Source: Alphaproteobacteria bacterium (GTDB lineage: Bacteria > Pseudomonadota > Alphaproteobacteria > Sphingomonadales > Kordiimonadaceae). Taken from it: 38,594 nucleotides of DNA. A program made the position numbers and the translations under genes. The stretch lies in assembly GCA_013372925.1 (NCBI GenBank), contig JABXIV010000091.1, positions 1-38,594 on the forward strand. The letters run 5' to 3'. Below are positions 1 to 38,594 of the stretch, piece by piece. The notes below the pieces were generated by a model. The model saw only the letters and a list, made by a program, of their open reading frames with translations. It ran no database searches and was not told where the DNA came from. Each line of letters opens with the position of its first letter. The stretch's first letter is position 1.

Positions 1-291
1 CATACTTATCCGCATGATTACAAGGTTATTTTCGTTGGGGATGCATCCATGAGCCCCTATGAAATCACCTATCCTGGTGGCTCCGTTGAACACTGGAATG
101 AAGAATCTGGTGAAGTGTGGATGAACCGGTTAAACCAGGTATATCAACGATCAGTCTGGCTTAATCCCATCCCAGAAACCCACTGGAATTATTCGCAGTC
201 CATTCAGATCATGAAGTCTCTGATGGAGGACCGAATGTTCCCATTGACAGTTGGCGGTATTGACCGCGCCATGCGCGAGCTACGGCGCTAA
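1..291 (+). CDS. VWA domain (CoxE-like) protein, C-terminal fragment; 5' end outside window
   Basis: Frame +1 is open from base 1 (HTYPHDYKVIFVGDASMSPYEI...) to the TAA at 291. The VIFVGDASMSPYE and NPIPETHWNYSQSI..MFPLTVGGIDRAM segments resemble the C-terminus of CoxE-like VWA proteins. Confidence 0.75.
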   Translation, partial: HTYPHDYKVIFVGDASMSPYEITYPGGSVEHWNEESGEVWMNRLNQVYQRSVWLNPIPETHWNYSQSIQIMKSLMEDRMFPLTVGGIDRAMRELRR

Positions 292-301
292 CCCACAAAA
301 A

Positions 302-323
302 AAGGGGCCATATAAGGCCCCTC
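302..323 (-). terminator. Rho-independent terminator for the minus-strand gene at 346-840
   Basis: AGGGGCC-ATATA-AGGCCCCT hairpin. On the minus strand it is followed by a run of T (A-run at 297-302 on +). Confidence 0.7.
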
Positions 324-345
324 TTCCCTCTGGCGCTTTTTTAGC

Positions 346-840
346 CTATTCGCCTTGCGTATCCAGAATACGGATACTGGCAACCATTGGTGCGCTTTTA
401 GAAGCAATCTCACGCCCTGTCACACGGCCTTGACGTTTAAGCGCCTGCTCTTCAGAAAAAGAGTTTGCGATTGCGTATGTCAACTGCAGCGAGAAAGTCA
501 TTTTCTCACCATCATAACTGGCGGGCAGCGCGGGGAAATCAGCGTTCTTCACAACCCTTTTGGCCGCCGCATTAATAAGGCCGCTGTTTGCCGACATTTT
601 AAGGTCAGATGCCACAACATTACCTTGGCGGTCTACGGTAACATGGAAATTCGTGAAGCCCTCTTCACCATTCCGAATGGCCAGAGCAGGATACCGCATT
701 ACGTCATTTACTGATGTACCGGCGGATTTCGCCCATGACCGCAGACCATTGTCAGCGCCTGCGTGTGCGGAGACTGTCATTGTTGCAGAGGCTAGAGCTG
801 CCGCAGCGATCATACTATTCCGGAAAAATTTCTTCGTCAT
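346..840 (-). CDS. Secreted TonB C-terminal-like protein (energy transducer family-like)
   Basis: 164-aa ORF with Sec signal peptide (MTKKFFRNSMIAAAALASATMTVSAHA). GFTNFHVTVDRQGNVVASDLKMSANSGLINAAAKRVVKNADFPALP fits the TonB_C fold pattern. Confidence 0.65.
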   Translation of the reverse strand: MTKKFFRNSMIAAAALASATMTVSAHAGADNGLRSWAKSAGTSVNDVMRYPALAIRNGEEGFTNFHVTVDRQGNVVASDLKMSANSGLINAAAKRVVKNADFPALPASYDGEKMTFSLQLTYAIANSFSEEQALKRQGRVTGREIASKSAPMVASIRILDTQGE

Positions 841-1151
841 TTTTTGCTCCTCGCAATTTAAATTTTGTCGTGTCGTACATGTTTCTTATCCAGCTTCCTT
901 TTGTGAGCTGATGTTTAAATCTTCGCAGTCCCAGCCCTTATGGCGACCGAAACACGACGAATTGAAGCGATACAGCGATCCACCGATAAACCTTCAGACA
1001 GAAGTTTATTACTTTGTCATAATCCCGTGAGAGAGTTCGTGCTTCCAGAGAACGCAAATACAGGAGAATTTGTTTTCCTGCATGACCTCTGTTTGCTAAA
1101 AGAAAACCTGATGTGCGCCCACATATCGTTTAAAATTCCGGAAGGGAATCC

Positions 1152-2636
1152 ATGATCAAGCATAAACTCAAAGCCGCCCTCGTCGCGGCATCGGCACTCT
1201 CCACGGCATTTTTGCCAACCATAGGGCAAGCGGATGACACAAAAAGCGCGGAAGCATGGCTCACCGATGGCGCCAGCACCATCGCCGACCGCGCTGAACG
1301 TAAGGTAAATACCAAAAGAGCCAAGAATGTCATCTTGTTCATTGGCGACGGCATGGGCATCTCCACCCTTACAGCGGGCAGGATTCTTGAAGGCCAACTT
1401 GCAGGACACAGTGGGGAAGAAAACTACCTCAGCTTTGAACGCTTCCCTAATACCGGGCTTGTAAAGACATATAATGTAGACGCACAGGTCGCAGACTCCG
1501 CTGGCACAGCTTCGGCACTAAACACAGGCTCCAAAACCCGCATTGGCGTGATTAACACTGGCCCTTCGCAGCCCAAGGGTGTTTGCAAGGGTGCAATGGC
1601 AACGGCACTAACGCCGCTCGCCTATTATGCTGAAAAAGCGGGTATGGCCACTGGTATTGTCAGCACGGCACGCCTGACACATGCTACGCCTGCTGCTGTA
1701 TACGCACACAGCCCCAGCAGAGAATGGGAAGTAGACAGTCAGCTTCCGGCAGAAGCCAAAGAAAATGGCTGCCGCGACATCGCCGCTCAAATCCTTGACT
1801 CAATGCAAGGAGACGGCCTTGAAGTGGCACTTGGCGGTGGTCGCCGGAACTTCCTGCCTCAGGGTATGGGCAAGGGGCGCAGAGCGGATGGCCGGAACAT
1901 TCCACAAGAGTGGCTAGAGAGCCGCGATGGCTCAGCTTATGTGGAAACCGCAAGCGACCTTCACAAAGTTGATATCGCCTCAACATCCCGCCTTCTTGGC
2001 CTCTTTGATGATTCACACATGCAGTTTGAGGCTCAGCGTAGCGATGACCAACCTGACCTGGCCGACATGACAGCCGCAGCCATAAAAATGCTGCAAAAGG
2101 ACGACGATGGCTTCTACCTGATGGTTGAAGCAGGTCGGATTGACCATGGCCACCATGGCGGCAGCGCCAAAGCAGCCCTTTTCGACACTGTCGCGCTTTC
2201 AAAGGCCGTAAAAAAAGCCCTTGAGATGGTTGATCCGGAAGAAACCCTGATCCTAGTGACAGCAGACCATAGCCATGTCTTTACCATGGCTGGGTACCCA
2301 AAACGCGGCAATCCCATCTTTGGTTTGGTAACTGGGCCGCATGAAACTGAACCGACGCTGGCAGAAGACGGCAAACCATACACAACACTGGCATACCAGA
2401 ATGGCCCAGGCGCTGTGAAAGGTGAACGCCCACACCTTACAGAAGATATTATCGCAGACCCTCATTTCCGCCCTCAGGCTTTGGTGCCAACTCGCAGCGA
2501 AACCCATGGCGGTGAAGATGTTGCTGTATTTGGCATTGGCCCCTGGTCTCACCTTGCCAACGGCATGCTCGAACAAAATGAGATATTCCACATTATGGAT
2601 TATGCTCTAAAGCTTCGGGAACGGGCATCCAAATAA
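1152..2636 (+). CDS. phoA: Alkaline phosphatase (PhoA family)
   Basis: 494 aa with signal peptide; NVILFIGDGMG, active-site VADSAGTASAL, VEAGRIDHGHHGG and VTADHSH motifs of the alkaline phosphatase family. Confidence 0.93.
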   Translation: MIKHKLKAALVAASALSTAFLPTIGQADDTKSAEAWLTDGASTIADRAERKVNTKRAKNVILFIGDGMGISTLTAGRILEGQLAGHSGEENYLSFERFPNTGLVKTYNVDAQVADSAGTASALNTGSKTRIGVINTGPSQPKGVCKGAMATALTPLAYYAEKAGMATGIVSTARLTHATPAAVYAHSPSREWEVDSQLPAEAKENGCRDIAAQILDSMQGDGLEVALGGGRRNFLPQGMGKGRRADGRNIPQEWLESRDGSAYVETASDLHKVDIASTSRLLGLFDDSHMQFEAQRSDDQPDLADMTAAAIKMLQKDDDGFYLMVEAGRIDHGHHGGSAKAALFDTVALSKAVKKALEMVDPEETLILVTADHSHVFTMAGYPKRGNPIFGLVTGPHETEPTLAEDGKPYTTLAYQNGPGAVKGERPHLTEDIIADPHFRPQALVPTRSETHGGEDVAVFGIGPWSHLANGMLEQNEIFHIMDYALKLRERASK

Positions 2637-2640
2637 CAAC

Positions 2641-2665
2641 AAAGGGGCCAATTGGCCCCTTTTTG
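2641..2665 (+). terminator. Rho-independent terminator after alkaline phosphatase
   Basis: AAAGGGGCCAATTGGCCCCTTTTT: perfect palindrome plus T-run, 5 nt after the stop. Confidence 0.85.
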
Positions 2666-2685
2666 CTTTTCGGCTTTTTAAAAAG

Positions 2686-3183
2686 CTACTTGGAATATTT
2701 GGCGATGGCTTGGTTGAGGCCATCGATCAATTTTTCACCGATCTCGCCACCACTACCGCTCACGCGGCCGCGGATCACAGCCCGCATGGCATCAAGGTGC
2801 GCCTTGATTAGCTCTACCTGATTATCGGTAATTTCGTCTCGCGAATAAGAAAAGCCATACAAGGAGTCAGCAATCGTTGTAATCAGTGGATAACCGAATG
2901 TGCCACCCTGCCCCTTCATATCGTGGGCAATGTGGTTGATAGCCTCAAGGCTTTCCCGGCGTTTTTCAGGTGTATCAACGCAGCGGCCATGCTGTTCCTG
3001 CAGTTTCACGATAAGGCCTGATACCCAATCAGGATACTCCTCAGCCATTTTCTCAAGCGCCTTTTCAGCCGCTTCAAGCGCTTCCGGGGAAATGGAAACC
3101 TTGCCAGGCGCAAGCCCTGCTGTCTTTTCCTTCAGCCGGTTCTTGAACCGGTAAAACCGAACGATGACCTTGCTTTTACCCAC
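2686..3183 (-). CDS. Hpt domain-containing phosphotransfer protein
   Basis: INHIAHDMKGQGGTFGYPLI contains the HxxKG phosphotransfer motif. Start overlaps the end of the upstream receiver gene (3176-3183). Confidence 0.7.
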   Translation of the reverse strand: MGKSKVIVRFYRFKNRLKEKTAGLAPGKVSISPEALEAAEKALEKMAEEYPDWVSGLIVKLQEQHGRCVDTPEKRRESLEAINHIAHDMKGQGGTFGYPLITTIADSLYGFSYSRDEITDNQVELIKAHLDAMRAVIRGRVSGSGGEIGEKLIDGLNQAIAKYSK

Positions 3184-3727
3184 GGATGATCTCCACGCCT
3201 TCGCTCTTGTCAGTCAACACGCGCCGTTCCGGCCCATCAAACGGCAATTTCTGGCGCCGACGGTCAGGTCCGAAGAAGTCCTTCGTATGCACAAATTGCC
3301 GAGGCCGTTCGATAATGGAAATCAGTTTCTCGCCGATGTTTTTGATTGTGAATGGCTTGGCAAGCATATCTGTTACACCCATTTCACGGGCCTGCAGCAC
3401 GCGTTCGGGCTCAGTGTAACTGGTGATCATTACAAAAGGTACAAACCTGTCAGGGCTGTCCTTGTGGCGACGAACCCAGCGCAAAAACATCATGCCGTCG
3501 ATTGGGTGCATGTCCCAGTTTGAAATAACGATGTCGATCTGTTGCACGCCAACTTTCATTGGCTCATTTTTCACACGCTGGAGAAAATGAATAGCATCCC
3601 CGCCATGCTCAACAGCGAAAACATTACCAACACCAAGAACCTTAAGAGAGTTCACAAGCAGCGAGCGGATGAACGGGCTATCTTCCGCCAACAGTACATT
3701 TACCCGGTCAAAATCATAGTCGCTCAT
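3176..3727 (-). CDS. Response-regulator receiver-domain protein (atypical; Asn at phospho-acceptor position)
   Basis: NVLLAEDSPFIRSLL..., FVPFVMITSYTEPERVLQAREMGVTDMLAKPF receiver fold; DIVISNWDMHPIDGM has N where D is expected; C-terminal FFGPDRRR..GPERR tail. Confidence 0.9.
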   Translation of the reverse strand: MSDYDFDRVNVLLAEDSPFIRSLLVNSLKVLGVGNVFAVEHGGDAIHFLQRVKNEPMKVGVQQIDIVISNWDMHPIDGMMFLRWVRRHKDSPDRFVPFVMITSYTEPERVLQAREMGVTDMLAKPFTIKNIGEKLISIIERPRQFVHTKDFFGPDRRRQKLPFDGPERRVLTDKSEGVEIIRG

Positions 3728-3822
3728 ACATAGCCCTTATTTATCCTGCCTACACAGGTGGTTACCGATTCTTAGCCCCACTTTTGCTATATGGTCAATC
3801 TTTTCCCTTGATTTACACGGAT

Positions 3823-4170
3823 TTAAAAAGACTGAATTCGTTCTTTCAACTGCTCCAGCCTTGCGCTCATTTCTTTTAAGATGGCAACTCGCCGGTCATC
3901 ATTTGCAGCTGGCTCACCAAGAAACTCGGCCCGCTCGGCCGCGCGCGCCAGTCGCCATGCCCCAATCCCTCGCGCCGCACCCTTCAATTTGTGTGCGGAA
4001 GAACGCCAACTTTGACAGTCTGCATCCCCCAAATCTGCTAGATAGCTCGGAGCGTTATCTATGAAAATCTTAAGCACTTCCCTGGCGAGCTCCGTATCGC
4101 CGCCCGTATAACCATCCAGATGAGCAACATCCAAGACAATGCTCTCATCCCATGTGGACTCTGAAGTCAT
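3823..4170 (-). CDS. Hpt domain protein
   Basis: 115 aa; SSAHKLKGAARGIGAWRLARAAERAE is a canonical Hpt HxLKG helix. Confidence 0.85.
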   Translation of the reverse strand: MTSESTWDESIVLDVAHLDGYTGGDTELAREVLKIFIDNAPSYLADLGDADCQSWRSSAHKLKGAARGIGAWRLARAAERAEFLGEPAANDDRRVAILKEMSARLEQLKERIQSF

Positions 4171-4472
4171 AGCTTCTCCCTACTTAAAACACTGCGCCCC
4201 TCGGCAGTAAGCTTACAAACCAGCCAGTCAGGTTTAATAGGATTTCGGTACCATGGTTCACACCATCCCTTTGAAAGGCAAGACTTGATTGTCTGATCTT
4301 TGATCCGTTGCCCATCTCCATCAAATAGAGGCAACTTGCCTCCAGGCTGATCCAGCCCTCGTTCCAGATAGCGTCGCTGCGCGTTGCTTGGCTTGCCTTT
4401 TGAGTTTACGTTTTGCTCCAGCAGATCATCCATTGCTGCCAATCCTTCATAGAAAGAGTCCAGAACCGTCAT
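4167..4472 (-). CDS. Hypothetical protein (possible winged-helix-like small protein)
   Basis: 101-aa ORF; ATGA-type 4-nt overlap with the downstream Hpt gene supports translation. Confidence 0.6.
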   Translation of the reverse strand: MTVLDSFYEGLAAMDDLLEQNVNSKGKPSNAQRRYLERGLDQPGGKLPLFDGDGQRIKDQTIKSCLSKGWCEPWYRNPIKPDWLVCKLTAEGRSVLSREKL

Positions 4473-4580
4473 CTTGCCATATTTTCAATAAGATTTCCGA
4501 ATAAAGCAAATGGAACACTATGGCGCTTATTGACGTTCTGGTGTTATTCATGAACTGTAGTGACTTAGTAAATTCATACA

Positions 4581-7394
4581 ATGGATGACGGAAACGTCAG
4601 GGGCGGCATGTCAAAAGCGGAAACAGACTTCCCGGAAACGGCAGAGGCTGAGGAAGAAGTTGGAGCAACTTCAGACGAAGCGGCACAGCGAAAAAACATA
4701 AAAGCCATACGGGCCAGAAACACCCGTCGGCTGATGCCTTTCCTTTTGGCGTCAGCATCATCGCTCTTATGGCTTGGCGCGGGCGGCTACTATCTGGCTA
4801 CAAATAATATTGACCCCGCCGCGTTAGCTCCAGAAAGCCTCGCTGCAATCATTGGTGGGCTAACGACACCGGTCGCGATTTTCTGGCTAATTGCCTTGGC
4901 TTTCCAGCGCACAGACCCCCTTCTTGAACGTCGGCTTGCCATGGCGCAAAGCCTTCATAAGGCGGTGGCGCCGGTTGAGGTTGCAGAACAACGCCTTTCC
5001 CAACTTAACAAATCCCTTAAGAAAGAGCTTACAAACGTTGAGGCAGTGGCCGACCTTGCTTCTGACCGGATTGATAATCTTGAAAAGCGCTTCCAAGAGC
5101 AAATCAGTAACCTGTTTTCCGCCACAGCAGACACTGAAGCACGCACCAGCAGCATCCGCGACATTCTCGAACGCGAACGCGGCTCGATGTCTGACCTTAC
5201 CAAAGAGATTGAAGGCCGTTTCAATAATTTGGAATCCATTGTCAAAGCCATGGCAGGAGAACTTTCTGGCGCAGGCGAAAATGCTTCCAACACAGCTCTT
5301 TCAGCCAAGGAAAAAATTGATGAGAGCCTGACGGCGCTTCATGGTGCAACGGACAGCATGGAAACCCGACTTGAGCAGGCAAGCAACCAGATATCGAAAA
5401 AAGCCGGTGAGGTGCACGAGCTGTCCGTTGATGTTGAGTTGCGACTGCAAAACGTGACTGACAATGTTCTCTCGGGTATGGACCGTTTCCGCCACGATGT
5501 GGAAGGCCTGGAAGGCCGGTCGGCGGAATTGTCAGAGCACATGAAAACCCAGGCGAATGTTCTGAACGAACTGGCCCAACTTGCTGCTGCAGAATCTGCC
5601 AAGATTGAAGAAGCGCTCAGATCTCATGTCGGCGAAGTGCGCACGGCTGCCACCGATGCCCTCGCCCATACAGAAGAAGTTTCAACCATTGTTTCAGAAC
5701 GCGCTCAGACGATGTCTGAGAAGATGACTGAGGCCGTCAGTCAGGCAAAAGCACTTCTGGATGAGGCTGGAACGTCGCTGGAAGCACACTGCGAGGCTGC
5801 ACTTTCAACTAGCAAGGAAGTGAACGAACGCACGCTTGCCACAACAGAAGAAACTGGCAAAGCCGTGCTTGAGCATGCACGCCAGGTAGACCGCGTCCTC
5901 GATGATGGGCTTGAACGCGCCCGCCGCGCCCTTGATGAGACCATGAATGCGATCACCAGCCATAGCGACACGGCAGCAAATCAAGCTGAAGAAGTAGCCG
6001 CACGAACGCTTCAACACATTCGTCAGCTTAGGGCAGGCGTCGAAGAGCAATTGGAAGACCTGGCCAAAGCCGGCGAAGCCACTGCCAACCAATTAGGTGA
6101 AAGCGCCGGAGAGATTGGGGCAGAAGCTGACAAGTTGACAGAAAAGGCATCCGCCACAAAAGAAGAACTTTCAGGCGTCCGTGAACAAATGGGCGAACAG
6201 GGCGAGATGCTTGCAGACATGCTGAATGAAACACGCATGAAACTGGCACGGCTGGAGGAAGACCTGACAGCACAGCGTGATGCCTTAAACTCCGCATCGA
6301 ATGAAGCGGCCGAAAGCGTAATTGAAGCCGCTGAACGCTTTGCTGACCACAGCCGACAACTTCAGGCCACAGCATCGCAAGTTGGCGAAGACCTTGAAGG
6401 CAAATCTGACAATCTGGTTTCCATCGTCGAACGGATGCAGGAAACTGGCACAGCGACAACAGTCGGGCTTTCAAACGCCACAGACACCCTTAAAGAACAA
6501 AACACTGAACTGCGCGCGGAACTTAAGGAATCCAGCGATGCCCTTGGAATTGCCGCAGAAGCATTTTCAGGCGAACGAGCGCGCATCAAGGAAGAAACCG
6601 AAGGGGTGGTGAAAAACCTGAACCAGGCTTCAGATACCATGAGCAAAGAAGTGGATCGCTTTGCCCTCAGCTCCATGGAAGCAGCGGCACGCCTGGATGC
6701 GGCTAGCCAATCACTGATAGATCAGACCGAACGCGCGCAAACAGAGATGAAATCGTCTGTTGATGAAACCCGGACAGAACTGGCAGCCAGTATGGACGAG
6801 ATTTCCAATCGCGCAGCCGAACGTATCACCTATCTCCGCGAAGAAATGCAGGCAACGCTTGCGCGTGTCCTCTCCGAATATCAGGACACTGCCGAACAGG
6901 CTGAAAAAGAAAGCGCATTGCTTGCCATGCGCATCGGAACAGAGGCAGACAAGATCGCGAAGCAGGCCTCTCAGTTCATTGATCATACTGCTGAGATCGA
7001 AAAGCGGATCGCAAGCGCTACCAAGAATGATTTTGCCCGCACATCCACCCTTTTGATGGAAAGCCTTCAGTCCACATCCATCGATATCAACAAGGCGATC
7101 TCAACGGATCTGCCTGACGATGTTTGGGAAGCGTACTTGGCTGGCGACAGGTCTGTATTCATGAGACGATCGCTTAAAATCGCCGACCGGAATACACGCA
7201 AGGTGATTGCAGACAAATTCAAAACCGACCCCGAGTTCCGGGAAGCAGTCAGTCGCTATTGCCGTGATTTCGAAGGCATGATGGAAAGGGCCATGCTGGG
7301 GGATCGAGGTAGCGCCATGTCTGTTACGTTAATTTCATCCGACATGGGCAAACTCTATATACTTTTGGGGCAAGCCCTGAAGAAATTCAGTTAA
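4581..7394 (+). CDS. Large membrane-anchored coiled-coil protein, TipN-like architecture
   Basis: 937 aa; N-terminal TM pair (LMPFLLASASSLLWLGAGGYYLA; LAAIIGGLTTPVAIFWLIALAF) followed by ~700 aa of heptad-rich coiled coil and a globular C-terminus (DVWEAYLAGDRSVFMRRSLKIAD...SSDMGKLYILLGQALKKF). An alternative start is at 4608. Confidence 0.75.
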   Translation: MDDGNVRGGMSKAETDFPETAEAEEEVGATSDEAAQRKNIKAIRARNTRRLMPFLLASASSLLWLGAGGYYLATNNIDPAALAPESLAAIIGGLTTPVAIFWLIALAFQRTDPLLERRLAMAQSLHKAVAPVEVAEQRLSQLNKSLKKELTNVEAVADLASDRIDNLEKRFQEQISNLFSATADTEARTSSIRDILERERGSMSDLTKEIEGRFNNLESIVKAMAGELSGAGENASNTALSAKEKIDESLTALHGATDSMETRLEQASNQISKKAGEVHELSVDVELRLQNVTDNVLSGMDRFRHDVEGLEGRSAELSEHMKTQANVLNELAQLAAAESAKIEEALRSHVGEVRTAATDALAHTEEVSTIVSERAQTMSEKMTEAVSQAKALLDEAGTSLEAHCEAALSTSKEVNERTLATTEETGKAVLEHARQVDRVLDDGLERARRALDETMNAITSHSDTAANQAEEVAARTLQHIRQLRAGVEEQLEDLAKAGEATANQLGESAGEIGAEADKLTEKASATKEELSGVREQMGEQGEMLADMLNETRMKLARLEEDLTAQRDALNSASNEAAESVIEAAERFADHSRQLQATASQVGEDLEGKSDNLVSIVERMQETGTATTVGLSNATDTLKEQNTELRAELKESSDALGIAAEAFSGERARIKEETEGVVKNLNQASDTMSKEVDRFALSSMEAAARLDAASQSLIDQTERAQTEMKSSVDETRTELAASMDEISNRAAERITYLREEMQATLARVLSEYQDTAEQAEKESALLAMRIGTEADKIAKQASQFIDHTAEIEKRIASATKNDFARTSTLLMESLQSTSIDINKAISTDLPDDVWEAYLAGDRSVFMRRSLKIADRNTRKVIADKFKTDPEFREAVSRYCRDFEGMMERAMLGDRGSAMSVTLISSDMGKLYILLGQALKKFS

Positions 7395-7424
7395 GATATA
7401 TTTGCGAGTACGGGAGGGGAGCCT

Positions 7425-8492
7425 ATGCGCGCGCATTTCATTGCGGCACTAGCTGGTTGCAGCTTGCTGGCAGCATGTGGCAATAGCGAGAAAACAGCCG
7501 AACAGCCAACGGAAGAAGGCCAAAAGATCGAATGGCGGATGACAAGCACCTATCCGTCAACCCTGATCCAGTTGGGCACCATGGGCAAACGCCTTGAACG
7601 AGAAGTGAATAAAATTTCGGGCGGTAATATCACGCTGAAGTTTTATGAACCTGGGGTCATTGCGCCCCCATTTGAGACCTTTGACGCAATCAGTTATGGC
7701 GCTATTGAAGCGGGATGGTCCACACCCGGCTACTGGGCGGGGAAAGACCCTGCCCTGCAGTTGTTCTCATCTGTTCCTTTTGGGCCCTCAGCGCCAGAAT
7801 ATCTGGCTTGGCTTGATTATGGTGGCGGAAAACAGCTTTTCGAAGAAGTGTATCACAAGCATAATATCCATAGCATCATCTGCGGCATGACACCCCCTGA
7901 AGCTTCAGGATGGTTCAAGAAAGAGATTACCAGCATTGATGATTTCAAAGGCCTGAAAATCCGTTTCTTCGGCTTAGGTGCGAAGGTGCTTGAAGAAATT
8001 GGTGCAGCCCCGCAACTTATTGCCGGTGGAGAGATCTATCAAGCGCTTGAACTTGGAACTATCGATGCAACAGAATACGCCATGCCAGCCGTTGATTACC
8101 GCATGGGGTTCTATCAGGTTGCCAAACACTATTATTTCCCGGGCTGGCACCAGCAATCCACCTTCTTTGAATTGATGATCAACTTGGATGCATGGAACAG
8201 ACTATCGGCAACCCAGCAGGCACAAATTGAGGCCACCTGTGCCGCTAATGTACGGTACGGTATATCTGAAGGCGAAGCCCTGCAGGCAGACGCCATGGCC
8301 AGCCTTGAAGCAGAGGGTGTACATATCCACACGTGGCCGCCTGAGATTTTGGAAGAGCTTGAAAAAGCCTGGAACAAGGTGGCTGCGGACCTATCTACAG
8401 GTGACCCCGAATTCGCCCGCGTTTGGGCCTCACTCCAATCGTTCCGTGCCAAATACAAGGCCTGGTCTGATCGCGGATATCTGAAGGATTGA
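7425..8492 (+). CDS. dctP: TRAP transporter substrate-binding protein (DctP family), predicted lipoprotein
   Basis: Lipobox LLAACG; WRMTSTYPSTLIQLGTMGKRLEREVNKISGG, FKGLKIRFFGLGAKVLEEIGAAP, GEIYQALELGTIDATEYAMPAVDYRMGFYQVAKHYYFPGWH typical of DctP/TakP-like proteins. Confidence 0.92.
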   Translation: MRAHFIAALAGCSLLAACGNSEKTAEQPTEEGQKIEWRMTSTYPSTLIQLGTMGKRLEREVNKISGGNITLKFYEPGVIAPPFETFDAISYGAIEAGWSTPGYWAGKDPALQLFSSVPFGPSAPEYLAWLDYGGGKQLFEEVYHKHNIHSIICGMTPPEASGWFKKEITSIDDFKGLKIRFFGLGAKVLEEIGAAPQLIAGGEIYQALELGTIDATEYAMPAVDYRMGFYQVAKHYYFPGWHQQSTFFELMINLDAWNRLSATQQAQIEATCAANVRYGISEGEALQADAMASLEAEGVHIHTWPPEILEELEKAWNKVAADLSTGDPEFARVWASLQSFRAKYKAWSDRGYLKD

Positions 8493-8497
8493 GGCTT

Positions 8498-9061
8498 ATG
8501 AAAGGATTGTTTTCCTTTGCGCAATCACTTCAGCGTATTAGCAACAGCATTGGGCGCTTTTCGGCATGGGCAATCGTGCTGCTGGCGCTTGTGATTATCA
8601 CAGATGTTGTTTTGCGGCGTTGGTTCGTGATTGGTTCCACCAAACTGCAGGAGATGGAATGGCACCTGCACGGCTTCCTGTTTCTCATGTGTCTTGGTTG
8701 GGCCTATTCAAAGAATGCTCATGTTCGAATTGAACTAGTAAGCGAACGGCTTTCCCTGCGCACGCATGCCTGGATTGAACTTATCGGTTGCGCCCTGTTC
8801 CTGCTACCCTATGTCGCCGCGGTTCTGTGGTTCGGTTTTGACTATGTTAGCTATAGCTGGGCCTACAACGAAGCCTCTGCCTCACCGACAGGCCTGCCCG
8901 ATCGCTGGATAATAAAGAGCGCTATTGTCATCGGGTTTGCGATGCTGGGTTTCGCGGCACTGGCTCGCCTTATCTACGCCGGTATCTATCTATTCGGCCC
9001 CAAGGCACTTGCTGAACAAACGCCATTTTCCCACACAGAACCACAAACGGGAGAAAGCTGA
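8498..9061 (+). CDS. dctQ: TRAP transporter small permease (DctQ)
   Basis: 4-TM protein between dctP and dctM; ORF-track start at 8489 is TTG, ATG at 8498 preferred. Confidence 0.9.
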   Translation: MKGLFSFAQSLQRISNSIGRFSAWAIVLLALVIITDVVLRRWFVIGSTKLQEMEWHLHGFLFLMCLGWAYSKNAHVRIELVSERLSLRTHAWIELIGCALFLLPYVAAVLWFGFDYVSYSWAYNEASASPTGLPDRWIIKSAIVIGFAMLGFAALARLIYAGIYLFGPKALAEQTPFSHTEPQTGES

Positions 9062-10422
9062 TGGATGTATTCATCGAATTTCTGCCGTTCCTGATGTTTG
9101 CGGTGCTAACACCGCTGCTGTTCACCGGCTTTCCTGTGGCCTTCATCCTGGGCGGTGTCGGTCTCGCATTCTGGCTTCTCGCGGTTGCATTGGGACTTGA
9201 AAATAGCAACAGCTTCTTCCTGATTGTTGGGCGCATTTTCGGCGGCGTGGTGAACAAACAAGTGTTGGTTGCCATCCCCATGTTTATCTTCATGGGTACA
9301 ATGCTTGAAAAAAGCGGCGTCGCCCGGTCACTACTGCATACACTGCAACTCATGACACGGCGCATTCCCGGCGGATTGGCACTCTCTGTCACCCTTCTCG
9401 GGGTTATCCTTGCCGCAACAACCGGCATCATCGGGGCCAGCGTTGTGATGATGACACTACTGGCGTTGCCTGTAATGATCGAACGCGGCTATGACAAAGC
9501 GCTAGCCTCCGGCACGATTGCAGCCTCTGGCACGCTTGGCATCCTATTGCCACCGTCTATTATGCTGGTGGTGATGGCTGACTTGCTCTCCACTTCTGCG
9601 GGCGGATTGTTCATGGCAGCGATTGGCCCTAGCCTCCTGTTGGCACTGCTTTACATGTTATACATCCTAATTCGCACAACACTGAAACCTGAGCTCGCTC
9701 CAGCGCTCGGGGCTGAAGCCGCGAAAGGCCAACTCTCGCTTAGCGTTGTTATAAAAAGCTTCCTCCCCCCTATTCTGCTGATTGTCGCAGTGCTCGGCTC
9801 TATCTTTGGTGGCTTCGCGACACCAACTGAAGCCAGCGGGGTTGGCGCAGTCGGCGCTCTAATCCTAGCTGCAGTAAACAAAAAACTGTCTTTCACGACA
9901 CTTAAAAACGTCGTTGAACAGTCTGCGTTGACATCAACCATGCTATTTGGCTTGTTTGTTGGTGCAACGGCCTTTTCGTTCGTCTTTGCGCTGTTGGGCG
10001 GGCATGACTTGATCCTCCACCTGCTGGAAACCGCAGGCGCTGGCCCTTGGCTTGTGCTGGCCGTTTTGATGCTGGCAGTATTTGTGCTGGGCTTCTTTTT
10101 CGACTGGATCGAAATTACCCTGATCATCCTGCCTGTATTCGCCCCGGTTATTGCTCAACTGGATTTTGGCAACCATCTGATTGACCCAAGCCTGACGCTT
10201 TCTTGGTTTGCAATCCTGATGGCAGTAAATCTGCAAACAAGCTTCCTGACACCACCCTTCGGTTTTGCTCTTTTTTATATGAAAGGTGCCGCGCCAAGCT
10301 CAGTGAAGCTCACAGATATCTATCGCGGCATTATCCCTTTCGTATTGCTGCAGCTTCTGGGCCTGGCAATGCTTCTGGCATGGCCTGAAATTGCCCTATG
10401 GCTACCGAGAGTGTCTGGTTAA
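9061..10422 (+). CDS. dctM: TRAP transporter large permease (DctM)
   Basis: 453-aa multi-TM; GASVVMMTLLALPVMIERGYDKALASGTIAASGTLGILLPPSIMLV and FATPTEASGVGAVGALILA are DctM signatures; overlaps the dctQ stop. Confidence 0.95.
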   Translation: MDVFIEFLPFLMFAVLTPLLFTGFPVAFILGGVGLAFWLLAVALGLENSNSFFLIVGRIFGGVVNKQVLVAIPMFIFMGTMLEKSGVARSLLHTLQLMTRRIPGGLALSVTLLGVILAATTGIIGASVVMMTLLALPVMIERGYDKALASGTIAASGTLGILLPPSIMLVVMADLLSTSAGGLFMAAIGPSLLLALLYMLYILIRTTLKPELAPALGAEAAKGQLSLSVVIKSFLPPILLIVAVLGSIFGGFATPTEASGVGAVGALILAAVNKKLSFTTLKNVVEQSALTSTMLFGLFVGATAFSFVFALLGGHDLILHLLETAGAGPWLVLAVLMLAVFVLGFFFDWIEITLIILPVFAPVIAQLDFGNHLIDPSLTLSWFAILMAVNLQTSFLTPPFGFALFYMKGAAPSSVKLTDIYRGIIPFVLLQLLGLAMLLAWPEIALWLPRVSG

Positions 10423-10430
10423 TAAACTAA

Positions 10431-10457
10431 AAAAGGGGATGCCAAACATCCCCTTTC
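10431..10457. terminator. Bidirectional terminator between dctM and the DUF2336 gene
   Basis: AAAGGGGATG-CCAAA-CATCCCCTTT perfect inverted repeat between convergent genes, with a strong T-run on the minus strand. Confidence 0.8.
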
Positions 10458-10483
10458 CTGAAATTACATCTGAGCAAATCGAA

Positions 10484-11656
10484 TCAATTCGAATCAGATT
10501 CAACTGATTCGCCTTGTTCAACTCTCTGTAGTTTACCGATCAGATAATCCAGGTTCTCCGTATCCACATCGTTTTCTACAGCGGTAAGAACCCTTTCGAT
10601 CATCAATTGCTTGAACATTTCAGGATCATCCCCCCCTGTTTCAAGCATTTCATCTGCCACCTCGAGCGCGGCACGAGCCATTGCCAGAAACTGTGGCGGA
10701 ATTTTTGCTACTTCGAAAAGACGCTTCAGCCCAAGCTCTCCCTTGTCATGTACTAGCTGATAAGCGTTACTGACAGGAATATTCACCATTTTGGCCAAGG
10801 CCACCTCAAAGAAAGTGGTATCACCCATGCACAACGCCCGCAGCATCAGTGTCGGTGTAAGACGGCCATTATCGTAAAGCTGATCAACCAGCTCCTGAAC
10901 AGAGGCTGTTTTCTGCCCACCACTCAGCAGAGAGACTGTTGCCTTCTCGCGGCTCTCCATCAGCAAATCAGCCGCCATCGAGGCCGAAACCTCGTGGTGC
11001 GTCATGATATGATCACGAATTTTCTCAGATACCAACGTCACCAGTCGTTCAGCAACTGCGATCGGCAGCTCTCCACGATGAGCGAGAGGCGTTTTCACCA
11101 AATCGCTATCGGCAAACTTGTCGAGCACCTTGTTGTATGTTTTGTCATTTATCTTGGCCGTTTCATTGCCAACCAGCGTTGCGACCACTTCCTCGTTGCC
11201 TGTATCCGCCAGGGCGTCAGCAACGTCTTCGGATACACCCTGACGCCCAGCAACAGCCTTCTGGACAGAGGCCCCTTTCGTTCGAACGATTTCAATCAGG
11301 TCCTGATCTGTCAAAACGCTTGAGAATTCAACAACTGGCAAGGCTACTTCATCAACGTCCTTGGCAAGCGTTGCCGCAACATCATGCGGGACTTCAGGGT
11401 TTTCTTTCAGGCTTTCTGAAAGAGCTTGCCGCACACGTACGGAAGCATCCTTAAGCATAACGCGAAAAATATCTTCCGCGATCTTGCGCTCCCCTTCAGA
11501 AAGCTCGGCATCGCTAAAAGTTGATGCCACCTTACTTGCTGCAGTTGCCCTGTTTTCAATGTTTGGGTCCTGCAACAATTTAGCGACATCAGCACTGGAA
11601 AGCTTATTACTGTCAGACAAGGCCTTCATCCCCACTCTTAGAGTCTTCCTTTGCAC
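10484..11656 (-). CDS. DUF2336 domain-containing protein
   Basis: 390 aa HEAT-like helical repeats (DASVRVRQALSESLKENPEVPHDVAATLAKDVDEVALPVVEFSSVLTDQDLIEIV) typical of alphaproteobacterial DUF2336. Confidence 0.85.
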   Translation of the reverse strand: MQRKTLRVGMKALSDSNKLSSADVAKLLQDPNIENRATAASKVASTFSDAELSEGERKIAEDIFRVMLKDASVRVRQALSESLKENPEVPHDVAATLAKDVDEVALPVVEFSSVLTDQDLIEIVRTKGASVQKAVAGRQGVSEDVADALADTGNEEVVATLVGNETAKINDKTYNKVLDKFADSDLVKTPLAHRGELPIAVAERLVTLVSEKIRDHIMTHHEVSASMAADLLMESREKATVSLLSGGQKTASVQELVDQLYDNGRLTPTLMLRALCMGDTTFFEVALAKMVNIPVSNAYQLVHDKGELGLKRLFEVAKIPPQFLAMARAALEVADEMLETGGDDPEMFKQLMIERVLTAVENDVDTENLDYLIGKLQRVEQGESVESDSN

Positions 11657-11870
11657 GCTAGGCTAAACAAGTTAACCCGTCGTTAAAAGAGATTGTCTGC
11701 ACGTTTTACGGAAATCCACAAATATCCCGTAAATTTGACCATAGTTTCCTTGAGCCAGTCCACGTTAGAGGCTAGCATGCCCCTCAAATTTAGCCGGGCG
11801 GATGAACCGCTCCAAGAAAAAATGTCCGGGCAAAAAATAATACGCCCGTCAACAGGGGAAGCTACGCGCT

Positions 11871-13454
11871 ATGTATAAACGATTACTGGGAGCGATTGCG
11901 ACTGTGCTGCTACTAAGCAGCAACGCAATGGCTGCAGAAAAGTCTTCTTTCCAACAGTTTCTGGATGACTTTTCAACGATGGTGAATGATGCCATCTCAC
12001 CATTTACCCAAGCCTTTTCCGATTTCGTCTTTTACTCAATCCCGATGGACTGGTTGGTGGAAGATGCTCCGGGCCTGCCCGTAATTGTGGTGTGGCTGCT
12101 ATCTTTTGCAATTTTCTTCACCATCTACATGCGCTTCATCAACATTCGCGGCTTTAAGCAGGCAATTCGCATTGTAAAAGGCACATACGATGATCCGGAT
12201 GACCCAGGTGAAGTAACGCACTTCCAGGCCCTTACTGCGGCGTTGTCTGCAACTGTTGGCCTCGGCAACATTGCAGGCGTTGCCATCGCAATTTCCGTTG
12301 GCGGCCCGGGGGCGACTTTTTGGATGATTTTGGCTGGCCTCTTCGGCATGACAAGCAAGTTTGCTGAAGTAACCCTAGGTCACAAGTACCGTGATATCGA
12401 CGAGCATGGCGTCGTATCCGGTGGCCCAATGAAGTATTTGTCCAAAGGCTTGTCTGCCCGTGGCTGGCCGACACTTGGCAAAGGCCTCGCAGGCGTGTTC
12501 GCAGTGATCTGTATTCTTGGTGCTTTCGGTGCAGGCAATATGTTCCAAGCCAACCAAGCTACAACGCAATTGGCTGCAATTGCCGCTGAAATGACCGGTG
12601 GTGCAGATAGCTTCTTTGCTGGTAAAGCTTGGGTGTTTGGCTTGATTTATGCTGGCTTGCTGTCTTTCGTTATTGTCGGCGGGATCCGCGGCATTACCCA
12701 CGTAACCGAGTTTCTGGTGCCAATCATGGCTGCCATCTATGTAGTGGCGGCCCTTGCCATCATCGGTTCACACGTAACGGAAATTCCAGCGGCCTTTGGC
12801 CTGATCTTCCATGGTGCATTTACAGGCGAAGGCGTCACAGGCGGCGTTCTGGGCGTGTTGATCCTGGGCTTGCGCCGGGCAACCTTCTCCAACGAAGCAG
12901 GCCTTGGTACAGCATCGATCGCACACGCTGCAGCTAAGACCAAAGAGCCTGTTGCCGAAGGCCTTGTTGCCGTTATCGAGCCATTTGTTGATACAGTAGT
13001 GATCTGCACCATGACGGCGCTGGTTATCATCCTTACCGGTGCGTATCAGTGGACAGACCAAACAGAAGGCATCACGCTGACCTCGATGGCCTTTGACAGC
13101 TTCTTTGAAGGGTTCCGCTATGTACTGACAATCGCGGTGCCACTGTTCGCCTTCTCCACCACGATCACCTACTATTATTATGGTGAGCGGGCGCTGGATT
13201 ATCTGACGAAAGGTGGCCATGCACACGCGACGACCATCTACAAAGTCAGCTATCTGGCTGCGATTATCGTTGGCTCTGCTATGCAATTGACCGCAGTGAT
13301 GGACTTCGCTGATGCAGCCCTTCTGGCGCTGGGCTTCCCGAACCTGATCGGTGTGTTCATCATGCGTAAGGAAGTGAAAGCCCTGCTGGATGATTATTTG
13401 GCACGCCTGAAAGCTGGCAAAATCAAGCCTTACATCGAAAAAAGTACATCGTAG
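11871..13454 (+). CDS. Sodium:alanine/glycine symporter (AGCS family)
   Basis: 527 aa; ALTAALSATVGLGNIAGVAIAISVGGPGATFWMILAGLFGMTSKFAEVTLGHKYR and RATFSNEAGLGTASIAHAAAKTKEPVAEGLVA are AGCS signatures. Confidence 0.95.
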   Translation: MYKRLLGAIATVLLLSSNAMAAEKSSFQQFLDDFSTMVNDAISPFTQAFSDFVFYSIPMDWLVEDAPGLPVIVVWLLSFAIFFTIYMRFINIRGFKQAIRIVKGTYDDPDDPGEVTHFQALTAALSATVGLGNIAGVAIAISVGGPGATFWMILAGLFGMTSKFAEVTLGHKYRDIDEHGVVSGGPMKYLSKGLSARGWPTLGKGLAGVFAVICILGAFGAGNMFQANQATTQLAAIAAEMTGGADSFFAGKAWVFGLIYAGLLSFVIVGGIRGITHVTEFLVPIMAAIYVVAALAIIGSHVTEIPAAFGLIFHGAFTGEGVTGGVLGVLILGLRRATFSNEAGLGTASIAHAAAKTKEPVAEGLVAVIEPFVDTVVICTMTALVIILTGAYQWTDQTEGITLTSMAFDSFFEGFRYVLTIAVPLFAFSTTITYYYYGERALDYLTKGGHAHATTIYKVSYLAAIIVGSAMQLTAVMDFADAALLALGFPNLIGVFIMRKEVKALLDDYLARLKAGKIKPYIEKSTS

Positions 13455-13562
13455 TGGCAATCTGCCGCAGGAGACTTGATCTCCATTCATGTGCTATTAA
13501 GTAAGGAAGTGAAATATGTGGCGGGGGTAACCTCCGCCACAAATCTATTGGGAGTATCCAAA

Positions 13563-13985
13563 ATGAAAAAAGCCATTGCAGCCTTTATGATTGCAACAGC
13601 CTTTGCGCCAGTAGCAACCCCAGCCTTTGCTGACGATGACCCTGCTGCAACCACACTTTCCGCACAGGGCGATGCAACCAAAGGCAAGCGTATCTTCAAC
13701 CGCTGCAAAGCTTGTCATAATCTGACAGCAACCGAACGTACGCGCATGGGCCCCAATTTGGACAACCTGTTCGGCCGTGAAGCCGGTTCCTCGGAAGGCT
13801 ATAAGTATTCCAAAGCCTTGGCAGAAGCCGATTTTGTCTGGACAGAAGGTAAGCTTGATTCTTGGCTGACCCAGCCTCGCGCATTCTTGCCGGGTAACAA
13901 GATGGCATTTGCCGGCCTTAGGAAAGAGCAAGACCGGAAAGACTTGATGGCTTACCTGCGGGAAGCTACAAACGCCGGCGAATAA
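13563..13985 (+). CDS. Class I cytochrome c, periplasmic
   Basis: ATG at 13563 begins a signal peptide; GKRIFNRCKACHNL (CXXCH), GPNLDNLFGREAG, PGNKMAFAGL distal Met motif. Confidence 0.92.
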   Translation: MKKAIAAFMIATAFAPVATPAFADDDPAATTLSAQGDATKGKRIFNRCKACHNLTATERTRMGPNLDNLFGREAGSSEGYKYSKALAEADFVWTEGKLDSWLTQPRAFLPGNKMAFAGLRKEQDRKDLMAYLREATNAGE

Positions 13986-14021
13986 GGCTTCAGCAAAGCC
14001 GACAGTTGAGGAAAAAAAATA

Positions 14022-14657
14022 ATGAAACGCCTTCTGGCCTCCTTTTCAATTCTACTCTTCATGGCTTACCCTGCCCTCGCGCAGGACAAAGCCGTGGATG
14101 ACACCCGTGGTGCAATCGACTTCATTCAGCAACTCTCTGATGAAACCATTGCTGTCTGGAGTGATTCAAAAATGACCGAAGCTGAGCGCTATGAAGCATT
14201 CCGGGCGATCTTTGAGGACGCCACGGATATTGAGCTTCTGGCGCGCGGCATGCTGGGGCGGCACTACCGCACGGCAACATCTGAGCAGCGCACCGCTTAC
14301 ATGCAAGCCATGGGTGACTATATCGTTGCGGAGTTTGACAAGCGCATGGCCCAGATCGGCTTCAAAACCCTTGTTATCACAGGCACTAAACCTGCGTCAG
14401 GCAAGCATGGGCATGTCTTTGTCCGTACCGAGGTTGAGCGCGATCAAGGAGAGCCTATTCTCGCAGACTGGCGCGTGCGCAAGAAAGACGGTAAATTCCA
14501 GATTGTGAATCTTGAATTTGAAGGCATCAACCTCATGATCACAAACCGGGATGTCTTCTCCTCCAAGGTGAAAGATGACGGCATGGATGGCCTGATTAGT
14601 TGGTTGAAGGCTCAAAACACTGCCCCAAGCGGCGGCCAAAGCGCCAGCCTGGAATAG
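14022..14657 (+). CDS. MlaC/Ttg2D-family phospholipid-binding periplasmic protein
   Basis: Signal peptide; EAFRAIFEDATDIELLARGMLGRHYRTATSEQRTAYMQAMGDYIVAEFDKRM..., DWRVRKKDGKFQIVNLEFEGINLMITNRDVFSS. Confidence 0.88.
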   Translation: MKRLLASFSILLFMAYPALAQDKAVDDTRGAIDFIQQLSDETIAVWSDSKMTEAERYEAFRAIFEDATDIELLARGMLGRHYRTATSEQRTAYMQAMGDYIVAEFDKRMAQIGFKTLVITGTKPASGKHGHVFVRTEVERDQGEPILADWRVRKKDGKFQIVNLEFEGINLMITNRDVFSSKVKDDGMDGLISWLKAQNTAPSGGQSASLE

Positions 14658-14658
14658 T

Positions 14659-15201
14659 CTACCCTACCGCCTCGACACTACATTCGAGGCGGAGGCTCCC
14701 TGCTGTGTTATAAAGGGCTGCTTCAAGGGCCTTTATCCTGTCTCTTTCAACATTGATTGCAAACCGCGTGCGATAATCCGCGCCGCCACCTTCAAGCGGC
14801 ACGCGGCGGCTGCTCATCCGTACGATGTTTGCGTTATAATCCACCAGCACTTCACTAACCCGTGCGACAAGCCCAGGCCGGTCACCGCCACGGATTTCTA
14901 CCAGATGCGTTATCTCACCAGCATCACCGCGCTCCAGATCATATTGGAAGCGTGAGATGGTGATTCTGGCATCCTTGAGGAGATCCAACGAAGACAAGCC
15001 ATTCTCAAGCTCTTTCAAGTCCTCTTCGGTATCGAATGATGCAACACAGGAAAATTCAAATGCCTCGCCCAGAACAGCGAATGAACTGTCAGCTAAATTT
15101 GCCCCATTTTCAAATAGATAGCCGGTTACGGCTGAAATAACACCTGCCTGATCGCGACCGATAATGGAGATTAAAAAGGAAGTATGATTATGCTTGCTCA
15201 A
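14659..15201 (-). CDS. Glycine cleavage system repressor-like double ACT domain protein
   Basis: SFLISIIGRDQAGVISAVTGYLFENGANLADSSFAVLGEAFEFSCVA and HLVEIRGGDRPGLVARVSEVLVDYNANIVRMSSRR: two ACT domains, GcvR-like. Confidence 0.85.
   Translation of the reverse strand: MSKHNHTSFLISIIGRDQAGVISAVTGYLFENGANLADSSFAVLGEAFEFSCVASFDTEEDLKELENGLSSLDLLKDARITISRFQYDLERGDAGEITHLVEIRGGDRPGLVARVSEVLVDYNANIVRMSSRRVPLEGGGADYRTRFAINVERDRIKALEAALYNTAGSLRLECSVEAVG
14667..14692. terminator. Hairpin within the 3' end of the gcvR-like gene, candidate bidirectional terminator
   Basis: CCGCCTCGA-cactacat-TCGAGGCGG perfect 9-bp stem at a convergent junction with a 1-nt intergenic gap; lacks a strong T-tract. Confidence 0.45.
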
Positions 15202-15358
15202 AGGGAGGCTCCTAGAAAAAGGTGGAGTTTTGCTGCGAGTTTGCTAAATAAACGCCGCGCGCACAATCAATGTTTTTTCACATTGATGATTGCAGGAATT
15301 TTTCGCAACGGATTTGGCAGGATCGTTGCGCCACTATTGCAATAGGATGGTAAGTCAC

Positions 15359-15580
15359 ATGGCTGAACAGCAACTTCTTCACCTTGTCTTTGGCGGACAG
15401 GTAACAGACCCCCAAAAGCTTGAGTTCGCAGACCTCAACAAAGTGGACATCGTAGGCATTTACTCAAGCTACGAAGAAGCGGAATCCGCTTGGCGTAGCG
15501 TAAGCCAGGCAAATGTTGACGACGCCATGACCAAATACGTGGTTGTTCACCTGCACAAACTGCTTCAGCCCGAAGAATAA
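15359..15580 (+). CDS. DUF4170 domain-containing protein
   Basis: MAEQQLLHLVFGGQVTDPQKLEFADLNKVDIVGIYSSYEEAESAWRSVSQANVDDAMTKYVVVHLHKLLQPEE matches the DUF4170 pattern. Confidence 0.85.
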   Translation: MAEQQLLHLVFGGQVTDPQKLEFADLNKVDIVGIYSSYEEAESAWRSVSQANVDDAMTKYVVVHLHKLLQPEE

Positions 15581-15614
15581 TCCCCGGGCTAATCGTCAGT
15601 TATTAATTCTGGAA

Positions 15615-15649
15615 TTGGGCCTTGCTGGATGCTGGGCCCGATTTTTTTG
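15615..15649 (+). terminator. Probable terminator after the DUF4170 gene
   Basis: TTGGGCC..(12 nt)..GGGCCCGA followed by TTTTTTT. Confidence 0.6.
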
Positions 15650-15693
15650 TTCAGGGATCACCGGAACGGGATCAACCTACCAAGGATCAAAGC

Positions 15694-15936
15694 TTACGCA
15701 GCTTCCGGCCCTTTTTCAAAGTAGGCACGCACGCCTTCTTCAATGACATAGCCCTGGCGATCATAAGCGCCCATGCGGCCGATCATCTTATCATATGCTT
15801 CTTTTTGCGTAGCCGGATGAAGGCGATTCAGCTCGTGCCTAACCAGGCGATGAAGTCCTTCATTATTGATCGTATGTTGCATTCTATCTTCCATATAAAA
15901 ACTCATTTCTTTCTTTGTCATATCTCCTATTAGCAC
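15694..15936 (-). CDS. Hypothetical small protein
   Basis: 80-aa ORF (possible internal starts at 15921 or 15906), hydrophilic helical sequence, not overlapped by a better ORF. Confidence 0.5.
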   Translation of the reverse strand: MLIGDMTKKEMSFYMEDRMQHTINNEGLHRLVRHELNRLHPATQKEAYDKMIGRMGAYDRQGYVIEEGVRAYFEKGPEAA

Positions 15937-16051
15937 CGGTGGAAGGCAGTTTTATGACACGCATGCCCTCAGGATTTTTACCGGCTGTTATAGAAGCGGC
16001 GGCACCACGCTCGCATGGTCCCGCCGCCAGAGTTGTTACTTATATGGTAAT

Positions 16052-17893
16052 CTATGCGCCTGATTTCAAGGACTTGATCCAGTCATCTACGTTCTCTTCG
16101 AGAATAGAAAGCGGGACCGCGCCGTTCTTCAAAACTACACTGTGGAAACCGCGCCAATCGAACTTGTCTCCCAGTTCATCCATTGCACGCTGCCGCAGCT
16201 CCATGATCTTCAACTTGCCGACCATATAGGCCGTCGCCTGCCCCGGCATCACGATATATCGCTCAATTGCAGCAACAACATCGCCCTGTGGATTAGGCGT
16301 GTTCTCGGCTAGATAATCGATGGCCTGCTCCCGGGTCCATTTCTTTGAATGGAGACCAGTGTCCACAACGAGACGACATGCACGCCAAAGCTCCATAGCC
16401 AAACGGCCAAAGTCGGAATATGGATCTTCATAAAAACCCATGTCCTTGCCCAACTCTTCCGTATACAGCCCCCAACCTTCAGAGAAAGCTGTGAAGCGAG
16501 CGATGCGCTGGAACAGCGGTACACCTTCAAGTTCCTGGCTAATTGCCAACTGGAAGTGGTGTCCTGGGATCCCTTCGTGATACGCCAAAGCTTCAAGTTG
16601 ATAGATCGGCATGAAGCTCATATCACGCAAGTTCGCATAGAACATGCCGGGGCGCGAGCCATCCGGCGCAGCACGTTGATAAAAGGCCTTGCCCGCTGAC
16701 TGTTCACGGAACTTTTCAACAGCACGCACTTCCATTGGTGCTTTCGGGATCAGGTCAAAATACTCAGGAACCTTCGCGCGCATGGCTTCGATGATGTCGT
16801 TAGCCTTCTGAAGATATGCCGCCTTGCCCTCTTCCGTATTCGGGTAATAAAACTTCTCATCATCACGGGTGTATTTGAAGAAATCCTGCAGGCTGCCTTC
16901 AAATCCAACTTTCTTCATGATTTCCCGCATAGCGGTATGGATACGCTCAACATTATCAAGGCCGATCTGATGTATTTCATCGGCTGTCATATCTGTTGTC
17001 GTGTTGTTTTTCAGCGCCTGGGCGTAAAATGCATCACCGTGCGGGAATTTCCATGCGCCATCATCGGTCGTCGCCGTCGTCTGCAACTTCTCTAGCTCCG
17101 CAATCAAGGCCTCATAGCCAACCTTCATCCCACTCAGCATAGCGGCTGTCGCCTTCTCAATCAGCGCACCTTTGTCCGCATCGCTAATATCCAGCTTGTT
17201 CACCTTTTTACGGAAGTCCGCCAGAATGACACTGTCTTCGCCGCTGGTATCAAACGGTGCCCCCTTGAGCAGGTTCCGAGATGCTTCAATCGTATAAGGA
17301 TAGACGAACTTTGGTGCCTGAATGCCCTTTGACGCACGCTTTTCAAGGGACGCAACTAGTTGCCCCATAAGAGTATCAAGCTTGCCCAGGCGGGTGATGT
17401 AGGCTTCCGCATCCGACACATTCGAAATGCGGTGAACTGTCATCAGGTGCGTTGCAACGCCCGTCTGCCAGCCAAACATCTGGTTTACAGGATAGCCATA
17501 GTCACGCCAGCGATCATTTGCAATCGTCCGCTCAGCGGTGATCTTAAAGATGCGGTAGCTTAGCTTGTTCTGCTCATTGAGCGCATCAAAGTCGAAGGTC
17601 CGCAACGTTGCCAGTTGATCTTTGATCAGTTTCAACTGTTTGTCCTCGGCCGCGTCCGTAATTTCAGGCCATTGGTCGTTCATGCTGCGGTCACCGAGGC
17701 GTTCCGCCATCATCGGATTAAGCGCAAGCCGGGCTTTCATCGCCTCATCAAAAAAGGACGTGATTTGGGCATTAACGTCCTGTACCTGCTCTGCTGTTTG
17801 TTCCTGCCCGGAAGAGGTTTTGGTCTCCTGTGCGGGCTCACAGGCTGCCAGCGCCAGCAACAGCGCAATGGATGAAACGGAATGACGAAGCAT
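16052..17893 (-). CDS. DUF885 family lipoprotein (putative peptidase-like)
   Basis: 613 aa; lipobox LLLALAAC; YHEGIPGHHFQLAIS motif, RFTAFSEGWGLYTEELG and MPGQATAYMVGKLKI typical of DUF885. Confidence 0.93.
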   Translation of the reverse strand: MLRHSVSSIALLLALAACEPAQETKTSSGQEQTAEQVQDVNAQITSFFDEAMKARLALNPMMAERLGDRSMNDQWPEITDAAEDKQLKLIKDQLATLRTFDFDALNEQNKLSYRIFKITAERTIANDRWRDYGYPVNQMFGWQTGVATHLMTVHRISNVSDAEAYITRLGKLDTLMGQLVASLEKRASKGIQAPKFVYPYTIEASRNLLKGAPFDTSGEDSVILADFRKKVNKLDISDADKGALIEKATAAMLSGMKVGYEALIAELEKLQTTATTDDGAWKFPHGDAFYAQALKNNTTTDMTADEIHQIGLDNVERIHTAMREIMKKVGFEGSLQDFFKYTRDDEKFYYPNTEEGKAAYLQKANDIIEAMRAKVPEYFDLIPKAPMEVRAVEKFREQSAGKAFYQRAAPDGSRPGMFYANLRDMSFMPIYQLEALAYHEGIPGHHFQLAISQELEGVPLFQRIARFTAFSEGWGLYTEELGKDMGFYEDPYSDFGRLAMELWRACRLVVDTGLHSKKWTREQAIDYLAENTPNPQGDVVAAIERYIVMPGQATAYMVGKLKIMELRQRAMDELGDKFDWRGFHSVVLKNGAVPLSILEENVDDWIKSLKSGA

Positions 17894-18018
17894 GTTCTCT
17901 CCCCTGATTACAAATCTAAACTAAAGTCAAAAAATCCTAAATTTCTTAGAGCTTGGTAAGTTTTTGCCAACTTCTGTGCGCTAGAGTGAGCCACGCACAC
18001 GATAAAACGCAAGCTTTG

Positions 18019-18047
18019 TTGACAAAGATAGCTGAGATGCCTATCTG
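18019..18047 (+). promoter_or_regulatory. Predicted sigma70-type promoter of hspQ
   Basis: TTGACA (18019-18024), 17-nt spacer, TATCTG (18042-18047), ~30 nt upstream of the hspQ ATG. Confidence 0.5.
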
Positions 18048-18076
18048 ACGCGTCAGTAAAGGAGTCGAAAACCAAA

Positions 18077-18421
18077 ATGCCGCACAAAGAAAAAGTTACC
18101 AAAGTACCACAGTTCACCATTGGTCAGGTGGTTCGTCACCGCTTCTTTCCATTTCGCGGCGTGGTTTTCGATGTAGACGCAGAATTTTCAAATTCTGAAG
18201 AATGGTGGGAATCTATCCCGGCAGAGATTCGCCCTGCAAAAGAACAACCCTTCTACCATCTGTTTGCTGAAAATGAAGACTCCAGCTACGAAGCATATGT
18301 CTCGCAGCAAAACCTCATTGCGGATGATTCCGACGAACCCGTCAATCATCCGGATGTGCCGGAATTATTTGGCGACCTGAAAGAAGGCCTCTACCAATTG
18401 AAGGCAATTCCCCGGCATTAA
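18077..18421 (+). CDS. hspQ: Heat shock protein HspQ
   Basis: FTIGQVVRHRFFPFRGVVFDVDAEFSNSEEWWESIP...QPFYHLFAENEDSSYEAYVSQQNL is characteristic of HspQ. Confidence 0.93.
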   Translation: MPHKEKVTKVPQFTIGQVVRHRFFPFRGVVFDVDAEFSNSEEWWESIPAEIRPAKEQPFYHLFAENEDSSYEAYVSQQNLIADDSDEPVNHPDVPELFGDLKEGLYQLKAIPRH

Positions 18422-18444
18422 GACTGCCGAGCGGGAGACATAAA

Positions 18445-18473
18445 AAAAGCGGCCCAGGTCAGGCCGCTTTTCT
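18445..18473. terminator. Bidirectional terminator between hspQ and the aa3 oxidase subunit IV gene
   Basis: AAAAGCGGCC-caggtca-GGCCGCTTTT perfect stem with flanking A and T runs. Confidence 0.85.
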
Positions 18474-18489
18474 TTTGGCGTTTAAGTGC

Positions 18490-18600
18490 TTATGCAACGA
18501 ATGCCGCAAGCAAAACCATAACAACTACAACGGCTACAGTTCCACGAACCATATATTTCATAAAACCGCCGAACGTTTGTTCTTGTTCCTGAATATCCAT
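18490..18600 (-). CDS. aa3-type cytochrome c oxidase subunit IV (36 aa), not in supplied ORF track
   Basis: Reverse-complement translation MDIQEQEQTFGGFMKYMVRGTVAVVVVMVLLAAFVA*: MDI.EQE.TF.GF start plus a single TM helix, as in short bacterial aa3 subunit IV proteins. Confidence 0.8.
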   Translation of the reverse strand: MDIQEQEQTFGGFMKYMVRGTVAVVVVMVLLAAFVA

Positions 18601-18705
18601 AATATTCTCAAGCTCCAATTAACTGGCACAGAGCTTGTGCCTCATTTCAGTTCCCACCCGGTCTATAGCGCAACAACGGCCTTAGGCCAAGCGCAATCCG
18701 CGACC

Positions 18706-19692
18706 TTATGCCACAGACCTATCCAGGCATTCCTGCAGTTGCGCAGGTTCAATGTTGCCTCCACTGATAACAATCACCGTTGTTTTTCCCTTGGCCTTCA
18801 CTTTACCTGACAGCAGTGCCGCAAGAGAGGCCACCCCGCCAGGTTCACCAACCAATTTCAGTTTGATTGCCGCATAAGCCACCGCGTCAAGCGCTTCATC
18901 ATCCGAGATCACCAGTCCTTTCAGTTCAAGACCGTGCATGATTGGGAAGGTCAGGTCGCCCGCGCTCGGCGTCAGCAGCGCATCGCAAACAGATCGTGCG
19001 CCAAAATCAACACCTTCAATCTTGCCGCTTTCAAGTGAACGCTTAACATCATCAAAAGCTTCAGGCTCAACTGTATAGCCATCAAGGTCAGGGAAATTCT
19101 CATAGAGCGCCAGATACGCCCCGGAGCACAAACCTCCGCCCCCGCAGTTAATCAGGGCCTGGTCTGGCACAATGCCCATAGCTTGAAGGTCCTGCGCGAT
19201 TTCAAGGCCCACTGTGCCCTGACCCGCTATGATATAGGGATCGTTATAGGGCGGCACCACCGTTGCCCCGCTATCGCTTACTACGCGGTTGGCCACAGCC
19301 TCTCGGTCTTCATTGTAGCGATCGTAAAGAACAACCTCTGCACCGTACCCGCGGGTGTTTGCCAGCTTGAGTTCGGGCGCGTCTTTTGGCATCACAATGG
19401 TTGCCTTTATCCCAAGGATTTGCGCTGCATGCGCGACACCCTGTGCGTGGTTGCCGCTAGAAAAAGCAACTACCCCCCGTGCCTTTTCATCTTCACTGAG
19501 GCGCGACAAACGATTGTAAGCACCACGAAACTTGAAGGCACCAACACGCTGCAGGTTTTCAGGTTTGATAAACACACGGCCGCCAACCAGTTCGTTCAGT
19601 GCCGGATTTTCCAGAAGAGGTGTCTGTACCGCTACACCTTTGATTTGGTCTGCTGCAGACAGGATATCCTGATAAGAAATTGCATAGCTCAT
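18706..19692 (-). CDS. Threonine/serine dehydratase (PLP fold type II)
   Basis: KPENLQRVGAFKFRGAYNRLSRL (PLP Lys), AFSSGNHAQGVAHAAQILGIKATIVMP, NCGGGGLCSGAYLA. Confidence 0.92.
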   Translation of the reverse strand: MSYAISYQDILSAADQIKGVAVQTPLLENPALNELVGGRVFIKPENLQRVGAFKFRGAYNRLSRLSEDEKARGVVAFSSGNHAQGVAHAAQILGIKATIVMPKDAPELKLANTRGYGAEVVLYDRYNEDREAVANRVVSDSGATVVPPYNDPYIIAGQGTVGLEIAQDLQAMGIVPDQALINCGGGGLCSGAYLALYENFPDLDGYTVEPEAFDDVKRSLESGKIEGVDFGARSVCDALLTPSAGDLTFPIMHGLELKGLVISDDEALDAVAYAAIKLKLVGEPGGVASLAALLSGKVKAKGKTTVIVISGGNIEPAQLQECLDRSVA

Positions 19693-19725
19693 GTCATTTT
19701 ATCCTCGTCGTCAGGCCGCCTGGGC

Positions 19726-19959
19726 CTACTTTTTTCCATTCCGGCGCTGCCACCAACGGCCAAGTTTGATCTCGTGTTTTCTACGAAAGCGGCGAACGGC
19801 AGGAAAATCTACAGACAAAACAAGCAAGCCAAGAGGGATCATCCAAAACCCCAACACAGGCAAAAACCCTAACACTCCACCAACTATAAAAAGAATGCCC
19901 ACCACAATCCGTCCGATACGTGTGGCGGGCATTACCTTTTTGACATGTTTTCTGACCAT
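19726..19959 (-). CDS. Small membrane protein (PGPGW/tellurium-resistance-like TM protein)
   Basis: 77 aa with two TM segments, GRIVVGILFIVGGVLGFLPVLGFWMIPLGLLVLSVDFPAVRRFRRK. Confidence 0.65.
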   Translation of the reverse strand: MVRKHVKKVMPATRIGRIVVGILFIVGGVLGFLPVLGFWMIPLGLLVLSVDFPAVRRFRRKHEIKLGRWWQRRNGKK

Positions 19960-19973
19960 GAAATCTCGTGCGG

Positions 19974-21302
19974 TTAACCAACGTCGTTGATGGTTTTCCG
20001 CATGATTTCACCAATCTTGTCAATATCTGATTTCTGAATGTTCAGAGGAGGCGCTATAGCGATATGGTCGCCACTCATACGCACCTTCAGTCCATTCTCA
20101 TAGCAACGCTGGAAAATCTCGCCAGCGCGTTTCATTGGCGTACCGTCTTTATGGGCGAATGTCAGCGCACTCATAAAGCCAAGGTTCCGCGCATCTGACA
20201 CTGTTTCAGCAGTGCCTAGGTCATGCACCATGTCCTCAAAGTAGCTTTCAAGCGCCCGAACATTTTCATAAACGCCTTCTTCAACATAGGCTTTCTGCGT
20301 CGCAATCGCTGCTGCCACAGCCAAAGGATGCGCAGAATAGGTGTAGCCGTGGAAAAGTTCCACTCCCGCCTTTGTTTCGTCCATGAAAGTATCATAGATG
20401 TTTTTCTGAACCGCTACTGCCCCCATCGGCACTGCACCGTTGTTGATGGCTTTCGCGGTTGTCATTAGGTCAGGCTCGATACCGAAGCGCTCTGCAGCAG
20501 AAGCATAGCCAAGGCGCCCGAAGGCTGTGATAACCTCATCAAAAATCAGCAGAATACCGTGCTTCTTGGTGATCTCACGCAGGCGTTCCAGATACCCCTT
20601 CGGCGGCATGAATACACCGCAAGACCCTGCTGCAGGCTCCACGATAACCGCAGCAATCGTGCTCGGATCATGCAGGCCAATGATATTTTCCAGTTCATCA
20701 GCATACTGAAGGCCGCCATCTGGCTGGCCGCGGCTGAATGCCATGGTTTGCGGGTCATACGCAAACGGAAGGTGGTCCACCCCCGGCAGGAGAGAGCCAA
20801 AAAACTTGCGGTTATTCACCATGCCGCCAACGGAAATGCCGCCAAAACCAACACCGTGGTAGCCACCAACCCGACCAATAAGGCGAGTACGCTGGCCTTC
20901 GCCACGCAGCCTGTGATAGGCAATTGCAATCTTCAGCGCCGTATCAACCGATTCTGAACCGGAATTGGTGAAGAAAAAATGGTTCAGATCACCGGGCATA
21001 GTGTCCTTGAGCATGTTGGCAAGCTCAAACGCACCCTTATGCCCAAACTGAAATGCCGTAGAATAGTCCAGAATACCAGCTTGCTTCTGGATCGCTTCCA
21101 CCACTTTCGGATGGTTGTGCCCCAACGCACAACACCACAAACCGGAAGATCCATCGATCACTTCCCGGCCATCGCTGGTTTTATAATAGAGGCCATCAGC
21201 GCTTTCCAAAATGCGTGGATTGGCCTTGAAATCCTTGTTTGGCGTAAATGGCATCCAGTAGGCTGCCAAGTCGTCATTCAGTCTTTTATCTTGTTCATTC
21301 AT
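19974..21302 (-). CDS. Class III aminotransferase (omega-amino acid/beta-alanine:pyruvate type)
   Basis: AAYWMPFTPNKDFKANPRILESADGLYYKTSDGREVIDGSSGLWCCALGHNHP; LLIFDEVITAFGRLG; TTAKAINNGAVPMGAVAV. Start at 21302 (MNEQDK) preferred over 21350. Confidence 0.92.
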   Translation of the reverse strand: MNEQDKRLNDDLAAYWMPFTPNKDFKANPRILESADGLYYKTSDGREVIDGSSGLWCCALGHNHPKVVEAIQKQAGILDYSTAFQFGHKGAFELANMLKDTMPGDLNHFFFTNSGSESVDTALKIAIAYHRLRGEGQRTRLIGRVGGYHGVGFGGISVGGMVNNRKFFGSLLPGVDHLPFAYDPQTMAFSRGQPDGGLQYADELENIIGLHDPSTIAAVIVEPAAGSCGVFMPPKGYLERLREITKKHGILLIFDEVITAFGRLGYASAAERFGIEPDLMTTAKAINNGAVPMGAVAVQKNIYDTFMDETKAGVELFHGYTYSAHPLAVAAAIATQKAYVEEGVYENVRALESYFEDMVHDLGTAETVSDARNLGFMSALTFAHKDGTPMKRAGEIFQRCYENGLKVRMSGDHIAIAPPLNIQKSDIDKIGEIMRKTINDVG

Positions 21303-21381
21303 GACACACCTCGTGAGGAAAGAGAGGCCCGCAGGCCTCTCCGAACACAAAACTTTTTAAGCAGTTACCCTGTGCTTAGGC

Positions 21382-23709
21382 TTATTCGCCCCAACGATAG
21401 GTAAAGCGTGCACCAAATGTACGTGGACGGCTGATACCGAAACCGTGGCCAGGGAAGAAATCCCCACCTTCGGAAGTGCCGTCAAAGTACATACGGTTGA
21501 AGATGTTTTCCACATAGGCAACAACTTGCCAGCCGTTGAAGCTTTCGTAGCCAACACGTGCTGAGAAGTCAGACCAACCTTCCTGGGCATACAGCTCGAT
21601 ATTATCGAGGCCGCCATAGGTCTTGGTTTGTGTGCGGAAATCAACAGACGCGTTGAACTCACCATTGTCACCAACAGGCGTGTGATAGCTCACAAGACCA
21701 GAGAAAGTGAACTTAGGTGTGCCCGGCAACGTGTTGCCATCAACACCTTCAGCGACGATCGGATCAACATTGCTGATCTCGTTGTCATTATAGGAAACAG
21801 CGAAGAACGTATCGATGTTCTTGTTCACAATCGCCTGCACTGTACCTTCCATACCCCAGGCCTTCACTTTACCCACGTTGGTAACGCGCGTGCCCTTGTC
21901 GAAGTAGTTCAACTGAAGGTCTTTGTAGCGGTAGTGATATGCGCTAAGGTCAAGCCGGATACGGCGATCAAACATGTCGCCTTTCGCGCCCACTTCATAC
22001 GACCAAACAGTTTCAGGATCGAACTGGTTCAGCGTTGCATTCAACGCAACCAGGTCGTCCGTCACGTCGTCGTCATCAGCTTCAACTGCGAAGCTACCAA
22101 AGCCGCCCGCTTTAAAGCCTTTGGTCGCACTGGCGTAGATCATCCAGTCATCATTCGGGCGATAACGCGCAATGAAACGTGGCGTAACGTCGTCCCAGGA
22201 ATGCTTACCGGTTACAGGGCCATCAGTGGTTACACCAAATGCCCAGAATGGCCCAAGCTCGCTCTCAACAGGCAGGATATTGTTGGAAAATTCCTTGGTG
22301 TCCTTGCTGTAACGCAGACCAACACCCAGTTCGAATTTGTCGTTCAGGGCATAGGTCATGTCCACATATGCGCCCCAGCCTTCGTACGTGCCGCTAACTT
22401 TGTTGGCTTCAAGAAGACCGACTTCGCTTGGCGTAAACTCCCCCCAACCGTAGTAAGCGAAAACTTCAGAACAAGAATAGTAATAGTACACTTGGCACAT
22501 CACGTCTTCGTCTGCGCGCTGGCGGAAGTGCGCATCAATGTTCTCCTTATAGTAGGAAACACCGGCGTACCAGCTAAGCGGCCCGTCACTATTGGAAACC
22601 AGACGCAATTCCTGCTCGAAATAGTCGCCGGACTGATCTTGGCCATAGTCGTTGAAGCCGATCGGCATGCCGTCAAAGTCTTCGGCATAGGAATAATCGT
22701 GGTCTTTATAGCCTGTCATGGACGTAAGAGTTGCGAACTCAAGGTCCACGTTAATGTCCGCGCTAAGGGAAAGAACTTCACCGCGGTCGTAGTTGCCCAG
22801 CTTCTGATCTGCGCCAACGTCACGCTTGTTGCCACCCGGGAAAACATTCTCTTCGCCCAGCATGTTCTTCAGGTGCTGCACAATTGAGAAATCCACGCTC
22901 GGATCAGTATCATCACGGATTAGGCGGTAGATAGAACCGGACTGGTCGCGGTCCTCATATTCCACCATGAAAGTTGCATCCCAAGTATCGCCGCGCGTTG
23001 CAGCCGTTGCACGGAATGCAGATTTGTCGTGCGCTACCAATTTGTCATCATTTGGGAAGGCTGTGTTGTCAACGTAGCCATCTTCCTCGCTGTGGTATCC
23101 AGCAAGACGAAGGGCGAAGTTATCGGACACTGGCAGGTTCACTGCTGCTTCCGCCTCGAAAATACCGCGTTCACCAATACCGGCTTCAACATGACCGGAC
23201 TGGTTATCAAAGTCTGGCTTCGACGTATGAAGGCTTACAGCACCGCTGATTGCGTTACGGCCAAACAGGAAGCCCTGTGGGCCACGAAGCACTTCAGCGC
23301 GCTCCATATCGAACATGGACGTCACAACAACGCCGTTACGTCCTTGGTATAGGCCGTTTTTGAAGAAACCAACTGACGGGTCGCCACCGACACCGAAGTC
23401 GTTCGTGGAGATACCGCGAATATTGATGTAGTCGATGAAGCTGTCTTTACTGTCGCCGGAAAAGCCTGGCGCGAATTTCACAAGGTCTTTCACGTCATCA
23501 AGATTGACACGTTTGGTGAAGTTGGCATCGAATGCCGTAATGGAAACAGGCACATCTTGCGTGGATTGTGCCCGCTTCTGTGCAGTGACCACCACTTCTT
23601 CAATGGCCAATTCATCTTGCGCAATCGCTGCGCCACCGGCAAGCAGCATCGCGCCAACTGACGCCCCTGCAGCCAATGACCAATTGCGGGTTCGATGGAC
23701 AGTTTTCAT
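21382..23709 (-). CDS. TonB-dependent outer-membrane receptor
   Basis: 775 aa; signal peptide; EEVVVTAQKRAQSTQDVPVSITAF TonB box/plug; plug-domain RGPQGFLFGRNAISGAVSLHT; C-terminal FGARFTYRWGE ending a beta-barrel. Confidence 0.96.
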   Translation of the reverse strand: MKTVHRTRNWSLAAGASVGAMLLAGGAAIAQDELAIEEVVVTAQKRAQSTQDVPVSITAFDANFTKRVNLDDVKDLVKFAPGFSGDSKDSFIDYINIRGISTNDFGVGGDPSVGFFKNGLYQGRNGVVVTSMFDMERAEVLRGPQGFLFGRNAISGAVSLHTSKPDFDNQSGHVEAGIGERGIFEAEAAVNLPVSDNFALRLAGYHSEEDGYVDNTAFPNDDKLVAHDKSAFRATAATRGDTWDATFMVEYEDRDQSGSIYRLIRDDTDPSVDFSIVQHLKNMLGEENVFPGGNKRDVGADQKLGNYDRGEVLSLSADINVDLEFATLTSMTGYKDHDYSYAEDFDGMPIGFNDYGQDQSGDYFEQELRLVSNSDGPLSWYAGVSYYKENIDAHFRQRADEDVMCQVYYYYSCSEVFAYYGWGEFTPSEVGLLEANKVSGTYEGWGAYVDMTYALNDKFELGVGLRYSKDTKEFSNNILPVESELGPFWAFGVTTDGPVTGKHSWDDVTPRFIARYRPNDDWMIYASATKGFKAGGFGSFAVEADDDDVTDDLVALNATLNQFDPETVWSYEVGAKGDMFDRRIRLDLSAYHYRYKDLQLNYFDKGTRVTNVGKVKAWGMEGTVQAIVNKNIDTFFAVSYNDNEISNVDPIVAEGVDGNTLPGTPKFTFSGLVSYHTPVGDNGEFNASVDFRTQTKTYGGLDNIELYAQEGWSDFSARVGYESFNGWQVVAYVENIFNRMYFDGTSEGGDFFPGHGFGISRPRTFGARFTYRWGE

Positions 23710-23841
23710 AGTCTGCTCCTCCCCTAAGGATTCCCCGAAACAGTTCGGGCGGTTTCAAAGAGCACAGGCCATCTCAAACCAGTTGCTCTCATGTTATACG
23801 ATGGGTTCGGCACCAGCCCCGTTGCTAGCGCCATTCCCGGT

Positions 23842-25476
23842 TTATTTGGGCTCCCCAATGAGCCCGGCATCTTTGAGAACCGAAACCATCGGCCCCAAAT
23901 GTCCTTCAAACTTCTTCCACCTGCCAACTGAACGCGTGTGAGCTTTTTCTCTCACCTGTGCAGCACTAGCCGTCGTTACAGCGGTGTCCTGATTGTGGAA
24001 ATCAACGCATGCGTCTTGCCAATCAAGGCCAAGGAAATTGATAATACGGCGCGCGTTCGGCTCTAGATCCTGCACTACTTCCTCATAATCCACATCCAGG
24101 ATGCGATCGCCGAGCACTGTGCGCCAACGGTTCATCAATTTGCGATACCGTATATGATGGCGCGCCATCTCTTCCTGATCATACGAATGGTAGTAGGCCT
24201 CAGCGAAAAGCTGTTTATAGCTTGCGAAACAGCTATCCATTGGATCGCGAACAATATGAATGATTTTGGCATTGGGCAGCGCGGCCGCAATCAAAGGCAA
24301 ATACAAATAGTTCACCGGCATCTTGTCGATGAAATGCGGCATATCTGGCTGAACCGATTTGGTTGTCTCCAAATAGAGCGAACCAAGCTCTTTCATATCA
24401 AGCGCCGGCGCTTTTTCAATGATCTCTGCTGTCATCGGCTTGGGCGATGCCATTTCCGTCAAACGCTTGATGGCCATCGCGAACTGCTGCAATTCGCCCG
24501 CCGAGCCAACGTCTGAATGAGCCGTGATAATCCTCTCCACAAGCGTGGTGCCTGTGCGTGGCTGCCCAACGATGAAGATCGGCGCTGTGCTATCCGCCCC
24601 TTCTGCCACTTGGCCAAACCATTCCTCATCCAGAACTTTTTCAAGCGTATTGAACAGCGCAGCTTCTGCGTCTTCGTCATAATGAAGCTGGCTTCGGCGC
24701 GCCTTTGCGCCCGCATCATAGGCTTCAAAAGATTGGTCCCAAGCCTCAAGGTCTTCGAATTCCTTGCCGATGGCATACTCAAGAAACGCATGGCTTGGAT
24801 GACCTTCAGGCAAGCGATCTGTGATCCCTTTCATAGCCTCGATATGGTTTTCATCTGAGGCCTTACCGAGGCGTGACAACATCCAATGCGCCATCCCGTC
24901 ATCTGGTTTTTCAGCCAAAACTGCCTTCAATGCAGTTCCTGCTTCCTCCAACCGGCCAAGGAAGGTCAGCGCCTTCGCCCGGCTTAACTCAAAGAAAGTG
25001 GATTTGCCGCCAGCCATAGCCCGATCGAACCAATAGAGTGCCTTTTCCTGGTCGCCGAGAATGCTGTGCACGTTGCCAATAACATCCAGAACGAGCGGGT
25101 CTTCCGGGTTGTTGTTTTCTGCATTGATGACGGCTTTCTCAGCCAGAGAAAACTGCCCCATCTTTGCACAGCACCGGGCCAACTGGGCCCAGCCCGCTGC
25201 ATGACCTTCATCAAGAGAAACAACGTTTTTGAAGGCACGACGAGCAATATTCCAGTCGCCGCTTTCAATGCCAACGAGCCCAACAAGGAAATGAGCTTCA
25301 ACAAGCTCGGGATGATATTTCAGGACAAGGTTGCAGCAGCCGCCGGCTTCCTTGAAGTCACGCCGCATAAGAGCCTGATAGCCCCGTCGTAGGAACTTGG
25401 CGACATCAGCCTGCCCCATGCCCCTTGGGGCTGAAGATTGCTGACGGGCTCCTGATATGCGGCTGTTTGAATTCAT
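23842..25476 (-). CDS. Tetratricopeptide repeat-sulfotransferase fusion protein
   Basis: N-terminal TPR units (ALMRRDFKEAGGCCNLVLKYHPELVEAHFLVGLVGIESGDWNIARRAF...), C-terminal sulfotransferase with 5'-PSB motif APIFIVGQPRTGTTLVERIITAHSDVGSAGEL and IIHIVRDPMDSCFASYKQLF. ATG at 25494 is also possible. Confidence 0.93.
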   Translation of the reverse strand: MNSNSRISGARQQSSAPRGMGQADVAKFLRRGYQALMRRDFKEAGGCCNLVLKYHPELVEAHFLVGLVGIESGDWNIARRAFKNVVSLDEGHAAGWAQLARCCAKMGQFSLAEKAVINAENNNPEDPLVLDVIGNVHSILGDQEKALYWFDRAMAGGKSTFFELSRAKALTFLGRLEEAGTALKAVLAEKPDDGMAHWMLSRLGKASDENHIEAMKGITDRLPEGHPSHAFLEYAIGKEFEDLEAWDQSFEAYDAGAKARRSQLHYDEDAEAALFNTLEKVLDEEWFGQVAEGADSTAPIFIVGQPRTGTTLVERIITAHSDVGSAGELQQFAMAIKRLTEMASPKPMTAEIIEKAPALDMKELGSLYLETTKSVQPDMPHFIDKMPVNYLYLPLIAAALPNAKIIHIVRDPMDSCFASYKQLFAEAYYHSYDQEEMARHHIRYRKLMNRWRTVLGDRILDVDYEEVVQDLEPNARRIINFLGLDWQDACVDFHNQDTAVTTASAAQVREKAHTRSVGRWKKFEGHLGPMVSVLKDAGLIGEPK

Positions 25477-25480
25477 GTTG

Positions 25481-26794
25481 CTATCCCAGTGCATCCTTCA
25501 TTCGGTAATAAGCCATACCAATGGCTTGCAACGGCTGCGCAAAAATTTGCCCACCCGGGAATGGAGGATGCTTGATTTTTTCCATGATATCAAAGCGTTC
25601 GAACTGTCCAGCGATCGCTTCCGCGATCAATTTTGCAGACATGTGCGTCGCTGCCACACCATGCCCGGAATAAGCCTGGGCAAAATAGACATTTGGCTTC
25701 AAGCGGCCAACCTGAGGAATGCGGTTCAAACCAATCCCCATATAACCGCCCCAACTATAATCGACCTTCACGTCTTTAAGCTGAGGGAAAACCTTCAGCA
25801 TGTTTGGCTTTACAGCGGCCACAATATCACGTGGATGCCGACCAGAATATGTTGCCAAGCCGCCAAACAGCAGGCGCTTATCTGCACTCAGACGGAAATA
25901 ATCCAGTGCCCAACGCTGATCACACACCGCAAAATCTGCCGGCATGATCTCGGCGGCAAGCTCGTCGCTTAACGGCTCTGTTGCAACAATATAGCTGCCC
26001 GCAGGTAGCACACGCGAAGCCAACTTGGGCACAAGCCTGCCAAGATAGGCATTGCCGCCCAGAACAACCATGTCGGCCTTGATACGGCATGTATCCATAT
26101 CAAGGGTTACATGGTCGTCTGCGAAATCCATTTTAGAAACCCGGGCATCTTCAAAGATACGCACACCGAGTTTTTCTGCAGCACGCGCTTCACCGCGCAC
26201 AAGATTGAGCGGATGGCAATGCCCCCAGCCCATATTGGTTACACCGCCAATATAGCGATCTGAACCAACGATTGATTTCACCTGGTCAGCACCGACGACC
26301 TTCTGCTCTGGCTGATACCCAAAGCCGATGAGCGTTTCCATGGACTCTTTCAGTTCGTCCATTTCGCGCTCTTTCATCGCGGCATCGAAGTACCCCCACT
26401 TCAGATCACAGTCGATATCGTATTTCTCGACCCAATCCTTGATGATGTCCACGCACTCTACGCCCATCTCCCAAGCTGCGCGCGCATTGTCCTTGCCAAA
26501 GACTTTCTCGATTTTCGAAAGGTTCGACAGTTCCGGTCCATAGCCGCCAATCACCTGGCCACCATTGCGGCCAGACGCCCCCCAGCCGATCTTGTTTTGT
26601 TCAACTAGCGCAACCTCATAGCCCCGCTCTGCAAGATGCAGGGCCGCAGCAACACCTGTAAAGCCGCCACCAACAACGCATACATTTACCTTCAGGTTGC
26701 CCTCAAGGCGTGCAAACGACTTCAGGTCATTACACGTCGCAGCGTAATAGGATGGTGGCAATTGATCGTTGTGGATAGAATCGCGGATACGCAT
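25481..26794 (-). CDS. puuB: FAD-dependent oxidoreductase, gamma-glutamylputrescine oxidase type
   Basis: NVCVVGGGFTGVAAALHLAERGYEVALVEQNKIGWGASGRNGGQVIGGYG and GGYMGIGLNRIPQVGRLKPNVYFAQAYSGHGVAATHMSAKLIAEAI; adjacent to puuA and gabD. Confidence 0.9.
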   Translation of the reverse strand: MRIRDSIHNDQLPPSYYAATCNDLKSFARLEGNLKVNVCVVGGGFTGVAAALHLAERGYEVALVEQNKIGWGASGRNGGQVIGGYGPELSNLSKIEKVFGKDNARAAWEMGVECVDIIKDWVEKYDIDCDLKWGYFDAAMKEREMDELKESMETLIGFGYQPEQKVVGADQVKSIVGSDRYIGGVTNMGWGHCHPLNLVRGEARAAEKLGVRIFEDARVSKMDFADDHVTLDMDTCRIKADMVVLGGNAYLGRLVPKLASRVLPAGSYIVATEPLSDELAAEIMPADFAVCDQRWALDYFRLSADKRLLFGGLATYSGRHPRDIVAAVKPNMLKVFPQLKDVKVDYSWGGYMGIGLNRIPQVGRLKPNVYFAQAYSGHGVAATHMSAKLIAEAIAGQFERFDIMEKIKHPPFPGGQIFAQPLQAIGMAYYRMKDALG

Positions 26795-26801
26795 AACGCC
26801 T

Positions 26802-28160
26802 CTATATAATTCTTAGATACTGCTCGTAATCTGCGGCGCTGATCTGACGGTGGAAGTCTTCTTCCTCAGACCGGCGAACGCTCAGATACAATTCAACAAA
26901 TTCCTTGCCCAGATAGGCAGGCATTACTTCACTTTTCTCAAGGACATCTAGGGCAATACGCCAGCGGGGCGGCAATACGCCCGCAAAGTCCACCAAATCA
27001 AACTCGCCAAGGGGCTCGCCCGGGTCACACTTTGCGTCAAGGCCATGGAATGCCCCGGCCAAAATGGCTGCCACGACCAGATGCGGGCACACGTCCGCAC
27101 CACATACCCGGTGTTCAAACCTGCGGTTGGCGTCATCACTAAGCGGCAGGCGCACACTCAGGCGACGGTTATTTTCACCCCAGTTGGGAACAACAGGCGC
27201 AAACCATTCCGGATCAAAGCGGCGGTAGCTGTTGGCGTTCGGCGCAAAGAAGGCCGTTGCCTCAGGCATCGTATCAAGAAGGCCGCCCACTGCGTTCTTG
27301 AGCCTTGCCTCCCCCTCTTCGCCAGAGAATATATTCTGGCCGTTTTCATCAAGCACACTCACATGAGCATGCAAGCCGTTACCAACCTCGTCAAATGTTG
27401 GTTTGGCCATAAAGCTCGCCAACAATCCATGTTTCAGGGCCACAGCCTTCACCGCACGCTTCAAAAGCAATGCGTCATCACAAGCTTTCTCAACATCCGA
27501 CGTGTGCTGCAGGTTCACTTCGAATTGGCCATTGCCGTATTCACAAACAAGGCCGATTACATCCAGACCCTGCTCCCGGCACCCTTCCTCGATTTCCTGC
27601 ATCAAGCCTTCGAAATCGTAGAAAACATCCATATTGTAGCAGTTGGCGCCATTTGCCGGAGCCATACCATTTGGTGGCGCAACAGGTTGCGGAGGTACCG
27701 TGCCTGCTTCAAACAAGAAGAATTCATACTCAAGAGCAATAACAGGGCGTAGGCCCTGTCCAGAATATTTCGCGAGGACACGCTTCAATACCGTACGAGG
27801 GTCCATAAAGAACGGCGTTCCATCACTGTCCTGCATTGTAACAAGGATTTGTGCCGTTGGGCGCACAGCCCACGGCACAATGCGTAGTGTTCCTTCAACA
27901 GGCATACAAATCCGATCTGGGTCACTACCATAATCGTCCAGAATGCTCTCGGCATTCGCACCATTGGTTGTCAGGAACGTGGTTGTAATAGGAAATGGCA
28001 CGCCATTTTTTGCCAGCTTCTTCAATCCAGATACGGGCATTTGCTTGCCGCGGAAGATGCCATTCATGTCGGCAAGCAATACTTCCACGGTTTCCACATC
28101 TGGATGAGCCTTCAAAAAGGCTTCTATTTCCTTATCAACTGGCATTTTGGCTGTACTCAC
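26802..28160 (-). CDS. puuA: Glutamine synthetase family protein, gamma-glutamylpolyamine synthetase type (paralog 1)
   Basis: VLLADMNGIFRGKQMPVSGL; YEFFLFEAG; GNGLHAHVSVLDENGQNIFSGEEGEA; NSYRRFDPEWFAP. GTG start at 28160 with SD GGCGGGGA; ATG at 28145 possible; the 28235 start in the track is inside gabD. Confidence 0.88.
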   Translation of the reverse strand: MSTAKMPVDKEIEAFLKAHPDVETVEVLLADMNGIFRGKQMPVSGLKKLAKNGVPFPITTTFLTTNGANAESILDDYGSDPDRICMPVEGTLRIVPWAVRPTAQILVTMQDSDGTPFFMDPRTVLKRVLAKYSGQGLRPVIALEYEFFLFEAGTVPPQPVAPPNGMAPANGANCYNMDVFYDFEGLMQEIEEGCREQGLDVIGLVCEYGNGQFEVNLQHTSDVEKACDDALLLKRAVKAVALKHGLLASFMAKPTFDEVGNGLHAHVSVLDENGQNIFSGEEGEARLKNAVGGLLDTMPEATAFFAPNANSYRRFDPEWFAPVVPNWGENNRRLSVRLPLSDDANRRFEHRVCGADVCPHLVVAAILAGAFHGLDAKCDPGEPLGEFDLVDFAGVLPPRWRIALDVLEKSEVMPAYLGKEFVELYLSVRRSEEEDFHRQISAADYEQYLRII

Positions 28161-28161
28161 A

Positions 28162-29616
28162 TTAAATCCCCGCCATGCAGAGATATTTAATTTCCACATA
28201 ATCCTCGATCCCGTAGCGAGAACCTTCCCGCCCAAGACCGGATTGTTTCACACCACCAAACGGTGCAACTTCGGTAGAAAGAATGCCGGTATTGATCCCA
28301 ACCATTCCGTATTCCAGAGCCTCTGCCACACGCCAAACGCGGGACAGATCACGGGCATAGAAATATGATGCCAAGCCGAATTCAGTGTCATTTGCCTGGG
28401 CAACCACATCGGCTTCATTTTCAAAACGGAACACAGGCGCCACAGGGCCAAACGTTTCTTCGCGGGCTACTTTCATTTCTTTGGTAACGTCGCGAAGGAT
28501 TGTCGGCTCAAAGAAGCTGCCACCCAACGCATGACGCTTACCGCCCGTTACAAGCCCTGCACCTTTTGAAAGCGCGTCTTCGATGTGTTCTTCAACCTTC
28601 TCAACAGCTTCGTCGTTAATCAGCGGCCCCTGCGCCACACCATCTTCCACGCCATTGCCCACTTTCATAGCAGTAACTTTTGCTGAAAGTTTTTCGACGA
28701 ATGCGTCATACACTCCTGCCTGTACATACAGGCGGTTTGCACAAACACAAGTCTGGCCGGAGTTCCGATACTTTGACGCCATGGCGCCTTCAACGGCTGC
28801 ATCAATATCAGCATCGTCAAACACGATAAACGGTGCATTACCGCCAAGCTCAAGCGACACTTTCTTGATATCATCCGAACACTGACGCATCAAAACGCGC
28901 CCAACTTCGGTAGATCCAGTGAAAGTCAGTTTCCTGACAGTCTGGTTTTCACACATCTCGCCGCCGATCTCGCGAGACTTTTTACCAACAACAATATTAA
29001 GAAGCCCCTTCGGCAAGCCAGCCCGCTCAGCAAGTTCAGCCAACGCCAAAGCAGAAAGCGGTGTCTCAGCAGCTGGCTTCACAACAACCGGGCAGCCAAC
29101 AGCCAGCGCCGGTGCCACCTTGCGCGTAATCATCGCATTCGGGAAATTCCAAGGCGTAATTGCGGCCACAACACCGATCGGCTGTTTAAGCACGATAATC
29201 CGCTTGTCTGCCTGATGCTGGGGGATCACATCCCCATATACCCGCTTACCTTCTTCCGCGAACCATTCAATAAAGCTGGCACCATAGGCAATCTCGCCAC
29301 GTGCTTCCGCCAGAGATTTACCCATCTCGGCAGTCAGGATTTGCGCAAGGTCTTCCTGCGCATCCATGATCAACTGATACCATTTCTTGAGAACCCTGGA
29401 GCGCTCAGCAGCAACAAGGCCGCGCCATTCACCAAAGGCGCGCTCTGCCGCTTCGATAGCCTGACGCGTCTCAACAGCTCCCAAATTGGGAAGCACTGCC
29501 ACAACATCGCCAGTGGCTGGGTTCTTGACCTCAAACGTATCACCGTCTGCGGCGTCAACCCATTTACCATCAATATAGGCCTTGTCTTTCAATAAGGCGC
29601 TGTCACTCAACTTCAT
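28162..29616 (-). CDS. gabD: Succinate-semialdehyde dehydrogenase
   Basis: PIGVVAAITPWNFPNAMITRKVAPALAVGCPVVVKPAAETPLSALALAELAERAGLPKG; FTGSTEVGRVLM; LELGGNAPFIVF; NSGQTCVCANRLYVQ; GLGREGSRYGIEDYVEIKY is GabD-type. Confidence 0.94.
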   Translation of the reverse strand: MKLSDSALLKDKAYIDGKWVDAADGDTFEVKNPATGDVVAVLPNLGAVETRQAIEAAERAFGEWRGLVAAERSRVLKKWYQLIMDAQEDLAQILTAEMGKSLAEARGEIAYGASFIEWFAEEGKRVYGDVIPQHQADKRIIVLKQPIGVVAAITPWNFPNAMITRKVAPALAVGCPVVVKPAAETPLSALALAELAERAGLPKGLLNIVVGKKSREIGGEMCENQTVRKLTFTGSTEVGRVLMRQCSDDIKKVSLELGGNAPFIVFDDADIDAAVEGAMASKYRNSGQTCVCANRLYVQAGVYDAFVEKLSAKVTAMKVGNGVEDGVAQGPLINDEAVEKVEEHIEDALSKGAGLVTGGKRHALGGSFFEPTILRDVTKEMKVAREETFGPVAPVFRFENEADVVAQANDTEFGLASYFYARDLSRVWRVAEALEYGMVGINTGILSTEVAPFGGVKQSGLGREGSRYGIEDYVEIKYLCMAGI

Positions 29617-29730
29617 TTTAGTTCCCCACAATTCTTTACCTAAAGGAGTGTCGCCCACTGAAAACGGACGACGACATACTCGAGACAATACGCCTTAATT
29701 TCAGCGACGACAGCCCTCTAGGCACGAAAC

Positions 29731-29741
29731 AATGTGATCAC
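29731..29741. promoter_or_regulatory. Candidate operator 1 (AATGTGATCAC) in the divergent polyamine promoter
   Basis: TGTGATCACA perfect 10-bp palindrome (29733-29742) in the only long intergenic region between the divergent operons. Confidence 0.5.
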
Positions 29742-29877
29742 AAAATATAACTAGTGTCAACTACACCAGTCTATTTTTACGAAACAAACATGTTAAAATT
29801 CGCTACACCCTTAACATTTTTATGGCTAAAATGCTGTTTTTGTGGGGTTTAAAATGCAAGCTTGACCGCAAGCAAAA

Positions 29878-29888
29878 AATGTGATCAC
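29878..29888. promoter_or_regulatory. Candidate operator 2 (AATGTGATCAC), 147 bp from operator 1
   Basis: Identical 11-mer AATGTGATCAC in the same intergenic region. Confidence 0.5.
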
Positions 29889-29951
29889 TTTATTTTCGAA
29901 TTCTGACAACACTCGGCCTTCAGTCGAGATTTTTCGATAGGTGTATTCTTG

Positions 29952-31238
29952 GTGCAACAGATCAAACATACCGGCTCATATTATGCCGCAAGCGCAAACG
30001 ACACACGCGAGCGAGCACGTCTCGAAGGTGATATTGAAGCGGACGTTTGCATCGTAGGTGGCGGCTTCACAGGTGTTGTGACAGGCCTGACGCTCGCTGA
30101 ACTCGGCTACAATGTCGTCATTCTGGAAAGCGCTAAAATTGGCTGGGGTGCATCTGGTCGCAATGGTGGCCAGATCGTGAATGGCTTTAGCCGCGAGATT
30201 GCTTACATCGAAAAGAATGCAGGCCCTGAAGGCGCCAGCGCACTGGCGGACCTGGCACTGGAAGGCGGCAACATCATCCGTGAACTGGTGGCAAGATACG
30301 GCATCAAGTGTGACCTTAAATACGGTTCGATCCTAGCCGCCTGCACTCAAAAACAACTGCGCGATATGGAAGCGACAAAAGACATGTGGGCCGGGCGCGG
30401 CCGCAACGGTCTTGAAATGCTAAACAGCCACACGATTCGCGATCATGTGGGCACAGATAAATATGTTGGTGGCTGGATTGACCACAAAGGCGGCCACATT
30501 CATCCCCTTAATCTTGTTCAGGGCGAAGCCGCCGCAGCCGAAAAGCTTGGTGCGCGCATTTTTGAACAAACCCGCGTTACATCGGTTGATCATCATTTGG
30601 ACAATCCAGTTGTGCACACGGAAGGCGGTTCAGTTAAAAGTAAATATGTCGTTCTTGCCGGTAATGCTTATCTCGGAAAAACCGTGAAACAGCTCTACCC
30701 CAAAATCCTACCGGCGAGCACACAGATTATTGTTACTGAACCGCTTTCCGATACTATGGCCAAAGAGCTGATACCGTCTGACATGTGCGTGGAAGACGCC
30801 AATTATGTGCTCGACTACTTTCGCCTCACTGCTGACAAACGCCTCCTCTTTGGTGGCGGCACCGTTTATGGCGGCGAAGATGTTGAAGACGTTGAAAAGG
30901 TTCTGCGCCCGAACATGGAAAAGATCTTTCCTGCTGCAAAAGACCTCAAAGTGGAATTTGGCTGGCAAGGCAACATTGCGCTTACGTGGTCACGCCTTCC
31001 ACATGTGGGACGCCTTGGCAAAAACACGTTTTTCTCCCATGGTTACAGCGGGCACGGCGTGACAAGTACTCATATGATGGGTCGGCTTGTCGCCCATGCG
31101 CTTCATGGCGAAGCCAATGAGTTTGATATCTTTGCTGGCATGCCAGCCAGGAGCTTCCCTGGTGGGCAGGTCTTAAGCGCACCATTGAGCACACTTGGCT
31201 GCTGGTGGTATTCAATGCGGGACAAACTCGGTATCTAA
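29952..31238 (+). CDS. puuB: FAD-dependent oxidoreductase, gamma-glutamylputrescine oxidase type (paralog 2)
   Basis: DVCIVGGGFTGVVTGLTLAELGYNVVILESAKIGWGASGRNGGQIVNGFS; WSRLPHVGRLGKNTFFSHGYSGHGVTSTHMMGRLVAHAL. Start is TTG (29949) or GTG (29952). Confidence 0.92.
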   Translation: MQQIKHTGSYYAASANDTRERARLEGDIEADVCIVGGGFTGVVTGLTLAELGYNVVILESAKIGWGASGRNGGQIVNGFSREIAYIEKNAGPEGASALADLALEGGNIIRELVARYGIKCDLKYGSILAACTQKQLRDMEATKDMWAGRGRNGLEMLNSHTIRDHVGTDKYVGGWIDHKGGHIHPLNLVQGEAAAAEKLGARIFEQTRVTSVDHHLDNPVVHTEGGSVKSKYVVLAGNAYLGKTVKQLYPKILPASTQIIVTEPLSDTMAKELIPSDMCVEDANYVLDYFRLTADKRLLFGGGTVYGGEDVEDVEKVLRPNMEKIFPAAKDLKVEFGWQGNIALTWSRLPHVGRLGKNTFFSHGYSGHGVTSTHMMGRLVAHALHGEANEFDIFAGMPARSFPGGQVLSAPLSTLGCWWYSMRDKLGI

Positions 31239-31272
31239 TGAGGGCCGAGGAAATAAAGTGGGGAATATATTT

Positions 31273-32133
31273 ATGACCGCAGAGCGACGAATATTGGGTG
31301 TGAAGCCAGAAACGCTGTTTCAAGCTTTCAAATACACTATCTACACGCTCATCTTTTTCAATCTCGTGTATTTTATGCGGGAAGAATATATCGCAACAGC
31401 GACCCGTTTCCCTGACGGCGTGGGCCTTGGGCACCTGATTGACGCGTTCTCACAGTCAACAGATTCATTCGCCTGGCTCGTCCTTTTGCTAACGTTCGAG
31501 CTTGAAACATACATCATTCCAGATGAAAAGCTGAAAGGCCCGCTTAAGTGGGTTTTAAACGGCATCGCGGGTGTCTGTTATCTGCTGATCACCCAGGCGC
31601 TGCTTGGCTATGTCAATCACATGGAAGAGATTTTCAATTTCGTACCCTACGCAAACGGTACGGCATGCGCTGCGGTAGGCACTGTGCAGGCGCTTGCCGT
31701 AGATCTTTATGAGTTTGCAGACCTGACAGCGCAAAATTGCAGCACCATCGACTCATCCGCTCTGTTTTATCATGAGGGCCTGAACGCCATCACCGACCAA
31801 AGTTATCTGCTTTACATGGAAGAGCTTGCCGTTACGGATGTGATCAACGCTTCTACCTGGCTGCTGATTGTTCTTGTACTTTGGATCGATATTTTCCTGC
31901 AACTGCGCGGGGAGCTTACAGAAAAGCTCTACAAATGGAACGGCATCGTCAAAGCCTTCCTGTATCTGACCTTGATCGTATGCTGCTCTTACTGGGCTTG
32001 GCTCGGTGATTTCATGGGCTTTTGGGATGCCTTCCTGTGGATTCTGGCCTTCTTTTTCATCGAACTGAACCTGTTTAAATGGCATGAAGCAGAAATCGAG
32101 CATGCCGAGCATGCTACGGAGACCCAATCATGA
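31273..32133 (+). CDS. Uncharacterised multi-pass (about 6 TM) membrane protein in polyamine operon
   Basis: 286 aa from ATG 31273; six hydrophobic segments, Cys-containing loop (TACAAVG...QNCSTI), His/Glu-rich tail (WHEAEIEHAEHATETQS); stop overlaps puuD start (32130-32133). Confidence 0.85.
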   Translation: MTAERRILGVKPETLFQAFKYTIYTLIFFNLVYFMREEYIATATRFPDGVGLGHLIDAFSQSTDSFAWLVLLLTFELETYIIPDEKLKGPLKWVLNGIAGVCYLLITQALLGYVNHMEEIFNFVPYANGTACAAVGTVQALAVDLYEFADLTAQNCSTIDSSALFYHEGLNAITDQSYLLYMEELAVTDVINASTWLLIVLVLWIDIFLQLRGELTEKLYKWNGIVKAFLYLTLIVCCSYWAWLGDFMGFWDAFLWILAFFFIELNLFKWHEAEIEHAEHATETQS

Positions 32134-32879
32134 AACCAGTTGTTGCAATTATTTGTGATACGAGCCAAAGCGGCCCACATATGTATCATCAAGTTGGGGA
32201 CAAATATGTTCAGGCACTCGTGCGCTGCGCAGATGTAACACCTGTATTGATCCCTGCGCTTGATACACCCATCAACCCAGAGGATATCTTTGCCATCGCG
32301 GACGGCGTTCTGTTCACTGGCGGCTACAGCAATATCCAGCGCCATCATTACGGCGAAGCGCCCGCACCGGAAGGTGAGCACGAAGATCCATTGAGGGATA
32401 AGAATACCCTGGCGCTTGTGAATGCCGTGCTGGCTGAAGGAATACCAATGCTTGGTATTTGCCGGGGCCTACAGGAACTGAATGTCGCGCTTGGCGGTAC
32501 ACTATACCCGCGAGTACACGAGATCGAAGGTCGGATGGACCACAGGGAGGACAAAAGCGCCCCCGTTGAGGTACAGTACGGCCACGCACATTCAGTAAAT
32601 GTTGCCAAGGGCGGTACGCTGGAAGCGGTAACCGGTGAAAGCTCTTTCATGGTAAACACGGTGCATGGGCAAGCAATCCGCGACCTGGCCCCTGGCCTGA
32701 AAATTGAAGCCACAGCTGACGACGAAACCATCGAAGCCGTGTCTGTTGAAAACGCAAAAGATTTTGCCCTGGCTGTCCAGTGGCACCCGGAATGGAAGGC
32801 CTGGGAAGATGCGCCATCCACAAAGATTTTTGAAGCGTTCGGCAAGGCCGTGCGCACCCACAACGGGAAGAGAACCTAA
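32130..32879 (+). CDS. puuD: Gamma-glutamyl-GABA hydrolase family (class I glutamine amidotransferase-like)
   Basis: DGVLFTGGYSNIQRHHYGE, GIPMLGICRGLQELNVALGGTLYPRVHE (nucleophile Cys), ALAVQWHPEW. Confidence 0.94.
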   Translation: MKPVVAIICDTSQSGPHMYHQVGDKYVQALVRCADVTPVLIPALDTPINPEDIFAIADGVLFTGGYSNIQRHHYGEAPAPEGEHEDPLRDKNTLALVNAVLAEGIPMLGICRGLQELNVALGGTLYPRVHEIEGRMDHREDKSAPVEVQYGHAHSVNVAKGGTLEAVTGESSFMVNTVHGQAIRDLAPGLKIEATADDETIEAVSVENAKDFALAVQWHPEWKAWEDAPSTKIFEAFGKAVRTHNGKRT

Positions 32880-32886
32880 AACAAGA

Positions 32887-32911
32887 AGGACAAGGCCCAG
32901 CAATGGGTCCT
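32887..32911 (+). promoter_or_regulatory. Intercistronic RNA hairpin with GNRA (GCAA) tetraloop between puuD and puuA
   Basis: AGGA-caagg-CCCA-GCAA-TGGG-TCCT, bulged stem ending 13 nt before the puuA ATG. Confidence 0.35.
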
Positions 32912-32924
32912 GCGTAGGTGATCT

Positions 32925-34286
32925 ATGTATGATGCAAAGCGCATCGAAGAGCTGGATAGCTGGTTGAAATCTGAAAACATCGACGACATCGAATGTATGG
33001 TCGCCGATAACGCTGGCATTGCACGCGGCAAATCCATGCCCCGCGTCAAATTCATTGAAGGCCTCAAAAGCCGTGGCCTGAAACTGCCAGAAACTGTCTT
33101 TGGCATGACCATCACAGGTGATTACGCACTGAACGATCATTTGTCGGAAACAGAGCGCGACGTGATCTTGATGCCAGACTTGGACACACTCTGCACCACC
33201 CCGTGGCAGCCAGAACCGACTGCCACGGTTATCTGTGATGCGGAACTTGAGAACGGCGACCCATGCGTGTTTTCACCACGGCAACTTCTCAAGCGTATTC
33301 TGAAGCTTTATGAGAACGAGGGCTGGCAACCAATCGTGGCGCCTGAGTTCGAGTTTTACTTAATTGATCGCCAAGAAGATGTTGAATCTACTCCAGTTCC
33401 GCCAATCGGGATGTCTGGTCGCAGGGACGTTGGCTCAGCACCATATTCTGTCGACAGCCTAGACGAACACGCGGCCTATTTCGATGATGTCTATGACGCT
33501 TGTGAAGCTCAGCGCATTGATGTGGATGAACTTATCCATGAAGCTGGCCCAGCCCAGTATGAATTCAATGTAACGCATGGCCCTGCCCTTCAGGTAGCCG
33601 ACCAGTCGTTCCTGTTTAAACGGATTCTGCGTGCGATTGCTATTCGCCACAACATGTTCTGTACTTTCATGGCAAGCCCATACCCAGATTCATATGGCAG
33701 CGCCATGCACATCCACCAATCGGTTGTCGACATGGAAACCGGCAAGAACATTTTTGCCAATGAAGACGGAAGTCATTCCGACCTGTTCCTCAACCATATT
33801 GCTGGCCTGCAGAAATATCTGCATGAAACCATGCCACTGTTTGCCCCATTCGTGAACAGCTACCGCCGTTTCTCGCTGGCTTGGTCTGCGCCGACCAACA
33901 CACACTGGAGCCGCGAAAACCGCTCCGTTGGTTTGCGTGTTCCGGGGGGGCCGAAAGAGGCGCGTCGCGTTGAAAACCGTATCGCCGGTTCGGATGCAAA
34001 CCCTTATTTCGCGATCGCAACATCGCTTGCTTGCGGTTACTTGGGCATGAAAGAGGGTCTGGAACCTTTAGCGGAATTCAAAGGCTCTGCCTATGAAGCA
34101 CGTGGCAAAGCACTGCCTCGCCACTTCCTTGAAGGCATGAAAAACATGCGGCGCAGCAAAGCGATCAAGGAAATCTTCGGCGAAGGCTTTGTGGAAACCT
34201 ATCTGGATGCCAAGGAAATGGAATACGACAGCTATTCGTCTGTTCTAAGCCCTTGGGAAACCAAATATCTCTTGCTTACGGTGTAA
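32925..34286 (+). CDS. puuA: Glutamine synthetase family protein, gamma-glutamylputrescine synthetase type (paralog 2)
   Basis: IECMVADNAGIARGKSMPRVKF; PEFEFYLID; GSAMHIHQSVVDMETGKNIFANEDGSHSDLFLNHIAGLQKY; NSYRRFSLAWSAPTNTHWSRENRSVGLRVPG. Confidence 0.94.
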   Translation: MYDAKRIEELDSWLKSENIDDIECMVADNAGIARGKSMPRVKFIEGLKSRGLKLPETVFGMTITGDYALNDHLSETERDVILMPDLDTLCTTPWQPEPTATVICDAELENGDPCVFSPRQLLKRILKLYENEGWQPIVAPEFEFYLIDRQEDVESTPVPPIGMSGRRDVGSAPYSVDSLDEHAAYFDDVYDACEAQRIDVDELIHEAGPAQYEFNVTHGPALQVADQSFLFKRILRAIAIRHNMFCTFMASPYPDSYGSAMHIHQSVVDMETGKNIFANEDGSHSDLFLNHIAGLQKYLHETMPLFAPFVNSYRRFSLAWSAPTNTHWSRENRSVGLRVPGGPKEARRVENRIAGSDANPYFAIATSLACGYLGMKEGLEPLAEFKGSAYEARGKALPRHFLEGMKNMRRSKAIKEIFGEGFVETYLDAKEMEYDSYSSVLSPWETKYLLLTV

Positions 34287-34291
34287 AGATT

Positions 34292-35671
34292 ATGAACCAG
34301 ATTTCGAACCAAACGAAGTTCTGGCAAAGCCAGGACGCAGACCATCACCTGCACCCGTTCACCGCGCACCCACAACTGCGCGACCGTGGTGTACGCATGA
34401 TCACGGGCGCCAAAGGCGTATATCTTGAAGATAGCGAGGGCGAAAAAATCCTCGATGGCATGGCCGGCCTTTGGTGTGCCCAAATCGGCTATGGCAACGA
34501 GGAAATGGTTGAAGCAGCGGCAGACGCCATGCGGAACCTGAGTTACTACAACCTGTTCTTCATGACATCACACCCTTATGCCACAGAGCTTGCCGCCAAA
34601 ATCGCAGAAAAAGCGCCCGGCAATATCAATCAGGTACTGTTCGCCTGCTCTGGTTCAGAAGCAGTTGATAGCGCCTATAAGCTGATCAAATATTACTGGA
34701 ACCTGAAAGGCCAGCCACAGCGCAAACAGTTCATTGCCCGCGAACGGGCCTATCACGGCTCTACCACTGTGGCGGCCTCCCTGTCTGGTCTGACCGGCAT
34801 GCACCCACAGTTTGACCTGCCGATTGAAGGCATTCACCATGTGGGCCCAACGCCGCACCACTATAAATTTGGTGGCAACTTGAGCGAGGAAGAATTTTGC
34901 GACGAGTGCGTGAAAGCCGTTGAGGACAAAATCCTTGAGCTTGGCCCTGAAAATGTCGCCGCCTTCGTTGGTGAGCCGGTTATGGGCGCTGGCGGCATGA
35001 TGCCGCCACCTGAAGGCTATTGGCCAAAGATCGAAGCTGTATGCCGCAAATATGGTGTACTGATGTGGTGCGATGAAGTCATCACCGGCTGGGGCCGCAC
35101 GGGTGAGTGGTTCGGCTCCCAGCATTATGGTGTTCAGCCTGACATTATCACTATGGCTAAAGGCCTGTCATCCGGGTACCAGCCGATTTCTGCGGTTGCC
35201 CTTGGCGGTGACATCGCAGATGAGATCGCCAAAAGCGACGAAGAAATGGTGCACGGTTTCACATATTCCGGTCACCCTGTTGCTTGCGCCGTCGCGCTCA
35301 AGAACATTGAGATTCTGGAACGCGAAGGCCTCGTGGCCACAGACAAGGCGCAGGAGCGCATTGCCTACTTCAATGAAAAACTGAGCACCCTTGCTGACCA
35401 TCCGCTTATCGGGCAGGTCCGCACCGTAGGGATGCTTGGCGGCCTTGAAATCGTGAAGAACAAAGAAACCAAAGAGCTGTTTGATGACGAGCTCGACGTT
35501 GGTTTCAAATGCCGTGAAAACTGTTTCAAGAACGGCCTTGTGATGCGGCATGTGGGCAATTCCATGATTCTGTGCCCGCCACTGATAATCACCCACGACG
35601 AGATTGACGAGCTTGTTGAAAAGGCCCGACTTGCGCTGGACCTGACGGCAAAAGAAATCGGCATGATGTAA
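34292..35671 (+). CDS. Class III aminotransferase, putrescine/GABA:pyruvate type
   Basis: HHLHPFTAHPQLRDRGVRMITGAKGVYLEDSEGEKILDGMAGLWCAQIGYG; ITMAKGLSSGYQPISAVALGG; adjacent to puuA and puuC (SpuC-like). ATG at 34292 preferred. Confidence 0.92.
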   Translation: MNQISNQTKFWQSQDADHHLHPFTAHPQLRDRGVRMITGAKGVYLEDSEGEKILDGMAGLWCAQIGYGNEEMVEAAADAMRNLSYYNLFFMTSHPYATELAAKIAEKAPGNINQVLFACSGSEAVDSAYKLIKYYWNLKGQPQRKQFIARERAYHGSTTVAASLSGLTGMHPQFDLPIEGIHHVGPTPHHYKFGGNLSEEEFCDECVKAVEDKILELGPENVAAFVGEPVMGAGGMMPPPEGYWPKIEAVCRKYGVLMWCDEVITGWGRTGEWFGSQHYGVQPDIITMAKGLSSGYQPISAVALGGDIADEIAKSDEEMVHGFTYSGHPVACAVALKNIEILEREGLVATDKAQERIAYFNEKLSTLADHPLIGQVRTVGMLGGLEIVKNKETKELFDDELDVGFKCRENCFKNGLVMRHVGNSMILCPPLIITHDEIDELVEKARLALDLTAKEIGMM

Positions 35672-35681
35672 GGAGTACCCC

Positions 35682-37178
35682 ATGACTGAAAAAACATTGG
35701 GCTATTGGCAGGCCAAAGCCAAGGAAGCCAAGATCCACACGCAGGCCTATATTGGCGGCGCGCGCGTTGACGCAGCCTCTGGTGAGACCTTTGAGACAAT
35801 CAACCCAGCAACAGGCGAAGTTCTGGCGCATGTTGCATCCTGTGATACAGCTGACGTAGATAAAGCCGTTGCAGAAGCACGCAAAGCCTTCACTAGCGGC
35901 ATCTGGGCCAATCTTCACCCAACCGAGCGCGGCAAGGTGATGATCAAATTCGCTGATCTCATTGAAAAACATGCCGATGAGTTAGCCGTCCTTGAAGTTC
36001 TGGATATGGGCAAGCCCATTTCCGACGCGACATCCATCGACATTCCGGCCTGCGTGAATTCAATCCGTTGGTATGGCGAAGCCGCCAACAAGGTGCTGGA
36101 CGAAATCGCCCCAACAGACCCGTCAGCGCTCGCGATGATTACACGGGAGCCTATTGGCGTTGTGGCAGCCGTTGTGCCGTGGAACTTCCCACTTCTGATG
36201 GCATGCTGGAAACTGGGCCCTGCCCTTGTAACAGGCAACTCGGTAATCCTGAAGCCAGCAGAGCAATCACCGCTTACAGCCCTTCGGATCGCTGACCTTG
36301 CAGAAGAAGCGGGCATCCCGGCTGGCGTATTCAACGTTGTACCAGGGCTTGGCCATACAGCAGGCAAGGCGCTTGGTCTTCACATGGACGTGGATGGGCT
36401 TGCGTTCACTGGCTCCACACAGGTTGGCAAATATTTCATGGAATATTCCGGCCAATCGAACCTGAAGCGCATTGCACTTGAGTGTGGCGGCAAAAGCCCG
36501 CACATCATCATGGATGACTGCCCTGACCTTGACGCCGCCGCACAAGCTGCCGCAGGCGCTATCTTCTTCAACCAAGGCGAAGTCTGCACGGCAGGTTCCC
36601 GCCTCCTGGTTGACCGCAAGATCAAGGACGAGTTCATGGCCAAGGTGCTTGAAGCCGCAAAAGGCTGGGTGCCAGGCGACCCACTGAACCCAGCAACCAA
36701 CCTTGGTGCCATTGTGGACGATAGCCAATACAAGCGCGTACTTGGTTATATTGAAACAGCTGCGAAAGACGGCGGCAAGCTGGTAGCTGGCGGTTCGGCC
36801 GCACGCACAGAGACAGGCGGCTATTTCGTGCAACCAACCATCTTTGATGGCGTGAAGCCTGAAATGACCATTGCTCGGGAAGAGATTTTCGGCCCGGTAC
36901 TGGCTGTAATCGAATTCGACGGCGAAGAAGAAGCCATCGAGATCGCCAACAACACCATCTACGGTCTCGCTGCCGCTGTATGGAGCAAGGATATCAGTAG
37001 GGCACACCGGATGGCGCGTGCGCTGCAAGCAGGAACGGTCTGGGTCAACTGTTGGGATCCAACGGGTGATCTTTCCATCCCATTCGGCGGATACAAGCAG
37101 TCTGGGTTTGGGAGAGACAAATCCCTGCATGCACTGGATAAATACACGAACCTCAAGACAACTTGGGTTCAGCTTTGA
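35682..37178 (+). CDS. puuC: Gamma-glutamyl-gamma-aminobutyraldehyde dehydrogenase
   Basis: EPIGVVAAVVPWNFPLLMACWKLGPALVTGNSVILKPAEQSPLTALRIADLAEEAGIPAGVFNVVPG; LECGGKSPHIIMDDCPDLDAAAQAAAGAIFFNQGEVCTAGSRLLV; VWVNCWDPTGDLSIPFGGYKQSGFGRDKSLHALDKYTNLKT. Confidence 0.94.
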   Translation: MTEKTLGYWQAKAKEAKIHTQAYIGGARVDAASGETFETINPATGEVLAHVASCDTADVDKAVAEARKAFTSGIWANLHPTERGKVMIKFADLIEKHADELAVLEVLDMGKPISDATSIDIPACVNSIRWYGEAANKVLDEIAPTDPSALAMITREPIGVVAAVVPWNFPLLMACWKLGPALVTGNSVILKPAEQSPLTALRIADLAEEAGIPAGVFNVVPGLGHTAGKALGLHMDVDGLAFTGSTQVGKYFMEYSGQSNLKRIALECGGKSPHIIMDDCPDLDAAAQAAAGAIFFNQGEVCTAGSRLLVDRKIKDEFMAKVLEAAKGWVPGDPLNPATNLGAIVDDSQYKRVLGYIETAAKDGGKLVAGGSAARTETGGYFVQPTIFDGVKPEMTIAREEIFGPVLAVIEFDGEEEAIEIANNTIYGLAAAVWSKDISRAHRMARALQAGTVWVNCWDPTGDLSIPFGGYKQSGFGRDKSLHALDKYTNLKTTWVQL

Positions 37179-37184
37179 GAATAC

Positions 37185-37215
37185 AAGGGCGCAGCTAATT
37201 GGTTGCGCCCTTTTT
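37185..37215 (+). terminator. Rho-independent terminator after puuC
   Basis: AAGGGCGCA-gctaattggt-TGCGCCCTT followed by T-run. Confidence 0.85.
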
Positions 37216-37235
37216 CTTCGGGAGGACAAGAAAGA

Positions 37236-38594
37236 ATGGAAGCTGCTGCGGAAATTGGCCATCACGGGCTCATCACGCTGATCCCGACCCTTGTGGTCCT
37301 GTTACTGGCTGTAACGCTGAGAAGGCCAATTGAAGCCCTGATCATTGGTGCAGTTGTCGGCATCATCATGATTGACGGTAGCGATTTCGTCACTGTCACT
37401 GCGGAAACTTCCATGCGGGTGCTCGCCGACGATGACCTGATCTGGGTTATCCTTGTGTGCGGTGCGATGGGCAGCCTGATCGGGCTTCTGATACGCACTG
37501 GCTCGCTTGCGGCTTTTGTCGAACTTGTCACCAAACGCGTGAAGACGCGTTTTGGCGCCCTGATGGCAACCTGGGTGCTGGGCATCGCGCTTTTTGTGGA
37601 TGATTACCTGAACTCGATCACCGCTGGTGCGGCCATGCGGAAAATCACCGATACGTACCGTATCAGCCGCGAAATGCTGGCCTATGTGATCGACAGCACC
37701 GCCGCACCTGTAAGTGTGATCATCCCGCTGTCCACATGGGGCGTGTTTTTCGCGTCGCTCCTCGAGGACACAGGCCTGGCCGCGGACGGCCAGGGCCTTT
37801 GGGCTTATATTTCGGGCATTCCCTATATGCTTTATGCATGGATTGCCCTCGCTATCGTACCATTTGTTGCAGCTGGCAAATTCCCGTTGATCGGCCCAAT
37901 GAAAAAAGCCGAATACCGGGCACAGGAATATGGCCAGACAATCCCCCCCGGGGCCGAACACATTCAGGCTGCAAATGAAACCATCACTGAAAAAGAAGGT
38001 GTGAAGCGAAACCTTTGGATGTTTGTATTGCCGCTTTGCAGCCTTGTGGGCTTCACCATTTATTACGACATGGAATTCCTGCCGGCCACATATGCAACAC
38101 TTGGCCTTATGACCATCGCTGTGCTTGGTCTAAGAATTCTTGATCATCACGACACCTTCAACACCATCATTGATGGCTTCAAAACCATGATTGAGGCGCT
38201 AGCGATCATCTTCGCAGCCTATATGCTGAAGGATATTAACGGCCAACTTGGCCTCACGAACTACATTCTGGAATTGACCACACCTTTCATGACGGCAACA
38301 ACCCTGCCCTTCATCATATTTGGCGTGATGGGCTTAATCGCCTTCGCGACTGGGTCAAGCTGGGGCATGTTTGTTATCGCGCTTCCGGTAATTGCCGAAC
38401 TGACACAGGCTACAGGGGCCCATGTGCCACTTGTTATTGGCGCAACCCTATCAGCCAGCACATTTGGCAGCCACGCCTGCCTATATGCCGATGCAACTGT
38501 ACTGACAGCGCAAAGTTGTGGCACAACATCGATCCAGCATGCTTTATCACAATTGCCTTTTGCAGTGGTTGGTGCGCTATTATCCTTGATTGGG
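37236..38594 (+). CDS. NhaC-family Na+/H+ antiporter, partial (runs off window)
   Basis: Frame open from ATG 37236 (RBS GGAGGA) to window end: MEAAAEIGHHGLITLIPTLVVLLLAVTLRRPIEALIIGAVVG...ATWVLGIALFVDDYLNSITAGAAMRKITD...ATGSSWGMFVIALPVIAEL...ASTFGSHACLYADATVLTAQSCG. Absent from ORF track because no stop lies in the window. Confidence 0.88.
   Translation, partial: MEAAAEIGHHGLITLIPTLVVLLLAVTLRRPIEALIIGAVVGIIMIDGSDFVTVTAETSMRVLADDDLIWVILVCGAMGSLIGLLIRTGSLAAFVELVTKRVKTRFGALMATWVLGIALFVDDYLNSITAGAAMRKITDTYRISREMLAYVIDSTAAPVSVIIPLSTWGVFFASLLEDTGLAADGQGLWAYISGIPYMLYAWIALAIVPFVAAGKFPLIGPMKKAEYRAQEYGQTIPPGAEHIQAANETITEKEGVKRNLWMFVLPLCSLVGFTIYYDMEFLPATYATLGLMTIAVLGLRILDHHDTFNTIIDGFKTMIEALAIIFAAYMLKDINGQLGLTNYILELTTPFMTATTLPFIIFGVMGLIAFATGSSWGMFVIALPVIAELTQATGAHVPLVIGATLSASTFGSHACLYADATVLTAQSCGTTSIQHALSQLPFAVVGALLSLIG

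Follow-up and report, generated by a model that had tools for sequence, protein, structure and literature searches.

A conserved six-helix membrane protein of Puu-type amine-degradation loci in Kordiimonas and relatives, and its candidate role in amine uptake

Polyamines serve marine bacteria as a nitrogen source, which SAR11 uses via PotABCD (PMC8437039), and the Puu pathway of Escherichia coli has been reviewed together with its transporters PuuP, PlaP, and PotFGHI (PMC11998418). We analyzed a whole contig of 38,594 bases (G000:C10, hereafter the window) in which a Puu-type operon encodes, between PuuB-like and PuuD-like enzymes, a small membrane protein with six predicted transmembrane helices (6-TM). 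What is this protein, and could it be the one that brings the amine across the inner membrane to the enzymes encoded around it?

The 6-TM gene and its operon

The gene (31273–32133, forward strand) extends from an ATG at 31273 to a TGA at 32131–32133 and encodes 286 amino acids; its stop codon and the start codon of the PuuD-like gene (at 32130) interlock in the four bases ATGA. The reading frame, its six hydrophobic segments, and the stop/start coupling to puuD, all named in the original prediction, were reproduced in coordinates, translation, and overlap. Because the frame stays open in approximately 40 genomes, and pN relative to the two nearest orthologues (approximately 0.18–0.20) is far below a nearly saturated pS (approximately 0.75), this is a real and conserved coding gene.

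The window contains a Puu-type (gamma-glutamylation) amine-degradation locus, with PuuA-, PuuB-, PuuC-, and PuuD-type enzymes all present. On the forward strand, a PuuB-like FAD-dependent oxidoreductase of the DAO family (29949–31238) precedes the 6-TM gene, which is followed by a PuuD-like gamma-glutamyl hydrolase (Peptidase C26; 32130–32879), a PuuA-like member of the glutamine synthetase family (32925–34286), a class III aminotransferase of the PRK07480 subfamily that scores above the curated cut-off (34292–35671), and a PuuC-like aldehyde dehydrogenase (35682–37178). The Puu enzymes are named here at the family level and miss the substrate-specific, strict NCBIfam equivalog cut-offs, the PuuA-like enzyme that for gamma-glutamylputrescine synthetase and the PuuC-like enzyme that of PuuC, its best family; for this reason the substrate of the pathway may be an amine other than putrescine. 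A second, divergent set of genes faces the puu operon on the reverse strand (25481–29616), encoding an FAD oxidase, a PuuA-like glutamine synthetase, and a succinate-semialdehyde dehydrogenase that exceeds the GabD cut-off. Also on the reverse strand (21382–25494) are a TonB-dependent receptor and a TPR-sulfotransferase fusion protein, which recur beside puu loci in 31/46 and 30/46 family loci, respectively. A TonB-dependent receptor at this site suggests that the natural substrate is perhaps larger than free putrescine.

Directly after puuC lies a gene of the NhaC-type Na+/H+ antiporter family with a PF03553 match (37236–38594, forward strand), cut by the contig end. The operon had been described as containing no other transporter, which is correct for APC permeases and ABC importers but overlooks this gene. 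The puu operons of L053, L054, L055, L056, L058, L061, and L095 also end with an NhaC-type gene; in L053, among the relatives of the window, a GntR/FCD regulator comes next. It is possible that the NhaC-type protein is an amine transporter in its own right.

Family, distribution, and linkage to puu genes

Searches of Pfam, NCBIfam, PHROGs, and PDB sequences with the 6-TM protein, and of the PDB with a 34-member profile, returned no match above noise. Searched singly against Pfam, the 34 members gave sub-threshold noise only (YmiC in three of them, every other match in one member each), and we rejected assignment to any known family, in agreement with the original prediction, which had recognized none. 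Literature searches turned up no description of a protein like this one, and the viral contigs and plasmids searched contained no relatives. The protein is a conserved, unnamed membrane component of Puu loci for which Pfam and NCBIfam have no model; remote kinship to a known superfamily, beyond the reach of the profile searches used, is possible. AlphaFold2, given an alignment of three sequences (the window protein and two orthologues), returned a mean pLDDT of 45 and a pTM of 0.32, too low for the model to be usable.

The 6-TM protein resembles PuuP and PlaP, the APC permeases of the E. coli Puu system, in being encoded with puuA, puuD, puuB, and puuC and in its presumed function of substrate import. 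PuuP is a 12-TM permease of approximately 460 amino acids; whereas PuuP-type APC permeases have about 12 TM segments and 450–500 residues, the protein described here has six hydrophobic segments in 286. It has no AA_permease or AA_permease_2 match in Pfam or NCBIfam, and its 34 homologues have no APC match. Searches for BPD_transp_1 and PF03553 in the protein were likewise negative, which speaks against membership in the Pot-type ABC importers and in the NhaC family.

The family is present in 41 of 151 genomes of its own order (Kordiimonas and relatives) and in 42 of 401 in a wider sampling; a sample of approximately 384 further alphaproteobacterial genomes contained two with the family, from another order, and in another class three of the 149 genomes of a single order carry it. 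The closest named relative is the Kordiimonas gwangyangensis orthologue (L003; 69% identity), and an orthologue from an alphaproteobacterial metagenome-assembled genome (L002) shares 74% identity. In the phylogenetic tree the window protein groups with its two Kordiimonas-type orthologues (100/100), and four copies from the other class nest inside the main clade. A divergent sister clade at 21–25% identity (L048:9544–10464, reverse strand; L050:10306–11223, forward strand; L049; L051) adjoins SSF symporters, amine-oxidase-like FAD proteins, or AraC/SnoaL regulators, and is possibly the same device serving another substrate.

Within approximately 10 kb of 46 family loci, the most frequent neighbor is a PuuB-type FAD oxidase (38/46), followed by a class III aminotransferase (36/46), PuuD/GATase (34/46), PuuA-type glutamine synthetase (33/46), and PuuC/SSADH-type dehydrogenase (22/46). 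Since puuA occurs about once per genome, this linkage is not a matter of chance. The 4-base overlap with puuD recurs in more than ten loci, and the puu association extends to the other class (L082, L083, L086, and L087). In one of these (L083:4967–7071, forward strand) the 4-bp overlap of the family member is with a beta-lactamase/serine hydrolase gene (PF00144) rather than with puuD. Four intact copies have no adjacent puu genes (L039, L041, L042, and L046) and sit mostly on long branches. The neighborhood check proposed with the original prediction thus revealed linkage that is both strong (33–38 of 46 loci for PuuA, PuuD, PuuB, or the aminotransferase) and phylogenetically broad, and there is strong support for the conclusion that the family travels almost exclusively with genes for the breakdown of putrescine-like amines.

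The prominence of the PuuB-type oxidase, often immediately adjacent, raises the question of whether the 6-TM protein is its membrane partner, acting as an anchor, a scaffold, or an electron route to the respiratory chain. We regard this as very unlikely: many Kordiimonas loci have the oxidase gene in a divergent, non-adjacent position, the helices carry no conserved His or other heme or quinone ligand (a role in binding either cofactor is accordingly disfavored), and the only invariant cysteines lie in an outer loop. PuuB-type oxidases, moreover, use O2 in known cases.

Might the amine instead be carried by a separate secondary transporter (NhaC-type in the window, SSF or APC elsewhere), with the 6-TM protein as its accessory or regulatory subunit? 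An NhaC-type gene accompanies the family in the window and in six of 46 other family loci, and lies beside a family fragment in L095; an SSF symporter gene occurs in eight of the 46. In the divergent clade the protein lies 19–28 bp from an SSF symporter (L048 and L050), and the puu locus of G061 contains an SSF gene, with the family copy elsewhere in the genome. Of 35 genomes carrying the protein, 32 encode APC permeases at other sites, and together with the NhaC-type and SSF genes these weaken any argument from the lack of another transporter in the operon. However, no single transporter family consistently goes along with the 6-TM protein, approximately two-thirds of the loci lack both NhaC and SSF nearby, and in many loci the 6-TM protein is the sole polytopic protein detected. 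An accessory role is, on balance, rather unlikely.

Across the 151 genomes of the order, 35 have both the protein and puuA, six the protein alone, 14 puuA alone, and 96 neither; in the window's own family-level clade the corresponding counts are 21, two, zero, and seven, so that puuA accompanies the protein in 21 of 23 genomes of the clade and is found in none of the seven without it, although the Fisher values for these co-occurrences ignore relatedness and are descriptive only. Of the two exceptions in the clade, G104 is an incomplete genome whose copy is a fragment, and G059, which has no puuA match, has a frame-broken copy (L047:9501–10368, forward strand) that suggests decay once the pathway was lost. 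A PotH-type polyamine permease is encoded in all 14 genomes of the order that have puuA without the protein, versus two of the 35 that have both, a contrast that represents few independent events, because it mostly divides whole clades and is confounded by phylogeny. In both of the latter genomes PotH is on another contig, and Pot permeases were found in none of the 46 family loci within approximately 10 kb, whereas in several of the 14 the PotH-type permease lies inside the puu locus, as in L097 (puuA-puuB-GS-PotF-PotH-PotI-PotG, with best hits to polyamine ABC transporter models). Related puuA-bearing genomes without the 6-TM protein thus have PotFGHI or PotABCD in the corresponding kind of locus; these are multi-subunit ABC importers with an ATPase and a binding protein, and no subunit resembles the 6-TM protein. 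Of the roles offered in the original prediction (transporter, channel, or sensor), the replacement pattern favors transport over sensing.

Conserved residues and a three-fold hairpin repeat

The distribution of charge fits an inner-membrane topology with both termini inside and two long loops outside. The outer loops are acidic; loop 3 of the window protein has ten Asp or Glu residues and no Lys or Arg. The 34-member alignment contains 22 positions that are invariant or nearly so: K20, Y24, N30, D64, W68, E76, E78, T79, C132, C156, W196, D206, Q210, K227, Y231, W241, D252, W256, F260, E264, N266, and W270, of which D206 is conserved least strictly (Asp or Glu in 30/34). The acidic residues noted earlier in or at the helices are those of TM2 and TM6. 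The loop with two cysteines is as first described, with C132 and C156 (codons 31666–31740, forward strand) invariant in all 34 sequences and presumably forming a disulfide that pins this putatively periplasmic loop. By contrast, a His/Glu-rich C-terminus did not survive the alignment as a feature, the tail being variable, acidic, and unconserved.

By profile comparison, the protein is built of three tandem 2-TM hairpins sharing the motif W-x7-E-x-[E/D/N], an architecture newly described here. The predicted units, all on the forward strand, are TM1-TM2 (residues 12–88; 31306–31536), ending in W68-x7-E76-x-E78; TM3-TM4 (residues 86–216; 31528–31920), with the Cys loop inserted and W196-x7-[E/W/Q]204-x-D206; and TM5-TM6 (residues 214–276; 31912–32100), with W256-x7-E264-x-N266. 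They align in a single register, from a Tyr in the odd helix to [D/N]-xxx-W-x7-E-x-[E/D/N] in the even helix. The first acidic position of the middle repeat, 204, is Glu in 16 of 34 members and Trp in ten, including the window protein.

Comparison with hhalign gave E = 5.7e-6 for hairpins 1 and 2 (reached by none of 200 column shuffles), 7e-4 for hairpins 1 and 3, and 3e-3 for hairpins 2 and 3 (each reached by one of 200). TM2-3 aligned with TM4-5 at 7e-7, and a reversed control gave nothing. As controls we compared 188 hairpin pairs taken from shallow alignments of five unrelated membrane families. Four reached such E-values, each over 6–8 aligned columns, which we attribute to columns shared by neighboring hairpins; the remaining 184 gave no comparable match.

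Distant short relatives from another family of the order (G123, L052:9415–10089, reverse strand; G1223, L090, approximately 8940–9600, forward strand) retain the core but lack the Cys loop, which suggests that the loop was inserted into repeat 2; they apparently represent a minimal six-helix core. No puu-type neighbor was found around the short relative in L052.

The mitochondrial carrier family offers an analogy, being likewise composed of six TM segments arranged as three 2-TM repeats, each bearing a charged motif. Its motif, PX[DE]XX[KR], is on the odd helices, whereas W-x7-E-x-[E/D/N] is on the even ones; PX[DE]XX[KR] is absent from the 6-TM family alignment, there is no Pfam match, the two share no sequence similarity, and we propose no kinship. 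An Asn in TM1 and an acid in TM2 also recall voltage sensors, but this is a resemblance only, with no charged S4 and no pore loop.

A candidate amine importer

The protein is small, bound to puu genes, repeat-built, and acidic on its outer face, and a polyamine ABC importer is absent; for these reasons we consider the membrane step of amine uptake to be the best reading, and assign a probability of about 0.5 to the hypothesis that the 6-TM protein moves a putrescine-like amine across the inner membrane alongside the Puu-type pathway, in place of PuuP or PotFGHI. The protein would reside in the inner membrane with both termini inside and work with the gamma-glutamylation enzymes. Its acidic extracytoplasmic face and the loop presumed to be pinned by a disulfide would attract the amine cation, and the three E-x-[E/D/N] sites, in register close to where TM2, TM4, and TM6 are predicted to meet the cytoplasm, would together make up an acidic path or binding site with pseudo-threefold symmetry.

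Conserved acids on the cytoplasmic side would equally suit binding from within, as in an exporter, a safety valve, or a sensor that guards against or reports high internal amine, and in L082 an SMR-type exporter gene follows the family member. Yet the protein has no soluble signaling domain, many loci already encode a GntR-type or cupin-XRE-like regulator, and catabolic loci need import more than export, so that we judge such functions distinctly unlikely. Returning to uptake, we suggest more tentatively that the protein could found a new family of transporters, as a minimal cation carrier or channel of six helices with pseudo-threefold symmetry, and that it may replace PuuP or PotFGHI as the polyamine importer for the gamma-glutamylation pathway in marine alphaproteobacteria.

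Even if merely accessory, the protein is a conserved and hitherto unnamed component of Puu-type loci. If it is an amine importer, it would represent a new transporter family with a simple three-fold repeat architecture, and would supply the uptake step that is missing from polyamine utilization in a marine bacterial group.
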